64,000 nucleotides of DNA from Gammaproteobacteria bacterium (GTDB lineage: Bacteria > Pseudomonadota > Gammaproteobacteria > Pseudomonadales > Azotimanducaceae), in NCBI GenBank assembly GCA_026708185.1, contig JAPOVK010000010.1:1-64000 (forward strand), read 5' to 3'. This document shows positions 1 to 64,000 of the stretch, piece by piece (within the stretch, counting starts at the first letter, position 1; every line of letters begins with the position of its first letter). A program made the translations under genes and the position numbers. A model generated the notes under the pieces. That model was not told the origin of the DNA. It saw only the letters and a list, made by a program, of their open reading frames with translations, and did no database searches.

Positions 1-144
1 GAGGGCTCTTTCTTGCGAGGGGCGGGCCCCTCGCGCTCCCCGGCTGAGGGCTCTTTCTTGCGAGGGGCGGGCCCCTCGCGCTCCCCGGCTGAGGGCTCTT
101 TCTTGCGAGGGGCGGGCCCCTCGCGCTCCCCGGCTGAGGGCTCT
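1..144 (+). repeat. Three tandem 45-bp palindromic repeat units
   Basis: Units begin at 1, 46 and 91, followed by a 9-base start of a fourth at 136. Each unit carries a perfect inverted repeat, a 9-bp stem GCGAGGGGC/GCCCCTCGC around a GG loop (15-34, 60-79, 105-124). The 45-bp period is 15 codons, and no stop occurs in the frame that runs into yejA. A relative with 47-bp units and a TT/AA loop lies at 55359-55452. The array reaches the left window edge, so its true copy number is unknown. Confidence 0.9.
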
Positions 145-187
145 CCGCATCGCGGTTCTCCTGCTGTGCATCCCGGTTGCCGCCGAC

Positions 188-2020
188 GTGCCGAGCCAAC
201 AGGTGTCGTACGACGCCTCCGGGCCCGGCTACCACCACGGTTTCTCGTTCTTCCGCGAGCTTCGCTACCCGCCCGACTACACGCACTTCGACTACGTCAA
301 CCCGAACGCCCCGATCGGCGGCGAACTGGTGTTGCCGGTGGTCGGCACGTACAACAGCTTCACCCCGTGGATCCAGAAAGGCATCAACCCCTCCGGCTAC
401 GGCTTCGTCGGCGCCGGCATCTACCTCTTCGACCGCATCCTGGAACCCGGCGACGACGACCCCTCGGCGCAGTACGCCCGGCTCGGCGAACTCGAAGCGG
501 CACCGGACTACAGTTGGTTCAAGGTGCGCATCCACCCGGATGCCCGCTGGCACGACGGCGTGCCCATCACGCCCGCCGACATCCTCTACACGGTGGACTT
601 CGTCGTGAACTACGCCTCGGCGCCCATTCGAACGGGGCTTGCCCACTTCGGCCGCGCCGAGCAGGTGGGCGAGCGCGAGGTCAAGATCTACATCACCGAC
701 CCGGCGTTTCGGAATCCGGCCGCCGGCTTGAGCGTCGGCCACCTGCCCATCCTGCCTGCACACTACTGGGCGGACCGCGACATCACCAAGACCAGCGTCG
801 AACCGCCACTCGGCAGCGGCCCGTACCGCATCGCGGAGTTCGAGCTTGGCCGCCGGATCGTCTACGAGCGGTTCGATGACTACTGGGGATGGGACGTACC
901 GAGCGTGCGCGGCAAGTACAACTACGAACGCATCGTCTTTGAGTACTTCCGCGACAATACCGTGGCCCGCGAGGCCGCGAAGAAGGGCATCATCACGTTC
1001 CGCGGCGAAGGAGTGGCCAAGGACTGGGCGACCTCCTACGAGAACTTCCCCGCCCGAGACGACGGCTACTTCATCCTCGAACTCGCCGAGCGGCGCAACA
1101 TCACCGCCATGGCCGCCGCCATCGTGCTCAATACGCGCCGCGACAAGCTCAAGGACCGGCGCGTGCGCAAGGCGCTTCTCCATGCTTACGACTTCGAGTG
1201 GATCAACCGCGTCCAGCACTTCGGCTTCTACCGGCGCATCGACAGCTTCTTCGACAATTCCGAACTGGAAAGCTCGGGCATTCCGCACGGCCTCGAGCTC
1301 GAGCTTCTCGGGGAGTTCCGCGACGAACTGCCGCCCGAGCTTTTCACCACACCGTTTGAAATCCCGGAATCGGATGGCCTCGGCCTCAACCGGGCCAACA
1401 TGCTGAAGGCGCAGGACCTCCTCGCCGAGGCCGGCTGGCACGTTGTCGACAAACGGCTCGTGAACGCGGCGGGCGATCGGTTCACGTTCGAGTTCCTCGC
1501 CCGGAACCCCGCCGAGGAACGCGCCGCGCTGCCGTTCATGGCCGCGCTGCGGCGACTCGGCATCGACGCCTCGGTACGCACGGTGGACCCGACGCAGTTC
1601 CGCAGCCGGCTGCGCGGCTTCGCCTTCGATGCCGCGATCAACACTTACTGGGCGACGCCCACCCTCGGCACCTATCTCAAGTCGTTCTTCCACTCGTCGG
1701 GCGCCGATGCGCCGTTCAGCCTGAACTGGGCGGGCATTCGCAGCGGCGCCGTCGACTCGCTTGTGGCTCGTGCGCTGACCACCTACGACCGGGAAGAGCT
1801 GTACGCGACGGGGCACGCCCTCGACCGCGTGCTGCTGCACGGCTACTACATGATCCCCACCCAGATCGAGAGCGGCATGCGCTGGACGTACTGGGACCGG
1901 TTCGGTCGGCCCGCGAGATCGTCGCGCTACCGGCACCATTCCTTCCCCGAGACCTGGTGGATCGATCCAGAGAAGGACGCCGCCGTGACCGCGTACCTCG
2001 AACGCGTCGAGGAACAGTAG
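188..2020 (+). CDS. yejA: YejA-like peptide ABC transporter substrate-binding protein (family 5), 5' end unresolved
   Basis: Periplasmic solute-binding protein of the SBP_bac_5 family. The mature sequence follows the YejA pattern: HFDYVNPNAPIGGEL near the N terminus, then DYSWFKVRIHPDARWHDG, and DTWWID-type residues (ETWWIDPEKD) near the end. YejA binds oligopeptides for the YejBEF importer. The GTG at 188 gives 610 residues but lacks a signal peptide. The same frame stays open upstream and reads a good hydrophobic signal core (RIAVLLLCIPVAADV) from about 149, immediately after the palindromic repeats. No ATG, GTG or TTG lies between the repeats and 188 in this frame, so the native start has been replaced by repeat sequence or lies outside the window. 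The gene is followed after 6 bases by yejB. Family is sure; the start is not. Confidence 0.85.
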   Translation: MPSQQVSYDASGPGYHHGFSFFRELRYPPDYTHFDYVNPNAPIGGELVLPVVGTYNSFTPWIQKGINPSGYGFVGAGIYLFDRILEPGDDDPSAQYARLGELEAAPDYSWFKVRIHPDARWHDGVPITPADILYTVDFVVNYASAPIRTGLAHFGRAEQVGEREVKIYITDPAFRNPAAGLSVGHLPILPAHYWADRDITKTSVEPPLGSGPYRIAEFELGRRIVYERFDDYWGWDVPSVRGKYNYERIVFEYFRDNTVAREAAKKGIITFRGEGVAKDWATSYENFPARDDGYFILELAERRNITAMAAAIVLNTRRDKLKDRRVRKALLHAYDFEWINRVQHFGFYRRIDSFFDNSELESSGIPHGLELELLGEFRDELPPELFTTPFEIPESDGLGLNRANMLKAQDLLAEAGWHVVDKRLVNAAGDRFTFEFLARNPAEERAALPFMAALRRLGIDASVRTVDPTQFRSRLRGFAFDAAINTYWATPTLGTYLKSFFHSSGADAPFSLNWAGIRSGAVDSLVARALTTYDREELYATGHALDRVLLHGYYMIPTQIESGMRWTYWDRFGRPARSSRYRHHSFPETWWIDPEKDAAVTAYLERVEEQ

Positions 2021-2026
2021 GAAAGC

Positions 2027-3121
2027 GTGGGCCGTTACGTCCTGCGCCGGCTGGCGCTGATGGTGCCGACCTTGCTCGGCATCATGCTCATCAACTTCCT
2101 GATCGTGCAGCTCGCGCCGGGCGGGCCCATCGACCTGATCGTCGAGCAGATGATGTCTGGATCCAGCGGGGCGTTGTCCACGCGCGCCGCGGGAACGACC
2201 ATGGAGATGGGCGGCAGCAACGTGACGGACGGCGGGGGCGGTCGCAATCCCGCGGAGCGCGGCCTCGACCCGGACCTCCTGGCCGACCTCGAGAAGCAGT
2301 TCGGCTTCGACAGGCCGCTCCACGAGCGCTTCCTCAAGATGATCGGCGGCTACATCACGCTCGATTTCGGCGTGAGCTTCTACCAGGACCGGCCTGTTCT
2401 CGAACTGCTCTTCGAGCGGCTCCCCGTGTCGATCTCGCTCGGGCTGTGGTCCATGCTCCTGATCTACCTGATCTCGGTTCCGCTGGGCGTGCGCAAGGCG
2501 GTCATGGACGGCACGCGGTTCGACGCCTGGACGAGCGCCGTGCTGTTCGTCGGCTACGCCGTCCCGGGGTTCCTGCTCGCCATCCTGCTGATCATCGTGT
2601 TCGCCGGCGGCAGCTACTTCGACTGGTTCCCGCTGCGGGGCCTCGTGAGCGACGACTTCGCCGAACTCACGCCCCTCGGCAAGATCAAGGACTACTTCTG
2701 GCATCTCGCGCTGCCGGTGGGCGCGCTGACGCTCGGCGGCTTCGCGACACTCACGATGCTGACCAAGAACTCCTTCCTCGAGGAGATCAGCAAGCAGTTC
2801 GTCCTGACCGCCCGTGCCAAGGGCTTGAGCGAGTCGCGCGTGCTCTACGGCCACGTCTTCCGCAATGCCATGCTGATCGTCATCGCCGGATTCCCAGCAG
2901 CGCTGATCGGAATCCTCTTCACCGGCTCGATGCTGATCGAGGTCATCTTCAGCCTGGACGGCATCGGGCTGCTCGGTTTCGAGGCCGTGATCTCGCGCGA
3001 CTACCCGGTGATGTTCGGCACGCTGTTCCTGTTCACGATCATCGGTCTCTTCCTGCAATTGATCGGCGACATCACCTACACGCTGGTCGATCCCCGCATC
3101 GACTTCGAGGCCCGGAGGTGA
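2027..3121 (+). CDS. yejB: YejB-like peptide ABC transporter permease
   Basis: Inner-membrane permease of the DppB/OppB class, 364 residues, the same length as E. coli YejB. It begins [20 protein letters not shown], the usual first transmembrane helix of this class, followed by [16 protein letters not shown]. The long loop and [18 protein letters not shown], then the cytoplasmic coupling region near [19 protein letters not shown], match the BPD_transp_1 fold. The GTG start has an AGGAAAG ribosome-binding site that overlaps the yejA stop, so the two genes are one transcription unit. The partner permease YejE would normally follow at once; here a convergent zinc operon begins instead and yejE is found at 14509. 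Confidence 0.92.
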
Positions 3122-3147
3122 CCGTGGCATTTCGCAGAAGGCCACGG
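3122..3147. terminator. Hairpin between convergent yejB and znuA
   Basis: A perfect 7-bp inverted repeat, CCGTGGC (3122-3128) and GCCACGG (3141-3147), with a small internal TTC/GAA stem, starts directly after the yejB stop. There is no T-run, so calling it a terminator is inference from its place between two gene ends. Confidence 0.35.
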
Positions 3148-3182
3148 TTCGCCGCGCGCCGAGGTTGCACGGCCATCTCCAC

Positions 3183-4070
3183 TCAGCCCATGACAACCTT
3201 GGCGATTTCGCCAACGTTATGGCGGAACATGTCGAGATAGGTCGGCGCCGGGCCATTGGGGCCGGATAGCGAGTCGGAGTAGAGCCGGCCGCCGATGACG
3301 GCTCCGGCTTCACGCGCGAGTTGCTCCACCAAACGCGGATCCGTGATGTTCTCGACGAACAGTGCGCGGATGCCTTCATCCTGCATTTGGCGAATCAGGG
3401 TGGCCAATTCGCCGGCCGACGGCTCGCTTTCAGTGCTAAGACCCACCGGGGCGCGAAAGTCGATGCCGTAGGCGCGCCCGAAATACCGGAACGCGTCGTG
3501 CGAGGTGATCACCTTGCGCCGATCCTGGGGGAAGGCGTCCAGTTGGCCGCGGATGTCCCGGTCGAGCGTCGCCAGTTCACGATCATAGGCTTCAGCACGT
3601 CGACGAAATTCGTCCGCGTGAGCCGGATCCGCTGCAGCCAGTGCGCGAGCGATGTTGGCGACATCAAGGCGTCCGTTGGCGAGATCCTGCCATGCGTGCG
3701 GGTCGGGTTGGTTTCCTTCCACGGTCAGCGCAGCGACTCCCTCGCTCGCCACGACAACCGGACCCTTGTAGCCGGACACCTTGACGAGCCGGTCGATCCA
3801 GCCTTCGAAGCCGAGGCCGTTGACCACAACGAGATCCGCCCGGGCCAGCGTGCGGGCATCCGCCGGGGTGGGCTCGTAAACGTGGGCATCGGCGTTGGGA
3901 CCGACCAGCGTCGTGAGCGCGACATGCTCCCGGCCGACGTTTCTCACCATGTCTCCCAGAATGGTGAACGTGGCAACGACGTTGAGCCTGTCGGCTGCCC
4001 GGGGTCGAGACGCCGAAGCAGCGAGCACGGCAAGTGCTCCAAGCCATGAACGGCGAGAGAGACGGTACAT
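3183..4070 (-). CDS. znuA: Zinc ABC transporter substrate-binding protein
   Basis: Periplasmic metal-binding protein of the cluster A-I (TroA/ZnuA) family, 295 residues. The N terminus has a twin-arginine-like or Sec signal (RRSWLGALAVLAASASRPRA). Candidate metal ligands sit where TroA has them: His63 (DAHVYEP), His125 (DPHAW), His191 (SHDAF) and Asp266 (YSDSLS). There is no His-rich loop. The start is taken at the ATG at 4070, which begins the signal peptide; an upstream extension would run into znuB. It is the last gene of a run of overlapping minus-strand genes (carbonic anhydrase, small membrane protein, ATPase, permease, binding protein). Zinc rather than manganese is inferred from the three histidines and from the Zur, COG0523 and carbonic anhydrase neighbours. 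Confidence 0.9.
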   Translation of the reverse strand: MYRLSRRSWLGALAVLAASASRPRAADRLNVVATFTILGDMVRNVGREHVALTTLVGPNADAHVYEPTPADARTLARADLVVVNGLGFEGWIDRLVKVSGYKGPVVVASEGVAALTVEGNQPDPHAWQDLANGRLDVANIARALAAADPAHADEFRRRAEAYDRELATLDRDIRGQLDAFPQDRRKVITSHDAFRYFGRAYGIDFRAPVGLSTESEPSAGELATLIRQMQDEGIRALFVENITDPRLVEQLAREAGAVIGGRLYSDSLSGPNGPAPTYLDMFRHNVGEIAKVVMG

Positions 4071-4089
4071 GTGTCTCCTCCGCTGCCGT

Positions 4090-4962
4090 TCAAGCTTCAA
4101 GATGCTGGCGCGGCATGAACCGCGCCCACAAGCTGCCACGCGGACCTGCGACCACCGAGACCATGTAGACGCCGCCGGCGACCAGGATGATGGCCGGTCC
4201 GGAGGGAAGGTCTGCGTGGTAGGAGAGCAGAAGCCCCGCATACCCCGAAGCGAAGGCGATCGCACTGCTCGCCGCGGCGAGTGTGGCGACCTCGCCCGCC
4301 CAGAATCTCGCCACCGCCGCCGGGAGCATCATCAAGCCGACTGCCATCAGCGTGCCGAGTGCATGGAACCCGGCGACAAGGTTCATGACGACCAGCGTCA
4401 GGAACACGAAATGAACGACCGCGCCGGGCCCGCCCACGGCGCGCAGGAAGCCGGGGTCGAAGCACTCGACAATCAACCCCCGGCCGATAACGGCCAGTGT
4501 GAAGAGCGTCAGCGTCGCAATCGAGACGACGAGCAGCAACGACGCATCGTCGACAGCGAGAATGGTCCCGAAGAGCACATGCACGAGATCGACGTTGCTG
4601 CCGTGCGTTGAGACAATGAGTACCCCAAGCGCCAGCGAAATCAGATAGAAGGCGGCAAAGCTCGCGTCCTCGCGCTGAGGCGTCACGCGCGCGACGACAC
4701 CGGACAGGGTGGCCACGACGAGACCCGCGATGAATCCGCCCAGGCTCATGACCACGAGCGAGAGCCCGGCGATCATGAAACCAATGGCCGCGCCAGGCAG
4801 CACGGCGTGACCCAAGGCATCGCCGACGAGGCTCATCCGGCGCAAGACAAGCAGCACACCGACGGGGCCGCTGCCGACGCTGAGCGCCAGGCACGCCACC
4901 AGGGCCCTGCGCATGAACCCGAATTCGACGAAGGGCTGGATCAAGACGGCATGGGCATCCAT
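4090..4962 (-). CDS. znuB: Zinc ABC transporter permease
   Basis: Integral membrane permease of the ABC-3 family, 290 residues with seven to nine hydrophobic segments. Family hallmarks are FMRRALVACLALSVGSGPVG, LRRMSLVGDALGHAVLPGAA and the closing VAGPRGSLW. Chosen start is the ATG at 4962, which overlaps the stop of the ATPase gene as ATGA and begins MDAHAVLIQPF, a normal N terminus for this family. It forms the membrane channel for zinc handed over by the binding protein encoded 19 bases downstream. Confidence 0.92.
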   Translation of the reverse strand: MDAHAVLIQPFVEFGFMRRALVACLALSVGSGPVGVLLVLRRMSLVGDALGHAVLPGAAIGFMIAGLSLVVMSLGGFIAGLVVATLSGVVARVTPQREDASFAAFYLISLALGVLIVSTHGSNVDLVHVLFGTILAVDDASLLLVVSIATLTLFTLAVIGRGLIVECFDPGFLRAVGGPGAVVHFVFLTLVVMNLVAGFHALGTLMAVGLMMLPAAVARFWAGEVATLAAASSAIAFASGYAGLLLSYHADLPSGPAIILVAGGVYMVSVVAGPRGSLWARFMPRQHLEA

Positions 4963-5705
4963 CAGCCCCCGCCTCGGCGGCAGACCTCGGCACGGTCGTC
5001 CCACGCCTCCGCCATCTGTCGGGCCTGAAAGAGGTGCTCCGCCCGGAGCACCTCGCCAGTCGCCCCCCAGGCAACCGGCTCCCGGGCCATCACCAAGGTG
5101 TCAGGGAAGTTCCCCCGTACCTGGTCGAGATCATGCAGCACGGCGACAACGGTCCGCCCTTCGCCGTGCCAGCCCACCACCACCCGCATCAGGTCGGCCG
5201 AGGTCTTGGCGTCGATCGCGGTAAACGGCTCGTCGAGCAGAATGACCGGACAGTTCTGCAACAACATGCGGGCAAACAAGACCCGTTGAAACTGCCCCGC
5301 TGACAAAGAGGCAATCGGGCGTCGACCGAAGCCATCGAGGCCGACGGCCCGTAGCGCTCCCTCGGCTTTCCGCCACTGGGGACGCGTGACCGAGCGGAAC
5401 AGGCCGATCGTCCGCCAGTGACCCAGCAACACCGTGTCGATCACCGAAATCGGGAAACTGCGGTCGATCTCAGCCTGCTGGGGCAGGTAGGCGATATCGC
5501 TGTGGCGAAGTCCGTTGCGCTCCAAGCGGCCCTCAAGCGGCGGCAGGTGCCCGATCAGTCCCTTGAGCAACGTGCTCTTGCCGGACCCATTGGGGCCGAC
5601 AACCGCCGTCAACGAGCCGGTTGCGAAGCTCCCGGTGAGGTGGTGTACGGCCGGATGGCGGTCGTATCCCAGGGTGACGTCGTGCAAGGAAAAGACGACC
5701 GTCAT
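4962..5705 (-). CDS. znuC: Zinc ABC transporter ATP-binding protein
   Basis: Cytoplasmic ATPase of the metal ABC transporter, 247 residues. Seen in order: Walker A GPNGSGKST, Q-loop YLPQQAEID, signature LSAGQFQRV, Walker B VILLDEPF and the switch histidine in VLHDLDQ. The start at 5705 (MTVVFSLHD) overlaps the stop of the small membrane protein gene, and the stop overlaps the permease start, so translation is probably coupled along the operon. The signature is LSAGQ instead of LSGGQ, a common change in metal transporters. Confidence 0.92.
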   Translation of the reverse strand: MTVVFSLHDVTLGYDRHPAVHHLTGSFATGSLTAVVGPNGSGKSTLLKGLIGHLPPLEGRLERNGLRHSDIAYLPQQAEIDRSFPISVIDTVLLGHWRTIGLFRSVTRPQWRKAEGALRAVGLDGFGRRPIASLSAGQFQRVLFARMLLQNCPVILLDEPFTAIDAKTSADLMRVVVGWHGEGRTVVAVLHDLDQVRGNFPDTLVMAREPVAWGATGEVLRAEHLFQARQMAEAWDDRAEVCRRGGG

Positions 5706-5863
5706 GGCAGCCACCCCATCGCCCAGGCCGCGGCAACCCACAGGAAGATCGCGAGGGGAACCGCCCAGAGGAACTGCGCGAGCACGCCACCGCCTAGCGG
5801 CGAGACGGCGCGCCCGAGCGGAGTCCCTGCGGCGCTGTCGTTGGTCCCGATCAGCCTACGCAT
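5702..5863 (-). CDS. Small membrane protein (53 aa) embedded in the zinc operon
   Basis: Unrecognised 53-residue protein, MRRLIGTNDSAAGTPLGRAV followed by a single long hydrophobic stretch (LAQFLWAVPLAIFLWVAAAW) that should span the membrane once. Its ATG at 5863 overlaps the stop of the carbonic anhydrase gene, and its stop overlaps the ATG of znuC. These tight overlaps on both sides, with no other use for the 157 bases between the flanking genes, argue that it is translated. Role unknown; an accessory subunit of the zinc importer is one possibility from position alone. It is short enough to be skipped by default gene callers. Confidence 0.65.
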   Translation of the reverse strand: MRRLIGTNDSAAGTPLGRAVSPLGGGVLAQFLWAVPLAIFLWVAAAWAMGWLP

Positions 5864-6468
5864 CAGTCGGGAAGCGCCGGGTCGTCGAATCCTGCAGGGC
5901 TCTCGATGGGACGCAGACCCGCTAGACGCCTGTAGCCATGGACGAGGGCGTTGTTGGTGCGCACGACGTCCTCCGAGAACCTAGAGTGCTCGGCCGTGAC
6001 CCGTTCCAGGTTGGCGATGCCGGTGTGGGCGCCGATGCACTGCGTGGCGGGGACGTGGAAACCGGCGGGCAGGTCACAGCCTTCGACCACGGCGCCGTGG
6101 CCCACGACGCAGCCTTCGCCCACTGCGCAGTCGAACAGAACGCTATTGAAGCCGATGAACGCACCATCGCCGACCGAGCAGGGGCCATGGACAATCGCGC
6201 GGTGTGCAATCGAAGTCCGCTCGCCGATGGTGACTGCCGCTCCGGACTTGGCGTGCATGACCACCCCGTCCTGGATGTTCGATTGGGCACCGATGACGAT
6301 GGCCGCCATGTCGCCGTTCGCGTCGACCTCGTCGGCGCGGATCACGGCATAGGGTGCGATGAAGACGTCGGCGTGGACGACCACGCGACCGCACAGAATG
6401 GCCATTGGGTCGACATAGGCGCTGTCATGGACAACAGGGAGGTCGCCGCGCGGATTCCTGCGGATCAT
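5863..6468 (-). CDS. Gamma-type carbonic anhydrase-like protein
   Basis: Left-handed beta-helix protein of the gamma carbonic anhydrase/YrdA family, 201 residues. It opens MIRRNPRGDLPVVHDSAYVD, the standard N terminus, and carries AVIRADE, then NIQDGVVMHAKSG and AHRAIVHGPCSVG, which supply the three histidines that bind the active-site metal. The start at 6468 is chosen from that N terminus; an upstream ATG at 6531 would add 21 residues. It lies directly downstream of zur and upstream of the zinc importer. Gamma carbonic anhydrases found beside COG0523 and Zur genes are thought to stand in when zinc is short, since this fold can use other metals; that role is inferred here. Confidence 0.85.
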   Translation of the reverse strand: MIRRNPRGDLPVVHDSAYVDPMAILCGRVVVHADVFIAPYAVIRADEVDANGDMAAIVIGAQSNIQDGVVMHAKSGAAVTIGERTSIAHRAIVHGPCSVGDGAFIGFNSVLFDCAVGEGCVVGHGAVVEGCDLPAGFHVPATQCIGAHTGIANLERVTAEHSRFSEDVVRTNNALVHGYRRLAGLRPIESPAGFDDPALPD

Positions 6469-6553
6469 CGGGCTGGCGCTCCCTTTTCCACGACCGGCAG
6501 ACAGTGCGATGGGACATCGAGAATCAGGCATTCCATGGGACCACTCGCGCCGT

Positions 6554-6979
6554 TCAGGCCGCACCAGCCGGGATGCACTTCGGGCAGGCGCCCTCCACCT
6601 CGACCACACTTCGCGTCACGTGGTATCCCAGCGCCGCGGCATCCTCGGCGAGCACCTGCACGACCCGCGGATCCTCCAACTCGGTCGATGCGCCGCAGAT
6701 GCGGCAGATGAAGAAGAGACACTCATGCTGCCGCTCCGGATGCGCGCAGGGGATGTACGCATTCCGGCTTTCGATCTTCGAGACGAGCCGTTCCGAGATG
6801 AGGAACTCAAGCGCGCGGTAGACCGTGGGCGGCCCGAACGGGCGCGAGTACCTGAGCTCCAGTGCTTCGATCAAGGCATAGGCGCCCGTCGGCCGCCCCC
6901 TCTCCCAGAGCAACTCCAGGACTTGCCGCCTAAGCGTCGTCAGCTTGCTTCCGCGCGCGGCGCAAAGGGAGACCGCCAA
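6554..6979 (-). CDS. zur: Fur-family zinc uptake regulator, start unresolved
   Basis: Fur superfamily repressor. The DNA-binding domain shows LTTLRRQVLELLWE and PFGPPTVYRALEFL; the dimerisation domain has FFICRICG and ACPKC, two CxxC pairs that build the structural zinc site. VYRALEFLISERLVSKIES is typical of Zur instead of Fur. The frame stays open up to an ATG at 7171, but that start would place the Zur operator inside the gene. Downstream of the operator the only usual start codon is TTG at 6979, which I use, although family-like residues (APTERVALAVSLCA) begin slightly before it. The gene is divergent from the COG0523 gene, first in its own operon, and probably autoregulated. Confidence 0.85.
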   Translation of the reverse strand: MAVSLCAARGSKLTTLRRQVLELLWERGRPTGAYALIEALELRYSRPFGPPTVYRALEFLISERLVSKIESRNAYIPCAHPERQHECLFFICRICGASTELEDPRVVQVLAEDAAALGYHVTRSVVEVEGACPKCIPAGAA

Positions 6980-7086
6980 CGCAACCCGTTCAGTCGGCGC
7001 GTGCTGCCCGCGGCAGTCGGGATCGGTACAGGGCTGAGGTTCGGTCGGTAGGGGTTCGATGGGACGGATCTCCGCGTTGCCACTGA

Positions 7087-7109
7087 GTAATGTTACGTTA
7101 TAACGTTGC
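7087..7109. promoter_or_regulatory. Predicted Zur operator between zur and the COG0523 gene
   Basis: A 23-base stretch centred on GTTACGTTATAAC (7092-7104). It keeps the two half-sites GTTA and TAAC with the 5-base spacing of the gammaproteobacterial Zur box (GTTATANTATAAC core) and agrees with 18 of 23 positions of the consensus as I remember it. It sits in the divergent promoter region, so one site could repress both the zinc importer operon and the COG0523 operon. Compare the site at 13220-13242. Confidence 0.7.
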
Positions 7110-7185
7110 CTTCCTCTGTGGCAAGAGCCAACCAACCGACCGCGAACGAGGTCCGACACGACCAAAGGCATTGAAGGAGAACCCG

Positions 7186-8532
7186 ATGAGCGCGCAGCCC
7201 AAAGTACCCGTTTCCATCCTCACCGGCTTCCTCGGCTCCGGCAAGACGACCTTGCTCAACCGGATCTTGAGCGAAGAGCACGGCAAGCGCATTGCCGTGA
7301 TCGAGAACGAGTTCGGGGAGGTCGGCATCGATCAGGCGCTCGTCATCGACGCCGACGAGGAGATCTTCGAGATGTCGAACGGCTGCATCTGCTGCACGGT
7401 GCGCGGAGACCTGATTCGCGTGCTCGGCAACCTGATGAAGCGCCGCGACAAGTTCGACTATGTGCTGGTGGAGACCACGGGGCTCGCCGATCCAGGTCCG
7501 GTTGCTCAAACCTTCTTCATGGACGACGAGATTCGCGCGGAGTTCTCGCTTGACGGGATCGTCACGCTCGTCGATGCGGCCCATATCGAGCAACAGCTCG
7601 GCCGAAGCGACGAAAGCACCGAGCAAATCGCGTTCGCAGACATCCTCGTGCTCAACAAGACGGACCTCGTGGACGACGAGGTGCTCGACAGGCTCGAGGC
7701 CCGGCTCCGAGATATGAACCGCATGGCGCAGGTCGTTCGTAGCGAGCGCGCGGACGTCGCCGTCGACACGGTACTCAACCTCGGTGCCTTCGACCTAGAC
7801 CAGGTTCTCGAGCGTCGCCCCACCTTCCTCGAGCCGGAGTACCCGTTCGAGTGGACTGGAGTCTATTCGCTCGATAACGGCCGCTACGAACTCAGCCTGT
7901 CCGACGGACCTGACCCGGCCATGTCGCTCGTCGTTGTGTCCGACCAGGGCACCGATGACACTGCGCTGCGTGACGGTGCGGAATGGTGCGTGCGGCGATA
8001 CGCCGAGCCTGCGGCACCCATCGCCCCGGGGGAAGGGATTCCCGTTGGAAAGCACGTGAACCTCGAGCTCGACTCACCCGGGCGCAAGTCGTTCCTCGTG
8101 GAGGTCGACAAACCCGCGCACATCGGGCTCTACGCCCAGCACACGGCGGAAGAGTTCGATCTCCAACTGATCGACGCCCGAAGGGCGCCGATCACCCCGG
8201 CGGTCGAACGCACCTGGGTTGCACAGCACGAGCACGACGACGAGGTCGGCTCGATCGCGATCGAGACCGACGGCGACGTCGATTCCGAGATGCTCAACGC
8301 CTGGCTCGGCAGGCTGCTTCGTGAACGCGGCGTGGACATCTTCCGGATGAAGGGTTTCATCAGCCTCGCAGGCGATCCGCGTCGCTTCGTCTTCCAGGGA
8401 GTTCACATGCTTTTCGACGGACAGCCGGATCGTCCGTGGGGAGACTCGCCGCGACGCAACCAGCTCGTCTTCATCGGCCGCAACCTCGATGAAACGAGCA
8501 TGCGGCAGGGGTTCGAGGCATGCTTGATCTAG
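7186..8532 (+). CDS. COG0523 family GTPase, probable zinc metallochaperone
   Basis: G3E GTPase of the CobW/ZNG1/ZigA group, 448 residues. Seen: P-loop GFLGSGKTT (about residues 14-22), the metal-binding motif NGCICCTVRGDL, switch II ETTGLADPG and the guanine motif LNKTD. The CobW C-terminal domain closes the protein (FRMKGFISLAGDPRRFVFQGVHM). Between them, roughly residues 225-355, is an extra beta-rich stretch instead of the usual short His-rich loop; only HEHDDE remains. The ATG at 7186 is preceded by GAAGGAGA. Such proteins deliver zinc to client enzymes during zinc limitation. It is the first gene of a two-gene operon with the WD40 protein and faces the Zur box. Confidence 0.88.
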   Translation: MSAQPKVPVSILTGFLGSGKTTLLNRILSEEHGKRIAVIENEFGEVGIDQALVIDADEEIFEMSNGCICCTVRGDLIRVLGNLMKRRDKFDYVLVETTGLADPGPVAQTFFMDDEIRAEFSLDGIVTLVDAAHIEQQLGRSDESTEQIAFADILVLNKTDLVDDEVLDRLEARLRDMNRMAQVVRSERADVAVDTVLNLGAFDLDQVLERRPTFLEPEYPFEWTGVYSLDNGRYELSLSDGPDPAMSLVVVSDQGTDDTALRDGAEWCVRRYAEPAAPIAPGEGIPVGKHVNLELDSPGRKSFLVEVDKPAHIGLYAQHTAEEFDLQLIDARRAPITPAVERTWVAQHEHDDEVGSIAIETDGDVDSEMLNAWLGRLLRERGVDIFRMKGFISLAGDPRRFVFQGVHMLFDGQPDRPWGDSPRRNQLVFIGRNLDETSMRQGFEACLI

Positions 8533-9560
8533 ATGTCGACAGCCCGCACGGCGTTCTTCGTCGCGGCTGGTCCGCAGCAGTCGACGACTACGCCATCGCC
8601 GGGGGCTGGACGCGCCGCGGCCAGGCGCTAGTAGTCGCCGACGTCGCGGGTGGCGTCCACGCATTCGACGGCAAGTCCGGCCGAAACGCCTGGGCACGGC
8701 AAGGGGCGCATGACGGCGGCGTGCTGGCGATGGCGGTGCACCCGCGGGGAACAGCGTTCGCCACGGCTGGCCAAGACGGCCGCGTCCTAGTCTGGGGTGT
8801 CGCCGAAGGTCGTGCGACGCAGGCTATCGACGTCGGCACAAGTTGGGTGGAAAACGTGGCTTGGTCGCCGGACGGCCAATGGCTTGCGGCCTCCTGCTCC
8901 CGGCGGGTTCACGCCTATGGTGCGGACGGTCGGGAAGCGTGGCGCTCGGACGACCACCCCAGCACCGTCAGCGCGATCGCGTGGGCCGGCACAGGCGAAC
9001 TGGCGACCGCCTGTTACGGTCGGGTGGCGTTCTTCGATGCGTCAACGGGAGCCTTGGGCCAGCAGCTCGCGTGGAAAGGTTCCCTCGTGTCGATGGTGCT
9101 GAGCCCGGACGGGGATGTCGTGGCGTGCGGCAGCCAAGACAACTCCGTGCACTTCTGGCGTCGCTCCACCGGGCAGGACTCCATGATGTCGGGATACCCC
9201 GGCAAACCGTCAGCCTTGGCTTTCGACGACGCAGGCGTCCTCCTGGCCACCGGCGGCGGCGACACGGTGACGGTTTGGAGCTTCCAGGACGGTGGGCCCG
9301 AAGGCACGCGCCCCGGTGTGCTAGAGCTTCATGTTGAACCGGTAACGACGCTGGCCTTCGCTCGCCGCGCGCAGCGCCTGGCCTCGGGAGGCCGCGACGG
9401 TGCCGTGGTCGTGTGGTCGCTCAGGAGAAACGGCGAAGGCGGTCCGGTGGGAGCCGCAGTCGTGGCAGGGATCGTCGCAGAGCTCTACTGGCGGCCTGAC
9501 GGGCGCGGGCTGGCCGCGCTCGACGCCCAGGGAGGCGTTACGGCGTGGCGGATTTCGTGA
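8520..9560 (+). CDS. WD40 repeat protein
   Basis: Cytoplasmic beta-propeller of 346 residues with about seven WD40-like blades, for example AMAVHPRGTAFATAGQDGRV, NVAWSPDGQWLAASCS, VLSPDGDVVACGSQDNSV and FARRAQRLASGGRDGAVVVW. No signal peptide or catalytic motif is visible. The start overlaps the end of the COG0523 gene by 13 bases, which implies translational coupling. WD40 genes recur beside COG0523 genes in zinc-regulated loci, so it may scaffold metal transfer, but the client is unknown. It ends 3 bases before the convergent PepSY gene. Confidence 0.8.
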   Translation: MLDLDVDSPHGVLRRGWSAAVDDYAIAGGWTRRGQALVVADVAGGVHAFDGKSGRNAWARQGAHDGGVLAMAVHPRGTAFATAGQDGRVLVWGVAEGRATQAIDVGTSWVENVAWSPDGQWLAASCSRRVHAYGADGREAWRSDDHPSTVSAIAWAGTGELATACYGRVAFFDASTGALGQQLAWKGSLVSMVLSPDGDVVACGSQDNSVHFWRRSTGQDSMMSGYPGKPSALAFDDAGVLLATGGGDTVTVWSFQDGGPEGTRPGVLELHVEPVTTLAFARRAQRLASGGRDGAVVVWSLRRNGEGGPVGAAVVAGIVAELYWRPDGRGLAALDAQGGVTAWRIS

Positions 9561-9563
9561 CCA

Positions 9564-10526
9564 TCATCGAGGGCTCGATGCACCCAGCCCGCCTTCGGGC
9601 TCGAGTGCCAGACGGCGACCACCAGTCCGTCGACAGGCACCGCTGAAGGGCCTCCTCACGGCCCTAGCGACGCGTTGGAATCCAATCCACGTACCCGTGA
9701 GGGCGCAAACGGTTACACCCAGCATCAACGACCACATCATCAGCGAGGGCGTAGAGCTCTTCGCCGACCATCGATGCGTCCACTGGACGGTGGACTCCGC
9801 GACTCCGCGTTCCGCAATCGCGCTTAGGAAAGCACGGGCATGCTCGAAGGTCATCTGGCCTCCCCTGAGCCGCTGGTGTTCAACCTGGAACCCGCGGCCC
9901 TCCAGAGCCCCGAAGGGGTTCATCGAGAACAGGCCACTGGTCAGCCACGTCAAGGCGAAGAGACCGAAGACAAGGCCAGCGAAGTGGTGCCACAACGCCG
10001 AACCGCGGCAAGGCGAGCGACGACCGTTGTGCCGCGCCTTGAACTGGCGCAGCCCGATGTAGACGCCGATGACGGTGAGGAAAAGGCTCACGATGGTCAG
10101 CCAGATGACCACTTGCACCCAGACGGCCGTGTGCTGACGCAGCACGGTGGGATAGAGCCAGTGGACCACCGCACCCATCCAGTTCAGGAACCGTTGCCGG
10201 AAGGTCGTCATCTGGACAACCTCTCCGGTGGTACTGGACACGTAGAACTCCGTGTCGGAGGCATCGTCCATCGCGAAGTGGAACAGTGGCCGGTGGGGAT
10301 GGTAGCTGGCGTAGACCGTCCACTGGTCGCGTTCGAGCACGTCGACCAGCCGCGGCGTGCCCTGCAAACCGTACCCCAGGGCCGCCTTGGCGGCGATCGA
10401 CCTAGCGTCGGCGGGTCGGAACTCACGGACATGCCGGCCGTCGCCGAGATCGATGACGTGCTGACGGCGACCGTCCATCAGTCGGAGCACCGGCGTCCCC
10501 GCCATCATTATCCAGCCGGAATCCAT
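9564..10526 (-). CDS. PepSY-associated transmembrane protein, probably 5'-truncated
   Basis: Inner-membrane protein of the PepSY-TM group, often found beside TonB receptors. Seen from the first possible ATG at 10526: a PepSY-like segment (GTPVLRLMDGRRQHVIDLGD and VDVLERDQWTVYASYHPHRP), then transmembrane helices at WMGAVVHWLYPTVLRQHTAV, VQVVIWLTIVSLFLTVIGVY, LFALTWLTSGLFSMNPFGAL and a last one near MMWSLMLGVTVCALTGTWIG. Normal family members carry another N-terminal transmembrane helix and about 100 more residues. Here the frame upstream runs into the dispersed repeats at 10559-10966, so the 5' part has been lost or replaced. Next to the zinc receptor gene it might have served metal release or reduction; function today is doubtful. 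Confidence 0.65.
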   Translation of the reverse strand: MDSGWIMMAGTPVLRLMDGRRQHVIDLGDGRHVREFRPADARSIAAKAALGYGLQGTPRLVDVLERDQWTVYASYHPHRPLFHFAMDDASDTEFYVSSTTGEVVQMTTFRQRFLNWMGAVVHWLYPTVLRQHTAVWVQVVIWLTIVSLFLTVIGVYIGLRQFKARHNGRRSPCRGSALWHHFAGLVFGLFALTWLTSGLFSMNPFGALEGRGFQVEHQRLRGGQMTFEHARAFLSAIAERGVAESTVQWTHRWSAKSSTPSLMMWSLMLGVTVCALTGTWIGFQRVARAVRRPFSGACRRTGGRRLALEPEGGLGASSPR

Positions 10527-10558
10527 CGACGACGGGATCCGCCGCTTCCCCCTCCAGC

Positions 10559-10966
10559 GGAACATCGCCCTTTTCAAGTCCGGTCTGGGGTTGCCCACCC
10601 TTTGCCCAGCCGCGCCAGGTGCCGCAGGACCGGCGCGATGGACAAAGCGTGGACAACCCCTTCGGCGGCGTCGCCACTGTTCGGCCGGCAAGGCGCCGGG
10701 AGAGGGGTCCCCTCGGGTCTTGTACGGTTCGGCCGCGCAGGGGCTGTCCACGCGCTGCAGCGGAACATCGCCCTTTTCATGCAGCCCAGCCCGGCCGACG
10801 GCGTGCCGCGAATGCCCGGTTGGTCCGACCTCGCCATGGGGCCACCGGCCGCTTCGAAAAGGGCGATGTTCCGATCGTGGCCGATCGGTCCCGACTCGCA
10901 GTGAATAGGGCCATGTTCCGACCGCGGCCGATCCGTCCCGACTCCCGATGAATAGGGCGATGTTCC
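10559..10966. repeat. Cluster of five copies of a 17-base motif, three of them in 47-bp tandem
   Basis: The motif GAAAAGGGCGATGTTCC occurs on the minus strand at 10559-10575 and 10762-10778, and on the plus strand at 10856-10872. Close variants lie at 10903-10919 and 10950-10966. The last three are 47 bases apart because a whole 47-bp unit is repeated (10861-10907 and 10908-10954, with a partial third). Copy two is flanked by GCTGCA and TGCAGC (10754-10759, 10780-10785). The roughly 600-bp stretch 10527-11130 holds no convincing gene; it contains only these repeats and the hairpin at 10587-10660. Confidence 0.8.
10587..10660 (-). other. Long imperfect hairpin, candidate structured RNA on the minus strand
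   Basis: The arms start GGGGTTG and end CAACCCC and pair over most of 74 bases. Read as minus-strand RNA, two of the differences between the arms (GTTGTCC against GGGCAAC, and TTTGTCC against GGGCAAA) become G-U pairs, while on the plus strand they would be C-A mismatches. This suggests pairing of minus-strand RNA, such as the leader or 3' tail of a transcript crossing this gap. No function is known. Confidence 0.5.
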
Positions 10967-11130
10967 TTCCAGTGCGGGCAGTGCGCCGCGTCGGTCCGCC
11001 CGACGACGTCAAGCGACGCCGGGGCGCAGGCAGATGCCGCCTCCTCCGAGACGTATGCTTGATCCGGACCGGCGTCCGCGCGTGGTGGATTGGTTCCCAC
11101 CATCCGTGCGACCGACTCGACCGGAACAGG

Positions 11131-13119
11131 TTATAGGCGGAATGTGTAGGCGACGTGGAACGTCCGGGGCGTTCCCAGGTTCGCATAGGGGTACGAACTG
11201 CCGTCCACGTCCCTGAAGCTGCGGCCGAGCGAAGATGCGTATTCCTCGTCCAAGGCGTTCTCGAGCCGGATGCCGATGCGGTGCCGGTCGCCGTTGCCGA
11301 AACGGCAGGCGCCACCGAGATCGAGAACCGTGTAGCCGCCGTGCTCCACGCGGCCGATGCCGCCCGAGACCGAATCGTAGAGGTCTCCCACGTTCAGCAG
11401 GGTCAGGACAAGCTCGACCGGGGAGCTGGCCGCCCGATAACTCAAGCTGGCCTTGAGGGTACTCTCCGGCACGTCGGTGATCTGCTCGCTTCCGCCTTCG
11501 GCCTCTGCGCTCGTAGCGACGTAGTTGAAACTGGCCGTCCAGTCCGGCGTGAACTCGTAGGCCAGGTTCAACTCCCAGCCGCCGAAGTCCACGGTCCGAT
11601 CGGTGTTGACGCGCATCCCGTCCACGACGCCGATCAGGTCGTCGACCGCCCGCTGAAAGCCGATGACCTCCCAGCGCAGACCGGATCCTCTCCTGGCGCC
11701 GATGGCGACGTTGACGTTGCGGCTCTTCTCGCCTTCCAGGTCCGGATTGCCCATGGTGCAGCATGGGTCGTTGCCGTAGAGCTGCCAGGCGTCGGGCAGG
11801 CGGAAAGAGGTGCCGGCGCTGCCACGCAGATAGACCGAATCGGTGAAGTCGTGGTGCAGGCTGAAGTTGCCCACGGTGACTTTGCCGTCGCCGCTCGGAC
11901 TGTTGTGACGGAGACCAACCGCCATCCGCGTCCGCGCGAGCGCCTCCTCATTGGTCCTGATCTGCCCGAAGAAGGCATTCACCGACTCCGTCTGGTCCGC
12001 GATCAGGAGGACGTCGTCGCTGCCGGAAAAGCGCTGGTGTTCGTATCCCGCCGCGAAATCGAATCCACCGCCGGTCTCGATGCGAGTCATGGCGGTCAAC
12101 CCGTAGTCGTCGTAGCCCCAGTACGAGGCGTCGTTCACGGTTCGCCGGTTGCCCGTCACGGCGCCGTTGTCATCCAGCACGTTGTAGATCCGCGTATAAC
12201 TGGTATCCCAGGTGTGCGAGTAGGCCTTGACGAACAGACCGACATTGTCTGTCGCCTGCAGGTCGTACTTGAGCGTCAAGATGTCCTCGTCGCGCGCGTT
12301 GAACGTGTCGTAGTTGAGATAGGCGCGCGCGAAATCAAGCTCCGCGTCCGTGTGCTGGTATTGCAGCGACAGGCGTGCGCGTTCGCTGACTTCGTAGGCG
12401 TACTTCAGACCGAGCGTGGTGACGTCGTAGCTGCGGTCCCGATCGGTGGTACTGGGTTGGATGTCTTCGTCCTTGTATGGCTGAATCCCGTCCGCCTCGT
12501 CGCTCGAGGCGTAGAGCACGAACCGGTGGCCGCCCGGCGACGCTCGGTAGTCGACGTTCGCGTGGAGACCGTCGTTGCCGTCCACGCCCAGTCCGACCCG
12601 GCCTCCCTGGCTGTCCGAGAAGGACTTGGTCACGATGTTCACGACGCCAGCGACCGACTGGGTGCCGTAGAAGATCCCCTGGCCGCCGTAGAGCACTTCG
12701 ATGCGTTCCACCATGTGCGCGGGCACCGTGTCCAAGGGGCTGGTGGAGTTGTACAGGCGATTGTTGATCCTCACGCCGTCGATCAGCCAGAGGATGTCCT
12801 GGCATCGCGAGCCCTGAAGCGAGCAACCCACGTAGTCGAAGGCACCGTTCTTGGGCGCCAGGTAGAGTCCCGGTACCGTCATCTGCAAGCCCTGAGCCAC
12901 GTCGTTGAAGCCGCCGCGCTGCAGTTCCTCCGCCGTGATGACTTCCACACGGTTACCGAATTGCCGCAAGTCCAGCGGAATGGTCTCCTCGACGCGCTCG
13001 GCCTGAACGATGATCTCCTCGACGAGGGCCGGCTCTTCCTCCGCAGGAGTCTGTGCGGCGAGCGCCGCTGCCGTCAGCCAAGGCATCGCTGCCAGCGAAG
13101 CAAGTTTCCAAGGTTCCAT
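11131..13119 (-). CDS. TonB-dependent receptor, probable zinc (ZnuD-like) outer-membrane transporter
   Basis: Outer-membrane 22-stranded receptor of 662 residues. A signal peptide (LASLAAMPWLTAAALAAQ) is followed by a TonB box (EEIIVQAERVEET), the plug domain (NRVEVITAEELQRGGFNDVA, then WLIDGVRINNRL and VERIEVLYGGQGIFYGTQS) and a beta-barrel that ends in a terminal aromatic pattern (FHVAYTFRL). Start at 13119 is the ATG that begins the signal peptide. A strong Zur box lies about 100 bases upstream, and every neighbour is a zinc gene. Zinc as substrate is inferred from that context, since barrel sequence does not identify the cargo. A CC pair (DPCCTMGNPDLEG) in a loop is unusual. Confidence 0.85.
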   Translation of the reverse strand: MEPWKLASLAAMPWLTAAALAAQTPAEEEPALVEEIIVQAERVEETIPLDLRQFGNRVEVITAEELQRGGFNDVAQGLQMTVPGLYLAPKNGAFDYVGCSLQGSRCQDILWLIDGVRINNRLYNSTSPLDTVPAHMVERIEVLYGGQGIFYGTQSVAGVVNIVTKSFSDSQGGRVGLGVDGNDGLHANVDYRASPGGHRFVLYASSDEADGIQPYKDEDIQPSTTDRDRSYDVTTLGLKYAYEVSERARLSLQYQHTDAELDFARAYLNYDTFNARDEDILTLKYDLQATDNVGLFVKAYSHTWDTSYTRIYNVLDDNGAVTGNRRTVNDASYWGYDDYGLTAMTRIETGGGFDFAAGYEHQRFSGSDDVLLIADQTESVNAFFGQIRTNEEALARTRMAVGLRHNSPSGDGKVTVGNFSLHHDFTDSVYLRGSAGTSFRLPDAWQLYGNDPCCTMGNPDLEGEKSRNVNVAIGARRGSGLRWEVIGFQRAVDDLIGVVDGMRVNTDRTVDFGGWELNLAYEFTPDWTASFNYVATSAEAEGGSEQITDVPESTLKASLSYRAASSPVELVLTLLNVGDLYDSVSGGIGRVEHGGYTVLDLGGACRFGNGDRHRIGIRLENALDEEYASSLGRSFRDVDGSSYPYANLGTPRTFHVAYTFRL

Positions 13120-13219
13120 GGCCCATCTCCCAAGTGATACGAGGCGGCCGGACGCCGGTCGACCGCGCCAGTTTCCTGCGTTGCCCGTCGAGCGTAGCGC
13201 GCACCGACCGAGACCAAAA

Positions 13220-13242
13220 GGAATGTTATAACATATCAATTC
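13220..13242. promoter_or_regulatory. Predicted Zur operator between znuD-like receptor and iron alcohol dehydrogenase
   Basis: Contains the perfect 12-base palindrome ATGTTATAACAT (13223-13234) and matches 19 of 23 positions of the E. coli-type Zur box, including GTTATAACATATC against GTTATANTATAAC. It lies in the divergent gap between the receptor (minus) and the alcohol dehydrogenase (plus), so it could control both. It is the better of the two sites in the window. Confidence 0.78.
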
Positions 13243-13349
13243 TACGCGGCTAGCCAGAAGCCAACATGGCGTTCTCGCGCTTTAGCTCAGTGCGCCATTG
13301 CTGTAACGTCGGACGGCTGTTGATCCACGCAACCCTGGGAGTTTTCGCA

Positions 13350-14486
13350 TTGGCCACACTGACCTATTTGACTCACACGATCTTCGACCACGGTGCCAGT
13401 CAGAGGCTCGACCGGGTATTGGCGCAACACGGTATCGAGCGACCCCTGCTGTGTACGGACCGGGGCCTCGTCGATTTGGGCATGGTCTCGGTACTGACCG
13501 CCGCGCTGGGCAACGAACGGGCACCCACCGTCTTTGACGGAACGCCGGAAAACCCCACGCAGGAGGCCGTGGAAGAGGCGGCCGCGGTGTATCGGGAGGC
13601 GGGTTGCGACGGGGTTGTCGCCCTAGGCGGCGGCTCCTCGATGGACTTGGCCAAGGCGGTCGCGCTGGCCGTGACGCACGAAGGGGACTTGCTCGAGTAC
13701 ACAGCGGGTCTCGGTGGCACGGCGAAGATTGGCCCCGTCGCGCCGCTGGTCGCCATTCCCACGACGGCGGGCACGGGTAGCGAGGTCTCGAGTGGCGCGG
13801 TGATCATCATGGCCAATGGCGAGAAGCTGATCCTCGCAAGCCGGCACTTGGTCCCCCGCACCGCCGTGTGCGACCCGAGCTTGACCGTCGGCTTGCCGCC
13901 GCGCCTGACGGCGGCAACCGGCATGGACGCCATGACGCATTGCATCGAGGCACTGCTGTCCCCACAGGTGAACCCCCCAGCGGAAGCGGTGGCCTGCGAT
14001 GGCATTGAGCGCGGAATCCGGGAAGGCAATCTCCTGCGAGCGGTTCAGGACGGCAGCGACAAGGATGCCCGTTGGCACATGATGATGGCCGCCACCGAAG
14101 GCGCCATGGCTTTCAGCAAGGGGCTGGGCTCTGTCCACTCCATGAGCCACGCCTGCGGGGCCGATCAGACCCTCCGGTTGCACCACGGCACCTTGAACGC
14201 TGTCCTGCTCCCCACGATCCTCGACTTCAATCGCGATCACGTGGGAGACAAGTACGCCAGGCTCACCGCGGCGATGGGCTGCGAAGCCGGAACCGATCCG
14301 GCCGAGTTCATTCGAGAGTTCAATGCGACGCTCGGATTGCCTGCGGGCCTGCGCGAGATGGGTGTCGAGCCCGACGCCACGCCGAGCCTTGCGGAGCACG
14401 CCGCCAAGGACGTCTGCACGTTCACGAACCCCCGCCCATGTTCGGTGGAAGACTATCAGCGGCTGTTCGAGGTCGCGCTCTCTTGA
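13350..14486 (+). CDS. Iron-containing (group III) alcohol dehydrogenase
   Basis: NAD(P)-dependent dehydrogenase of the Fe-ADH family, about 378 residues. Seen: LCTDRGLV in the Rossmann half, VALGGGSSMDLAKAVAL (dinucleotide loop), PTTAGTGSEVSS, and the metal ligands in GMDAMTHCIEALL and HSMSHACGADQTLRLHHGT. An ATG at 13266 would add a hydrophobic leader that is foreign to this family, so TTG at 13350 with GGGAG upstream and the normal LTYLTHTIFDHGA opening is preferred. The substrate cannot be read. Being iron-type and facing a Zur box, it may replace a zinc alcohol dehydrogenase in zinc starvation; that is inference. It ends 22 bases before yejE. Confidence 0.85.
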   Translation: MATLTYLTHTIFDHGASQRLDRVLAQHGIERPLLCTDRGLVDLGMVSVLTAALGNERAPTVFDGTPENPTQEAVEEAAAVYREAGCDGVVALGGGSSMDLAKAVALAVTHEGDLLEYTAGLGGTAKIGPVAPLVAIPTTAGTGSEVSSGAVIIMANGEKLILASRHLVPRTAVCDPSLTVGLPPRLTAATGMDAMTHCIEALLSPQVNPPAEAVACDGIERGIREGNLLRAVQDGSDKDARWHMMMAATEGAMAFSKGLGSVHSMSHACGADQTLRLHHGTLNAVLLPTILDFNRDHVGDKYARLTAAMGCEAGTDPAEFIREFNATLGLPAGLREMGVEPDATPSLAEHAAKDVCTFTNPRPCSVEDYQRLFEVALS

Positions 14487-14508
14487 GCCACGACGCGCCG
14501 GGACGACC

Positions 14509-15552
14509 ATGGGCTCACTGACCCCGCTGACCCGCCGCCGGCTGGCCAATTTCCGCGCCAATCGCCGGGGCTACTACTCGCTCATCATTTTCCTCGCGCT
14601 GTTCGGCATATCGCTCGTCTCCGAAGTCATCGCCAACGACAAGCCGATCGTCATGCACCACAAAGGCGAACTGTGGTTCCCCGTCCTATTCTCGTACACC
14701 GAGCACGAACTAGGCGGCGAGTTCCTGACTGAAGCCAAGTACGAGGACCCCTACGTCCAGGGGCTCATCCAAGACAGCGGCGGCTGGATGGTCTGGCCGC
14801 TGATCCGGTTCAGCTACGACACCATCGACTGGTACACCGAGGAAGGTGCGCCCGCGCCCCCGTCGGCTCGGCATTGGCTGGGCACCGACGACGGCGCACG
14901 CGACGTGGCGGCGCGTTTGCTGTACGGCTTCCGCCTCTCGGTCAGCTTCGGCCTCGCGCTCACCTTGGTCGCCTCGCTCATCGGCATCGCCGCCGGTGCG
15001 GTACAGGGCTACTTCGGCGGCAACGTCGATCTGATCGGGCAGCGCATGATCGAGATCTGGGCGGGCCTTCCGGTGTTGTTCCTGCTCATCATCCTCTCGA
15101 GCATGGTGGAGCCGGGGCCGCTGGTGCTGCTGGGGCTCCTCGTCCTCTTCAGTTGGATGACGCTGGTCTCGGTCGTGCGCGCGGAGTTCCTGCGCGCACG
15201 GAACTTCGACTTCGTGCGCGCCGCACGCTCGCTCGGGGTCGGCAACGCGACGATCATGCGCCGCCACGTGCTGCCCAATGCCATGGTGGCGACCCTCACC
15301 TACCTGCCCTTCATTCTGAACGGCTCCATCACCACCCTCACGGCGCTGGACTTCCTCGGCTTCGGCCTCCCGGCGGGCTCGGCGTCGCTGGGTGAACTGC
15401 TGGCGCAGGGCAAGGCGAACATCCAGACGCCATGGCTCGGACTCACCGGTTTCGCCACGCTGGCGCTGATGCTAACGCTGTTGATCTTCGTCGGCGAGGC
15501 GGTCAGGGACGCGTTCGATCCGCGGCGCGGGGAAGGGGCTGTGGCGGGCTGA
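14509..15552 (+). CDS. yejE: YejE-like peptide ABC transporter permease
   Basis: Second permease of the Yej importer, DppC class, 347 residues. It starts MGSLTPLTRRRLANFRANRR and GYYSLIIFLALFGISLVSEV, as YejE does, has the family's long periplasmic insert (IVMHHKGELWFPVLF to WLGTDDGARDVAARLLYGFR) and the BPD_transp coupling loop VRAARSLGVGNATIMRRHVL. The ATG at 14509 gives the normal N terminus. In E. coli this gene directly follows yejB; here it is 11.4 kb away, on the same strand, with the zinc genes between. No ATPase gene (yejF) follows. Confidence 0.92.
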   Translation: MGSLTPLTRRRLANFRANRRGYYSLIIFLALFGISLVSEVIANDKPIVMHHKGELWFPVLFSYTEHELGGEFLTEAKYEDPYVQGLIQDSGGWMVWPLIRFSYDTIDWYTEEGAPAPPSARHWLGTDDGARDVAARLLYGFRLSVSFGLALTLVASLIGIAAGAVQGYFGGNVDLIGQRMIEIWAGLPVLFLLIILSSMVEPGPLVLLGLLVLFSWMTLVSVVRAEFLRARNFDFVRAARSLGVGNATIMRRHVLPNAMVATLTYLPFILNGSITTLTALDFLGFGLPAGSASLGELLAQGKANIQTPWLGLTGFATLALMLTLLIFVGEAVRDAFDPRRGEGAVAG

Positions 15553-15558
15553 GCACAG

Positions 15559-15773
15559 ATGAACGACTGGACGGACTTCGCCGCTCTCTGGCTTGCCGTA
15601 TCCGCCGTCGTCCTACTCGTGTGCGTAGCCAGTTGGTGGCGTGCCTTGTCCGAAGATGGTCACGAACTTAGGGATCCGCGTTTCCTTCTGACCAGTGCCG
15701 GACTCTTGGCGGCATGTCGCTGGCCGCGGGGCTGATCATCTCTGCGATCTACGTTGGCTTCGGCCTGCTTTAG
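15559..15773 (+). pseudogene. Frameshifted small membrane protein
   Basis: An ATG 6 bases after yejE opens MNDWTDFAALWLAVSAVVLL, one transmembrane helix, then RALSEDGHELRDPRFLLTSA, and ends at a stop at 15735. In another frame, from 15714, MSLAAGLIISAIYVGFGLL gives a second transmembrane helix ending at 15773. Joined, the two parts make a plausible 71-residue two-helix protein, so a one-base shift near 15705-15714 is likely. It stands where yejF would be expected but is not related to it. Confidence 0.5.
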
Positions 15774-15936
15774 CAGGATCCGCAGCCAATCATGACAGGT
15801 ACGCCTCGGCAAACTTGATGGGATGGCGAGCCACTGCAGGTTCGGTCTCTTCGTCCACACGGTGAACGAAGACGCACACCCACTGGTCCCGTGCAACGTG
15901 GGTGTCAACGGCTACGCCGGCCAGCTTCGTATACCG

Positions 15937-16191
15937 CTACACCTCTGCCTCTCGCACCCAGTCCGCCCACTCGGCGTCCGCTGGCGCCCAACCGCCGTTC
16001 TGCCGGTCGACGAGCGCTGGTCGCTCAAGCCGCCGCAGCGCTGCTTGGACACGGCCCGGGGAGGGCGGCTCGATGCCGAGCCTACCCGCGATGGGGCTCC
16101 GAGAAGCCCGGCTGAACGGCTTGGCGTGCTCAAGCAGCGTCTTAGCGACCGCTCGCTTCGACGTGGCTAAGAGTGGACAATAGAACAGCAT
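15937..16191 (-). pseudogene. C-terminal remnant of an AAA-type ATPase
   Basis: The minus strand reads KRAVAKTLLEHAKPFSRASR, SPIAGRLGIEPPSPGRVQAA and LRRLERPALVDRQNGGWAPA. This looks like the winged-helix tail of prokaryotic AAA ATPases of the DUF234/archaeal ATPase type. No Walker motifs or N-terminal part are present on either side. It is most likely what remains of a deleted gene. The stretch 15774-16233 otherwise holds nothing I recognise. Confidence 0.4.
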
Positions 16192-16233
16192 CCGCCAGCT
16201 GCAGCATTTGCGCGAAGCTGCGCGACGCCCAGG

Positions 16234-17496
16234 TCAGATCCCTGCGAGCCGCCTCGCAACCTTCGTCTCTTCGTGGTCGAAGGCCCGCGAATAGTGCGCG
16301 ATCTCGGCGGTGCTCAACCCGGCTTCCCGGCATCGCTGGCGCCATCGACCGTCGATCACGACGACCATGCTGCCGAGCATGGACCGGGCTTGGTCGCGGT
16401 CGATGTCGAAGAACGGGGCGGCCTCGACGGCGGCCTCGATTGAGGCCGCGTGTCCGCTGAGTTCGCTGATGCCCGTTTCAAGATGCCGTGTCCGCTCAGG
16501 CTGCGGATTGATGTCAAAGGCGGGCGAGAGCACCCAGAGGCCATCGCCGACGTACAACAACCCGTGGTTACGCAAGTGATCGTCGTTGTTCGAAACCAGA
16601 ATCGAGAACGATATGCGACGAAACAGCTCGGCAAGTTGCGTCTTCGGGCTCGCGCCGTGCATCCGTAGCGCATCGGCGATGTCGGTATAGAAGCCTCCGG
16701 TCGCCAAGTCCGCGCCGATGAACGACTGTGCGGAGAGGTACGGGATCCGATCCGCCGGTAATGACCCTGCCGCGCGGCTGCGGTCGAAACGCTTGATGAC
16801 CGCTACGGGACGACCTGTATTGCGAAGCTCAAGACGCGCCGTCGCAGCGTTGATGCCGACATCGGTCGCGAGGCCCAGTGTCGCGACCTCCACCCGCTCG
16901 ATGGGCGCCGTGTCCCGGTCCGTCGTGAACTTAGCGATCGCCAAACTGCCGTCCGCGTCGACTACGCAAGCCTTAGGCCGTGCTCCACCGACCGAGGCAC
17001 CGCTACCGATGAGGCGGGACCGCGCCGTTGCATCCAGACTCTCGATAGGTGTGCTCGCCAGGCGTCGCAGATCCTCGAGTTCCGTAATGCGCGGCACGGG
17101 CGGCCAGGAATGCGCCAGCGGCCGCCCTTCCGCGTCCAAGTAGCGCAGGGCGCCTTGGCGTGTCCTGTCATCGACGCCAACAAGGTAGTCGAATTCCGTC
17201 AACGACGGCCGCTCGCCCCGTCGCATGAGGCCCCGGCCCCACGAGTCCGGTGTTCCGTCGCCGACCGGCAGCGGTAGCGCGGCTCGACTGTTCTCCGCGG
17301 TCGCAGAGGCGAAAAACGGCGTGGCGGACAACGGCATCGCCGGGGCGATTGCATATCCGGTTGGGCTGTCCAGCCAAGCATCGGCGTACCGGAACATGCT
17401 GGTCTGCCGGCGACCGTCGGTCTCGAAAACCAACTCGCCGACACGGGCGAGGGTTTCGCCGATCACGACGTCTACACGCGATGTGGTCTTGGGCAT
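16234..17496 (-). CDS. hipA: HipA-type serine/threonine kinase toxin
   Basis: Type II toxin of the HipA family, 420 residues. HipA kinases of E. coli phosphorylate GltX and cause dormancy. Seen: N-terminal couple-HipA region, the Gly-rich loop ASVGGARPK around residue 160-170, the catalytic SNNDDHLRNHGLLY with its Asp and the metal-binding SPAFDINP. All active-site elements are present, so the toxin looks intact. It lies 12 bases downstream of the antitoxin gene in the usual hipBA order. Confidence 0.92.
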   Translation of the reverse strand: MPKTTSRVDVVIGETLARVGELVFETDGRRQTSMFRYADAWLDSPTGYAIAPAMPLSATPFFASATAENSRAALPLPVGDGTPDSWGRGLMRRGERPSLTEFDYLVGVDDRTRQGALRYLDAEGRPLAHSWPPVPRITELEDLRRLASTPIESLDATARSRLIGSGASVGGARPKACVVDADGSLAIAKFTTDRDTAPIERVEVATLGLATDVGINAATARLELRNTGRPVAVIKRFDRSRAAGSLPADRIPYLSAQSFIGADLATGGFYTDIADALRMHGASPKTQLAELFRRISFSILVSNNDDHLRNHGLLYVGDGLWVLSPAFDINPQPERTRHLETGISELSGHAASIEAAVEAAPFFDIDRDQARSMLGSMVVVIDGRWRQRCREAGLSTAEIAHYSRAFDHEETKVARRLAGI

Positions 17497-17508
17497 GCAG
17501 GACCTGCC

Positions 17509-17823
17509 CTATCGCGACGGTCTACGCCGGACGCGTTGTGGAAGGCTGTCGATGTCGAGCATCAACCCCGTGTCGTCCTTGGAGACGTCGATCAGTTCAT
17601 CCAAGCGGCGCAGCTCCCCGAGGACCAAGAAGGCCATCGCCAAAGCACCCACCGACACGCCGGCGTCCCCCGCCTCCAAGCGCGCGAGCGTGCCGGGCGA
17701 GACGTCCATGCGGGCGGCGAAGTCCGCCATGGGCATCCGGCGCTTCTTGCGCGCGATGCGGATGTCGCTGCCGAGGCTGCGGAGCGCTCGTTGCACCGAC
17801 GGCGGATAGGGTTTCGCTCTCAT
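17509..17823 (-). CDS. hipB: HipB-type antitoxin (XRE helix-turn-helix)
   Basis: 104-residue DNA-binding antitoxin with an XRE helix-turn-helix (DIRIARKKRRMPMADFAARM then SPGTLARLEAGDAGVSVGAL). The family binds HipA and represses the operon. The ATG at 17823 lies close to an AT-rich patch (17826-17870: TATATAACG and CTATAG ends) that probably holds the promoter and operator. Confidence 0.9.
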   Translation of the reverse strand: MRAKPYPPSVQRALRSLGSDIRIARKKRRMPMADFAARMDVSPGTLARLEAGDAGVSVGALAMAFLVLGELRRLDELIDVSKDDTGLMLDIDSLPQRVRRRPSR

Positions 17824-17897
17824 AGGACTCTATATAACGACGACTAGGGATATTAATCATTACTATAGCAGGAGTGTAATGCCGACTCTGCCGGAGT

Positions 17898-17923
17898 AAC
17901 CACGCTGCGCGTACGGCGTGGTT
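17898..17923. other. Perfect 8-bp hairpin in the hipB-bcp divergent gap
   Basis: AACCACGC (17898-17905) and GCGTGGTT (17916-17923) form a perfect inverted repeat with a 10-base loop. Both neighbouring genes point away, so it is not an ordinary terminator; it may be an operator or a leader hairpin for bcp. Confidence 0.4.
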
Positions 17924-17990
17924 CGGCGGCATCAGTTGCCGGTACACTGATTCGCCATCGTCCCCACCACCTAATCGGAGCTCGAACTGC

Positions 17991-18455
17991 ATGGCAATCG
18001 AAGAAGGCAAGGCCGCGCCGGCGTTCACGTTGAACGACGCCGACGGCAATACGGTCTCTCTCAAGGACTTCAAGGGCAAGAACGTCGTCGTGTACTTCTA
18101 CCCGCGCGACGACACGCCCGGCTGCACCAAGGAGGCCTGCGGCTTCCGGGACCATTGGCAGGACATCCAGGACGCGAACACCGTCGTTCTCGGCATTTCG
18201 CCGGACTCCGAAGCCTCCCACCAGAAGTTCCGCGAGAAGTACGAACTGCCGTTTACCCTCCTTGCCGACCCCGAGCGCGAGGTGATGACCGAGTACAATG
18301 CCTACGGCGAGAAGATGATGTACGGCAAGAAGCGGATGGGCGTCATCCGCTCGACGGTCTGGGTCGGACCCGACGGCAACGTGGTCAAGCACTGGCGTCG
18401 CGTCCCGAAGGCTGCCGACCACCCGCTCAAGGTCCTTGAAGCGATCAAGGGCTAG
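17991..18455 (+). CDS. bcp: Thioredoxin-dependent peroxiredoxin (Bcp/PrxQ)
   Basis: Cytoplasmic thiol peroxidase of 154 residues that reduces hydrogen and organic peroxides with electrons from thioredoxin. The peroxidatic Cys45 and the resolving Cys50 are seen in DDTPGCTKEACGFRD, the arrangement of PrxQ-type enzymes. The length and the closing RRVPKAADHPLKVLEAIKG are normal. It starts after a long leader that follows the hipB promoter region and is followed closely by a membrane protein gene. Confidence 0.93.
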   Translation: MAIEEGKAAPAFTLNDADGNTVSLKDFKGKNVVVYFYPRDDTPGCTKEACGFRDHWQDIQDANTVVLGISPDSEASHQKFREKYELPFTLLADPEREVMTEYNAYGEKMMYGKKRMGVIRSTVWVGPDGNVVKHWRRVPKAADHPLKVLEAIKG

Positions 18456-18467
18456 GTAGCACTCGCC

Positions 18468-19160
18468 ATGTCGGCACGCGGAACGAGTCGGTCGTTCCGC
18501 GTCGCTGCGGCCGCGCTGGCAGCGGCACCTGTCGGCTTCGCAGCAGGCGCCCTGCTCGCGGCGCGGCAGCCGGAAGCGCCGACGGCCGTCGACGGGCTGA
18601 CCATCCTCTCCCACGGCCTGACCGGCGCCATTGTCGCCGCGCTCCTACTGACCTTGGCGGCACTGACGTTGCCGCCGAAACCGGTGCGGATCGCGACCCT
18701 GGTATTCGCAGGCGCATCGTTCGCCATCCTCGTCTACATGGTCCAAGACTTCATCGTCGACCGCGTCGAACGCGCGCAGGCACGGGACGCGGCATACCAA
18801 AGCATGCCGCACTACGAGCTGACGCTCTGGGCCAAGAATCCGCAGCGCGAGGCGTTCTCCCGACTTCAGTTCAACTCCGAGACCCGGCGCTACGTGGCCC
18901 ATCGTCCGGGCGGTTGGCGGTGCGAGGGCACGGGAAACACCAGCCAGGCAGTGGCCGTCTTCGAGGCTAAGCGACTCGTGGAACTCGAGGCGCATCCGTC
19001 TTGCGACTTGCGGGCGTCTTGGCGCACCATCGGCGAGGCAGCCGGAACTGATCGGCACGGCTGCGTCAGTCACGACAACGCCTTGTTCGCGGCTGCGGAC
19101 CAGATGGTCGAAGCCACGGAGCGCAAGGCGTCCTGTCGGCGGGCGGACGCAGAGCAGTAA
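18468..19160 (+). CDS. Membrane protein of unknown function
   Basis: Not recognised. 230 residues with three predicted transmembrane helices in the first 100 (VAAAALAAAPVGFAAGALLA, LTGAIVAALLLTLAALTLPP, ATLVFAGASFAILVYMVQDF), then a soluble, cysteine-containing tail (GGWRCEGTG, HPSCDLRAS, RHGCVSHDN, KASCRRADA). Four cysteines in the tail could make disulfides if it is periplasmic. It lies 12 bases after bcp and 22 before the LLM oxidoreductase, so it may be co-transcribed with either. Confidence 0.7.
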   Translation: MSARGTSRSFRVAAAALAAAPVGFAAGALLAARQPEAPTAVDGLTILSHGLTGAIVAALLLTLAALTLPPKPVRIATLVFAGASFAILVYMVQDFIVDRVERAQARDAAYQSMPHYELTLWAKNPQREAFSRLQFNSETRRYVAHRPGGWRCEGTGNTSQAVAVFEAKRLVELEAHPSCDLRASWRTIGEAAGTDRHGCVSHDNALFAAADQMVEATERKASCRRADAEQ

Positions 19161-19182
19161 TCCTTCAAGAGGGGCACAGGAA

Positions 19183-20418
19183 ATGAAATTCGGCATCTTC
19201 TACGAGCACCAGCTACCACGGGACTGGCACCCGGACAGCGAACACAAGCTCCTGAAGGACTCGCTCACGCAGATCGAGCTGGCCGATGCGCTTGGCTTCG
19301 ATTACGCATGGGAGGTCGAGCATCACTTCCTCGAGGAGTATTCGCACTCCTCGGCACCCGAGGTCTTCCTTGCGGCCGCCAGCCAGCGCACCAAGAACAT
19401 CCGCCTGGGCCACGGCATCGTGCAGATGACCACCAACCATCCGGCCCGGGTCGCCGAGAAGATCGCCACGCTCGATCTCGTCTCCGACGGCCGCGTGGAG
19501 TTGGGCTTGGGCGAAGGGGCATCAGTGACCGAACTGCACCCGTTCAACCTGCGCTTCCGCGACAAGCGCGACATCTGGGAGGACGCCGTCCGCTGCACAC
19601 TGCCCATGTTCTGGAACCACGGCTGGGAGTACGAGGGCGAGTTCTTCAAGTTCCCGTTGCGCGCCGTGGTGCCGAAGCCGCTGCAGAAGCCGCATCCGCC
19701 GCTGTGGGTGGCCTGCTCGCAGTTGGACACCATCAAGTACGCGGCGCATCGCGGCATGGGCTCGCTTTGCTTCAAATTCGTGAGCCTGGACGCCGCGCGC
19801 GCCTGGGTGAACGCCTACTACAACACCTTCACCCGCAACCTCGAGAAGCTCGAGGACTACCAGACGAACCCGAATATCGCGGTCGTATCCGGCTTCATGT
19901 GCGCCCCAACCGATGAGGAGGCGTGGGCGAAGGCGGACGGCTGGACCTTCTTCCAGTTCGCGCTTCAGCTCTACAACAAGGAAGGCCCCTTCGAGCCCGG
20001 TACCATGAACTTCTGGGAGCGCTACCAGGAGTGGAAGAAGACGCCCGCCGGCCAGAAGCGCTCGGGAAGCGAGCTGATCGGTTCTCCGGACACGATCCGG
20101 CAGCGGTTGCGGGAACTCGAGAACTCCAACGTCGACCAGGTCATCCTGCTCAACCAGGCCGGCAAGAATACGCACGCCGACATCTGCTCCAGCCTCGAAC
20201 TCTTCGCGCGCGAGGTGATGCCGGAGTTCCACGCGCGGCACGGCGAGCAGGAAGCCTGGAAGGCCGCAGTACTCGCTGGCGAGGTCGAACTCGAGGACAT
20301 CGACACCGAGCCGTTCAACTTCGCCGCCCGCGGCAAGCCGAACAAGCCTTCGTCGAAGGAAGCGCGCAACATGGTCTCCGGCGTCACCGGGCGACCGACC
20401 GCGCAGACGATCGCATAA
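19183..20418 (+). CDS. LLM-class flavin-dependent oxidoreductase
   Basis: Luciferase-like monooxygenase fold (TIM barrel), 411 residues, likely an FMNH2-dependent enzyme. Seen: MKFGIFYEHQLPR, the conserved AWEVEHHFLEEYSHSSAPEV stretch, RLGHGIVQMTTNHPARVAEK and DGRVELGLGEGA. The ATG has AAGAGGGG upstream. The substrate cannot be told from sequence; relatives act on hydrocarbons, organosulfur compounds or aromatic rings. It precedes nicotinate salvage genes at 7 bases, so the three may form one transcript. Confidence 0.88.
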   Translation: MKFGIFYEHQLPRDWHPDSEHKLLKDSLTQIELADALGFDYAWEVEHHFLEEYSHSSAPEVFLAAASQRTKNIRLGHGIVQMTTNHPARVAEKIATLDLVSDGRVELGLGEGASVTELHPFNLRFRDKRDIWEDAVRCTLPMFWNHGWEYEGEFFKFPLRAVVPKPLQKPHPPLWVACSQLDTIKYAAHRGMGSLCFKFVSLDAARAWVNAYYNTFTRNLEKLEDYQTNPNIAVVSGFMCAPTDEEAWAKADGWTFFQFALQLYNKEGPFEPGTMNFWERYQEWKKTPAGQKRSGSELIGSPDTIRQRLRELENSNVDQVILLNQAGKNTHADICSSLELFAREVMPEFHARHGEQEAWKAAVLAGEVELEDIDTEPFNFAARGKPNKPSSKEARNMVSGVTGRPTAQTIA

Positions 20419-20425
20419 GGGCCGC

Positions 20426-21496
20426 ATGAAGGAGGCGCGTCGAGAGCGCCTGCCACCGGAGACGTTCGGACTGCCGGTCGCGGAGATGCGGGCCGGGGTG
20501 TATTCCGACAAGTATTTCGTGCGCACGCGCGACGTTCTCCGCGCCGAAGGCAGGCGTCCCCACGTGCTGATGCAGGTGTTCTGCAAGGCGGACGCGGTGC
20601 TCTGCGGCATGGACGAGGCCATCGCGATCCTCAAGCGCGCGAGCGACGACTTCTCGGCGCTCAACGTACAAGCCCTCCACGACGGCGACCTCGTCGCGCC
20701 CATCGAGACGGTGATGACCATCGAGGGACCGTACGACGTCTTCGCAAACCTGGAAACGCTCTATCTCGGCGCCCTCGCCCGCGGCACCCGCATCGCCACG
20801 CAGACGCGTCGCGTTGTCGATGCCGCGGCCCCCAAGGACGTGCTGTTCTTCGCCGCGCGCCACGACCACTACGCCGTGCAGGCGAGCGACGGCTACGCGG
20901 CCCACGTCGGCGGCGCGATCGCCGTGTCCACGGACGCCGGGGCGCAGCGCTGGGGCGGTGTGGGGTTCGGCACGGTCCCCCATGCGGCAATCGCGGCGTA
21001 CCGCGGCGACACGGCCCTCACGGCGGCAAAGTTCGCCGAACACCTCCCGGAGTCCGTCCAATTGGTCGTGCTCGTGGACTTCGAGAACGACAGCGTCAAG
21101 ACGGCGCTCGAGGTCGCGCGCGCCCTGGGCCCTCGCCTCTACGGCGTTCGCCTGGACACGTCCGGGACGCTGGTGGACAAGAGCGTGATGCCGGCCATGG
21201 GCCAGTTCGACCCGCGCGGCGTCAATGCGCGACTGGTGCACAACGTGCGCAACGCGCTGGACGACGCCGGCTTCGCATCGGTGCGGATCGTGGCCTCGGG
21301 GGGCTTCGGCGTCGACAAGGTTCGTGCGTTCGAGTCCGACAACGTCCCCGTGGACGCCTACGGTGTCGGCTCATCGCTGGTCGCCAACCACGGCGACTTC
21401 GACTTCACGGCCGATGTCGTGCTGACCGACGCTAAGCCGAGCGCCAAGGTCGGACGGACCCTGATACCCAATCCCCGTTTGGAGGTGGTGGAATGA
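20426..21496 (+). CDS. Nicotinate phosphoribosyltransferase-like enzyme
   Basis: PRTase of the nicotinate/quinolinate family, 356 residues. Seen: AGVYSDKYFVRTRDVLRAEG with the opening Tyr-Ser-Asp-Lys-Tyr motif, LETLYLGALARGTRIATQTR, FFAARHDHYAVQ, GVRLDTSGTL and ASGGFGVDKVRAFES. It should convert nicotinate and PRPP to nicotinate mononucleotide. Its stop overlaps the next gene's ATG. The short length matches the bacterial subfamily found beside nicotinamidases, so the pair is a complete route from nicotinamide to NaMN. Confidence 0.85.
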   Translation: MKEARRERLPPETFGLPVAEMRAGVYSDKYFVRTRDVLRAEGRRPHVLMQVFCKADAVLCGMDEAIAILKRASDDFSALNVQALHDGDLVAPIETVMTIEGPYDVFANLETLYLGALARGTRIATQTRRVVDAAAPKDVLFFAARHDHYAVQASDGYAAHVGGAIAVSTDAGAQRWGGVGFGTVPHAAIAAYRGDTALTAAKFAEHLPESVQLVVLVDFENDSVKTALEVARALGPRLYGVRLDTSGTLVDKSVMPAMGQFDPRGVNARLVHNVRNALDDAGFASVRIVASGGFGVDKVRAFESDNVPVDAYGVGSSLVANHGDFDFTADVVLTDAKPSAKVGRTLIPNPRLEVVE

Positions 21497-22125
21497 CACC
21501 CGTGTTTTGGGACGTCGACACCCAGGTCGATTTCATCCACCCGGACGGCAAGCTGCATGTCGCCGGTGCAGAGACGATAGTTGGCAACCTCGCCGCGCTC
21601 ACGGACTTCGCGCACGCCAACGGGATCCGCATCGTCGGCAGTTCCGATAGTCACGCGCCTACAGACGACGAGCTGTCGGATGAGCCCGACTTCGTCGACA
21701 CGTACCCGCCGCACTGCTTGGCCGGAACACCGGGCCAGCAGCGCATCCCCGAGACCGCGCTCTGCGACGTGCTTGTAGTCGAGCCGGACGACGCAGCGGC
21801 CGAAATCCTCAAGCGATTGCCGGCCCACGACGGCGACATCCTGTTCCACAAGCGCTACTTCGACGTGTTCACGAACCCGAACGTCGGCCCGGTCGTCGAC
21901 GCCTTGGCCATCGACGCGGTCGTTCTGTACGGGGTCGCCCTGGACGTCTGCAATAGCTACGCGGTTGAAGGCTTGCTCCAGCGCTATCCCGGCCTGCGGA
22001 TCACGGTGGTCACCGATGCCGTGCGCGCGATCAACGAGGACCGCCGCGGCGAACTGCTCGCCGACTGGCAACGCCGCGGGGTAAGACTGGCCCAGACCGC
22101 GGAGATCGTCGCCAAGCCGCGCTAG
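21493..22125 (+). CDS. Nicotinamidase / isochorismatase-fold cysteine hydrolase
   Basis: 210 residues. The catalytic triad is visible: Asp in FWDVDTQVDFIHPDG, Lys in FHKRYFDVF and Cys in GVALDVCNSYAVEG. The metal-site residues are SSDSHAPTDDEL and the cis-peptide region lies just before the cysteine. It should release ammonia from nicotinamide to give nicotinate for the enzyme encoded just upstream, whose stop it overlaps as ATGA. The pairing supports NAD salvage over an isochorismatase role. Confidence 0.85.
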   Translation: MTPVFWDVDTQVDFIHPDGKLHVAGAETIVGNLAALTDFAHANGIRIVGSSDSHAPTDDELSDEPDFVDTYPPHCLAGTPGQQRIPETALCDVLVVEPDDAAAEILKRLPAHDGDILFHKRYFDVFTNPNVGPVVDALAIDAVVLYGVALDVCNSYAVEGLLQRYPGLRITVVTDAVRAINEDRRGELLADWQRRGVRLAQTAEIVAKPR

Positions 22126-22248
22126 GAATCCGGTCCAAAGGGGCGATCTCCTACACGATGGCGAGAGATCGTCCATTCCAAGCCCGGCATAGCGCGCGTA
22201 TTATGCTCGGCCATCTACAGCATGGGTTGCCGTCCAAGGGAGGAGTCC

Positions 22249-22488
22249 GTGGAGCCCGAAAGCTGGACCGTCATCGGAACGGGAATCGTCATCCTGATCG
22301 CGATCGCAGCGTCAAACCGCTCGCTGCGTCATGAGTTCAATACGCGACTCAAGTACCTCGAAGCGGAAGTCCGCCGGATCGACGGCGACCTCAAACGCCT
22401 GGAGCTGGAAATGCGAGAGCGGCTAGCGCGCCTCGAAGGCCTCTTCGAGGGCATGCGCGAGTCGATCCTGGAGCGCGCAACCCGCTAG
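22249..22488 (+). CDS. Small protein with one membrane helix and a coiled coil
   Basis: Unrecognised 79-residue protein. GTG at 22249 is chosen because GGGAGGA lies 5 bases upstream; an in-frame ATG at 22222 lacks this. One N-terminal transmembrane helix (WTVIGTGIVILIAIAA) is followed by a charged heptad-rich helix (YLEAEVRRIDGDLKRLELEM). The gene at 36912 has the same layout, so they may belong to one family of membrane-tethered coiled-coil proteins. Confidence 0.6.
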   Translation: MEPESWTVIGTGIVILIAIAASNRSLRHEFNTRLKYLEAEVRRIDGDLKRLELEMRERLARLEGLFEGMRESILERATR

Positions 22489-22913
22489 AACACTCGGGCT
22501 CCGGCACGCGTCGTAGCGCAGCGTCAACGTCATTTGCGGCGTCTGAACCAGGCAGATCGTTCGCCCGACCGCAGGGCCGCCTCGGCGACATGCGCCAACG
22601 CCCCTTGCGGCGTCTAGGACCGGCGTGCGGATGAGCGCCATGGCCTCGCCGGCCGGATCGCCTCGACGTCGCTTTCGATGACCACCAGGATGTTCTGACC
22701 GGGTTCGCGCGCAGTACCCACATCGTCGGTTCGGCTCGCGCAGCAACTCCGGTCGGCGGGTACGCCGATCGGCCCGCTGCTTTTCGCGTTCGATGGAGTA
22801 CTCGCAAGACCTTCACCCGGACGCACGTCAACAAGCCTGAGCCGGTTCACCAATTTTTCACGAACGCTCCGCTACGGTCGGCTGAGGTTGATTGGTCGGC
22901 GACGGAGGTATCC
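22489..22913. other. 425-bp gap without a confident gene
   Basis: Short open stretches on the minus strand (EPGQNILVVIESDVEAI in one frame, RTICLVQTPQMTLTLRYDA in another) look like remains of a coding region broken by frameshifts, but I do not recognise the protein. No hairpin with a T-run was found. The last 60 bases must hold the promoter of the TonB receptor gene. Confidence 0.4.
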
Positions 22914-25349
22914 ATGATCGCAACCAAGGTTTTCGGCGCCGTACTCAGGCGAGGCGTGGGCACCGCGACGAGCAAGGCGTGTCTGGCCTTCATGTCGTTA
23001 CTGGTGACGGGGCCCGCGCTCCTGGCGGCCGTGGCGCCGGGCGATCTGCGCCTCACCGTGATCGACAAGGACACCCGGCGGCCCGTCGAGCAGGCCGCAT
23101 TGGTCGTGACGGCACACGAGGATGGAGAAAGCGAACGGCGGCAAACCGACGAGGCGGGCGCCGTCCGGCTGGAAGACCTGGCGCCAGGTCTCTACGTGGT
23201 GCGCGTGGACCGGACGGGCTACGTCCCGGCGTTGGAAGCAAGAGTGCGGGTGTCCCCGCGGCGTACCACGTCCATTGAACTGGAACTGATCCCGGGCGAC
23301 GCGGGCCTGGAAGAGGTCGTTGTCGTGGCCAGTCGTGCGCGTGCCGACGGGTCCGGATCGGTGAGCGCGACCTATTTCGACCGGGAAACACTGCGCGCCG
23401 CGGTCGGCAGCGGCAGCGATGTGCTGAAGGCGCTCGACGGCGCGCCCGGCCTGGCCTCGCTCGGCGAGTTCTCCGACTTCTCGGTGCGCGGGCGCGGACC
23501 CCGCGACAACCTGATTCTCGTGGACGGACTGCCGTACGACAGGGTCGTCCACTTCGACCAGACGCTCGGCGAAACGGAGGACATCGGCGGTGGCGGACGT
23601 TTCTCGATCTTCGCGCCAAACCTCATCGGAGGCGCGGAGTTCTCGCCGGGAGGATGGAGCGCCGCGTACGGCGGCCGGGCAGGGTCGCTGCTGAAGCTCG
23701 ATGTCGCGGAGGGCGGGGCGTCCCCCTCGGCCTATCTGCAGCTCGACATTGCCGGCTACGATGTCGGCTACGAGGGACCCAGCGGTCTGCGCGACGACAC
23801 GTCGATCCTCGTCTCGGCGCGCAGGCTCGACCTCGGGGCGATGTTCGAACTGATCGAAGAGTTGGACATCGGCGAGCCGGTGATGACGGACATGGTGCTC
23901 AAAACCGTCACCCGGCCTGGTCCTAGGGATGTGGTCGAGTTTCTCGCACTCAACACGCCGGAGGAGTTCAGTCGGGGTGTGCCGCATGTCCTGGCGTCCC
24001 CCGATTTCCAGGACGTGACGCTGTACGGGACCGAGCAGGCCAGCACGCTTGTCGGCATGACGTGGCGCCGTCTGGTCGGCGACACGGGCGAGTGGAGCAA
24101 CGCCCTTTATCTCAGGTCGAACGACAAGGAGAGCCGGGAGGGCGAGGCCTATCCGGACACGGTACCGCTCGGCACGCCCGCTGCGGACATCCCCGTTCGG
24201 CGCGCGGTCTTGACGGTCGGCGAGGAGGAGACCGAGATGGGTTGGCGGTCCGACTACACCGCGATGAACCGTTGGGGGCTCGTCCGCGCCGGAATGCGCG
24301 TGTCCAAAACGGAACTGGACTACTCGACGATACTGGCAGGCGACTGGGTGCGGTTCGAGTACGATCAGGACGATTTCCGCGTCGACCCGGAACAGCGCTA
24401 CACGGTGTTGACGCCGGCCGGAACCGACGCGAGCCTGCGCGGCGACGAAATCTCCTATGCCGCCTACCTCGAGCAGGTGTTCGAGTCGGGCGACTGGGAG
24501 TTCCGCGCCGGCGCACGGTACGACTACGACGGGTTCTCGGGCGAGAGCCTGGCTTCGCCGCGAATCGCGGTCAACTGGCACTCGCGACCCAAACTTCGAC
24601 TCTCGGCGACCGCAGGCATGTTCCACCAGTCGCCGCGCCGGCTCGATATGGCGGCGGACCTCGGCAACGCGGGCCTCCGGAACGAACGGATCGCGCACGT
24701 GAGCGGCGGCCTTGCGCTGGGATTGAACCCGCAGTGGGACCTTTTGGCGGAGGCGTACTACCAGCGGCTTGACAACCTGGTGGTCTTCGGAGACGGTACC
24801 GACTTCGTCGCGACCAACGACGGGGAAGGGACTTCCCACGGCGTCGACCTTGTGCTCAATAGGCGCTTCTCGGACGGTTTTTCGGGCAACGCGACGTACT
24901 CGTACAACGTCTCCCCCCGGAACGATGGCGACGGGACCGCTGACTACGACGCCGACTTCCATCGTCCCCACGTGTTCAGCGCGGGTGTCCAGTGGCAGAT
25001 CAGCGACCGGTGGAAGGTGGGTGCCCGGTGGAAGTACCTGGCCGGGCGGCCGGAAGACACCTTCCTGATCCACGCGGACGTGTTGGGAAACGGGGGACCG
25101 CTACGCTACGCGAAGGAGACAACGGGAAAGAACACGCAACGCCGCGACGGACTGAACCTGTTCAATGTGCGCGTCGACTACCGGCGCAGCTTGGGGCCCG
25201 TCGATGTCGTTGCGTTCGCCGATCTCGTCAACGTCACCGCTGCCAATACCTCCGAGGAAGCGGATTTCAACATCAGCCGCGGCACGGTCGTCGAGGACGG
25301 CGGCGAGTTGCAGCCGCTGCTCGGCCTGCGTTTCGAACGTTCCTGGTGA
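22914..25349 (+). CDS. TonB-dependent receptor with N-terminal carboxypeptidase-regulatory-like domain
   Basis: Outer-membrane receptor of 811 residues. After a signal peptide (about 1-41) comes a CarboxypepD_reg-like beta-sandwich (LRLTVIDKDTRRPVEQAALV to SPRRTTSIELELIPG), then EEVVVVASRARADG as TonB-box-like segment, the plug (ALDGAPGLASLGEFSDFSVR, NLILVDGLPYD) and a barrel. The last residues, LLGLRFERSW, match the Omp85/TonB-type C-terminal signal. It is followed 25 bases later by a response regulator and histidine kinase on the same strand, suggesting a substrate-sensing uptake locus. Substrate unknown. Confidence 0.87.
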   Translation: MIATKVFGAVLRRGVGTATSKACLAFMSLLVTGPALLAAVAPGDLRLTVIDKDTRRPVEQAALVVTAHEDGESERRQTDEAGAVRLEDLAPGLYVVRVDRTGYVPALEARVRVSPRRTTSIELELIPGDAGLEEVVVVASRARADGSGSVSATYFDRETLRAAVGSGSDVLKALDGAPGLASLGEFSDFSVRGRGPRDNLILVDGLPYDRVVHFDQTLGETEDIGGGGRFSIFAPNLIGGAEFSPGGWSAAYGGRAGSLLKLDVAEGGASPSAYLQLDIAGYDVGYEGPSGLRDDTSILVSARRLDLGAMFELIEELDIGEPVMTDMVLKTVTRPGPRDVVEFLALNTPEEFSRGVPHVLASPDFQDVTLYGTEQASTLVGMTWRRLVGDTGEWSNALYLRSNDKESREGEAYPDTVPLGTPAADIPVRRAVLTVGEEETEMGWRSDYTAMNRWGLVRAGMRVSKTELDYSTILAGDWVRFEYDQDDFRVDPEQRYTVLTPAGTDASLRGDEISYAAYLEQVFESGDWEFRAGARYDYDGFSGESLASPRIAVNWHSRPKLRLSATAGMFHQSPRRLDMAADLGNAGLRNERIAHVSGGLALGLNPQWDLLAEAYYQRLDNLVVFGDGTDFVATNDGEGTSHGVDLVLNRRFSDGFSGNATYSYNVSPRNDGDGTADYDADFHRPHVFSAGVQWQISDRWKVGARWKYLAGRPEDTFLIHADVLGNGGPLRYAKETTGKNTQRRDGLNLFNVRVDYRRSLGPVDVVAFADLVNVTAANTSEEADFNISRGTVVEDGGELQPLLGLRFERSW

Positions 25350-25401
25350 CGCCGACCCCGGCCTTGGAGCGACGATGAGCGAGTTTCCATCGGAGGACTG
25401 C

Positions 25402-26079
25402 ATGCGAGTGCTGGTGGTCGACGACAACCGCGACATTTGCCGGAACATCGGCGACTACCTCGAGTTGTTCGGTCATGTCCTCGACTTCGCCTTCAACGGC
25501 CCGCAAGCGCTGCGTCTCGCGCTCGGTGGCGAGTACGACGTCATCGTCCTCGACTTGATGCTGCCCGGCATGGACGGGCTGGACGTTTGCCGCGAGCTGC
25601 GCGCGGGGGCGAAGTCCGAAGTGCCGGTTCTGATGCTGACGGCCCGCGACACGCTGCCCGACAAGCTGGATGGCTTTCGAGCAGGCACCGACGACTACCT
25701 CGTCAAGCCTTTTGCAATGCAGGAGTTGCTGGCCCGGCTTCGTGCCCTGCATGACCGTCACAAGGGGCACCGCGCGCGGCGGCTCGTCGTCGGGGATCTG
25801 ATTCTCGACAAGGGTACCCGGGAGGTCTCGCGGGGCGGTCGGCGCGTAGCGCTGAACCCGGTGGGATTCAGGATTCTGGAGAAGATGATGGAAGCCTTCC
25901 CGACAGTCGTGACGCGTGCCGAACTGGAGACGCTCCTGTGGGGCGACGAGTGTCCGGCAAGCGACGCGTTGCGGTCGCACGTGTACCAGCTTCGCAGGAT
26001 CCTGGAAACGCCCTGCCGGGTGCGGGTGCTGCAAACGGTGCATGGCGTCGGATATCGGTTGGCGAGTCCCGATGATTGA
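25402..26079 (+). CDS. OmpR-family response regulator
   Basis: 225 residues from the ATG at 25402, which has GGAGGA at 25392-25397; an ATG at 25375 in frame would add nine residues. Receiver domain with Asp8/Asp9, phospho-acceptor Asp51 (VIVLDLMLPGMDG), Thr80 and Lys102 (YLVKPFA). C-terminal winged helix (RRVALNPVGFRILEKMMEAF, SHVYQLRRILE, VHGVGYRLA). It should bind promoters, possibly that of the upstream receptor, and its stop overlaps the kinase start. Confidence 0.92.
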   Translation: MRVLVVDDNRDICRNIGDYLELFGHVLDFAFNGPQALRLALGGEYDVIVLDLMLPGMDGLDVCRELRAGAKSEVPVLMLTARDTLPDKLDGFRAGTDDYLVKPFAMQELLARLRALHDRHKGHRARRLVVGDLILDKGTREVSRGGRRVALNPVGFRILEKMMEAFPTVVTRAELETLLWGDECPASDALRSHVYQLRRILETPCRVRVLQTVHGVGYRLASPDD

Positions 26080-27397
26080 CCTTCGCGGGAGCCTGCGAAC
26101 GCGTATCGCGTTCGCTTTCGCGGTGTCGTCGCTGGTGCTTAGCACGGCCTGGAGCCTGGCGGCGTTCAGCGCGCTTCGGCTCGCGGAAGACCGAGTGCTG
26201 GAACGGCAGCTCGCGTTGATCGCCGAGGACCATCGACGGCGAGCTTTCGAAGCGGCCAGCGGGGCGGCACGGCCAGACTCCCTGGCGAACCTGCCGCAGT
26301 TGGAACTCGGCGGCCCCGCGGGGCCCTTCGTCACGAGCTACCGGGACGCCCGGGAACTACCGCCGGATCTTGTGCCATGGGCCCTCGCATCGCCGGCAGT
26401 CGGGTTGTACGAATTCACCGAGGAGGAACTCCACGTCGCGGTACTGGACGCGGACGTTCCCGGTGCGGCCCGGTTCCTGGTGTTCGACGTGGCGGGCATC
26501 GAGGCGCCATCCTCGGAGGATTTGGTGTGGTATGCGGGACTTGCCGCACTGGCGCTGCTGATCGGGCTTGGCGCGATGGCGATCGGACTCCTGATCGGCC
26601 GGCTCAGCGTGGAGCCAATGGTGCGCCTGGCGGGGATCGTGGCGGAACTCGATCCCGAGCGCGTCGGCGAGTCGGATCGAGAGCGGATCGCAGCGCATCG
26701 CTTCGGCCGGAACGAAGCCGGCCTGCTGGCCAACGCAATCGAGAAGATAGTGACCCGGATCTGCGCGTTCATCGAACGCGAGCGGAGCTTCACAGCCGCG
26801 GCGAGCCATGAATTGAGAACGCCCCTAACGGTGATTGGCGGTGCCCTCGAGTTGCTGGAGCGAGAGGAACAATCGGAACGGGTGCGGAGCGTTCTCGAGC
26901 GGATTCGAGGCGCCAATGCGGACATGCGCTCTACCATCGGGATGTTCCTGTCCCTGGCCCGCGAGTCCAATGATCGGCTGGTGGCAGACGAGGAAATCCG
27001 GGTCCGGGCGGTGGTTGAGAAGGCGGTCGAGGATTGCGAACCTCGTCTGCGTTCAAAGGATGGTCTGGCCGACATCCGGGCAGACGCCGACCCGGTGTTC
27101 CAGGGTCACGCGCTGGCATTCGCGACCGTGGTCGGCAACCTCATCCGCAACGCCGTTGAGCACGGACCGCAGAACGAGCAGCCGATGATCGTGATCCGCC
27201 TCGCAGCCTACGAAATGACGGTCTGCAACCGAAGTGAGGATGTTGCCGCGAACTCGCCATCGGCCAGTCCGGCGAGAGGCCTTGGCCTGGAGATTGTGCA
27301 CCGGCTCTGCGAACACAACGGGTGGTCGTTCGATCTGAAAGACTACGACGGAGAAATGAGGGCGCGCGTTTCGTGGGTTCAGCAACGGAGCCAGTGA
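26072..27397 (+). CDS. Sensor histidine kinase with unusual ATP-binding domain
   Basis: 441 residues: TM1 about 12-35, a periplasmic sensor of about 115 residues, TM2 about 153-176, HAMP, then DHp with His246 (ASHELRTPLTVIGGA) and an HATPase domain with the N box (NLIRNAVEHG, Asn360) and a Gly-rich ARGLGLEIVHRL. The usual DxGxG motif is absent: where it should be the protein reads VCNRSEDVAANSPSASP. Such G1-less kinases exist, but ATP binding must differ. The ATG at 26072 overlaps the regulator gene by 8 bases. Confidence 0.88.
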   Translation: MIDLRGSLRTRIAFAFAVSSLVLSTAWSLAAFSALRLAEDRVLERQLALIAEDHRRRAFEAASGAARPDSLANLPQLELGGPAGPFVTSYRDARELPPDLVPWALASPAVGLYEFTEEELHVAVLDADVPGAARFLVFDVAGIEAPSSEDLVWYAGLAALALLIGLGAMAIGLLIGRLSVEPMVRLAGIVAELDPERVGESDRERIAAHRFGRNEAGLLANAIEKIVTRICAFIERERSFTAAASHELRTPLTVIGGALELLEREEQSERVRSVLERIRGANADMRSTIGMFLSLARESNDRLVADEEIRVRAVVEKAVEDCEPRLRSKDGLADIRADADPVFQGHALAFATVVGNLIRNAVEHGPQNEQPMIVIRLAAYEMTVCNRSEDVAANSPSASPARGLGLEIVHRLCEHNGWSFDLKDYDGEMRARVSWVQQRSQ

Positions 27398-27605
27398 CGG
27401 CGGCTCGGATTCGGGCACGACTGTGGCCGACGACCAGGCTGGCGACACAAAACGAGAGCTGCGTATTGCGCTTGGGCGGTTGGCGCTCTGCCAGACGGTT
27501 CGCGCACAATGCTGCCGCTGCACGCACGTTCGTCCACCAGTTTCATCAGCACGATTGTGACTGCCAGCCGACGACAACCCGCGATGTCGCGTCGGACCCG
27601 TGGCC

Positions 27606-28612
27606 CTACGCCGCTCCCCCGGGCGCCATGGCCTTGATGATTCGCGCGGCATCGGTGACGTAGTCCTCGTCTGGGATCGACACCGGAAACACCATCGACG
27701 AGTCCATTCCGGCCCCGGCGTACGCCGCGAGGCGTTCACGGATCTCCGCCGCGTCGCCGACGAGCGTGCGCTCGCGGATCAACGCTTGCGGAATGGCTTC
27801 AAGGGCTCGATCCCGTTCCCTGGCGCGCCACAGCTCCTGCACCTCGGCGCAGGCCTCTGCGAAGCCTTCGCGGGCGAACATGCGCTCGTAGACCGGCGCC
27901 ATCACGTACGTGAGCAGTTCACGCTGGTAGCGGTGGCGGACGCGCTCGTAGTCGTCGGTCACGGTGGCCCGGAAGAAAACCATCAGCTCGAATCCGTCGA
28001 GGTCGCGCCCGACACGGGCCGCTCCCGCTGCGATGCGGTCCTTGGCGTGGGCGACGTCAGCGACCGTTACGAAGTTCAGGATCGCGCCGTCGGCTATCTC
28101 CCCGGCCAGCTCCAGCATGCGATCATTGAGCGCCCTAGATAGATGGGCGGGGGCGACTCCGGGGGTGCCAGGAGTTGTGCTCGCCGAAAGCGCCAGCGGC
28201 CGGATTCCGTGGTGACCCGCTCGCCAGCCAACAGGCGCCGGGTCAAATCGACGCACTCCCGGGTCAGCGTCAAGGGCGAGTCGCCCCACGGCGTCGCGTG
28301 CCAGTCCTCGACGATGATCGGCGTACTGGTGCCGAGCCCCAAGGTGAAACCGCCCGGAGCGATCTGGCCGATGGAGGCCGCGGACATGGCCAGCAGCATC
28401 GGGTTGCGGGTCTGCACCGGCACGATGGCCGTCCCCACCCGGCCCGTCGCGAGTCGAGCGGCGACCGCCGATGCAGTGGTCACCGCGTCCGCGCCCGTCG
28501 TCTCCGCCACCCAGAATCCGCCCCAGCCACAGCTCGCCGCCAGGAGCGCCAGGTCGATGTTCTCGCGGACCGTCCGGCCGGGCGATGCGAGATCCAGTTG
28601 CGTATCGCTCAT
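27606..28612 (-). pseudogene. LLM-class flavin oxidoreductase gene with a one-base frameshift
   Basis: The N-terminal 160 or so residues (ENIDLALLAASCGWGGFWVA, PGGFTLGLGTSTPIIVEDWH) and the C-terminal part (LNDRMLELAGEIADGAILNF to IIKAMAPGGAA) are in different frames. The break is in a CCC run at 28133-28135 (GGG on the coding strand); one extra base would join PPPIYLG to ALNDRMLELAGE and give a normal enzyme of about 335 residues. Both halves are well conserved, so this is a recent mutation or an assembly error. Its ATG overlaps the stop of the phytanoyl-CoA dioxygenase gene. Confidence 0.8.
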
Positions 28613-29466
28613 CCTCGACTCCCTTCGCTGAGCCTGTATCGGTAGAAGCGCTTGGTGGGTCCGAACAGGTAGTCGACCGGTTCGTCCACGTACGCTGCAT
28701 TGGTGTCCACGCCGTGCCCCTCGAGTGCGCTTTCGCAGCCGCGGCCGAAACGGAGCGTTCGGCCCGATCTCTCGTCATCTCGCGGTCCGGACAGAATCAG
28801 CGCGATCATGTGCCGCGGGCGCGCCGATCTGTTCGGTACGCCGCGATGCCACAACCGGACGTCGCGGACCAGCACATCGCCCGGAACCGCTTGCGGATTC
28901 TCGGGGGCACGCGTGGGGCGGCGTTCGGCTTCCATGTCCGGAGGGACGCCCTGATGCTCGCCGTGGACCGGAACCCGGTGGCTACCCGGCCACAGCTCGA
29001 TGGCGCCGTTGCCGTCGTCCATGCCGCCGGGCGGGATGTTGACGACGACCGCCGACGTCGGCGCCGCCGGTTCGCCGGGCGCCGTGTCATGTCGACCGTC
29101 CATATGCAGGCGCTGGCGGACGCTGCCTGGGCAGTTCGTGTTGCCGTTGTAGAACGTCAGCTGCGGACGACCGCCGAAGAGCGCCCGCGCGAGGGCGTTC
29201 ACATAGCCATTCATCGCGACCTCCGCGAACACGTAATCGACAAACGGCGGCGGCCCCTGCTGCAGGTGGCCACGCTCGCGTGGATTGCCGCCGATTGTCG
29301 CGCAGAAGCGCAGCAGGTCCACGGTGTCGCGGTCCATCCGCCGCCGCAGCGCCGCAAGCGGGGCCGCCGGTATGGCACCCTCGAGAATCACGCAACCGTC
29401 TTCGGCGACGGCTTGCGCGGCCCGATCGGCCGCGTCCGGTTCAAGGCGCTGGATGGTCGCCGTCAC
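28609..29466 (-). CDS. Phytanoyl-CoA dioxygenase (PhyH) family protein
   Basis: Fe(II)/2-oxoglutarate-dependent oxygenase of 285 residues. The iron ligands are visible as LHMDGRHD (His-x-Asp) and LWHRGVPNRS (distal His), with Arg for 2-oxoglutarate in SARPRH. GTG at 29466 is chosen because it overlaps the upstream stop as GTGA and removes an unrelated extension. It lies between Gfo/Idh and LLM genes in a three-gene operon with overlapping ends. Substrate unknown; hydroxylation of a small organic or acyl compound is expected. Confidence 0.87.
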   Translation of the reverse strand: MTATIQRLEPDAADRAAQAVAEDGCVILEGAIPAAPLAALRRRMDRDTVDLLRFCATIGGNPRERGHLQQGPPPFVDYVFAEVAMNGYVNALARALFGGRPQLTFYNGNTNCPGSVRQRLHMDGRHDTAPGEPAAPTSAVVVNIPPGGMDDGNGAIELWPGSHRVPVHGEHQGVPPDMEAERRPTRAPENPQAVPGDVLVRDVRLWHRGVPNRSARPRHMIALILSGPRDDERSGRTLRFGRGCESALEGHGVDTNAAYVDEPVDYLFGPTKRFYRYRLSEGSRG

Positions 29467-30443
29467 GAGAATGCGACGCTTTTCCCGGATTCGGCGGCCT
29501 CGTACGCCGCCGCCATGAGTTCGGTCAGGTCCACGGCGTCCTCGATCGTGAACTCGATCGGCGCACCCGAGACGCAGCCCGCGATCCACTGGTCGACGGG
29601 CTTGGCGTGCGCCGCGGGAAGACTGGCCGGCTGCTGCCACTTGGTGCCGTAGAGGTGCTTGGAGCGCACCTGCACATCACTTGGCGAAAGCATGCGGTAG
29701 CCGCCCTCGGTCCCGTCGATCTCCAATGTATAGGCACCGCCGAAGCTTGTGAAAGATGTCTCGTTGACGGCGATGGCACCACTCGCGAACTCGATGACCG
29801 ACACCGTGTTGTCGTCCACGGCGCGACCCGTCACGGTGTTGAATACCGACACGATCCGCGCCGGCTTGCCGAGCAGCCAACGGCAGAGGTACATGCCGTG
29901 CGCGCCCAAGTCCATCATCGCGCCGCCGCCGGTGGTCGCCGGATCGTAGAAGTGTGCAGGCAGCCAGTCCCGGACCGCACCGTCGTGGGCGATGCGGATG
30001 CGCACCGCCGTGATGTCGCCGAACAAGCCCTGCTCCGCGGCCTGCTTGGCATACAGCGCGGCCGGGATCGTCCGGCGCGGAAACGAGATGCAGAACTGAA
30101 CGCCGGCGTCTTCAACCGCGCGGGCGATCCGGCGCGCGTCTGCCATGCCGGTCGCCAGCACCTTCTCGGTGAAGATGTGCTTGCCCGCGTTAGCCGCTGC
30201 GACCATCACGTCGGGATGCATGCTCGTCGGCGTCGTCACGCTGACGGCGTCCACGTCGTCGCGCTGTAGCACCCGGTGCAGGTCGGGTTCGAACGGCACG
30301 GCGAGCTCCGCCGCCCACGCGGCGCCGCGTTCCGCATCCTCGTCCCAGACGACGCTGATGTCGGCGTCGGGGTGCTCGCGGATTTCGCGGACGTACTGGT
30401 CCGCGTGGACGTGCCATCGGCTCATCGCGGCAGCGCGCAGCAT
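29463..30443 (-). CDS. Gfo/Idh/MocA-family oxidoreductase
   Basis: NAD(P)-dependent sugar or polyol dehydrogenase family, 326 residues. It starts MLRAAAMSRWHVHADQYVRE, where the usual GxGxxG of the Rossmann fold is replaced by the SxWHxHA form seen in a branch of this family. FTEKVLA carries the catalytic Lys (EK), and GGGAMMDLGAHGMYLCRWLL is the conserved central motif. AGGAG lies just before the ATG at 30443. It is the first gene of the operon with the dioxygenase and LLM genes and is divergent from the epimerase. Confidence 0.88.
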   Translation of the reverse strand: MLRAAAMSRWHVHADQYVREIREHPDADISVVWDEDAERGAAWAAELAVPFEPDLHRVLQRDDVDAVSVTTPTSMHPDVMVAAANAGKHIFTEKVLATGMADARRIARAVEDAGVQFCISFPRRTIPAALYAKQAAEQGLFGDITAVRIRIAHDGAVRDWLPAHFYDPATTGGGAMMDLGAHGMYLCRWLLGKPARIVSVFNTVTGRAVDDNTVSVIEFASGAIAVNETSFTSFGGAYTLEIDGTEGGYRMLSPSDVQVRSKHLYGTKWQQPASLPAAHAKPVDQWIAGCVSGAPIEFTIEDAVDLTELMAAAYEAAESGKSVAFS

Positions 30444-30507
30444 GGACACTCCTGTGCTTGCAATTGACGAATCACTTAGTATGGACGCAATCCAACGGGG
30501 GAACGCA

Positions 30508-31257
30508 ATGGCCGTTGCCAAGTCGGTCCTGGTGACCGGGTCCGCGGGCGGTGTCGGTACCGCGGTGTGCGCCGCTCTCGCCCACGCCGGCCATCGGGTC
30601 ACCGGCTTCGACCGGCGACCGAGCCCTGGCGTAGACACCGCAATCATAGGCGACCTCATGGATCGCGCGGCGATCCTGGATGCGTCGACCGGCCAGGATG
30701 CCGTCATCCACCTCGCCGCGACACCCGACGAAGCCGACTTCATCGACGATCTGATCGAGCCGAACGTGCGCGGCCTCTACCACGTCTGCGATGCCGCCCG
30801 GCGTGCGGGCGTAGCGCGCCTCGTGCTCACGAGTTCCGTGCAAGTGGTCACCGGGCATCGCTGGAACCGACCCGTCACCCTCGACGACGGACCCCGCGTG
30901 GTCAACCACTACGCCCTTACGAAACTTTGGGCCGAGGACATCGGCGAGATGTACGCGCGCGTGTACGGCATCTCGGTGATTGCCGCGCGCCTCGGCTGGC
31001 TGCCGCGTTCGAAACCGCACGCCGAGGAGCTGCTGGCCAGCCCGGTCGGCACCGACGTCTACTTGAGCCATTCCGATGCCGGTCGGTTCTTCACCGCTTG
31101 CGTCGAGACCGATCTCGAGTCCTCGCGCTTCGAAATCCTGTTCGCGACCAGCAAGCCCGCCCGCAAGGCGCGGATCGACCTGTCCCGTACGGCGGCAGTA
31201 CTCGGCTACGAGCCCCAGGACACCTGGCCCGAGGGACAGCCCTTCATCGACCGATGA
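30508..31257 (+). CDS. NAD-dependent epimerase/dehydratase family protein
   Basis: Extended short-chain dehydrogenase of 249 residues. Seen: VLVTGSAGGVGTAVCAAL for NAD binding, VIHLAATPDEAD, LTSSVQVVTG and the active-site NHYALTKLWAED (YxxxK with Tyr and Lys). The start is the ATG after GGGGGAACGCA. It is close in type to uronate dehydrogenases and similar sugar enzymes. Its last codons overlap the start of the sulfhydrylase gene. Confidence 0.85.
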   Translation: MAVAKSVLVTGSAGGVGTAVCAALAHAGHRVTGFDRRPSPGVDTAIIGDLMDRAAILDASTGQDAVIHLAATPDEADFIDDLIEPNVRGLYHVCDAARRAGVARLVLTSSVQVVTGHRWNRPVTLDDGPRVVNHYALTKLWAEDIGEMYARVYGISVIAARLGWLPRSKPHAEELLASPVGTDVYLSHSDAGRFFTACVETDLESSRFEILFATSKPARKARIDLSRTAAVLGYEPQDTWPEGQPFIDR

Positions 31258-32564
31258 CCATGAACGACGAATTCAAGCCCGACCACACCTTCGGTTTCCA
31301 CACGCGCGCCATCCACGCGGGCGCGCGGCCGGAGCCTTCCACGGGCGCGCGCGCCATACCGATCTACCAGACCTCGAGCTACGTCTTCGAGGATCCGGAA
31401 TCCGCCGCGGCGTACTTCAACCTGCAGGAGTACGGCAACACCTACTCGCGCATCATGAACCCGACGGTCGCCTCCCTGGAGGAGCGCCTCTCCAACCTCG
31501 ATGGCGGAATCGGCGCCGTCGCCTTCGCAAGCGGCATGGCCGCGCAGTCCGCAGCGCTCTTCACGCTGTTGACGCCGGGTGACCACATGGTTGCATCCTC
31601 GGCCCTCTACGGCGGCACCGTCACCCAACTCAAGCACCTTTCGCGCAAGCTCGCCGTCGGCCTCACCTTCGTCGACCCGGATAACCTCTCCGCGTGGCGC
31701 AATGCGCTCAACGACAAGACCAAGATCCTCTACGCCGAGACGATCGGCAACCCGGCCGGCAACATCCTCGACATAGAGGCTGTCGCGGCCGTCGCCAAGG
31801 ACGCGGGCATCCCGCTCATGGTGGACAACACGTTCGCAACGCCGTATCTGTGCCGGCCCATCGAGTGGGGCGCGGACATCGTGGTGTACTCGGTGACCAA
31901 GTTCCTCGGCGGCCACGGCACGAGCATCGGGGGCGCCGTGGTGGACTCCGGCGAGTTCGACTGGTCGAACGGCAACTTCCCCATCGTCGCCGACCCGTCG
32001 CCGGCCTACCACGAACTCGAGTTCCACGAGACGTTCGGCGGCTACGGCTACCTGATGAAGCTGCGCGCGGAGACGTTGCGCGACCTCGGCGGGGCGATGA
32101 GTCCGTTCAACGCGTTTCTCTTCCTGCAAGGGCTCGAAACCCTGCCCTTGCGCATGGACCGGCATGTCGGCAACGCGCTGGCCGTCGCCAAGTGGCTCGG
32201 GGCACGCGACGACGTCGCCACCGTGCGGCACCCGGCCCTAAATCCGAAGTACTGCCCTCTCGTGGCCAAGTACCTGCCGAAAGGTGCGGGCGCGGTCTTC
32301 TGTTTCGACCTCGATGGTGGCCGTCAGGCAGGTCAAGATTTCATTCGCGGCACCAGGCTCTTCTCGCACCTCGCCAACGTCGGCGACGCCAAGAGCCTGA
32401 TCATCCACCCGGCGAGCACGACGCATCGGCAACTCAACGACGAGGAGTTGGCCGCCGCCGGCATCGGTCCGGGAACCATCCGCCTGTCGATCGGCATCGA
32501 GGATGTGGACGACCTGATCTGGGACCTCGAACAGGGGTTCGCGCGCATAGGGACGCAAGAGTGA
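31254..32564 (+). CDS. metY: O-acetylhomoserine sulfhydrylase (Cys/Met metabolism PLP enzyme)
   Basis: PLP-dependent enzyme of 436 residues that makes homocysteine or methionine precursors from O-acetylhomoserine. Seen: FHTRAIHAGARPEPSTGARA, PIYQTSSYVFEDPESAAAYF, the PLP lysine in YSVTKFLGGHGTSIGG and HPASTTHRQL near the end. Start at 31254 overlaps the preceding stop (ATGACC). The long central region after the lysine (DWSNGNFPIVADPSP) distinguishes MetY from MetB. It is followed with overlap by a CoA-binding protein. Confidence 0.9.
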   Translation: MTMNDEFKPDHTFGFHTRAIHAGARPEPSTGARAIPIYQTSSYVFEDPESAAAYFNLQEYGNTYSRIMNPTVASLEERLSNLDGGIGAVAFASGMAAQSAALFTLLTPGDHMVASSALYGGTVTQLKHLSRKLAVGLTFVDPDNLSAWRNALNDKTKILYAETIGNPAGNILDIEAVAAVAKDAGIPLMVDNTFATPYLCRPIEWGADIVVYSVTKFLGGHGTSIGGAVVDSGEFDWSNGNFPIVADPSPAYHELEFHETFGGYGYLMKLRAETLRDLGGAMSPFNAFLFLQGLETLPLRMDRHVGNALAVAKWLGARDDVATVRHPALNPKYCPLVAKYLPKGAGAVFCFDLDGGRQAGQDFIRGTRLFSHLANVGDAKSLIIHPASTTHRQLNDEELAAAGIGPGTIRLSIGIEDVDDLIWDLEQGFARIGTQE

Positions 32565-33040
32565 CGGACACGACGCCCTACCAGGATCCCGAGGTCATCC
32601 AACGCCTACTGCACAGTTCGCGAACCGTGGCCATCGTTGGCCTGTCGTCGAACCACCTGCGCGCGAGCAACTTCGTTGGTTTCTACGCCGCCCGGCACGG
32701 CTACAAGGTGTTCCCCGTGAATCCGCGCGAGGAGGAAGTGCTTGGCAACCAGTCGTACCCGAGCCTCTCGGCTGTCCCGGAGCCCGTCGACGTAGTCGAC
32801 GTGTTCCGCGCGCCCGCCGCTGTGCCGGGAATCGCCGAGGAGGCGGTTGCGGTCGGTGCCAAGGCGCTCTGGCTGCAGTTCGGCGTCATCAGCTTCGAAG
32901 GGGCGGACATCGCGGTGAAAGGCGGCCTCGACGTGGTGATGGATCGCTGCTTCAAGATCGAACACGCACGCTACATCGGGCGGATGCACGTGCTGGGGTT
33001 CAACACGGATGTGGTTTCGGCCCGACGTGAGTTCTATTGA
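32561..33040 (+). CDS. CoA-binding domain protein (YccU-like)
   Basis: 159-residue cytoplasmic Rossmann-fold protein of the CoA_binding_2 family. Seen: RTVAIVGLSSNHLRASNFVG, YKVFPVNPREEEVLG, VDVVDVFRAPAAVPGIAEEA, LWLQFGVISFEGADIAV and DRCFKIEHAR. The GTG start overlaps the metY stop. Family members bind CoA; a link to sulfur or methionine metabolism is suggested by the constant neighbour metY but not shown. Confidence 0.87.
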   Translation: MTDTTPYQDPEVIQRLLHSSRTVAIVGLSSNHLRASNFVGFYAARHGYKVFPVNPREEEVLGNQSYPSLSAVPEPVDVVDVFRAPAAVPGIAEEAVAVGAKALWLQFGVISFEGADIAVKGGLDVVMDRCFKIEHARYIGRMHVLGFNTDVVSARREFY

Positions 33041-33052
33041 GGAGGAAATGCC

Positions 33053-34036
33053 ATGAGGATCTGTGCGGGAACAACCCGGGGCGTGTTCACGGTCGCCGAG
33101 GCCGGCGTGGACCGGGTGTTGGAGAGTCGCGGTGTCCGGGAGATGGCCAGGGTCGGTTCGCGTCTGTTCGCCGGCACGGGCGACGGGCTGTTCGCATCGG
33201 ACGACCGAGGCAGCACCTGGACGCCTTCCGGCCTCGAAGGCAAGGAGGTCTGGCAGATCCGGGACAACGGCGAAGGGCTCCTCTACGCGGGGACCGCGCC
33301 GACGGGGCTGTACCGAAGCGACGACCTGGGCACGACCTGGACCGAGCTCGAGTCGCTGGCGCGGCTCGCTCATGACGGCGGCTGGTGCGTACCGCTCAAC
33401 CCGCCGGTGGACGGGCGGGCTCGCGCCCTGGTCGTCGACGGCGACCGGCTCCGCGTGGGGGTCGAGGTGGGCGGCATCGCCATCTCGGACGACGCCGGCG
33501 ACACCTGGTCCGTCGTCCTGCCCGGCGACAACCCGGACCTGCACATGATGTTCGCGCATCCCGGCTCTCCCGATACCTTGTACGCGTCAACCGGTTACGG
33601 TCGCCTCGACGGCGTCGCCGAGATGGTCGAAGGCAATGCCGGCGTGTTCCGATCCGAGGACGCTGGCGAGTCCTGGACCTACGCTTGGCGCGGCATCACG
33701 CCACGCTACTCGCGACCGATGTGCATCGACCACCGCGCACCCCACGGCCTCACGGTGGCGAGCGCGCCGACGGCCTTCTCGCACTACGGCCAAGAGAACG
33801 GCGCCGAGGCGATGCTGTTCCGCTCCGAGAACGGCGGCGAGTCGTGGCGCTCGCTTTGCGACGCCGCCCACTCGCCGAGCGCGGCCAATTTCCACGGGTT
33901 GACCGTGGATCCCGAGAACGCGGGCGGCGTACTGGTCGGCACCGACACGGGGGAAGTCTGGCGCGTCAGCAACGATTCCGTCTGGTCGCTGTGCGGCGAG
34001 GGGATGCCCGCCGTGTTCGCGATCGCCACGGCCTGA
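33053..34036 (+). CDS. BNR/sialidase-type beta-propeller protein
   Basis: 327 residues with repeated Asp-box motifs of the form S-x-D-x-G-x-T-W (SDDRGSTWTP, SDDLGTTWTE, SDDAGDTWSV, SEDAGESWTY, SENGGESWRS). It has no signal peptide, so the propeller is probably cytoplasmic. Catalytic residues of sialidases are not evident. GAGGAGG precedes the ATG, and the gene follows the CoA-binding gene at 12 bases. The function is unknown; similar proteins are usually named exo-alpha-sialidase or photosystem-stability-like by default. Confidence 0.8.
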   Translation: MRICAGTTRGVFTVAEAGVDRVLESRGVREMARVGSRLFAGTGDGLFASDDRGSTWTPSGLEGKEVWQIRDNGEGLLYAGTAPTGLYRSDDLGTTWTELESLARLAHDGGWCVPLNPPVDGRARALVVDGDRLRVGVEVGGIAISDDAGDTWSVVLPGDNPDLHMMFAHPGSPDTLYASTGYGRLDGVAEMVEGNAGVFRSEDAGESWTYAWRGITPRYSRPMCIDHRAPHGLTVASAPTAFSHYGQENGAEAMLFRSENGGESWRSLCDAAHSPSAANFHGLTVDPENAGGVLVGTDTGEVWRVSNDSVWSLCGEGMPAVFAIATA

Positions 34037-34049
34037 GCCGAGCACGCGT

Positions 34050-35381
34050 TCAAGCTCGGGCGCGCTCGCGCAACTCAGCGACGATTCCCTCGTGGGTCTT
34101 GCCGTCGAGACGGTAGAGGAACGTCGCGCCTAGCAGGGCGACGTTCACCAGCAGCGGGCAGATCGACATCAGCACGAGGATGCCGTGCAGCGACTCGGCC
34201 GTCTGCGGCTGGTTGGCGACGTAGCCGAACCACGCGAGGAGTGCGGCCACGGCCCAGCCGCCGAGCGCCTTGCCCATCTTCTGGAAAAAGCTCGCGGTCG
34301 AGAAGATCACGCCGTCGGCGCGCGCGCCCGTCCGCCACTGCGCGTATTCCACCGTGTCCGGGATCATCGCCCAGCCGAGTACCGCCACCGGCGCCCCGCC
34401 CAGTGACAACAAGGCACCCCAGACGAAGACCATCACCACGTTGTCCGCCGGAGTCACGTAGAAGCCGAGGCCGCCGAGCATCGCGACGACGGCGCCGACG
34501 CGGATCGCCCCGGCCTTGCCAAGCCGTGCGGACAACGCGGGAATCGCCACCAGGCCGAGGAACATCACGCCGAGCGTGACGCTGAAATAGAGCGAGACAA
34601 GCTCCTCGCGGCCGACGTTGTACTTGAAATAGAACGGTGCCGAAGCCTGGCGGAAGGTGAACGCCAGCATGCCGAGGACGAACACCAGGATGACGACGGC
34701 CAGCGGCGGATTTGTCACGAGCGCCCGCCCCGCCTCGGCCAAGGAGATCGGCTGCGCAGGCATCGCCACCGTTCGCTCCCGGGTGCCGGCGAACGTCCAC
34801 CAGAGCAGCGCCGTCGCCGCGACACCGAACAGCGCCATCGTCCACATCCAGCCCCCGGCCCCGCCGCCGAGCACGCCGACCAGCGGCATCATGCCGACCG
34901 AGACGCCCCAGCCACCCGCGAACGCACACGCCATGCGCAAGGTCGAGAGCTTCGTGCGCTCGTGGTGGTTGTCGGTGAGCACGGCGGTCATCGCCGCGTA
35001 GGGAATGGTGACCACCGTGTAGACGATGCCGAAGAGGATGTAGGTCACGTACGCCCAGGCGATCTTGCCGGCGTCGCCGAAGTCGGGGACGGTGAACGTC
35101 GCGAGCGAGATCAGCGCCAGCGGCACCGGCCCGAACAGCAGGTACGGGCGCAACTTGCCCCAGCGGCTGCGTGTACGATCGGCCAGGTAGCCCATCAGCG
35201 GATCGGTCACGGCATCGATCACCCGCGCGACGAGGAACACCCACGCCGCCACTTGTGCCGAGAGTCCGAAGACGTCCGTGTAGAAGATGAGCAGGAACGT
35301 CATCGCGGACATGAAATAGAGATTGATGCCGAGGTCGCCCACGGCGTAGGCGAACCGGGTGTTCGCGGTCACGCCCGTCAT
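34050..35381 (-). CDS. GPH-family sugar:cation symporter (MFS)
   Basis: Inner-membrane transporter of 443 residues with 12 predicted helices, in the glycoside-pentoside-hexuronide:cation symporter family. Seen: FAYAVGDLGINLYFMSAMTF, VFLVARVIDAVTDPLMGYLA with the family's Asp-rich cytoplasmic loop (DRTRSRWGKLRPYLLFG), and WAMIPDTVEYAQWRTGARAD. It should take up a glycoside or organic acid with sodium or protons. The dioxygenase gene lies 37 bases upstream on the same strand, so the two likely form an uptake and oxidation unit. Confidence 0.87.
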   Translation of the reverse strand: MTGVTANTRFAYAVGDLGINLYFMSAMTFLLIFYTDVFGLSAQVAAWVFLVARVIDAVTDPLMGYLADRTRSRWGKLRPYLLFGPVPLALISLATFTVPDFGDAGKIAWAYVTYILFGIVYTVVTIPYAAMTAVLTDNHHERTKLSTLRMACAFAGGWGVSVGMMPLVGVLGGGAGGWMWTMALFGVAATALLWWTFAGTRERTVAMPAQPISLAEAGRALVTNPPLAVVILVFVLGMLAFTFRQASAPFYFKYNVGREELVSLYFSVTLGVMFLGLVAIPALSARLGKAGAIRVGAVVAMLGGLGFYVTPADNVVMVFVWGALLSLGGAPVAVLGWAMIPDTVEYAQWRTGARADGVIFSTASFFQKMGKALGGWAVAALLAWFGYVANQPQTAESLHGILVLMSICPLLVNVALLGATFLYRLDGKTHEGIVAELRERARA

Positions 35382-35418
35382 GCTCTGTACGCCTCAGGCT
35401 TGCGCAACCAGCGGTTGC

Positions 35419-36708
35419 TCAATAGCCGCCCTGGTCGGCATCGGCAGTGTCCTGGTTGAAGATGCGGACCGCCGTCCCGGCCGAGCGGGGATCCGTGTAC
35501 ACCGTCCGCACGGTGCCGTTGGCGCCCGCGCCCTTGCGATAGCCCTCGCGGCGCTTGCTGGCCAGCGGCTGCATGTCCCCGGCACCGTAGGGCCAGACGC
35601 CCGGCGCCTGCTTGACGAAGCGGCAGATGCGCTGGCCGTGCGGCGACAGCGTCTCCCATATCGCGTGCGGCATGGTCTTCTGGAAGCCGCGCCCCTGGCG
35701 CCAGCCCGCCGAGAACTCGACGCTGGGCAGCGCACGGATCTCGCGGGACAGGTTCGGCGTCGCGCCGTGCCAGCAGCGGGTGTCGCGCAGGATGCCCGCG
35801 CCGGCGGGCGCTCCGACGAGGGTCGAAAGACGCATCCACTCGGGCTCCTCCGCAGGCACCGGGGGCGGCTGCGTCGCGGTCTGCGTGCCCGGGATCTGGC
35901 GGATCGGGCCGTTCTCCCAAGTCAGGTCCGTCATCACGAAGTTGATAGTCACACCGCCCGGCGAGCGGTCCATCACCAGGCGCTGCGTGCGGAAGTCGAG
36001 CTCCTCGAACGACTTGCCCGCCTCGATCTCGAGGCCCTGGCGGCGAGCGAACGCCAATCGCCGGTCGCCCTCCGCGCGGTTCTGACCATCGACCCCGTCG
36101 GTATGCAGATGCTGGTATTCGATGGCGCCCGGAATCGACAGGTCGCCGCCAGCGCCCCAGACCAGGTAGTCGTCTGTCGCGAAGATCTCGGTGAGGATCG
36201 GCGTCGCGGTCGGCAGATCGATCATCTGCACCCACGCCGGATGGTGCAGCATCTGCCGGGACGACGAGGACGTGCCGTAGCAGTAGCGGTGTGCCAGGCG
36301 ACCGCTCTCGGCGACGTACTTGCGGCCCCGGTAGCCCGGCTGGGAGAGCATCTCGGCGAGCGTCTCCGCGCAGCCTTCGCGAATGCGCCCCAGTTGCTCG
36401 GGATTCAGCAAGTCGCGCACCACGACGAAGCCATCCCGGCGGTAGATCCGCGCGGCCCGTTCCACCTCGTCGGGTGAGCAGATCTCAAGCCCGCGGATAC
36501 CGTTGTTGGCCCGCAGGTGCTCGCGCAGGGCAACCACTTCGGGGTCGTCGTAGACGCGGCGCGCCGGGACCCGCGGGTCGGGTTCACCGAAGCCGGGATC
36601 TAGGGCGGGAACGCCGTATTCATCGACGACCTCGTTGGGCGGCGTCATCGCGTCCCAACCGACGTCGCAATCCCCATGCACCCGCAAGCCGTCAAGTTCG
36701 CCGCTCAT
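35419..36708 (-). CDS. Phytanoyl-CoA dioxygenase (PhyH) family protein
   Basis: Large Fe(II)/2-oxoglutarate oxygenase of 429 residues. Seen: RRDGFVVVRDLLNPEQLGRI, the His-x-Asp ligands in YQHLHTDGVDG and the distal His in CWHGATPNLSREIRALPSVE with the Arg. It is longer than the 285-residue homologue at 28609 because of an N-terminal extension (VPALDPGFGEPDPRVPARRV) and an insert after the first ligands. Substrate unknown; the neighbouring sugar symporter suggests an imported compound. Confidence 0.86.
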   Translation of the reverse strand: MSGELDGLRVHGDCDVGWDAMTPPNEVVDEYGVPALDPGFGEPDPRVPARRVYDDPEVVALREHLRANNGIRGLEICSPDEVERAARIYRRDGFVVVRDLLNPEQLGRIREGCAETLAEMLSQPGYRGRKYVAESGRLAHRYCYGTSSSSRQMLHHPAWVQMIDLPTATPILTEIFATDDYLVWGAGGDLSIPGAIEYQHLHTDGVDGQNRAEGDRRLAFARRQGLEIEAGKSFEELDFRTQRLVMDRSPGGVTINFVMTDLTWENGPIRQIPGTQTATQPPPVPAEEPEWMRLSTLVGAPAGAGILRDTRCWHGATPNLSREIRALPSVEFSAGWRQGRGFQKTMPHAIWETLSPHGQRICRFVKQAPGVWPYGAGDMQPLASKRREGYRKGAGANGTVRTVYTDPRSAGTAVRIFNQDTADADQGGY

Positions 36709-36911
36709 CGATCCCTCCGGGAACAGGTCCGTGCACAGGATGTTAGCCCATTGCGGGGAACCGCTTGACGAGCCGTTCTCGCACTCCTATGCGGAGAATT
36801 ACCTACAAGGCGAGCCCACGGTGTCCTACAATGCACATGGTCAATGTCCTAACGACAAGCTGGCCGACACGGGCTAGCGTAGCGACATTCATCGTCGATG
36901 GAGCCTAGGCC

Positions 36912-37223
36912 GTGACTGCGGACTCAGACACGTTGCCCCAGGAGAGCCGCTCGCTCCGCGGTCTGTCGAGCGAGATGGTCGCCATTCTCGGAGTGGGTGC
37001 CACGCTTCTCGGCGTCGCTGCCGCAAGTTGGGCGGATTCGCGTTCGTTTCAGGCTGAGTCGCGCGCAGAGCGCGCCGAGATTCGTCGCGAGATCGGCAAT
37101 CTCCGCACGGAACTCAGGGGCGACATGGACAAGCTGCGCACGGAAATGCGCACCGACATGGCCAAGCTGGACGACCGATTGCGTATCGTGGAACTCGGGG
37201 TAGCCGCGACCAAGCAACCTTAA
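36912..37223 (+). CDS. Small protein with one membrane helix and a coiled coil
   Basis: 103 residues from GTG. One transmembrane helix (MVAILGVGATLLGVAAASWA) is followed by a heptad-repeat helix (RREIGNLRTELRGDMDKLRT, EMRTDMAKLDDRLRIVELGV). Similar small proteins are common beside toxin-antitoxin genes but have no known function. Its 3' end overlaps the frame of the PIN remnant by about 20 bases. The layout repeats that of the gene at 22249. Confidence 0.6.
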   Translation: MTADSDTLPQESRSLRGLSSEMVAILGVGATLLGVAAASWADSRSFQAESRAERAEIRREIGNLRTELRGDMDKLRTEMRTDMAKLDDRLRIVELGVAATKQP

Positions 37224-37227
37224 CGGA

Positions 37228-37356
37228 CTCGGGGTTGCAGCCCGAAGCGACGCGATCGTGACTCACAACTTGCGCGATTTCCGCGGTGCGGACCAGTTCG
37301 GCATTAACGTCGTATCGCCGCGCGAGTTCCTTGCCCAATTGGAGATGAGAATATGA
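37228..37356 (+). pseudogene. C-terminal remnant of a PIN-domain (VapC/PilT) toxin
   Basis: The frame ending at the TGA at 37354-37356 reads SDAIVTHNLRDFRGADQFGI and VVSPREFLAQLEMRI. This is the typical last third of a PIN toxin, with the Asp of THNLRDF. The first two thirds, with the remaining acidic residues, are missing; a TAG at 37201 closes the frame upstream. The stop overlaps the antitoxin ATG (ATGA), as in intact toxin-antitoxin pairs. Confidence 0.65.
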
Positions 37357-37589
37357 GCACGCTAAGCCTCCGATTGCCTGACTCTCTACACAAGCAGATC
37401 AGGCGACTCGCCAAACGCGACGGGGTCTCCATCAACCAGTTGATCGCCAGTGCGGCGGCGGAAAAGGTCGCGGCCTTGCTCACTGAAGATTACCTCCGGG
37501 AACGCGCCAGCCGGGGAAGCAGGGAGCGCTTTGGCGCCGTGTTGGCCAAAGTGCCAGCCGTGCCCCCAGACCCGGATGACGTCGTCTAG
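37353..37589 (+). CDS. Ribbon-helix-helix antitoxin, orphaned
   Basis: 78 residues. The N terminus, STLSLRLPDSLHKQIRRLAK and RDGVSINQLIASAAAEKVAA, is the Arc/CopG ribbon-helix-helix fold of HicB-like antitoxins. The C-terminal part, ERASRGSRERFGAVLAKVPA, normally wraps around the toxin. Its toxin partner is only a fragment, so it may act solely as a DNA-binding protein or be decaying. A GGGGC-TGC-GCCCC hairpin follows the stop (37591-37603). The 278-base gap up to 37867 holds nothing else I recognise. Confidence 0.78.
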   Translation: MSTLSLRLPDSLHKQIRRLAKRDGVSINQLIASAAAEKVAALLTEDYLRERASRGSRERFGAVLAKVPAVPPDPDDVV

Positions 37590-37867
37590 CGGGGCTGCGC
37601 CCCATCAAGGTACGCTTACCGTCCGCGAACCGCTTGCGTTCGGGCCCGCAATCGGCGGTGCAAGACCGGAATGGCGGACGCGAACGGGAGTACCCGTTCG
37701 GGGACGTGGCGGACCTACTGGTCCGCGCGTACCGTCAAGGTTCGGTGCACCGTCTCCACGAAAACTTTGCTCAATCGTCGAGTTCGGACCTGCTCACGAA
37801 GATAGGGCGCTCCGCAGCGTCGAACACGGTGCTGTTGTCGCGACGCAATCGTGGAGCCGAACGTTCT

Positions 37868-39052
37868 TCACACCCCCGTGAACGCCTGTATCCCGGTCTG
37901 TGCCCTTCCGAGAATGAGCGCATGGATGTCGTGCGTCCCCTCGTAGGTGTTCACGGTCTCCAGGTTCATCACGTGCCTGATCACGTGGTACTCGTCCGAG
38001 ATGCCGTTGCCGCCGTGCATGTCGCGGGCCATGCGCGCGATGTCCAGGGCCTTGCCGCAGTTGTTGCGCTTCAACAGAGAGATGCTCTCGACCGGCAACC
38101 GGTCGTCGTCGAGCAGCCGGCCCATGCGCAGGCAGCCGTGCAGGCCGAGGGTGATCTCGGTCTGCATGTCGGCCAGCTTCTTCTGGATCAGTTGATTGGC
38201 CGCCAAGGGGCGGCCGAACTGGGACCGGTCAAGCGTGTACTGGCGGGCGGCGTGCCAACAGAACTCGGCCGCGCCCATGGCGCCCCAGGCGATGCCGTAG
38301 CGGGCCCGGTTGAGGCAGCCGAAGGGACCGCTTAACCCCCCGGCATTCGGCAGCATGTTCGCGGCCGGTACCAGGACGTCGTCGAGGACGATCTGGCCCG
38401 TCACGGACGATCGCAGGCTCATCTTGCCCTCGATCTTGGGGGTCGAGAAGCCGCGCGTACCGCGCTCGACGACGAAGCCGCGGATTCGACCATCGAGCTT
38501 GGCCCAGACCACGGCGACGTCGGCGATCGGCGCGTTCGTGATCCACATCTTGGCGCCGTTCAGGAGGTAGCCGTCGCCGGTCTTCTCGGCGCGCGTGACC
38601 ATGCCTCCGGGGTCGGAACCGTGGTCGGGCTCGGTGAGTCCGAAGCAGCCGACCCAATCGCCGCTCGCCAGCTTCGGCAGGTAGCGCATGCGCTGATCCT
38701 CGTCGCCGTAGGCGTAGATCGGATACATGACCAGCGAAGACTGCACGCTCATCGCCGAGCGGTAGCCGGAGTCCACGCGCTCGACCTCGCGGGCCATCAG
38801 GCCGTAGCACACGTAGCTCGCCTCGGCGCAACCGTACTTGGCGGGCAAGGTGGCGCCGAGCAGGCCGAGTTCGCCCATCTCGTTCATGATCTCGCGGTGG
38901 AAGTGCTCGCGGCGGTTGGCCTCGAGTACGCGCGTCATCAGCTTGTCCTGGGCGTACTGGCGCGTCGTGTCGCGTACGAGACGTTCATCCTCGGCGAGCT
39001 GATCGTCGAGCATTAGAGGGTCGTCCCAGGCGAATGCGGCGTTGTCGGGCAT
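37868..39052 (-). CDS. Acyl-CoA dehydrogenase, glutaryl-CoA dehydrogenase type
   Basis: FAD flavoprotein of 394 residues. The closing [20 protein letters not shown] with the catalytic Glu, and the [20 protein letters not shown] block, are typical of glutaryl-CoA dehydrogenase, which oxidises and decarboxylates glutaryl-CoA to crotonyl-CoA in lysine and tryptophan breakdown. [20 protein letters not shown] and [17 protein letters not shown] are the FAD-binding segments. The ATG at 39052 (MPDNAAFAW) is preferred to one seven codons upstream. Confidence 0.9.
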
Positions 39053-39082
39053 GGTTGCGGCTCTTGGGATCAAAGCGCGCGA

Positions 39083-39940
39083 TTATCGCGCCGGTGCCTC
39101 GCCGCTGTCGCGGCGACTGGCGAAGCTCGCGTCGCGGGCACGCCGCATAGCGTCCCGCAATGTCGTCGCCGCCGCGGTGACGCCGTCGGTCCAGCGGTCG
39201 CCCTCGCCGGCGAAGATCACGCTGCGCGAGGCGCTGACGACCAGCCCGGTACCATCCGCTGCCAGGCCGTTGGCGAAGACGGCTTCGAGGTCGCCGCTCT
39301 GAGCGCCGATGCCTGGCACCAGGAACGGCACGTCCGGCGCCGTGGCGCGAACGGCGGCGAGTTGCCCAGGGAACGTCGCCCCCACAACAAGCGCCAGGTT
39401 TCCGGTGTCCTCCTTCGCAACGCGTTCGGCGACGCGCAAGTAGACCGGTGCCGCCTCGGGGAACTCCTGCAGCCACGGGCTGCCGGGGTTGGAGGTGTGG
39501 CAGAGGACGATCGCACCACGCCCGGGGACGCGCGTGAACGGTTCGACCGCATCCCAGCCGAGATACGGGTTGACCGTCGCCGCGTCGGCGTCGAGTACCT
39601 CGAAGACTTCCTTCGCGTACAACGCCGACACATCGCCGATGTCACCCCGCTTGGCATCGAGGATGACCGGCACGCCCGGGTGGTTCTCATGGATGTAGGC
39701 GATGAGCGTGCGCAACTCGTCGAATGCGCCCGTCGCGGCGAAGCAGGCGTACTGCGGCTTGAAGGCGCAGACCAGCTCCGCCGTCGCATCTACGACCTGC
39801 CGGCAGAACGCGAAAAACGGCCTAGCTTCGCCGCCGCAAGCGCTCGGCAATCGATCTCCCCGCGGGTCGAGGCCAACGCACAGCGCCGAATCCGACCGGC
39901 CCTGCGCGTCACGGAGTCTGTCGTTGAAAGTACGGGCCAT
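39083..39940 (-). CDS. pyrF: Orotidine 5'-phosphate decarboxylase (type 2)
   Basis: Pyrimidine-synthesis enzyme of 285 residues that makes UMP. The catalytic Lys-Asp pair is in VILDAKRGDIGDV, with CVGLDPRGDRLP at the front and FLVPGIGAQSGDLEAVFANG at the phosphate site. The length and the LCHTSNPGSPWLQEF segment identify the actinobacterial/proteobacterial type 2 branch instead of the 230-residue E. coli form. It lies 30 bases upstream of the acyl-CoA dehydrogenase gene on the same strand. Confidence 0.93.
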   Translation of the reverse strand: MARTFNDRLRDAQGRSDSALCVGLDPRGDRLPSACGGEARPFFAFCRQVVDATAELVCAFKPQYACFAATGAFDELRTLIAYIHENHPGVPVILDAKRGDIGDVSALYAKEVFEVLDADAATVNPYLGWDAVEPFTRVPGRGAIVLCHTSNPGSPWLQEFPEAAPVYLRVAERVAKEDTGNLALVVGATFPGQLAAVRATAPDVPFLVPGIGAQSGDLEAVFANGLAADGTGLVVSASRSVIFAGEGDRWTDGVTAAATTLRDAMRRARDASFASRRDSGEAPAR

Positions 39941-40005
39941 GGCCGATCCCGATGCGGCTAAACTACGGCGCCGATTCTAGGGCAACAAGGCAGCTTGCAC
40001 TCAAG

Positions 40006-40968
<963 letters not shown>

Positions 40969-40983
40969 GCGGAGTTCAAGTCC

Positions 40984-42018
40984 ATGGCCAACAACGACCT
41001 GCCGCCGGCCACCCCGCTCGACGTCCGCCAGGGCGTCACCGACGCGAAGGACATCGCCCATCCGCTGCGCTGGGGCATTCTCGGTTGCGGCAACATCTCC
41101 GCGCAATGGGTCTGGTGTTTGCAGCGAGTCCCGGGCGCGACGACTGTCGCGGCGGCGGCGCGCGACAAGGACCGCGCGCAGGCGTTCGCTGATCGGCACG
41201 GCATCGGAACCGCATACGACAGCTACGCGGACATGGTGGCCGCCCCGGACGTGGATATCGTCTACGTCGGCACCATCACCCGACTGCACAAGGAACACAC
41301 CCTGCTCGCGATCGAAGCCGGCAAGCACGTGCTCTGCGAAAAACCGCTCGCCGTGAACGCCGACGACGCGGCCGAGATGTACGCCGCCGCAAATGCCCAA
41401 GGCGTCATGCTCCAGGACGCGATGTGGACGCGCTTCTTCCCGGCCGTCGAGCACGCCCGGTTCGCGATTGGTGCCGGTGTCATCGGCGAGGTGTCGCTGG
41501 TGCAGTCGGACTTCTTCGATCCGATCTACACCATCCAGGCAGGGCCACTGGGTTTCGGTGCCGAGGCGACGCCCACGCGCGTCGTCGCCACAGGTCGCCG
41601 TGCTGGCGGCGCCATCGTCGAGTACGGCGAGGGCAAGGTGGCGGTGTTCACCTTCCCGCCCTTCAACTCGGAACTAGCGGAAGTCACCGAGATCGTCGGT
41701 TCCCGCGGGCGGATCACCCTCCAGCAGCCGGGCCATTGTCCAACCGGGATCACCATTCGCGTGCCGCCCCCCGGCGGTGTGCCGTCACGCTACCGAACGC
41801 GCAACGTGCCAGCGCCGGTGCAGCACTTCGAGTATCCACTTCCCGGCAACGTCGGCATGCCGACGTGGTTCCCGAACCAGCACGGGTTCCTGTACCAGGC
41901 CGAGGCGGTGCATCGCTGCTTGGCGGCAGGACTGACGGTATGCCCGCAATACGACGAGGCGGAGTCGATACAGGCGATGCGCCTGCTAACTCAGATCAAC
42001 GCGGCGCGGTTTGGGTAG
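40984..42018 (+). CDS. Gfo/Idh/MocA-family oxidoreductase (dihydrodiol dehydrogenase-like)
   Basis: NAD(P)-dependent dehydrogenase of 344 residues with WGILGCGNISAQWVWCLQRV (GxGxxG) and HVLCEKPLAVNADDAAEMYA carrying the catalytic Lys. DAMWTRFFPAVEHARFAIGA is the signature of the dimeric dihydrodiol/xylose dehydrogenase branch. The usual GGGALLDxGVY motif that follows the substrate loop seems to be missing: the protein passes from YTIQAGPLGFGAEATPTRVV straight to the later strands. This could be an in-frame deletion that affects activity. The neighbouring lactonase fits a sugar oxidation pathway. Confidence 0.82.
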   Translation: MANNDLPPATPLDVRQGVTDAKDIAHPLRWGILGCGNISAQWVWCLQRVPGATTVAAAARDKDRAQAFADRHGIGTAYDSYADMVAAPDVDIVYVGTITRLHKEHTLLAIEAGKHVLCEKPLAVNADDAAEMYAAANAQGVMLQDAMWTRFFPAVEHARFAIGAGVIGEVSLVQSDFFDPIYTIQAGPLGFGAEATPTRVVATGRRAGGAIVEYGEGKVAVFTFPPFNSELAEVTEIVGSRGRITLQQPGHCPTGITIRVPPPGGVPSRYRTRNVPAPVQHFEYPLPGNVGMPTWFPNQHGFLYQAEAVHRCLAAGLTVCPQYDEAESIQAMRLLTQINAARFG

Positions 42019-43207
42019 CACTCGCCGGCGCACGCCCACACTGCTGTGCATCGCGTTGCTCTGCACGAGTGGCGGCAACGCTGACACAACCAAGATCAGC
42101 TTCTGGGATACCCAGCGCAAAGGCGCCAATCAACAGAACTCGCTACACCGTCCCGAGTGGTACGTTGCCGGGCGCGGTGTCGGCTTGGACTACGTTCGCA
42201 TCCTCCCGGACGCTTGGCCGACCGAGGACAGGGACTTCCTGATCGGCAACGCGGGCAACTTTGAGGAGATCAACGAGACGGACCTATCTCTGTTGACCGA
42301 GGCCCTCGACGAAGCCCAACGTAACGGCATCAAGGTGGTCCTAGCCATGCTCAGCTTGCCCGGCGCGCGCTGGCGACAACTGAACGACGATCAGGACGAT
42401 GCGCGACTCTGGCAGGACTGGGAGTTCCATCGCCAAGCCTTCGATTTCTGGACACAGCTCGCCGCCCGCCTGAAGACGCATCCCGCCATCGTCGCCTACA
42501 ACCCCCTCAACGAACCGCACCCCGACAAGGCATTCGGGTTCGATGCGCCGGATCAGAACTTCGCACAGTGGTTCGCGGGAATCCGAGACACGCCAGCGGA
42601 CCTCAACCGATTCAACCGTGCCATGGTCGACGCGATCCGCTCGGTCGATGCGGACACCCCAATCATCCTCGACGGCTGGTTCTACGCGTCGCCCCAGGCC
42701 TTCGCGTACAACCGACCCGTTGCTGACGATCGTGTCTTGTACGCATTCCACAACCCGGGTTCGTGGCAAATGACCACCTATCGCGTCAATCAAGGCCGAT
42801 ACGCGTATCCGGATCGCGTGCCCACGTCATGGGACGGCCCTACGGAGTCCTGGACCAGGGATCGGCTTGCGCAGGAAGTGCTCGCGGTCGAGGCGTTCGC
42901 CGAAACGTACAACCTACCCGCGAATCGCATCATCGCCGCCGAGTTCTGGTACGACCGCCGCCTTGAAGGAGCCGCGGCCTACCTGGCCGACCTCATCCAT
43001 ATCTACAACCAGCGCGGCTGGCACTGGGCCTTCTACGCCTTCCGCGGCAGCGGCGCATGGACCGGACTCGACTACGAGATTCCGCCCGGTCACAGGATGG
43101 GTTGGCGATACTGGCAGGCGGTCGAACAGGGCGAAGACCCGGAACCTCTCAAGCCGCGAGGACCGAACCCCTTGTGGGAAACCCTACGGCGACAGTTCGA
43201 GAAGTAG
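42011..43207 (+). CDS. GH5-like glycoside hydrolase (cellulase family)
   Basis: Secreted (beta/alpha)8 hydrolase of 398 residues. A short signal peptide follows the TTG start (TPTLLCIALLCTSGGNA). The acid/base Glu is in VAYNPLNEPHPDK and the likely nucleophile in RIIAAEFWYDRR; LDGWFYASPQAF and YAFHNPGSW are active-site strands. The start overlaps the previous stop, which suggests that it belongs to the lactonase-dehydrogenase operon: extracellular sugar release followed by oxidation. Substrate not readable; glucans or host glycans are possible. Confidence 0.83.
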   Translation: MGSTRRRTPTLLCIALLCTSGGNADTTKISFWDTQRKGANQQNSLHRPEWYVAGRGVGLDYVRILPDAWPTEDRDFLIGNAGNFEEINETDLSLLTEALDEAQRNGIKVVLAMLSLPGARWRQLNDDQDDARLWQDWEFHRQAFDFWTQLAARLKTHPAIVAYNPLNEPHPDKAFGFDAPDQNFAQWFAGIRDTPADLNRFNRAMVDAIRSVDADTPIILDGWFYASPQAFAYNRPVADDRVLYAFHNPGSWQMTTYRVNQGRYAYPDRVPTSWDGPTESWTRDRLAQEVLAVEAFAETYNLPANRIIAAEFWYDRRLEGAAAYLADLIHIYNQRGWHWAFYAFRGSGAWTGLDYEIPPGHRMGWRYWQAVEQGEDPEPLKPRGPNPLWETLRRQFEK

Positions 43208-43217
43208 GTCCGTGCGC

Positions 43218-45533
43218 CTAGCCCAACGCGCCGGCATCTCGAAGCCGGCTCGCCTCGGCACGGGACAGCCCCAGCATTTCGGTTAGCAGCCACTCGTTGT
43301 GCTCACCGAGACATGGCGCCGCGGACCGCAGCCGTTGCGGCGTGCGCGAGTAGATCGTCGCCGGGCCGTCGTAAGGCGTCGGACCCATCACCGGGTGCGC
43401 GAGGGTGACGAAAAAGCCGCGGTGCACGAGTTGCGGATCGTCGTAGAGGTCGCTCGACCGTAGCACGACGTACGCCGGCACGCCCGCGCTGCGCAGGGTT
43501 GTCGCTGCCTCGAACGCATCACGGTCGCGGCACCAATCGGCGAGTTCATTCCCACCGACCACGTTGGCCAGGGCGCTCCGCTCGGTCTGTGTCTCGACGC
43601 CGACCGCCACGTAGCGGTTCTCTCCTTGGCACGCGAACACGCCGTGTGGATCGAGCAACGGTGAGGCTTGCCCGAGTCGCGTGGCCACCCGCCCTGTGGC
43701 GGCGTAGTCGAGGATCAAGGGTTCGAGGAAGCGAATACCGCACTCGATCTGGGACAGGTCGATGTGCTGCCCGAGGCCCGTGCGCCGACGGTGCAGCAAC
43801 GCGGCCGCCAGCGTTGCCACGCCGAAGCGCGGCGCGATGAAGTCCGTGTAGGCGCCCCAGGGTCCGCAAGGCGGTCTGTCTGGCCAGCCGACCAGTGCGT
43901 AGAGGCCGCCGATCGCGGACCCTTGGCCGCCGAAGCCCGAGTATTTGCGCTCCCGGCCCGTCTGTCCGCGCATCGACGTTGAGAGCATCACGAGATCGTC
44001 GCGGTCGGCGGACAGCGTCGGCCAGTCGAGGCCGAAGCGGGCCATCGTGCCCGGCGAGTAGCTCTCGAGCACGACGTCGGCCCACTCCACCATCCGCCGG
44101 GCAAGCCCCCGGCCTTCCGCGTTCTTGAGATCGATGGTCATGCCAAGCTTCGACGTGTTGAAGTTGGCCATGAACTGCGACCGGTCCGGCCCCGGTACGC
44201 CGTCCTTGAACGGCGGCACGGTCCGCAGCAGGTCGAGCCTGTCGGGAGACTCGATGCGCACCACCGTGGCGCCGTGGTCAGCCAACGCCTTGCCGATCAT
44301 CGGGCCGACGCCGACCCAACTGAAGTCGGCCACCTTCAGGCCCTCGAATGGGGACGACGGCACAGTAGGGCCGGGCGAATCGATGTCCGCGACAGATCGG
44401 GGTCGCGGCGGCGGATGCCTGGTGGACGCCAGGGCCGGTGCCGCTCGATCCAGCGAAAGCGGCGTCCGCGACAGCCGCGCGAACGGACCCGCATGCACCC
44501 GCCTTCCGTTCCTGACCCAGAAGTCGCGGTCGGCCAAGTGCGGGTCGACGAGGAGGTCTTCGACGGTGTGGATCGCCGCCACGGTCAGGCCATGCTCCGC
44601 GGCATAGGCCTGGATCTCCTGCTTGGTCTTCGTGGCCAGGAGGTCGACGATCAAGTTGGCCGCGACCTGCGCGCGCCCGAGGTCCAACTCGCCCTTGCGG
44701 GCTTGCGACAGCCACCGGCGGAGGTCCATCCCACGGACATCGTCCGGCACGGGTCCGCCGTCGGTCTCCACCCAGCGCAGCAGGGCATCAAAGCTGCGCT
44801 CCCCGAGGATCCGCATCTGGAAGCGAACCTGGACGAGCCCGTCCCGGCATTGCACGTTCCCCGGCAACTCCAGCCGTTGCACCGGATTCGGTCGCGGCTG
44901 ACCGCGAAACTCGCTACTGCTCGGCGGGTTGCTGCCGGTGTTGGGCGGGAAACCCGTGGCATTCATCAGCGTCCAGACCACGCACGCCTGGGCGGAGACA
45001 TCCAAGTGCTGTCCCCGGCCCGATCGTTCGCGCTCGTACAACGCGACGACCGTATCCGCCGCAGCCTGCGCCCCGGCATGGAACGCGGCCTGCGGCATGG
45101 CGCCCATCGGCACCGGCGGCCGGTCGGGGTCGCCCTGCAGGTCGATCAAGCCGCCGGCGGCTTCGATCACCACCTCCGCCGCCGGGGCCGCAGCCAGCGG
45201 TCCGGTGAGGCCGAACGGCGTGACCGAAACATGGACCAGTTGAGGGAACGCCTCGGTAAAATCGCCGCGCCGTCCCGACTCGATGAAGACGTCCGCATCG
45301 CCTAGGAGCGACGCGACGTCGTCGGTCACGATGCTCCGCTTGCCGGCCCCGACGGAGGCCCAATAGAGGGATTCTTCCCCGTCGAAAGGGCCGAGGCCAC
45401 GCGAATCGCAACCTTCGGGAGGTTCGACCTTGTAGACCTCGGCGCCTAGCTCGGCAAGGATGCGACCGGCCAGGTCGCCCCAGCGTGTTGTCGCATCGAT
45501 GACGCGAATGCCGGCGAGTGGCGGTTTACTCAT
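43218..45533 (-). CDS. Tandem-domain family III CoA transferase (CaiB/BaiF)
   Basis: 771 residues with two copies of the CoA-transferase III fold. Domain 1 runs from LAGIRVIDATTRWGDLAGRI to about residue 370, with GQHLDVSAQACVVW; domain 2 starts FEGLKVADFSWVGVGPMIGK, with GQHIDLSQIECGIRF. Each has the conserved Asp of the hDhS motif. Single-domain relatives work as interlocked dimers, so the fusion may be a built-in dimer. The ATG at 45533 (MSKPPLAG) is preferred. Two more genes of the family lie upstream on the same strand. Confidence 0.88.
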   Translation of the reverse strand: MSKPPLAGIRVIDATTRWGDLAGRILAELGAEVYKVEPPEGCDSRGLGPFDGEESLYWASVGAGKRSIVTDDVASLLGDADVFIESGRRGDFTEAFPQLVHVSVTPFGLTGPLAAAPAAEVVIEAAGGLIDLQGDPDRPPVPMGAMPQAAFHAGAQAAADTVVALYERERSGRGQHLDVSAQACVVWTLMNATGFPPNTGSNPPSSSEFRGQPRPNPVQRLELPGNVQCRDGLVQVRFQMRILGERSFDALLRWVETDGGPVPDDVRGMDLRRWLSQARKGELDLGRAQVAANLIVDLLATKTKQEIQAYAAEHGLTVAAIHTVEDLLVDPHLADRDFWVRNGRRVHAGPFARLSRTPLSLDRAAPALASTRHPPPRPRSVADIDSPGPTVPSSPFEGLKVADFSWVGVGPMIGKALADHGATVVRIESPDRLDLLRTVPPFKDGVPGPDRSQFMANFNTSKLGMTIDLKNAEGRGLARRMVEWADVVLESYSPGTMARFGLDWPTLSADRDDLVMLSTSMRGQTGRERKYSGFGGQGSAIGGLYALVGWPDRPPCGPWGAYTDFIAPRFGVATLAAALLHRRRTGLGQHIDLSQIECGIRFLEPLILDYAATGRVATRLGQASPLLDPHGVFACQGENRYVAVGVETQTERSALANVVGGNELADWCRDRDAFEAATTLRSAGVPAYVVLRSSDLYDDPQLVHRGFFVTLAHPVMGPTPYDGPATIYSRTPQRLRSAAPCLGEHNEWLLTEMLGLSRAEASRLRDAGALG

Positions 45534-45551
45534 GCCAACGCCCCAAACCCG

Positions 45552-45583
45552 GCCCGGCGCTTCGCGTTCGCTGCGCGCCGGGC
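45552..45583. other. Strong 9-bp hairpin between CoA transferase genes
   Basis: GCCCGGCGC (45552-45560) and GCGCCGGGC (45575-45583) pair perfectly around a 14-base loop, in the 127-base gap between two same-strand genes. There is no T-run. It could be a processing or pausing site, or a weak terminator. GTTCGCTGCGC occurs in the loop region and again near 45633. Confidence 0.4.
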
Positions 45584-45660
45584 GCGCCTCCGGCCCAAGG
45601 CCACGCCGACCTCGCACGAAACAACCGCCGCCGTTCGCTGCGCTCTCTCTGGCGTTTGTT

Positions 45661-46884
45661 TCATGCAAGGCGCGGCTTGGTGCCGATGATCCCCTCGTCC
45701 TCGAGGTCGTCGATCTCCGCGTCGGTCAGGTGCAGGAGTTGGCTCAACACCTCGCGATTGTGCTGTCCGAGCGTCGGTGCCGGACGGTCGATGTCGAACG
45801 GCCCATCGCCCACCCGATAGGGCGCGGCGGGATGCGGCAGTTCGCCCACGTAGTCCCGTTCCATGAGCTTCCAGAAGCCGCGTGCCGACAGATGCGGGTC
45901 GACGCCGAGTTCGAGGCCGCTGGCCACGTGGCCCGCACGTACGCCCACCGCCTGCAGTTCAAACATCAGGACTTCGGCAACCTGCTCCCTTGTGAAGGCC
46001 GCGACCGCACGATCCACCTCGTCGAGGCGTCGCAAGCGCTCCTCGACCGGCCCCAGGTCCGGCAGGTCCGCGAGATCCTTGAGCGCCTGCCACTCCGTCT
46101 CCGAGTGGACTTCGATGGCAATCCACTCGTCGTCGCCCGCACACGGATAGACGCCCCGGGGGGCGAAGCGGTCCGAGCGGTTGCCGAGCCGGGCCGGCGG
46201 CTTGCCGGTCGCCGACTGGGTGAGAATGCCCTGGATGCCCACCGGGAACAGGCCCTGGGATTGCGAAAGGTCCAGGTACTGGCCTCGCCCGGTTCGATGC
46301 TTGGCGCGCAAGGCAGTCATGAGCGCCGCGCCACCAGTGATCCCGCCGACCGCATCGCCGAGGGCGACATGCACCATGGTCGGCGGGTCGTCGGCGTAGC
46401 CGGACAGATGGGGCAACCCCGAAGCCTGTTCAACGGTGGAGCCATAGGCCCGGTAGCCTTGCCAAGGGCCATCCGTGCCGAACGCCGGCATGGAGATCAT
46501 GATGATCTCGGGATTGGCCTCCTTGAGCACTTCGTAGTGCAGTCCAAGCTTGGTCAGCACGGCCGACGAGTAGTTCTCGACCACCACGTCGGAAATGGCG
46601 ACCAGGCCCTTTAAGAGTTCGCTGCCGCGCTCCGTGCTCAAGTCCAGGGTCACGTCGCGCTTGTTGCGGTTGACCATGTTGAAGGCGGACGACTTCTCGG
46701 CGCCGCCCTCGTTGATCCACTCCTGGGTCGCTTCCCAGCCGCGCCACCAGTCGAAGCGCACGCAGCCTTCGACCTTGATGACATCGGCCCCCATGTCCGC
46801 AAGATGCCTTGCGGCCAACGGGCCGGCCCAGCCCATGGACAGGTCGACGACACGCACGCCGGCGAGGAGACCCGGACGACTCAT
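45661..46884 (-). CDS. Family III CoA transferase (CaiB/BaiF)
   Basis: 407 residues. It begins MSRPGLLAGVRVVDLSMGWA and AGPLAARHLADMGADVIKVE, then NRNKRDVTLDLSTERGSELL, and GRGQYLDLSQSQGLFPVGIQ with the conserved Asp. The start is the ATG at 46884, which overlaps the preceding stop as ATGA. The enzyme should move CoA between carboxylic acids. The acid is unknown; relatives act on carnitine, bile acids, oxalate, succinate and aryl-succinates. Confidence 0.88.
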   Translation of the reverse strand: MSRPGLLAGVRVVDLSMGWAGPLAARHLADMGADVIKVEGCVRFDWWRGWEATQEWINEGGAEKSSAFNMVNRNKRDVTLDLSTERGSELLKGLVAISDVVVENYSSAVLTKLGLHYEVLKEANPEIIMISMPAFGTDGPWQGYRAYGSTVEQASGLPHLSGYADDPPTMVHVALGDAVGGITGGAALMTALRAKHRTGRGQYLDLSQSQGLFPVGIQGILTQSATGKPPARLGNRSDRFAPRGVYPCAGDDEWIAIEVHSETEWQALKDLADLPDLGPVEERLRRLDEVDRAVAAFTREQVAEVLMFELQAVGVRAGHVASGLELGVDPHLSARGFWKLMERDYVGELPHPAAPYRVGDGPFDIDRPAPTLGQHNREVLSQLLHLTDAEIDDLEDEGIIGTKPRLA

Positions 46885-48032
46885 GGCAGCAACTCGGCGT
46901 TCATCTCGCCCAGGCGGGCCGCGCGGCCGCCCGAGACCCCCGGCGTCTGAAACAAGCGAAACGGCGTCGACGGCGCCTTGAAGGTCGGCCCGGTCGCGGT
47001 GGCGACCTCGCCGAACGCACTGCGGGCGACGTACTGGTCGGTAACGAAGAGTTCCTCCATCGTCGGCACCGGCGCCAACGGGATGCGCATGTCCTGGCCG
47101 CGCCGGACGAGTTCCCGCGCCGACCGATCCTGGACCCGTTCCTTTATGACGGGCTCCAGGACGTCGTAGTCGTACAAGCGACCTATCGCGGTCTGGTACT
47201 GCGGCACGTCGGCATACTCCTCCATGTCGAGCAACGTGCAGAAGCTCTTCCATTGGCTTGGCGTCAACGCCGTCACGCCGAGCCAGCCGTCGGCACAGGC
47301 GTAGACGCCCAAGGGGTAGGTCGGCGCGAACCGATTGATCCCCAGCCGCCGGCCCCGGTGTCCGCTACGGTAGCCGCCGACGCCGCCGACCTCCGTGAAG
47401 CAGAGGTTCGCCTCGAGGATGCTCGTGTCGAGCCGGGCCGGGCCGGACGCATTGCCCATCTCGCGAGCGACGACCTGCCCAAGGGTGCCGATGTAGGCGG
47501 TGAGGCCGCCGACGATCTCCGCGCCGCAACCGGCGGCGATGATCGGCGGACCCTCTGCGGGACCGACGTTCCGAACCAGGCCGGCGAGCGCCCAGCACAC
47601 GGCACCAGTGCCCTGGAACTCCGCGTACGGCCCCGTCCGACCGAACCACGTGATCGTAGACACGACGACGTCGGGTGCTGAGTCGGCGAAGTCAGCAACC
47701 CCGGAGGATCCGTCGTCTAGGACGACCTGGGCTCCGCGCGTCAACTCCTTGAGGTCGCCAGGGTTCGGCTTGGCATCCAGCACTACGCTCGACTTGTTGG
47801 TGCTCAAGTACGCATGCAGCGCGCTGTTCTCCGGGGCATCGACCCCGGGAACGAACGGCGGTTCCCGACGTGTCTCGAACCCGCAGCCCGGCTCGACGTT
47901 GATCACGTCCGCTCCGTGGTCTGCGAACAGCTTGCCGCAATAACCGGTGGCGATCGTGCCTGCGACATCGAGCACCTTGATGCCGGCCAGTGCGGCATCC
48001 GACTCCGCGCCGGCTTCGGCGGCAACGGCCAT
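46881..48032 (-). CDS. Family III CoA transferase (CaiB/BaiF)
   Basis: 383 residues. Seen: LAGIKVLDVAGTIATGYCGK, LFADHGADVINVEPGCGFET, LSTNKSSVVLDAKPNPGDLK and ARLDTSILEANLCFTEVGG. The Q-G-Q part of the active-site motif is weak (GPARLDTS), but the Asp is kept. The ATG at 48032 has a GGGAG site upstream. It is the first gene of the three-transferase operon; the first two genes overlap, so their products may form one hetero-oligomer. Confidence 0.87.
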   Translation of the reverse strand: MAVAAEAGAESDAALAGIKVLDVAGTIATGYCGKLFADHGADVINVEPGCGFETRREPPFVPGVDAPENSALHAYLSTNKSSVVLDAKPNPGDLKELTRGAQVVLDDGSSGVADFADSAPDVVVSTITWFGRTGPYAEFQGTGAVCWALAGLVRNVGPAEGPPIIAAGCGAEIVGGLTAYIGTLGQVVAREMGNASGPARLDTSILEANLCFTEVGGVGGYRSGHRGRRLGINRFAPTYPLGVYACADGWLGVTALTPSQWKSFCTLLDMEEYADVPQYQTAIGRLYDYDVLEPVIKERVQDRSARELVRRGQDMRIPLAPVPTMEELFVTDQYVARSAFGEVATATGPTFKAPSTPFRLFQTPGVSGGRAARLGEMNAELLP

Positions 48033-48136
48033 GGTGCGTCTCCCACCCTCGCAAGCGGGGGAAAATACCCCATCTCGTGTCGAGGTGCGACGCACGCAAG
48101 CTATGCGGCGGCAAGTCTTAAGGCGGCTCCGCGGGA

Positions 48137-48550
48137 TCAATCTGCCGCGTTCGAAGGATCGATGACATCTACCCCGGTTGGCTGGAAGTGGCGGACGTTC
48201 CGAGTCACGACAGTCAAGCCCCTTTCGAGAGCGGTCGCCGCGATAAGGAGGTCACCACCTTCGTGGCCTAGCGTCGCTGAAAGCCGCCCCCATCGCCTCG
48301 TGGTGGCCAAATCGATGGCGAGGATCCGCTCGGCGTAGAAGGCGATCAGACCGTCTAGCCAAGACGCCAACGCACCTGCGAACTCGGGGTTCACGCGCTG
48401 CTGTTGGCCGATGCCACGCTCGATTTCGCCGACCGACACCACGCTCAGATGGAGATCGGTGTCCCGTTGTTCGGACACCCAGCGCGAAATGCTCGGACTG
48501 CGTTCTCTTCGACGCAACGCGGTTAGGACGTCCGTGTCAATCAGGTACAT
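48137..48550 (-). CDS. PIN-domain ribonuclease toxin (VapC family)
   Basis: 137 residues. Acidic active-site residues are visible: LIDTDVLTALRR (Asp5, Asp7), SVGEIERGIG (Glu), GGDLLIAATALERGLTVVTR (Asp) and the later Asp in GVDVIDP. All needed positions are present, so the enzyme looks active. VapC toxins cut initiator tRNA or rRNA. Its ATG overlaps the antitoxin stop (TGATG). Confidence 0.9.
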   Translation of the reverse strand: MYLIDTDVLTALRRRERSPSISRWVSEQRDTDLHLSVVSVGEIERGIGQQQRVNPEFAGALASWLDGLIAFYAERILAIDLATTRRWGRLSATLGHEGGDLLIAATALERGLTVVTRNVRHFQPTGVDVIDPSNAAD

Positions 48551-48816
48551 CAGGGGTCGAAGCGACGCGTCGGCAACGGCAGTCGGTCGAACTCGCCGTC
48601 ATCCTGCGGCATGTCGAGCAGGAACTTGCTGAACGCGGGCAAGCTGGACCTCTCCAAACGCCGCAAGCGCTCGTAGTCTTCGGTGGCGATGACCACCACG
48701 ACCGGCTCGCCACGCCGTGTCACCTGCTGAGGCTGGCCGGCAATCGCAGCATCCACGACTGCGCTAAGCCGGTTCTTGGCCTCCTGCAACTGCCAACTTT
48801 GCACCGCAGCACCCAC
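48550..48816 (-). CDS. Phd/YefM-family antitoxin
   Basis: 88 residues. WQLQEAKNRLSAVVDAAIAG, QPQQVTRRGEPVVVVIATED and YERLRR form the Phd/YefM fold that binds DNA and stabilises the toxin. The tail (FDRLPLPTRRFDP) is the toxin-neutralising type. It is placed upstream of the PIN toxin as usual and is probably autoregulated by the pair. Confidence 0.88.
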   Translation of the reverse strand: MGAAVQSWQLQEAKNRLSAVVDAAIAGQPQQVTRRGEPVVVVIATEDYERLRRLERSSLPAFSKFLLDMPQDDGEFDRLPLPTRRFDP

Positions 48817-48901
48817 TCTGGCTAGATGATTCAGCTAGATTGATCCGGTCGCTTAGCGTTGTCAATCTTCGGGCCACTAACTACCAACCGTCGTCTGCGG
48901 C

Positions 48902-48978
48902 GAGGCCCCCCGCGCACCACCACTGTTCGGCAGTCTTGGTGCGCGGGCCTCCCGGCCCGCATGAATCCGCCGGGCCGG
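48902..48978. other. Two back-to-back strong hairpins upstream of the 2-hydroxyacid dehydrogenase
   Basis: Hairpin one (48902-48951) pairs GAGGCCC, a CCC bulge and GCGCACCA with TGGTGCGCGGGCCTC, and has an inner ACTG/CAGT stem. Hairpin two (48952-48978) pairs CCGGCCCG with CGGGCCGG around 11 bases. There is no space between them and no T-run after. The gap 48817-49046 holds nothing else. It could be an RNA leader, a REP-like element or a bidirectional terminator. Confidence 0.55.
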
Positions 48979-49046
48979 ACCGTCCCACATGTCCCGCCCG
49001 ATTCAAGGCACAATCACACCCTTGACACTTGACCACGGGAGATGTC

Positions 49047-50081
49047 GTGAAAGTTGCGTTGCAGGGCCGCGCCCAAGGGCGGCAGAGGGAGCTTTACGAG
49101 GCGGCGGGAATCGAGATCGTCGAAGGCGGTTGCCGGACCGAGGACGAGATGATCGAACTGATCGGCGATGCCGACGGGGCGCAGGTGGGCATCTGGCCGC
49201 TGACGTCGCGGCATGTGCTCGAAGGGTGCCCGAACCTCAAGGCGGTGAGCCGATTCGGTGTCGGCGTGGATTCGATCGACCACGACGCCGCGACCGAGGT
49301 TGGCGTGATGGTGTGCAACGTACCCGGTTCGAACACCACGGAGGTGGCCGACCACGCCATGGCCCTGATGCTCTCGCTGACCCGGCGGGTTTACGACTCG
49401 GTGGCCAACACCCGTGCAGGCAACTGGGCGGACAATCCGCGCGCCATGGGCGCCTTCACGCCGAAGATGCGGCGGCTGTCGGGGCAGACCGTTGGCATCG
49501 TCGGCTTCGGCAACATCGGACGCGCGTTCGCGATGCGCATGCGCGGCTTCGGTGTCAGTCGAATCCTCGCCTTCGACCCTTACGTGAGGCAGCTCGCCGG
49601 CGACCTTTACGGGGTGCAGATGGTCGACTTCGAGACCCTGACCCGCGAGGCCGACTGCATCACCATCCACAGCGCTGCGACCAGCGAGTCCCAGTACCTG
49701 TTCAATGCCGAGACGTTCAAGCGCATGAAGTCGACCGCGCTGCTGGTCAATACGGCGCGAGGACCGATCATCAACGAAGAGGATCTGGCCGACGCCTTGG
49801 AGGCGGGCGAGATCGAAGCGGCCGCCCTGGACGTGACCGAAGTGGAACCGCTGCCCTCGTCAAGCCGGCTGCTTAAGCTGCCGAACTGCTACGTCACCCC
49901 GCACATCGCGGCGATGTCAGCGATCTTCGTCGCTGAAACAGCCGTGATGCAGGCGGAGAACATCATCTTCGTGCTGGCCGGCGGCAAGCCGCATGGATTG
50001 ACCAACCCCGACGTGATCAAGACGATCGCGATCATGCGTAACACCGACCCGGGGCGGTGGGCGAACGTCCCCGACGCCTAG
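49047..50081 (+). CDS. D-isomer specific 2-hydroxyacid dehydrogenase (SerA-like)
   Basis: NAD-dependent dehydrogenase of 344 residues. Seen: SRFGVGVDSIDHDAATEVGV, the GxGxxG in GQTVGIVGFGNIGRAFAMRM, LLVNTARGPIINEEDLADAL with the Arg, EVEPLPSSSRLLKLPNCYVT and PHIAAMSAI with the catalytic His. GTG at 49047 is chosen for its GGGAG site; TTG at 49029 is an alternative. There is no ACT regulatory domain, so it is more likely catabolic than a serine-synthesis enzyme. It precedes an amidohydrolase by 36 bases. Confidence 0.87.
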   Translation: MKVALQGRAQGRQRELYEAAGIEIVEGGCRTEDEMIELIGDADGAQVGIWPLTSRHVLEGCPNLKAVSRFGVGVDSIDHDAATEVGVMVCNVPGSNTTEVADHAMALMLSLTRRVYDSVANTRAGNWADNPRAMGAFTPKMRRLSGQTVGIVGFGNIGRAFAMRMRGFGVSRILAFDPYVRQLAGDLYGVQMVDFETLTREADCITIHSAATSESQYLFNAETFKRMKSTALLVNTARGPIINEEDLADALEAGEIEAAALDVTEVEPLPSSSRLLKLPNCYVTPHIAAMSAIFVAETAVMQAENIIFVLAGGKPHGLTNPDVIKTIAIMRNTDPGRWANVPDA

Positions 50082-50117
50082 CCCCCCTATTCACGTCACC
50101 GTCAGCGAGGTATAGCC

Positions 50118-51353
50118 ATGCCGACTCCCCTACCCCAACCGGACGAGAACAACGCCTGGCGTCTGGAGACGCCCGGTGTCGAAGGCTGGACACGCACGGC
50201 GCGTCCCGACGATCCCAACAAGTACTTCATGGTCTCCACGGACGGCCACGTCCAGGAGCCGGCCAACCTGTGGCGACAGCGGATCGACACGCGCTTTCGC
50301 GATCGCCTCCCCGGCGTCGCCGTAGACGCCGAAGGCCGCAAGTACCAGAAGACCGAGGGCTTCCGTCCGGTGCGGATCCGCAACATCCGCTTCGACGGCG
50401 AGGACGGTTTGCGAAACGGCGCGGGCGAGACGCCGGAGCAACGCATTCACGATCTCGCGTTGGACGGGGTCGACGCCGAGATCCTCTTTCCGAACAAGGG
50501 GCTGACCATCTGGGCGACACCCGACCCCGAGTTCAGCCAGGCCATGTGCCGGGTGTACAACGACTGGGCGTGGGAGACGTTCGCCGACTACAACGACCGC
50601 CTCTGCCCGATGGGCTGCGTGGCCGCCGCCGACATCGACGGTGCGATCGCCGAGATCCAGCGCGTCGCGGCGCTCGGCTTCCGCGGGCTGTCGCTGCCGT
50701 GCAAACCGGTCTGGGGCGCTCCCGACCACGAGGCCGCCAACTACAACCTGCCCGAGTTCGATCCGCTGTGGGCGTGCATCCAAGAGGTCGATCTCCCCAT
50801 CACGTTCCACGTCTCCACGGGACGCGACCCCCGCACCTCGCGTGGCAACGGCGGCGCGGTTGTGAACTACGCCGTGCACTCGCTGGCGCCGACCATGGAA
50901 CCGATTGCCAACCTGTGCGCCTCGGGCGCGCTCGAGCGGTTTCCGGAGTTGCGTTTCGGCAGCGTCGAAGCCGGGATCGGCTGGGTGCCTTGGGCCATCT
51001 GGGCGCTCGACGAGGCCTATCGCAAGCATCACATGTTCGTCCGCCCGAAGCTCTCGCAGCTGCCGAGCGACTACTTCAAGGACCGCGGCTTCGCCACCTT
51101 CCAGGAGGACAAGCCCGGTCTCGATCTCGCACGCGAGCATGGCTTGGTCGACAACTTCATGTGGGCCAACGACTATCCGCACCACGAGGGCACCTGGCCG
51201 CACTCGGCGGCGGCGATCGAGCGCACCATGGGGCAGCTCGAAGACGGCGAACGCGCCAGGATCCTCGGCCTCAACGCCGCGCGCGTCTTCCGACTGCCGA
51301 TCCCGGAGCGCTATCACGATCAACCCGACGTCCGCGAATTCGTGCGCCGTTAA
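50118..51353 (+). CDS. Amidohydrolase family protein (ACMSD-like)
   Basis: Metal-dependent TIM-barrel hydrolase or decarboxylase of 411 residues, amidohydrolase_2 type. Ligand motifs: YFMVSTDGHVQEPANLW (DxH-like), PITFHVSTGRDPRTS (His) and NFMWANDYPHHEGTWPHS (Asp). Relatives include ACMSD and resorcylate decarboxylases, but the substrate is unknown. A second member lies at 59167. There is no signal peptide. Confidence 0.86.
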   Translation: MPTPLPQPDENNAWRLETPGVEGWTRTARPDDPNKYFMVSTDGHVQEPANLWRQRIDTRFRDRLPGVAVDAEGRKYQKTEGFRPVRIRNIRFDGEDGLRNGAGETPEQRIHDLALDGVDAEILFPNKGLTIWATPDPEFSQAMCRVYNDWAWETFADYNDRLCPMGCVAAADIDGAIAEIQRVAALGFRGLSLPCKPVWGAPDHEAANYNLPEFDPLWACIQEVDLPITFHVSTGRDPRTSRGNGGAVVNYAVHSLAPTMEPIANLCASGALERFPELRFGSVEAGIGWVPWAIWALDEAYRKHHMFVRPKLSQLPSDYFKDRGFATFQEDKPGLDLAREHGLVDNFMWANDYPHHEGTWPHSAAAIERTMGQLEDGERARILGLNAARVFRLPIPERYHDQPDVREFVRR

Positions 51354-51416
51354 GGAATCGTTCAGCCAGTGCGTCGTAAGATGTGGTTCCGGGTTCACTT
51401 GAAGGAGGGCATCCGC

Positions 51417-51794
51417 ATGCCGAAAACAAGCCACTTGCGCCGATTTCGAAGCGCGCTAGTCATCATCGTCGCCGGCGTCGTCACGACCGGATGCCTGCTG
51501 ACCGTGCAGAGCGACTCGCGCTGGCGCCATGGCGCTGCCGCCATGGACTCCGCGGACCGGATCCAGAGCGGAACGACAACCCGCGACTGGATCCTCGACC
51601 ATCTCGGCAACCCGGACAGCAGCTACGTCAACGCCCGCGGCAACGAAGTGATGCGTTACGTCTCGCGCCGCGAGACCGACGCCGAGGTGCACCTGTTCCT
51701 GCTCTTCTCCCTCCATGTGTCCGACGAGGAGGTCCACACCATCCACGTCGAAATCGAGGAAGAGATCGTCCGGGGCTGGTGGGTGGAGCACTAG
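51417..51794 (+). CDS. BamE/SmpA-like lipoprotein
   Basis: 125-residue predicted outer-membrane lipoprotein. ATG at 51417 is chosen because GAAGGAGG precedes it. The signal peptide ends in the lipobox VTTGC (about residue 25). The mature part, DRIQSGTTTRDWILDHLGNP and SSYVNARGNEVMRYVSRRET, resembles the SmpA/OmlA fold of BamE. It is not necessarily the BamE subunit; small paralogues are common. Confidence 0.75.
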   Translation: MPKTSHLRRFRSALVIIVAGVVTTGCLLTVQSDSRWRHGAAAMDSADRIQSGTTTRDWILDHLGNPDSSYVNARGNEVMRYVSRRETDAEVHLFLLFSLHVSDEEVHTIHVEIEEEIVRGWWVEH

Positions 51795-51992
51795 GCGACT
51801 TGAGAGGCCCCGGCGTACCTGCCTCGGGGTGATCGTCGCGCCACCGGTCGCTCTCCGCGTGGCTGCGGGCCGTGAAGGCGCGCGGGAAACCGCCTCGCGA
51901 CCAGAGTAGATCGATCCGACCCGGGCCGGTCTCCGACAGGGACAGACATGGCAGTTCGTGGTGGGCGACCCGACCAGCCAGCGACTCTTTCA

Positions 51993-52023
51993 TGAAAATT
52001 GGACGGCTACCGTCAATTTTTCA
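51993..52023. terminator. Rho-independent terminator
   Basis: Inverted repeat TTGGACGG-cta-CCGTCAA with an A-run on one side (GAAAATT) and a T-run on the other (AATTTTT), so it could end transcripts in either direction. It lies in the 364-base gap 51795-52158, which also has a CCCCG/CGGGG hairpin (51808-51829) and an AAGGGGCC/GGCCCCTT hairpin (52123-52157) before the MFS gene, but no convincing gene. Confidence 0.6.
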
Positions 52024-52158
52024 CAGTAGACATGACCAGGCGGACCACACGAACCACCAGCAGACCGGCCCGAGTCGCGAGCGGCCAAGCAGGTACAATG
52101 GCCGCTCCGTCGACTCGACGACAAGGGGCCACACGGTCATGGGCGTCAAGGCCCCTTC

Positions 52159-53508
52159 GTGCTAGGTAATCGCCGCCCGGCAGGGCAGCGGTCGTCACCT
52201 TCTCAAACACCGTCCGACGCGGCATCGGAACCTGCGCCGTTCGCGGTCGCGGGACGGGCGCGCATGTTCGACGCCCTGGCGATCCGCGACTTCCGCCTGC
52301 TGTGGGTCGCCAACCTCGTCGCCTCCTTCGCGATGCAGATGCAGATGGTGGCGCGCGGCTGGTTGATCTACGACATCACCAGCTCACCCATGGCTCTCGC
52401 GTGGGTCATCCTGTCTTTCATGCTGCCGTCCTTCGTGTTCTCCCTGTGGGGCGGCGTCATCGCCGACCGGATGCGCAAGAAGCCGATCATGATCGGCGCG
52501 CAACTGCTGAACACGGCGGCGACGGTGCTACTCGCCGTCATCATCTATCGCGGCGATGTGACGTTCTGGCATTTCATCTACTTTGGGCTCTTCAACGGCA
52601 CGATCCTGTCGTTCTCCATGCCGGCCCGCTCGGCGGTGATTCCCGAAATCGTGCCGAAGCACGTCGTGGTCAACGCCATGGCCTTGCAGAGCTCCACCTA
52701 CTCGCTCTCGCGCGTCGCCGGACCATCGCTCGCCGGCTTGCTGATCGCCTGGTTCGCGGGCGGCGACAACACCTCCGCGACGGGCGTGGGCCTCGTGTTC
52801 TACGTCATCGCGGCGATGTACCTCGTCTCCGTGGCGGCGACGGCGATGCTGCACTACACCGGCGACCCTAGGGCCGGGACCAACGCGGGCATGATCGAGG
52901 ACATCGCCGAAGGCTTCCGGTACATGGGCCGCGAGCGCATCATCCTCGGCCTCATGGTGATGGGCATCGTGCCGTTCATGTTCGGCTTCGCACCGACCTT
53001 CCTGGCCCCCGCGTTCAACAAGGAAGTGATCGACGGCGGACCGGACACCCTGGGCTACCTGATGACGGCATTCGGCGTCGGGTCGCTGATCGGCGCGCTC
53101 ACCCTCGCACGACTCGGGGACATCGGCGGCAAGGGCAAGGTGCTGTTCGCGGCGACCTACATCTGGGCGGGGGGCGTGGCGGCGTTCGCGCTGTCGCCCG
53201 GCCTGGTCGCGGCCATGATCTTCGGCATCTTCATCGGCGTCTTCAGTTCGCTGGTCGGCTCCCTCAACATGAGCGTCGTGACGCTCGCCATCAAGCCCGA
53301 AATCCGCGGTCGCGTCATGGCGATCATGATGATGACCCACGGCATCATGCCGCTCGGCATGTTCCCGGTCGCCGCCGCGGCCGAGTTCATCGGCATCGAT
53401 GTCGCCTTGTTCCTGAGCGCGGTGTTGCTGGCCGTCTCGATGGCCGCCATCGGGTGGTGGTTCCCCGAACTCAAGAAGATCGACAAGGGCCACGGGGCCG
53501 AGGCCTGA
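52159..53508 (+). CDS. MFS transporter of the EntS-like (MFS_3) exporter type
   Basis: Inner-membrane transporter. From the ATG at 52264 (MFDALAIRDFRLLWVANLVA) it has 414 residues and 12 helices; the open frame allows a 449-residue product from 52159 with a polar extension. MFS_3 hallmarks include LSFMLPSFVFSLWGGVIADR, MRKKPIMIGAQLLNTAATVL and MPARSAVIPEIVPKHVVVNA. Relatives export siderophores or drugs. It stands alone between a terminator and the broken DUF2235 gene. Confidence 0.85.
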   Translation: MLGNRRPAGQRSSPSQTPSDAASEPAPFAVAGRARMFDALAIRDFRLLWVANLVASFAMQMQMVARGWLIYDITSSPMALAWVILSFMLPSFVFSLWGGVIADRMRKKPIMIGAQLLNTAATVLLAVIIYRGDVTFWHFIYFGLFNGTILSFSMPARSAVIPEIVPKHVVVNAMALQSSTYSLSRVAGPSLAGLLIAWFAGGDNTSATGVGLVFYVIAAMYLVSVAATAMLHYTGDPRAGTNAGMIEDIAEGFRYMGRERIILGLMVMGIVPFMFGFAPTFLAPAFNKEVIDGGPDTLGYLMTAFGVGSLIGALTLARLGDIGGKGKVLFAATYIWAGGVAAFALSPGLVAAMIFGIFIGVFSSLVGSLNMSVVTLAIKPEIRGRVMAIMMMTHGIMPLGMFPVAAAAEFIGIDVALFLSAVLLAVSMAAIGWWFPELKKIDKGHGAEA

Positions 53509-53524
53509 ACCCCGTCGCGAAGAC

Positions 53525-53904
53525 GTGAGCGTGTCACCCAAAGATGCCGGACAGACCCTGGTCTTCAGTGTCGACGGCACCGGCAACGAGCCCGCCGACG
53601 CCGACGGCTTCAAGCAGGACGAGAGCATCAGCAACGTCTTCAAGCTGCACATCCTGCTCGGCGGCGGGATCGCGCCGCAGCCACCGGTGCAGTCGCGGAG
53701 CGGCCGCCAGCAGAGGGCCTTCTACTACAACGGCATCGGCACCCGGCAGGACGGGGCCTCGATCCCGCTCCTCGGTCCCCCGTACTCCGCCGGTCGGCGC
53801 ATGGTCAACCTCGCGCTGGCCCCGACCTTCAGAGATGTCCGGCAGATTCTCGCCGAGGCCGAAGCCGACCTGACGGCCGCCTACCGGGCGGGCGAAGCAT
53901 CGCC
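53525..53904 (+). pseudogene. 5' fragment of a DUF2235 (T6SS effector-like) hydrolase gene
   Basis: Encodes TLVFSVDGTGNEPADADGF, SISNVFKLHILLGG, QRAFYYNGIGTRQDG and DVRQILAEAEADLTAAYRAG. This is the start of the DUF2235 alpha/beta-hydrolase domain that includes Tle1-type phospholipases. The reading frame then runs into the reverse complement of the murA 3' end. The family continues just here with a GFSRG nucleophile motif, which is absent. The gene resumes at 55462. Confidence 0.78.
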
Positions 53905-55296
53905 TCAAGCAACCGCGCCGGGGAGCGCGAGGTGGCGACCCCTCGCAAGGCGTTGCGCGGGCACGTCGATGTCCGCGCCGACGCTTGCGAGGCGTTCTGG
54001 CACGTCCACGTAGCCCCGTTCTATGAATCGGGTCCCGAAGATGGTGGTCTCCCCGTCGGCGATGAGCGCCGCCAGCAGGTAGGCGAACCCGGCGCGCAGG
54101 TCCGGAATCTCGATTTCCCGCCCGGCGAGCGGCGTGGCCCCCTGGACGATGGCGCTGTGAGGGAAGTTGCGGTCCTTGAAACGGCATTCCTTGCCGCCGA
54201 GGCAATCGTTGGTCAGCGTGATGTTGGCCCCCATGTCGTTCAGCGTGCGGGTGTAGCCGAATCGCTGTTCGTAGACCGTCTCGTGCACGACGGATACGCC
54301 GTGGGCCTGGGTCAGGAGCGTCACCATCGGCTGCTGCCAGTCCGTCATGAAGCCGGGATGCACGTCTGTCTCGATGTGGATGGGGTCAAGCGGGTCGCGG
54401 TGGCGGAAGAACGTGATGGCGCCCGGGTCGACTTCGAACCCGCCGCCGATCTTGCGCAGGGTATTGAGGAACGTGATCATGGCTGTCTGATCCGCCCCTT
54501 CGATGCGCAGCCGGCCTTCTGTCGCGACGGCCGCCATCGCGAATGAGGCCACTTCGATACGGTCGCGGACCGGGTCGTGGTGCGCGCCCGAGAGCCGGTC
54601 TACGCCCTCGATCACGATTTTCCGGTCGGTATCGATCTGGATGAGAGCGCCCATTTTCTGCAGGAACAGCACCGTGTCGACGATCTCGGGCTCCACTGCG
54701 GCATTGTTGATCACGGTGGTCCCTTGCGCGAGACACGCCGCGAAGATCGCATTCTCGGTGGCGCCGACACTGGGGTAGGGGAGCGCGATCACGGTGCCCC
54801 GAAGCCGGTCGGCCCGGGCGGTGTAGCCGTCGTCGTCCTCGTCGATCTCCGCACCCATCTTCCGCAGCAGGTCGATGTGGAAGTCGATGGGCCGTTCGCC
54901 GATGTTGCAGCCACCCACGACGGGTACCCGGGCCGTCCCCGCCCTGTGGAGCAGGGGAGCGACCAGCAGGATGGGGATGCGGTTGAACCCCGAATAGCGC
55001 TCGCCGACGGTGGTCGACGCGATCCGGGGCGTCGCGATGTCGATGGAGCCGTCCTCGAGCCGGTCACAGGTGGCGCCGATTTCCGCCAGCATGGCGAGGA
55101 CGACATCGATTTCGGTGATGTCCGGCACGTCGTGGAGCCGGCAGGGTTCTTTCGTCAGAAGCGATGCGACGAGTTGCTTGGTGACCGCGTTCTTGGCGGG
55201 CTGGGCACGGATACGCCCACGCAGCGGACGATGTCCGCGGATTCGGTACAGGTTGAGATTGGCGTCGGACACCGGTTCGACGACAGTCGGGAACAA
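53905..55296 (-). CDS. murA: MurA-like UDP-GlcNAc 1-carboxyvinyltransferase, inserted copy
   Basis: EPSP-synthase-fold enzyme of 463 residues that adds enolpyruvate to UDP-GlcNAc, the first step of peptidoglycan synthesis. Seen: QPAKNAVTKQLVASLLTKEP (Lys35, Asn36), the active-site Cys130 in VVGGCNIGERPIDFH, and FIERGYVDVPERLASVGADI near the end. The usual KMRAS motif is changed to GFNRIPIL, so this is a divergent copy, maybe not the housekeeping one. The start is TTG at 55296 or GTG at 55272, neither with a clear ribosome site. The gene sits backwards inside a DUF2235 gene with repeats at its 5' side. Confidence 0.85.
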   Translation of the reverse strand: MFPTVVEPVSDANLNLYRIRGHRPLRGRIRAQPAKNAVTKQLVASLLTKEPCRLHDVPDITEIDVVLAMLAEIGATCDRLEDGSIDIATPRIASTTVGERYSGFNRIPILLVAPLLHRAGTARVPVVGGCNIGERPIDFHIDLLRKMGAEIDEDDDGYTARADRLRGTVIALPYPSVGATENAIFAACLAQGTTVINNAAVEPEIVDTVLFLQKMGALIQIDTDRKIVIEGVDRLSGAHHDPVRDRIEVASFAMAAVATEGRLRIEGADQTAMITFLNTLRKIGGGFEVDPGAITFFRHRDPLDPIHIETDVHPGFMTDWQQPMVTLLTQAHGVSVVHETVYEQRFGYTRTLNDMGANITLTNDCLGGKECRFKDRNFPHSAIVQGATPLAGREIEIPDLRAGFAYLLAALIADGETTIFGTRFIERGYVDVPERLASVGADIDVPAQRLARGRHLALPGAVA

Positions 55297-55358
55297 GTAC
55301 GTGATTTAACGGGAACACCGGGGTGAATAAAAGGGGCAAAAGGGGAGTGAAAAGGGAG

Positions 55359-55452
55359 AGAGCCCTCAGCCGGGGAGCGCGAGGGGCTTGCCCCTCGCAA
55401 ATGAAAGAGCCCTCAGCCGGGGAGCGCGAGGGGCTTGCCCCTCGCAAATGAA
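55359..55452 (-). repeat. Two tandem 47-bp palindromic repeat units upstream of murA
   Basis: Units at 55359-55405 and 55406-55452, followed by AGTGCCCC that resembles a third start. Each has the 9-bp inverted repeat GCGAGGGGC/GCCCCTCGC (55379-55398, 55426-55445) with loop TT on the plus strand. On the minus strand they match the 45-bp units at 1-144, with CTTTCATTTGCG replacing CTTTCTTGCG. In both places the array is just upstream of a gene and in the same orientation as it. Confidence 0.9.
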
Positions 55453-55461
55453 AGTGCCCCA

Positions 55462-55771
55462 CAGCTGGCGCGCGGCTTCGCGACCCTGCTGCTCGAGGCC
55501 GACGAGCGGCGGGCCGTGGCGTTTCTCGGCGTATTCGACACCGTCGTCGCGATGGGCGGGCTGATCTCGAGCGACGTGGTCATCAAACAAGGCGCCCGCA
55601 CGAATGCGTGCAGGGCGCGGTGCACGTCGACGCCATCGACGAGGACCGCGTGGCCTTCACGCCGACGCTGATCGACGGACGGTTGAGCCCGCCGATCCAC
55701 GGTATCGGGGGTCTACGCCGCTACCGACTGCCTTGGTGGTGGCGGCTGCGGAGAATCGTCTTCGGTGCCTG
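55462..55771 (+). pseudogene. 3' fragment of the DUF2235 hydrolase gene
   Basis: Starting at 55462 the plus strand reads QLARGFATLLLEADERRAVA, FLGVFDTVVAMGGLISSDVV, the continuation of the DUF2235 domain broken at 53904. A second frame change follows: QGAVHVDAIDEDRVAFTPTL is found in another frame and ends at a stop near 55771. Between the two fragments about 12 codons are missing, the place of the GFSRG nucleophile. Confidence 0.72.
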
Positions 55772-55808
55772 AGAGGCCGAGGGGCGAGCCGCCCGCCGGC
55801 TCGAACCG

Positions 55809-56012
55809 CTAGGCCGGCTTGCCTGTCGCCGGGATCAAGCCCTCGCGGGCGAGCCGCTCGCGATCCATCTTGGCCAGGATCCGCTCCTTCTCGGGATCCC
55901 GCGGACGTCGGCCTGGAACTCGACCCGGGGTCTCGGCCGCCAGGATCCCAAGCCACCGCTCACGCTTCAGGCGCTGGATCTCAGCTTGGTACTCGTCGTA
56001 GTCGACCTTCAC
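55809..56012 (-). CDS. Small charged protein paired with a nucleotidyltransferase
   Basis: 67 residues, MKVDYDEYQAEIQRLKRERW then PRDPEKERILAKMDRERLAR, highly charged and helical. The GTG at 56012 overlaps the stop of the nucleotidyltransferase gene. The family is not recognised; small partners of such nucleotidyltransferases are often antitoxin-like, so a toxin-antitoxin or defence pair is possible. Confidence 0.6.
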   Translation of the reverse strand: MKVDYDEYQAEIQRLKRERWLGILAAETPGRVPGRRPRDPEKERILAKMDRERLAREGLIPATGKPA

Positions 56013-56569
56013 GGGGCGAACTCTACCTCAAGGCATTGCAGGGCTGCCGCCTCCTCCGGGATCTCGCGCGTGCGCCCGCGCAGGTAGTCCCAGTCCAACC
56101 GGTCGCCGTGCAGTCCGGCGAGCCTTCGCGTCCAGCGGCTATCCTCCTCGCTGCGCCAATGTACCCAGGCCCGGAGCCGGTCGATGAGCAAGTCCTCAAC
56201 GCCGATGACGACAATGCGCAAGCCCTCGACGTCGACCTCGGTTCGCCTGGCATCCTCTCCGGGCAAGCCTGCCGGCGCGGGCGCCTCGAATAGCAGATCG
56301 AGCGCGGCGTGGTGCCAAAAGCGCCCTTCCTTTTCGAACCCCAAACGGGCAAAAGCCGCGTCCACGTCCGCTCCCGTCGGCAGGGCCAAGTCGACGTCGT
56401 GGGTGGCATATCCCCCCGCCGTGTAGAACTCCAACGCCGCGCCGCCGACGAGGATGGGCTCGATTCCGAGCGGAGCCAGTTCCCGCGTCAACAGACCGAG
56501 CGCCAGCAACCGGCGGCGTCGGGGATCCGCCTCATCACGCAGGCGGTCAAAGCCTTCTACCGTGGTCAC
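56009..56569 (-). CDS. Nucleotidyltransferase (DUF6036/AbiEii-like)
   Basis: 186 residues. The minimal nucleotidyltransferase signature is LVGGAALEFYTAGGYATHDV DLAL, i.e. GG-A with the DxD-type acidic pair in THDVDLAL. VDVEGLRIVVIGVEDLLIDR follows as in this family. GTG at 56569 overlaps the amidase stop. It may transfer a nucleotide to RNA or protein. With the small gene downstream it resembles type VII/MNT toxin-antitoxin modules, although it is tied to an amidase operon. Confidence 0.72.
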   Translation of the reverse strand: MTTVEGFDRLRDEADPRRRRLLALGLLTRELAPLGIEPILVGGAALEFYTAGGYATHDVDLALPTGADVDAAFARLGFEKEGRFWHHAALDLLFEAPAPAGLPGEDARRTEVDVEGLRIVVIGVEDLLIDRLRAWVHWRSEEDSRWTRRLAGLHGDRLDWDYLRGRTREIPEEAAALQCLEVEFAP

Positions 56570-58107
56570 GACTGCCAGCGCGTCTCGTCCGGTCTGTCGA
56601 ACACCGGCAGCGACGCCTCCAGGTGCCTCATCACAGCAAGCACGATGTCCTCGCGCCACGGGTTGGCCACCACCTGGACGCCGATGGGGATGCCCTCCGA
56701 CGACGTGCCGCCGCGCACGACGCCCGCGGGCCAGCCGGTTAGGTCGTACGCCTCGGTGTAGCTCGCATCCTCGGTGGGGAACGGCGAGTCGCCAGGCGCG
56801 GGGTGTCTGGGCGCCGGGTGGGCGTTGACCGGCGAGATGAGCACGTCGTAGCGCGCCATGTGCTGCTGCATGCGACGCCGATAGGCCTCGAACCGGGCGA
56901 ATTGACCGGTCAGCGCCGCCGCCGGGATCTCGTCGGCACCGGGGGACTGCGCGAACTGCCGGAACCAGTTGTTGCCGTAGTCCTCGACCTTGGTCCCCGT
57001 CTCGTCGAGCAGCGCCCGCACGCCCGCATGAGCGCCCACCGGCCAGAAACCGCCGCCGAGAGCGGTCGTCTCCTCCACCCCGTCGAGACGGTCCCGTTGC
57101 ATTGCAAGCCCGGCCCGATCGAGGATCGCTTCGGCCACCTCGACCACCCCAACGGTTTCCTCGTCCGGGCTCGCAACGCCATTGTCGATCATCACGGCGC
57201 AACGCAAGTCGGCCAAGTTCACGGCGCTGGACGCAGCGAGCGGAATCGGCTGGATGCGCGTGTCGAGGCCGCCCGGTCCCCAGATGACCGAGAGGATCAA
57301 CTCCAAGTCGTCAACAGTCCGCGCCATGGGCCCGGCGTGGCTAAGGAAGTCGGTCAGCATCCCCGGCGGCAAGCAGTGTCCGGTGCGCGGCACGCTGCCG
57401 CTGGTCGGCTTGATGCCCACGGTGCCGCAAGAATGCGACGGCACCCGGATGCTGCCGCCGTAGTCGGTGCCGATGTCGAACGAGGTCAGCCCCGCCGCAA
57501 TCGCCGCAGCCGCACCGCCGCTGCTGCCGCCCGGCGAGCGGTCGAGGTCGTAGGGGTTGTTGGTGAAGCCGTGGATGTTGTTGTGGGTCTCGAAAGAGAG
57601 CGTGAACTCCGGGGTGTTGGTCTTGCCCAGGAGGATCGCGCCAGCCGCCTTGAGTCGCGCCACCACCGTGGCATCGGCGTCGGGAACGAAGTCCTTGCGG
57701 CCCATCGTGCCCCAGGTCGAGACCACGCCCGCCGTGTCGAAGCAGTCCTTGATTGTCATGGGCACGCCGTGCAGCGGACCGAGCGAGCGTCCTTCGGCGA
57801 GTGTCCGGTCGGCGTCCCGAGCCCGCTCGCGAGCATCGTCCGCCAAGGCGACCACCGCGTTCAGTCGCGAATTGAAGCGCTCGATCCGCTCGAGATAGCG
57901 CGCAGTAAGCTCTTCGCTTGTGAGTTCGCCGCTGCCAATCAGCGCCGCCTGGGCGGTGGTCGAGAGGTACGGGAGTTGGTCTTCCGAGGTGGCCATGGTC
58001 GTGGACTCGCTTGCTGATCTCGAGGGCAGGGCTGCCAAGACTACTGGCACGACAGCGGACTTGACGACCGTCCGCCGCGAAACGCCGCCAGCTTCGTCAC
58101 GGTTCAT
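56566..58107 (-). CDS. Amidase (amidase signature family), exported by Tat
   Basis: 513 residues. Ser-cisSer-Lys triad: Lys in GVPMTIKDCFDTAG, Ser in SPGGSSGGAAAAIAAG, Ser in DIGTDYGGSIRVPSHS. The N terminus has a twin-arginine signal (VSRRTVVKSAVVPVVLAALP), so it acts outside the cytoplasm. ATG at 58107 begins MNRDEAGG. It should cut an amide or carboxylic ester; the substrate is unknown. Translation is coupled to the nucleotidyltransferase gene by a GTGA overlap. Confidence 0.87.
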   Translation of the reverse strand: MNRDEAGGVSRRTVVKSAVVPVVLAALPSRSASESTTMATSEDQLPYLSTTAQAALIGSGELTSEELTARYLERIERFNSRLNAVVALADDARERARDADRTLAEGRSLGPLHGVPMTIKDCFDTAGVVSTWGTMGRKDFVPDADATVVARLKAAGAILLGKTNTPEFTLSFETHNNIHGFTNNPYDLDRSPGGSSGGAAAAIAAGLTSFDIGTDYGGSIRVPSHSCGTVGIKPTSGSVPRTGHCLPPGMLTDFLSHAGPMARTVDDLELILSVIWGPGGLDTRIQPIPLAASSAVNLADLRCAVMIDNGVASPDEETVGVVEVAEAILDRAGLAMQRDRLDGVEETTALGGGFWPVGAHAGVRALLDETGTKVEDYGNNWFRQFAQSPGADEIPAAALTGQFARFEAYRRRMQQHMARYDVLISPVNAHPAPRHPAPGDSPFPTEDASYTEAYDLTGWPAGVVRGGTSSEGIPIGVQVVANPWREDIVLAVMRHLEASLPVFDRPDETRWQS

Positions 58108-58213
58108 GGAACGCCCTCGAATGTCGGCGTGACGGTCATTGAGCCATAATCGGCGCATCGGCGACAACGTGCACTGGCTTAAGTACACGCGCCAGCGAGG
58201 GATCAGCCAACCC

Positions 58214-58708
58214 ATGACCGACCTGACCTACGTCACGGACGAGATGCGTGCCGCACAAGGCCGATGGGGCGAACCGTGGACGGCGCCGCCGATCACGGCA
58301 ACGGACATCCGCCGCTGGGCGATGGCGACCTTCTATCCCGAGCAGCCGCCGCGCATCTACTGGGACGCCGACTACGCGGCCACGACGCAGTGGGGCGGCA
58401 TCGTGGCACCGCCAGACTTCAATCCGTTCGCCTGGCCGGTGGAGCGGCCAAGGGGGCGTGGCTCGCCCGGGCTCTCCGGGCGTCGTCCCGACGGCAAGCC
58501 CCTGACGGGCATGAACGGCGGCCAGACCGACACCTACGGCGTCCCCATGCGCCCTGGCGACGTGATCAGCGCACGCAACCGCCTCGTCGACTGGTGGGAG
58601 CGCGAGGGACGATTGGGTCATACTCTTTACGTCCGCTCGGAGATCGAGTGGCGCAACCAGGACGACGAACTGGTGCGTACGCGGTTCTCCATCGGCATTC
58701 GCTACTGA
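58214..58708 (+). CDS. MaoC-like dehydratase, N-terminal half (FAS1-like)
   Basis: 164-residue hot-dog-fold protein. ATG at 58214 (MTDLTYVTDEM) is chosen. It shows WTAPPITATDIRRWAMATFY, IVAPPDFNPFAWPV and GDVISARNRLVDWWEREGRL, like the N-terminal half of a hydratase of the acyl-CoA/MaoC type. The next gene codes the second half, so the two form a heterodimer for reversible hydration of an enoyl-CoA. It is divergent from the amidase gene. Confidence 0.78.
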   Translation: MTDLTYVTDEMRAAQGRWGEPWTAPPITATDIRRWAMATFYPEQPPRIYWDADYAATTQWGGIVAPPDFNPFAWPVERPRGRGSPGLSGRRPDGKPLTGMNGGQTDTYGVPMRPGDVISARNRLVDWWEREGRLGHTLYVRSEIEWRNQDDELVRTRFSIGIRY

Positions 58709-58728
58709 CATGAGGGCAAGAGGGAAAG

Positions 58729-59148
58729 ATGAGCGTCAACTTCGACAACGTGAACGTCGGCGATACAATGCCCAAGTGGTCGCGCAAGACCAGTTTCGCG
58801 GAATGGAATCGGTACGCCGCGGTGAACGAGGAGTTCGTGCCGTTCCACATGGACGACGAAGCCGGCCGCCGCGCCGGCAACGAGCAGGGCGCGTTCGGCA
58901 TGGGCAACCTGCGCTACGCCTACATCGTCAACGCCTTGCACGCTTGGATCGGCGACACCGGCGTGGTCCGCGAGGTCGGCTGCCAGTACCGGGCGATCAA
59001 CCAGAAGGACGACGTGCTGACCGTGATCGGCGAGGTCACCGACAAGCGCACCGAGGGCGGTGAGCAGCGCGTCTACCTCGACATCAACGTGGTCAACCAG
59101 GACGGTGGCGCGACCTGCCCCGGGCACGCGGTCGTCGCACTGCCTTAG
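58729..59148 (+). CDS. MaoC-like dehydratase, C-terminal half
   Basis: 139 residues, hot-dog fold. WNRYAAVNEEFVPFHMDDEA carries the catalytic hydratase motif (Asn and His with FxPxHxD spacing), and GAFGMGNLRYAYIVNALHAW is the following helix. It pairs with the 58214 gene, 20 bases upstream. The start has GAGGGAAAG. Confidence 0.82.
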   Translation: MSVNFDNVNVGDTMPKWSRKTSFAEWNRYAAVNEEFVPFHMDDEAGRRAGNEQGAFGMGNLRYAYIVNALHAWIGDTGVVREVGCQYRAINQKDDVLTVIGEVTDKRTEGGEQRVYLDINVVNQDGGATCPGHAVVALP

Positions 59149-59166
59149 CCGCCTCTCAGGTCCGTC

Positions 59167-60321
59167 ATGACCTACGCCGGCCAACGCGTCATCTACGACG
59201 CAGACAGCCACCTGATGGAGTTGCCGGATTTCCTGGCCCGCAACGCGCCACAGGCCATGCGCCGGCGCATCCCCGACTTGAGCGACATCCGCCTGGCGGA
59301 TGTCGGCGACCGGATGCGGTCCTTCGAGGGCGCGCAGGCGCACAGCGCCGAGACCGTTGCCGAATTGACGGCGCTCGGCGATCGGCTGACGCGCGGCCCG
59401 AAGTGGCATGACGCGCTCGGCGCGTTCAACGGCGTTGAACGCGGCATGGCCCTCGACCTCCTTGGGTTCAAACGCCAGGTGGTCTTCTCGTCGTTCTGTG
59501 CGACGAAGATATTCGACGCGCCGGAGATCCCGGCCCGTTACGCGGCGGCCGCGGCCCACAACCGGTCCATGGCCGAGTTCTGCGCGGCGGACGTTCGGTT
59601 GATCGGCGTCGCCCTCGCACCGCTGGACGAACCGCAACGGGCGCTGGAACTGATCGACGATGCCCTCGGTCTCGGGCTAGGCGCGATCTGGATACCGTCG
59701 CGTGCCCCCGGTGGGCGGTCGCCCGGGCATCCTGCCCACGACCCGATCTGGGCACGGCTGGCCGAGGCCGGCGTGCCGTTCATCCAGCACGTCGGCAGCT
59801 CCACGTTGTCGATTCCCGACGAGTGGATGAACGACGGTCAGTCCGAGCGGCAAAGCGCGCGTGGCCGCGCCGAAGTCATCGGATCGAAGGATCTGACCGT
59901 GATTTTCCAAGCGGCGCAGCGGTTCGTCTCGGTCCTTACTCTCGACGGCGTGCTTGAGAAGTTCCCGGCCTTGAAGGGCGGCGTGATCGAGCTCGGTGCG
60001 GGTTGGGTGCCGGACACCATCCGGCGCCTGGACCATGCCCATGACATCTGGGCGCGATCCGAACCGCATCTCGCCGAGTTCAAGCGCAAGCCGTCGGAGC
60101 AGTTCCGCGACCAACTCCGTTTCACGCCGTATCCTTTCGAGGACGTCGGCGCGTTGATCCGCGAATCGACGCCGGAGTTGTACCTGTTCTCGTCCGACTA
60201 TCCGCATGCCGAGGGTGGCCGCGATCCCATCGGCCGGTTCTCGCGGGCCCTCGCCGACACCAACGCTGAGGACCAGGCACGGTTCTTCGGCGGCAACTTC
60301 CGTGATCTCTATCCCGCCTGA
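59167..60321 (+). CDS. Amidohydrolase family protein
   Basis: 384 residues, amidohydrolase_2 type. Metal-site motifs: VIYDADSHLMELPDFL, PFIQHVGSSTLS and LYLFSSDYPHAEGGRDPIGR (Asp). It lies 18 bases after the dehydratase half and overlaps the hydrolase gene downstream by 20 bases, so it belongs to a catabolic operon of five genes. A paralogue is at 50118. Confidence 0.85.
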   Translation: MTYAGQRVIYDADSHLMELPDFLARNAPQAMRRRIPDLSDIRLADVGDRMRSFEGAQAHSAETVAELTALGDRLTRGPKWHDALGAFNGVERGMALDLLGFKRQVVFSSFCATKIFDAPEIPARYAAAAAHNRSMAEFCAADVRLIGVALAPLDEPQRALELIDDALGLGLGAIWIPSRAPGGRSPGHPAHDPIWARLAEAGVPFIQHVGSSTLSIPDEWMNDGQSERQSARGRAEVIGSKDLTVIFQAAQRFVSVLTLDGVLEKFPALKGGVIELGAGWVPDTIRRLDHAHDIWARSEPHLAEFKRKPSEQFRDQLRFTPYPFEDVGALIRESTPELYLFSSDYPHAEGGRDPIGRFSRALADTNAEDQARFFGGNFRDLYPA

Positions 60322-61159
60322 CGTCCTCGCCATCGCCCTACGCGTCGTCCTGGTCGGCGGTGGCATCTACCTCGCGTTCTGCCTACTGCTCTGGGCGCTG
60401 CAGGAGCGCATGATCTTCCATCCGCGGCCGCTGACCTACCCGCCGTTCCACCCGGCGGCCGACCCGGTCGAGATCCGCAATGCCGGGGAAACACTGCGCG
60501 GCTGGATCGTCAACGAACGCAGCACCGGACCACTGGTCGTCTACTTCGGCGGCAACGCCGAGGAGGTGTCCGGGAACATCCCGCGCTGGGCGGATTTCCA
60601 AGCGACCACGGTCCTGGTGAACTACCGCGGTTTCGGCCAGAGTACCGGAACGCCGTCCGAGCGCAATCTGGTGGCCGACGCGAGAGCCATCGTCCATTGG
60701 GCACGGCAACGCCATCCGGACAAACCACTCGTGCTGTTCGGCATGAGCCTCGGCTCCGGGGTCGCCGCGCTGGCCGCGGCGGACACCTCGCCCGATGCGC
60801 TCGTCATCATCAGCCCGTACCGGAGCGTCGAACACATCGCGCGCAGCCGGTTCCCGATCTTCCCGATCCGCTGGCTGCTGCGGCATCCGTTCGACGCCGA
60901 GTCCGTGGCAGCATCGATGCCACGCACGCTGGCATTCGCCTCGCCCTCGGACCTCGTGATCCCGTTCTCCGAAAGCGCCGCCATGGTCCAGTCGCTCGGC
61001 GATCGCGTCGAGTTCCACCAATACGACCTCGGGCACAACGCGTTCCTCGAACACGCCCCCCTTTGGGACGAGGTGCGCGAATTCCTCTACCCGTACACCA
61101 CCCGGCAAAGGACACACGATGACCGAAGACAGCCAAGCCAGTCCAGCAGCGTTCCTTGA
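60302..61159 (+). CDS. Membrane-anchored alpha/beta hydrolase
   Basis: 285 residues from GTG at 60302. An N-terminal transmembrane helix (IALRVVLVGGGIYLAFCLLL) anchors it, then VVYFGGNAEEVSGNIPRWAD (oxyanion region), TVLVNYRGFGQSTGTPSERN and the nucleophile elbow FGMSLGSGVAAL. The Asp is in FASPSDLVIPF and the His in YDLGHNAFLE. The start overlaps the amidohydrolase gene and the end overlaps the VOC gene by 41 bases. Confidence 0.83.
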   Translation: MISIPPDVLAIALRVVLVGGGIYLAFCLLLWALQERMIFHPRPLTYPPFHPAADPVEIRNAGETLRGWIVNERSTGPLVVYFGGNAEEVSGNIPRWADFQATTVLVNYRGFGQSTGTPSERNLVADARAIVHWARQRHPDKPLVLFGMSLGSGVAALAAADTSPDALVIISPYRSVEHIARSRFPIFPIRWLLRHPFDAESVAASMPRTLAFASPSDLVIPFSESAAMVQSLGDRVEFHQYDLGHNAFLEHAPLWDEVREFLYPYTTRQRTHDDRRQPSQSSSVP

Positions 61160-61532
61160 CCTCGTCCCGCTGCTGATGTGCTCCGACGTGCAGGCGTCGA
61201 TCCCCTTCTACACCGATGTTCTGGGTTTCCAGGTCACCGGCCGGGACGACGACGTGGGCGCAACCGGCTTCGCCGCGCTCGCCAACGGCCGCGCCCGCAT
61301 CATGCTCGCAAGTGGGAGCTACGTGCCGGAGGCGCAGAAGGTGGAGGGCCAGTACCCGCAGTCGAACTACTACTTCTACGTCGATGACGCCGAAGCGCTG
61401 CGCCAGGCCGTGATCGACCGCGGCTGGCAGGCGACCGAGTGCATCAAGCGCTTCTACGGACTCCTGGAGTTCGAGGTCGTCGACCCCGATGGCCACATCC
61501 TGCTGTTCGGGCAGGATCTCGAACAGCCATGA
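61119..61532 (+). CDS. VOC-superfamily protein (glyoxalase/bleomycin-resistance fold)
   Basis: 137 residues. LDLVPLLMCSDVQASIPFYT, DVLGFQVTGRDDDVGATGFA, ALANGRARIMLAS and LEFEVVDPDGHILLFGQDLE show the two beta-alpha-beta-beta-beta units of VOC proteins. The metal ligands expected (His/Glu) are only partly kept, with Glu in LLEFEVVDPDG. Function unknown, perhaps a ring-cleavage or resistance enzyme. It ends the operon. Confidence 0.82.
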   Translation: MTEDSQASPAAFLDLVPLLMCSDVQASIPFYTDVLGFQVTGRDDDVGATGFAALANGRARIMLASGSYVPEAQKVEGQYPQSNYYFYVDDAEALRQAVIDRGWQATECIKRFYGLLEFEVVDPDGHILLFGQDLEQP

Positions 61533-61613
61533 CGCGGCGTGCCGCAAGGTCCATGCATGAATCACAGCCGCACATCCGGACGACCGACGCGGACCTCAAG
61601 GGCGGCGGGGAAA

Positions 61614-61735
61614 TTTGACCGTGTTTTGACTCCTGCCCCGGATTTGCCTTCCCCCGCATGCCTTTTCCCGAAAAAAATCATGCTTTTCAATTAGTTGAAG
61701 TGTCGTTCAACATTTTGACTATGATTTGACCATGC
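61614..61735 (+). repeat. Repeated ATTTGAC / TTTTGAC motifs before a degraded AlbA-domain gene
   Basis: ATTTGACCGTGTTTTGACT begins near 61614, ATTTTGACTATGATTTGAC near 61713, and a third close copy, CATTTGACTGGGTTTTGAT, lies at the end of the pseudogene (about 62455-62473). The stretch 61533-61801 otherwise holds no gene. The motifs may be operator half-sites or flanks of an old duplication. Confidence 0.5.
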
Positions 61736-61801
61736 CTTTCTCGAGTGGACTTCCGCTGTGGCAAGCTTGTACACCGGAAACGCTGTGGACGGTGGCCGAG
61801 C

Positions 61802-62462
61802 ATGACGGACGAGCGCCTGAAAGCCCAAGTGGATGATCTACGCCGACTGCCGGCTGAGACGCCTTGGGCGGAGTAGTTCAAGGAGGCCAACGCCGATCCC
61901 CAGATGATTGGCGAACTGATCTCCGGCATCGCCAACTCGGCCCGGCTCGCGGATCGGGATTTCGGCTACGTCGTCTGGGGCGTTCGAGACGTTCGCCGCT
62001 CAGGACGAAGTGCTCGACCTCCTGGACTTGGCCAGCTATTTCGCCCTCACCGAAACGCCGACGCCGAGCACTCCCGCCGCCGTTCTCGCTGGCTTGGCGA
62101 GCGATCGCTTGATTTCCCCGGATGTCGGCGGGAGGTGGAACATCCACAATCTAGGCGCGATTCTGTTCGCCAAGGACCTGCGCCGTTTCGAATCGAGATT
62201 GGCGCGCAAGGCGGTGCGCGGAACGCCCATCCGGAACGGTAAGCCGCTTTTTACTCCGGTGGCCGTTCGCGAGTTGGCAGCCAACGCCCTGATCCATCAG
62301 GACATGACCCTCACTGGCGCAGGTCCCACGATCGAGCTGTTCAGAAACCGCTTGGAGATCACCAATCCTGGAGCGCCACTGGCGGAGACCGTGCGCTTCA
62401 TTGACTCACCGCCGCGGTCTCGCAACGAAGCCCTACTGTTGCACTGGCTCACCAACATTTGA
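61802..62462 (+). pseudogene. Degraded ATP-binding protein with AlbA_2 (Schlafen-type) domain
   Basis: From ATG at 61802 the frame reads DDLRRLPAETPWAE, then a TAG at 61874, then FKEANADPQMIGELISGIAN and FGYVVWGVRD. This is the AlbA_2 domain with an extra stop codon inside WxEFKE. About 130 residues are then missing, and another frame continues ETFAAQDEVLDLLDLASYFA and WNIHNLGAILFAKDL. After another loss, VAVRELAANALIHQDMTLTG and ITNPGAPLAETVRFIDSPPR lead to the stop at 62462. Two deletions and a stop make it clearly dead. Confidence 0.75.
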
Positions 62463-62613
62463 CTGGGTTTTGATCGGCACCCGACAGGGAAGCGCCGGTT
62501 ACTCATGCCCGGGATGCCGCATTTGCCGGTCTTCCGCGAGCACACCGAGGCGCGGGCTTTAGCGGGTTGAACTAAACTACGCCGCCTTAAGCCGCATAAA
62601 CGACGAGCAACGC

Positions 62614-64000
62614 CTTTGCACTTCAACCTCGCCACCGTCAACGAGGCGATCGCGGACGCCGTCCCCGACCGCGAAGCCATCGTCTTCCGCGACCGGCGCT
62701 TCACCTATCGGCAGTTCACGGAGCGTACCCGCCGCCTCGCCAACTTCCTCGCGGCCCAAGGGCTCGGACTGCGCGCCGAGCGCGCCGATCTCAAGGACTG
62801 GGAATCGGGCCAGGACCATCTCGGCATCTACCTCTACAACGGCAACGAGTACCTCGAAGCCATGGTCGGCGCCTACAAGGCCCGGGTCGCCCCGTTCAAC
62901 GTCAACTACCGCTATGTCGACGAGGAGTTGATCTACCTGTTGAACGATGCCAAGACGAAGGCGCTGGTGTTCCACAGTTCGCTGGCCGACCACGTGGCCG
63001 CCGTCCGCGAACAGGTGCCGAGCCTTGAACTGCTACTCCAGGTCAATGACGAACCTCGCGAACTGCTCGACGGCGCCATCGAGTTCGAGAGCGCCTTGGC
63101 AGGCGCGAGCCCGGCCAAGCCCGATATCGAGTGGCATGCCGACGATCTCTACATCATCTACACCGGCGGTACGACCGGCATGCCCAAAGGGGTCTTGTGG
63201 AAACACAGCGACATCCTGATCGCGAGCCTGGGCGCGCGGCGGACCAACGGCCAGGTCATCGACTCCATCGCGGGCTACATCGACCGCGCGACCGGCAGCC
63301 ACCGCAAGACGCTGCCCGCCCCGCCGTTCATGCACGGCGCCGGCCACTGGGCCGCGTTCCAGGCGTTCAACACCGGCAGCACCGTGGTCATCCAGGACGA
63401 GGTCAAGCGCTTCGACGCCCCGAGCGTAGTGGACATCATCGAACGCGAAGGCGTCAACAACCTGCTCCTCGTGGGCGATGCCTTCGCACGACCGCTTCTC
63501 GACGCACTGCGCAGCAAGGGCTCGAAGTGCCCGACCCTGCGCAACGTCATCACAGGCGGCGCCATCATGACCGCCAACATCAAGCGCGAACTCATCGACA
63601 CGCTGCCGCGGATCAACATCATCGACAGTGCCGGGTCGTCGGAAACCGGCGGCCAGGCATCGCACACCAGCAACGCCAAGTCGGGGGCCGCCACCGGTCG
63701 ATTCACGCTCTCCGCGCACAATGCCGTGCTGAACGACGACCTGACGGCGGTACTCGAACCGGGTCACGAGGGCTTGGGCTGGTGGGCGCGCGCCGGGAAC
63801 ATCCCTCTCGGCTACCTCGGCGACGAGGACAAGACCAGGAAGACGTTCCCGGTGGTCGACGGCGTGCGTTATTCGGTACCGGGCGACAAGGTTCGACTGC
63901 TGCCCGACTTGACGCTGGAACTTCACGGCCGCGAGTCGGTCACCATCAACTCCGGCGGCGAGAAGATCTTCGCCGAGGAAGTGGAGCAAGCCATCAAGCA
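62614..64000 (+). CDS. AMP-dependent acyl-CoA synthetase, 3' end beyond the window
   Basis: At least 462 residues of an ANL-family ligase. Seen: DREAIVFRDRRFTYRQFTER, VGAYKARVAPFNVNYRYVDE, the P-loop LYIIYTGGTTGMPKGVLWKH, GDAFARPLLDALRS and VPGDKVRLLPDLTLELHGRE (Asp and Arg before the C-terminal hinge). It should activate a fatty or aryl acid with ATP and CoA. The open frame runs off the window. TTG at 62614 is the first reasonable start and is not certain; 62463-62613 holds nothing else. Confidence 0.85.

Follow-up and report, generated by a model that had tools for sequence, protein, structure and literature searches.

A foreign-type murA bounded by palindromic repeats has evidently displaced the resident gene and interrupts a DUF2235 gene in a gammaproteobacterial genome

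The window, the whole stretch of 64,000 nucleotides analysed here (G000:C13:1-64000), belongs to G000, a draft genome of 5.13 Mb in 65 contigs that is 97.08% complete. It contains a murA gene of foreign type that lies between palindromic REP repeats inside a broken DUF2235 gene. Comparison with related genomes showed, as judged from their sequences, that the resident murA has been displaced and that the present position of the newcomer is derived, and xenologous displacement of murA in this lineage is well supported. Taken as a whole, the explanation that we consider likely is that the window gene serves as the housekeeping murA of the organism, is foreign by descent, and came to its present site in G000 by relocation of a REP-bounded block.

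The murA block and the gene it interrupts

A 1.55-kb block at positions 53903 to 55453, made up of a minus-strand murA and palindromic repeats, splits a plus-strand gene of the DUF2235/PF09994 (Tle1-like) family. As the reference for the uninterrupted gene we used G007, a sister genome from the same genus, in which the gene is a single open frame of 379 aa. An MFS transporter gene and an amidase gene lie on either side of it, as they do in the window (52159 to 53508, plus strand, and 56566 to 58215, minus strand), where they serve as the left and right synteny anchors. In the nucleotide alignment, homology of the 5' piece (53525 to 53902, plus strand; 80% identity) stopped at 53902 and started again at 55464. 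A preliminary description of the window had placed these limits at about 53904 and 55462 and had proposed an insertion into a once-whole gene; both readings agree with the intact, identically flanked gene found in G007. The objection that the pieces might stem from two DUF2235 paralogues fails because both align to one G007 frame and because the 5' piece, which as a query matched 6 of 38 genomes (G000 counted), has one match in G007.

Relative to G007, 28 nt of the gene (its positions 359 to 386, about 9 codons), comprising the GFSRG stretch, are without a counterpart in the window alignment, and by eye weak homology may begin already at 55454 on the right, which would make the loss smaller. 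The previously described loss of the GFSRG codons therefore stands, at a smaller size than the 12 or so codons first given. At the left junction, a 15-nt spacer (53903 to 53917) lies beyond the DUF2235 match, the homology with the G007 murA block starting at 53917. Comparison of the window with the empty site in G007 revealed, by eye, no target duplication at the junctions. The 3' part is broken a second time, a feature that had escaped the preliminary description: piece A (55464 to 55685, plus strand) is 83% identical in nucleotides to positions 387 to 607 of the G007 gene, and piece B (55651 to 55773, plus strand; its alignment overlaps piece A) is 76% identical to positions 1010 to 1130, with a deletion of about 400 nt (G007 607 to 1010) and a frame break. 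Against PF09994, the pieces scored 18.6 bits (5' piece, E 0.0013, with the frame run on to 54013) and 13.9 bits, below the cut-off of 27. With its nucleophile stretch gone and its frame broken, the gene no longer encodes an intact Tle1-like catalytic domain and is now evidently dead in G000. Between its remains and the amidase gene lies a two-gene insert (55774 to 56583, minus strand) consisting of a 67-aa ORF and a DUF2204-like nucleotidyltransferase gene; this insert is missing from G007, where the amidase frame abuts the DUF2235 frame.

The murA gene itself occupies positions 53905 to 55296 on the minus strand and encodes, from a TTG start, a UDP-GlcNAc enolpyruvyl transferase of 463 aa. 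The protein scored 466.5 bits against NCBIfam TIGR01072, passing the curated equivalog cut-off of 392.7, in keeping with the complete MurA-like gene recognized at the outset; against the separate equivalog NF009470 it scored 313.9 bits, below the cut-off of 552. Thirty-three solved structures matched it at E 1e-20 or better; one was named as NikO and the other 32 as MurA-type. The catalytic positions of MurA, which we take to be Lys22, Asn23, Cys/Asp115, Arg120, Asp305, and Arg397 in E. coli numbering, are present, with the pattern KNCRDR, the commonest in its row group, and the motif GGCNIGERP. Profile matches end at residue 444 of 463, and the tail is therefore best read as an addition, written in part by the repeat. 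Upstream, a 63-bp leader (55297 to 55359, minus strand) is common to the G007 murA, with homology stopping at the start of the repeat pair. A promoter scan of positions 53800 to 55600 returned a single match, which lies within the gene, and found no terminator.

Between G000 and G007, murA had a dN/dS of 0.094 over 445 codons and a dS of 0.257, compared with a dS of 0.23 for the MFS neighbour; the murA and MFS values were the ones used from this run, in which several other open-frame pairs were non-coding frames. The gene is thus apparently under purifying selection, and the open frame together with this ratio point to a functional enzyme. It gave the one murA match in the 97%-complete draft at a threshold of E 0.001. 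No second, housekeeping murA was found beside it, the resident gene being a wreck on contig C18, and the idea of an extra murA copy carried as cargo is ruled out by this sole match.

Foreign descent and the fate of the resident genes

The window MurA was 94% identical to the G007 copy and 88 to 89% identical to those of three genomes from another genus, and only 32 to 38% identical to the MurA of 14 other genomes in its own genus. In a search of 38 genomes (G000 counted), the window type was found in G007 (94%) and G021 (88%), the best matches of the other 35 being 34 to 39% identical. Among 206 genomes of the family (G000 counted), it was present in five (G000, G007, G021, G230, and G232), another MurA, matching at E 1e-72 or weaker, was present in 191, and 10 were without a match. 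Part of a neighbouring genus, g7, carries the window type, and three of its copies, L069 (OX638346), L070, and L077, were compared. Fourteen of the 16 genomes behind loci of or near the window type (58 to 94% identity; genome completeness not given) had one murA match; G007 has an additional 62-residue remnant, and a Streptomyces has three matches.

In a quick protein tree of 109 rows, with loci taken from the best 80 of 108, the window type grouped with alphaproteobacterial bins, two other proteobacterial bins, two Chloroflexota rows, and two Actinomycetota rows, apart from the MurA of the family. The window and G007 copies paired (SH-aLRT 98) and joined L069 among the g7 rows (95). In a careful protein tree (18 rows), support for the forks that unite the window, G007, and g7 rows was below 80, and they were drawn open; in a DNA tree of 8 rows, the window-G007 fork reached 100/100 and its join to the g7 rows 97/97. 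Forcing the three g7 rows into one clade was disfavoured (p-AU 0.033 for protein and 0.023 for DNA), which we take as moderate support because the group had first been noticed on the quick tree. In addition, about 210 bp upstream of murA in G007 are common to L069, L070, and L077 at 76% identity. The gene tree thus evidently conflicts with the kinship of the genome, as in xenologous displacement.

The genus's own murA place could be recognized on contig C18 of G000 by the order alcohol dehydrogenase, FAH-like gene, murA, and metallo-beta-lactamase-fold gene (names from the sequences). Here all that is left of the resident murA is its N-terminal and C-terminal pieces with about 30 nt from the middle; the FAH-like gene reads open over about 310 codons, as it does in G013. 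The same neighbourhood in G007 harbours the foreign murA, and its FAH-like gene is cut at both ends: native homology ends at position 7626 of locus L068, after which come the foreign block, a degenerate REP, and then two remains of the resident murA, an inverted scrap and the C-terminal piece. The two sisters thus appear to have lost the resident gene through different kinds of damage. Because each carries its foreign murA within a gene that the other has as an open frame, we take both sites to be derived. We dropped the notion that an FAH-like gene stands between dehydrogenase and murA genus-wide, since it was seen in G013, G014, and G009 and not in the alignments of G012, G002, and G008.

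Traces of an older replacement lie at the canonical site, kdsC-bolA-murA-hisD. Where murA is present there (G233 and G234, two of two), the bolA and hisD alignments are 2293 to 2422 nt apart; in the six genomes checked that are without it (G000, G007, G012, G013, G232, and G021) they are at most 62 nt apart, and a search with the canonical MurA protein came up empty in the 10 to 11 kb around bolA-hisD of each. With one wreck on C18, another in G007, the canonical site closed, and an assembly that is 97% complete, the resident orthologue is evidently absent or dead.

The residue at the Cys115 position, the fosfomycin target, differs among these MurA types. In the genus's own MurA it is Asp, as seen in all 14 of the other genomes of the genus. 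In canonical MurA it is Cys, both in all 23 family and order rows examined and in 7 of 7 canonical-type g7 sequences from 6 genomes; G233 and G234 count in both sets. Cys is found again in the window type in G000, G007, L069, L070, and L077. MurA thus appears to have been replaced at least twice, with a change of the target residue from Cys to Asp and back to Cys. Eight related alphaproteobacterial rows with the window MurA family (L071 to L076, L078, and L079) all have Asp for Cys, and in each of the eight genomes this is the sole murA match. One g7 genome, G228, holds two canonical-type genes (G228:C149:103718 and G228:C60:34368) that are 58.6% alike; with a contamination of 6%, a binning mix may account for the pair.

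The repeats and the proposed relocation

Two 47-nt REP units lie directly upstream of the leader at 55360 to 55406 and 55407 to 55453 (plus strand), as the preliminary description had it; the register of the first was chosen from the consensus of other copies. A third, degenerate core had been overlooked. It covers the last codons and the stop of murA (53918 to 53946, plus strand) and gives the block REPs at both ends in the same orientation; it is also found at the 3' end of the G007 murA and not at the three g7 copies compared. By eye, the consensus reads GAGCCCTCAGCCGGGGAGCGCGAGGGGCnnGCCCCTCGC. The window holds a further three-unit array of the family at the contig end (14 to 133, minus strand), and none of 100 shuffles of the window reached the observed five repeat matches. 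Allowing up to 3 mismatches, we counted 198 copies in G000, 82 in G007, 0 to 39 in 14 other genomes of the genus, and 11 in G021, and none in the other 21 of the 38 genomes searched; a reversed-pattern control gave 0 in G000 and G007 and a single match, in G012, across all 38. Folding of single units was no better than that of shuffles (z-scores -1.47, -0.76, and 0.09). As already described, no transposase was found among the non-overlapping frames of the block, which murA and the repeats fill.

The murA blocks of G000 and G007 are homologous from the outer edge of the 3' repeat (53917) up to the base that precedes the upstream pair (55359). The landing place in the DUF2235 gene holds CTTCAGCCG, which the 5' arm of the repeat also has, in the same orientation. 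Of the 2242 placements along the two strands of the G007 gene, this site ranked first alone for one arm variant and tied first for two others. This REP-likeness was recognized post hoc and is suggestive.

From these observations, we infer REP-mediated relocation as the best mechanism. The foreign murA would have entered from a g7-like relative, and its 3' end would have received a REP before the divergence of G000 and G007. The newcomer may then have existed alongside the resident murA and rendered it dispensable, the resident being lost later. In G000, the REP-bounded block of murA and leader would finally have moved into the most REP-like spot of the DUF2235 gene, probably by REP-REP recombination, in which an excised circle reintegrates, or through a REP-acting transposase; landing at such a spot would explain the missing GFSRG codons. 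Counting against this scheme, neither a cognate RAYT nor, by eye, a target duplication was found, none of 18 other REP places compared showed a moved flank, and the G007 murA has a REP on its 3' side only and none upstream.

A rather unlikely alternative is that illegitimate recombination moved murA into the DUF2235 gene, the REPs having landed at its ends before or afterwards without playing a part. REPs are indeed abundant and insert singly, and since the 3' REP is also present in G007, where the gene sits elsewhere, that repeat predates the move in G000. Against this, the homology with the G007 block stops at REPs on both sides, no other placement in the gene is more REP-like than the landing site, and 198 copies of 47 nt amount to about 0.2% of the genome, an arithmetic that would make REPs at both ends of a random insert improbable.

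We also think it unlikely that G000 and G007 acquired the foreign murA separately, each from a g7-like donor, with no relocation inside the lineage. Such a history is suggested by the two different sites: the gene interrupted in either sister is intact in the other, and the G007 copy, for instance, occupies a truncated FAH-like gene whose G000 counterpart is open. The dissimilar wrecks of the resident murA and the open G000-G007 pair in the careful protein tree would fit it too. It is opposed by the pairing of the two copies in the quick protein and DNA trees, by the 3' REP that they share and that was not seen in the three g7 copies, and by a murA synonymous divergence about equal to that of the MFS neighbour.

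Less probable than either is a true single-gene mobile cassette, in which REP-murA-REP would jump time and again, driven by a REP transposase (RAYT). That the gene has a different derived position in each sister genome, and that REPs come and go, could be read this way, but the G007 copy is without upstream REPs, the g7 copies are without a 3' REP and share one context, each genome has one full murA copy, and no cognate RAYT was seen in G000. A PF01797 search found two weak relatives of Y1 (HUH) transposases there, G000:C23:71445 (L188) and G000:C13:69089-69301 (L164), the latter frameshifted and below the Pfam cut-off; in the 15 and 4.5 kb around them, the repeat did not occur within 5 mismatches, and one match at 6 mismatches looked like chance. 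By eye, the DNA beside both hits repeats a different motif, perhaps a repeat family of its own.

We then compared 18 other REP places of G000 with G007 (40 of 275 candidates were scored). Both flanks adjoined in G007 at 12, one flank could be placed at 4 (the other flank of one of these being a dispersed repeat), and neither at 2. In none of the 18 did the flanks fall at two unique, distant G007 sites, so a general cassette system is not evident, and we rejected REP-driven gene shuffling in general. At 8 of the 12 colinear sites G007 has no repeat, at 3 it has one as well, and at 1 it keeps a remnant. Single repeats thus evidently come and go in this lineage without dragging genes along, which makes the murA move exceptional. 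Of the two possibilities offered in the preliminary description, a REP-assisted insertion accordingly stays plausible, given REPs at both ends and the turnover of single copies, and a cassette bringing an extra murA does not, given the sole murA match. The left flanks of G000:C3:157639 (L014) and G000:C10:51292 (L024) each match several G007 places, which suggests additional families of dispersed repeats, about 100 bp long.

An assembly chimera at a repeat is very improbable: at least nine G000 contigs (C1, C9, C13, C16, C30, C33, C37, C45, and C49) start, within their first 300 bases, in REP copies or arrays, where the draft assembly breaks, but the left junction is a single divergent 29-nt core in unique sequence, without a long repeat, and the right side rejoins the same broken DUF2235 gene, unlike a chance join.

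Fosfomycin and comparison with known systems

The link to fosfomycin drawn in the preliminary description is reversed by these data. According to a review (PMC4790336), E. coli MurA with Cys115 changed to Asp is active and fosfomycin-insensitive, and Asp is found in intrinsically resistant species. The window copy carries the Cys of fosfomycin-sensitive MurA, which rules out a fosfomycin-resistance cargo, and it is the genus's own MurA that carries Asp. Selection on murA by fosfomycin-like compounds is a guess, and since the newcomer returns Asp to Cys, fosfomycin pressure alone would not favour it. Why one genus has Asp at the target and the newcomer Cys is the question that this raises. The bacterium is probably sponge-associated: related records are bins named COS4, RHO1, and CAR1, and a study of reef sponges (PMC8163846) sampled Coscinoderma, Rhopaloeides, and Carteriospongia. 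For sponge-associated chlamydial bins, PMC9666466 reports a gene cluster closest to fosfomycin clusters, its product unconfirmed. It is conceivable, and in our view doubtful, that murA is a swappable essential gene in these symbiont-like gammaproteobacteria, taken over successively by distant MurA types (Cys, Asp, Cys) under pressure from natural products that the host community directs at MurA; REPs would then be the handles that let the newcomer be moved within the chromosome.

A search of the literature, covering top-ranked matches and few subscription papers, found no report of such a murA displacement or of a REP-bounded relocation of an essential gene. In a composite transposon or an integron gene cassette, repeats likewise flank a single gene; the block described here differs in having no transposase, no target duplication visible by eye, and one copy per genome.

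The repeats resemble the GTAG-type REP/REPIN elements served by RAYT, as portrayed in PMC3733652 and PMC8266576 (see also PMC3116915), in being short palindromes with a G-rich tag 5' of the stem, in their high copy number, in occurring as singletons and tandem arrays, and in having some copies inside genes and empty sites in a relative. Unlike those elements, they carry the tag GGGGAG in place of GTAG, and in contrast to the RAYT system as described there, the high-copy palindrome comes without a RAYT gene flanked by cognate repeats in the PF01797 search. They also differ from the REP/REPIN elements of these texts in bounding a whole essential gene that has moved: REPs, usually tiny intergenic repeats, stand here at its exact edges.

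A close parallel is the xenologous displacement of essential genes such as that for ribosomal protein S4 (PMC3087516), in which a foreign homologue likewise becomes the sole copy and the resident copy is lost. In the present case, by contrast, wreckage of the displaced murA persists in both sisters and differs between them, the canonical site shows an older displacement, and the newcomer in G000 occupies a REP-bounded, derived site. The replacement of an essential antibiotic-target gene can thus be read here step by step, from donor relatives, a resident gene broken in two ways, an empty landing site, and the old canonical site.
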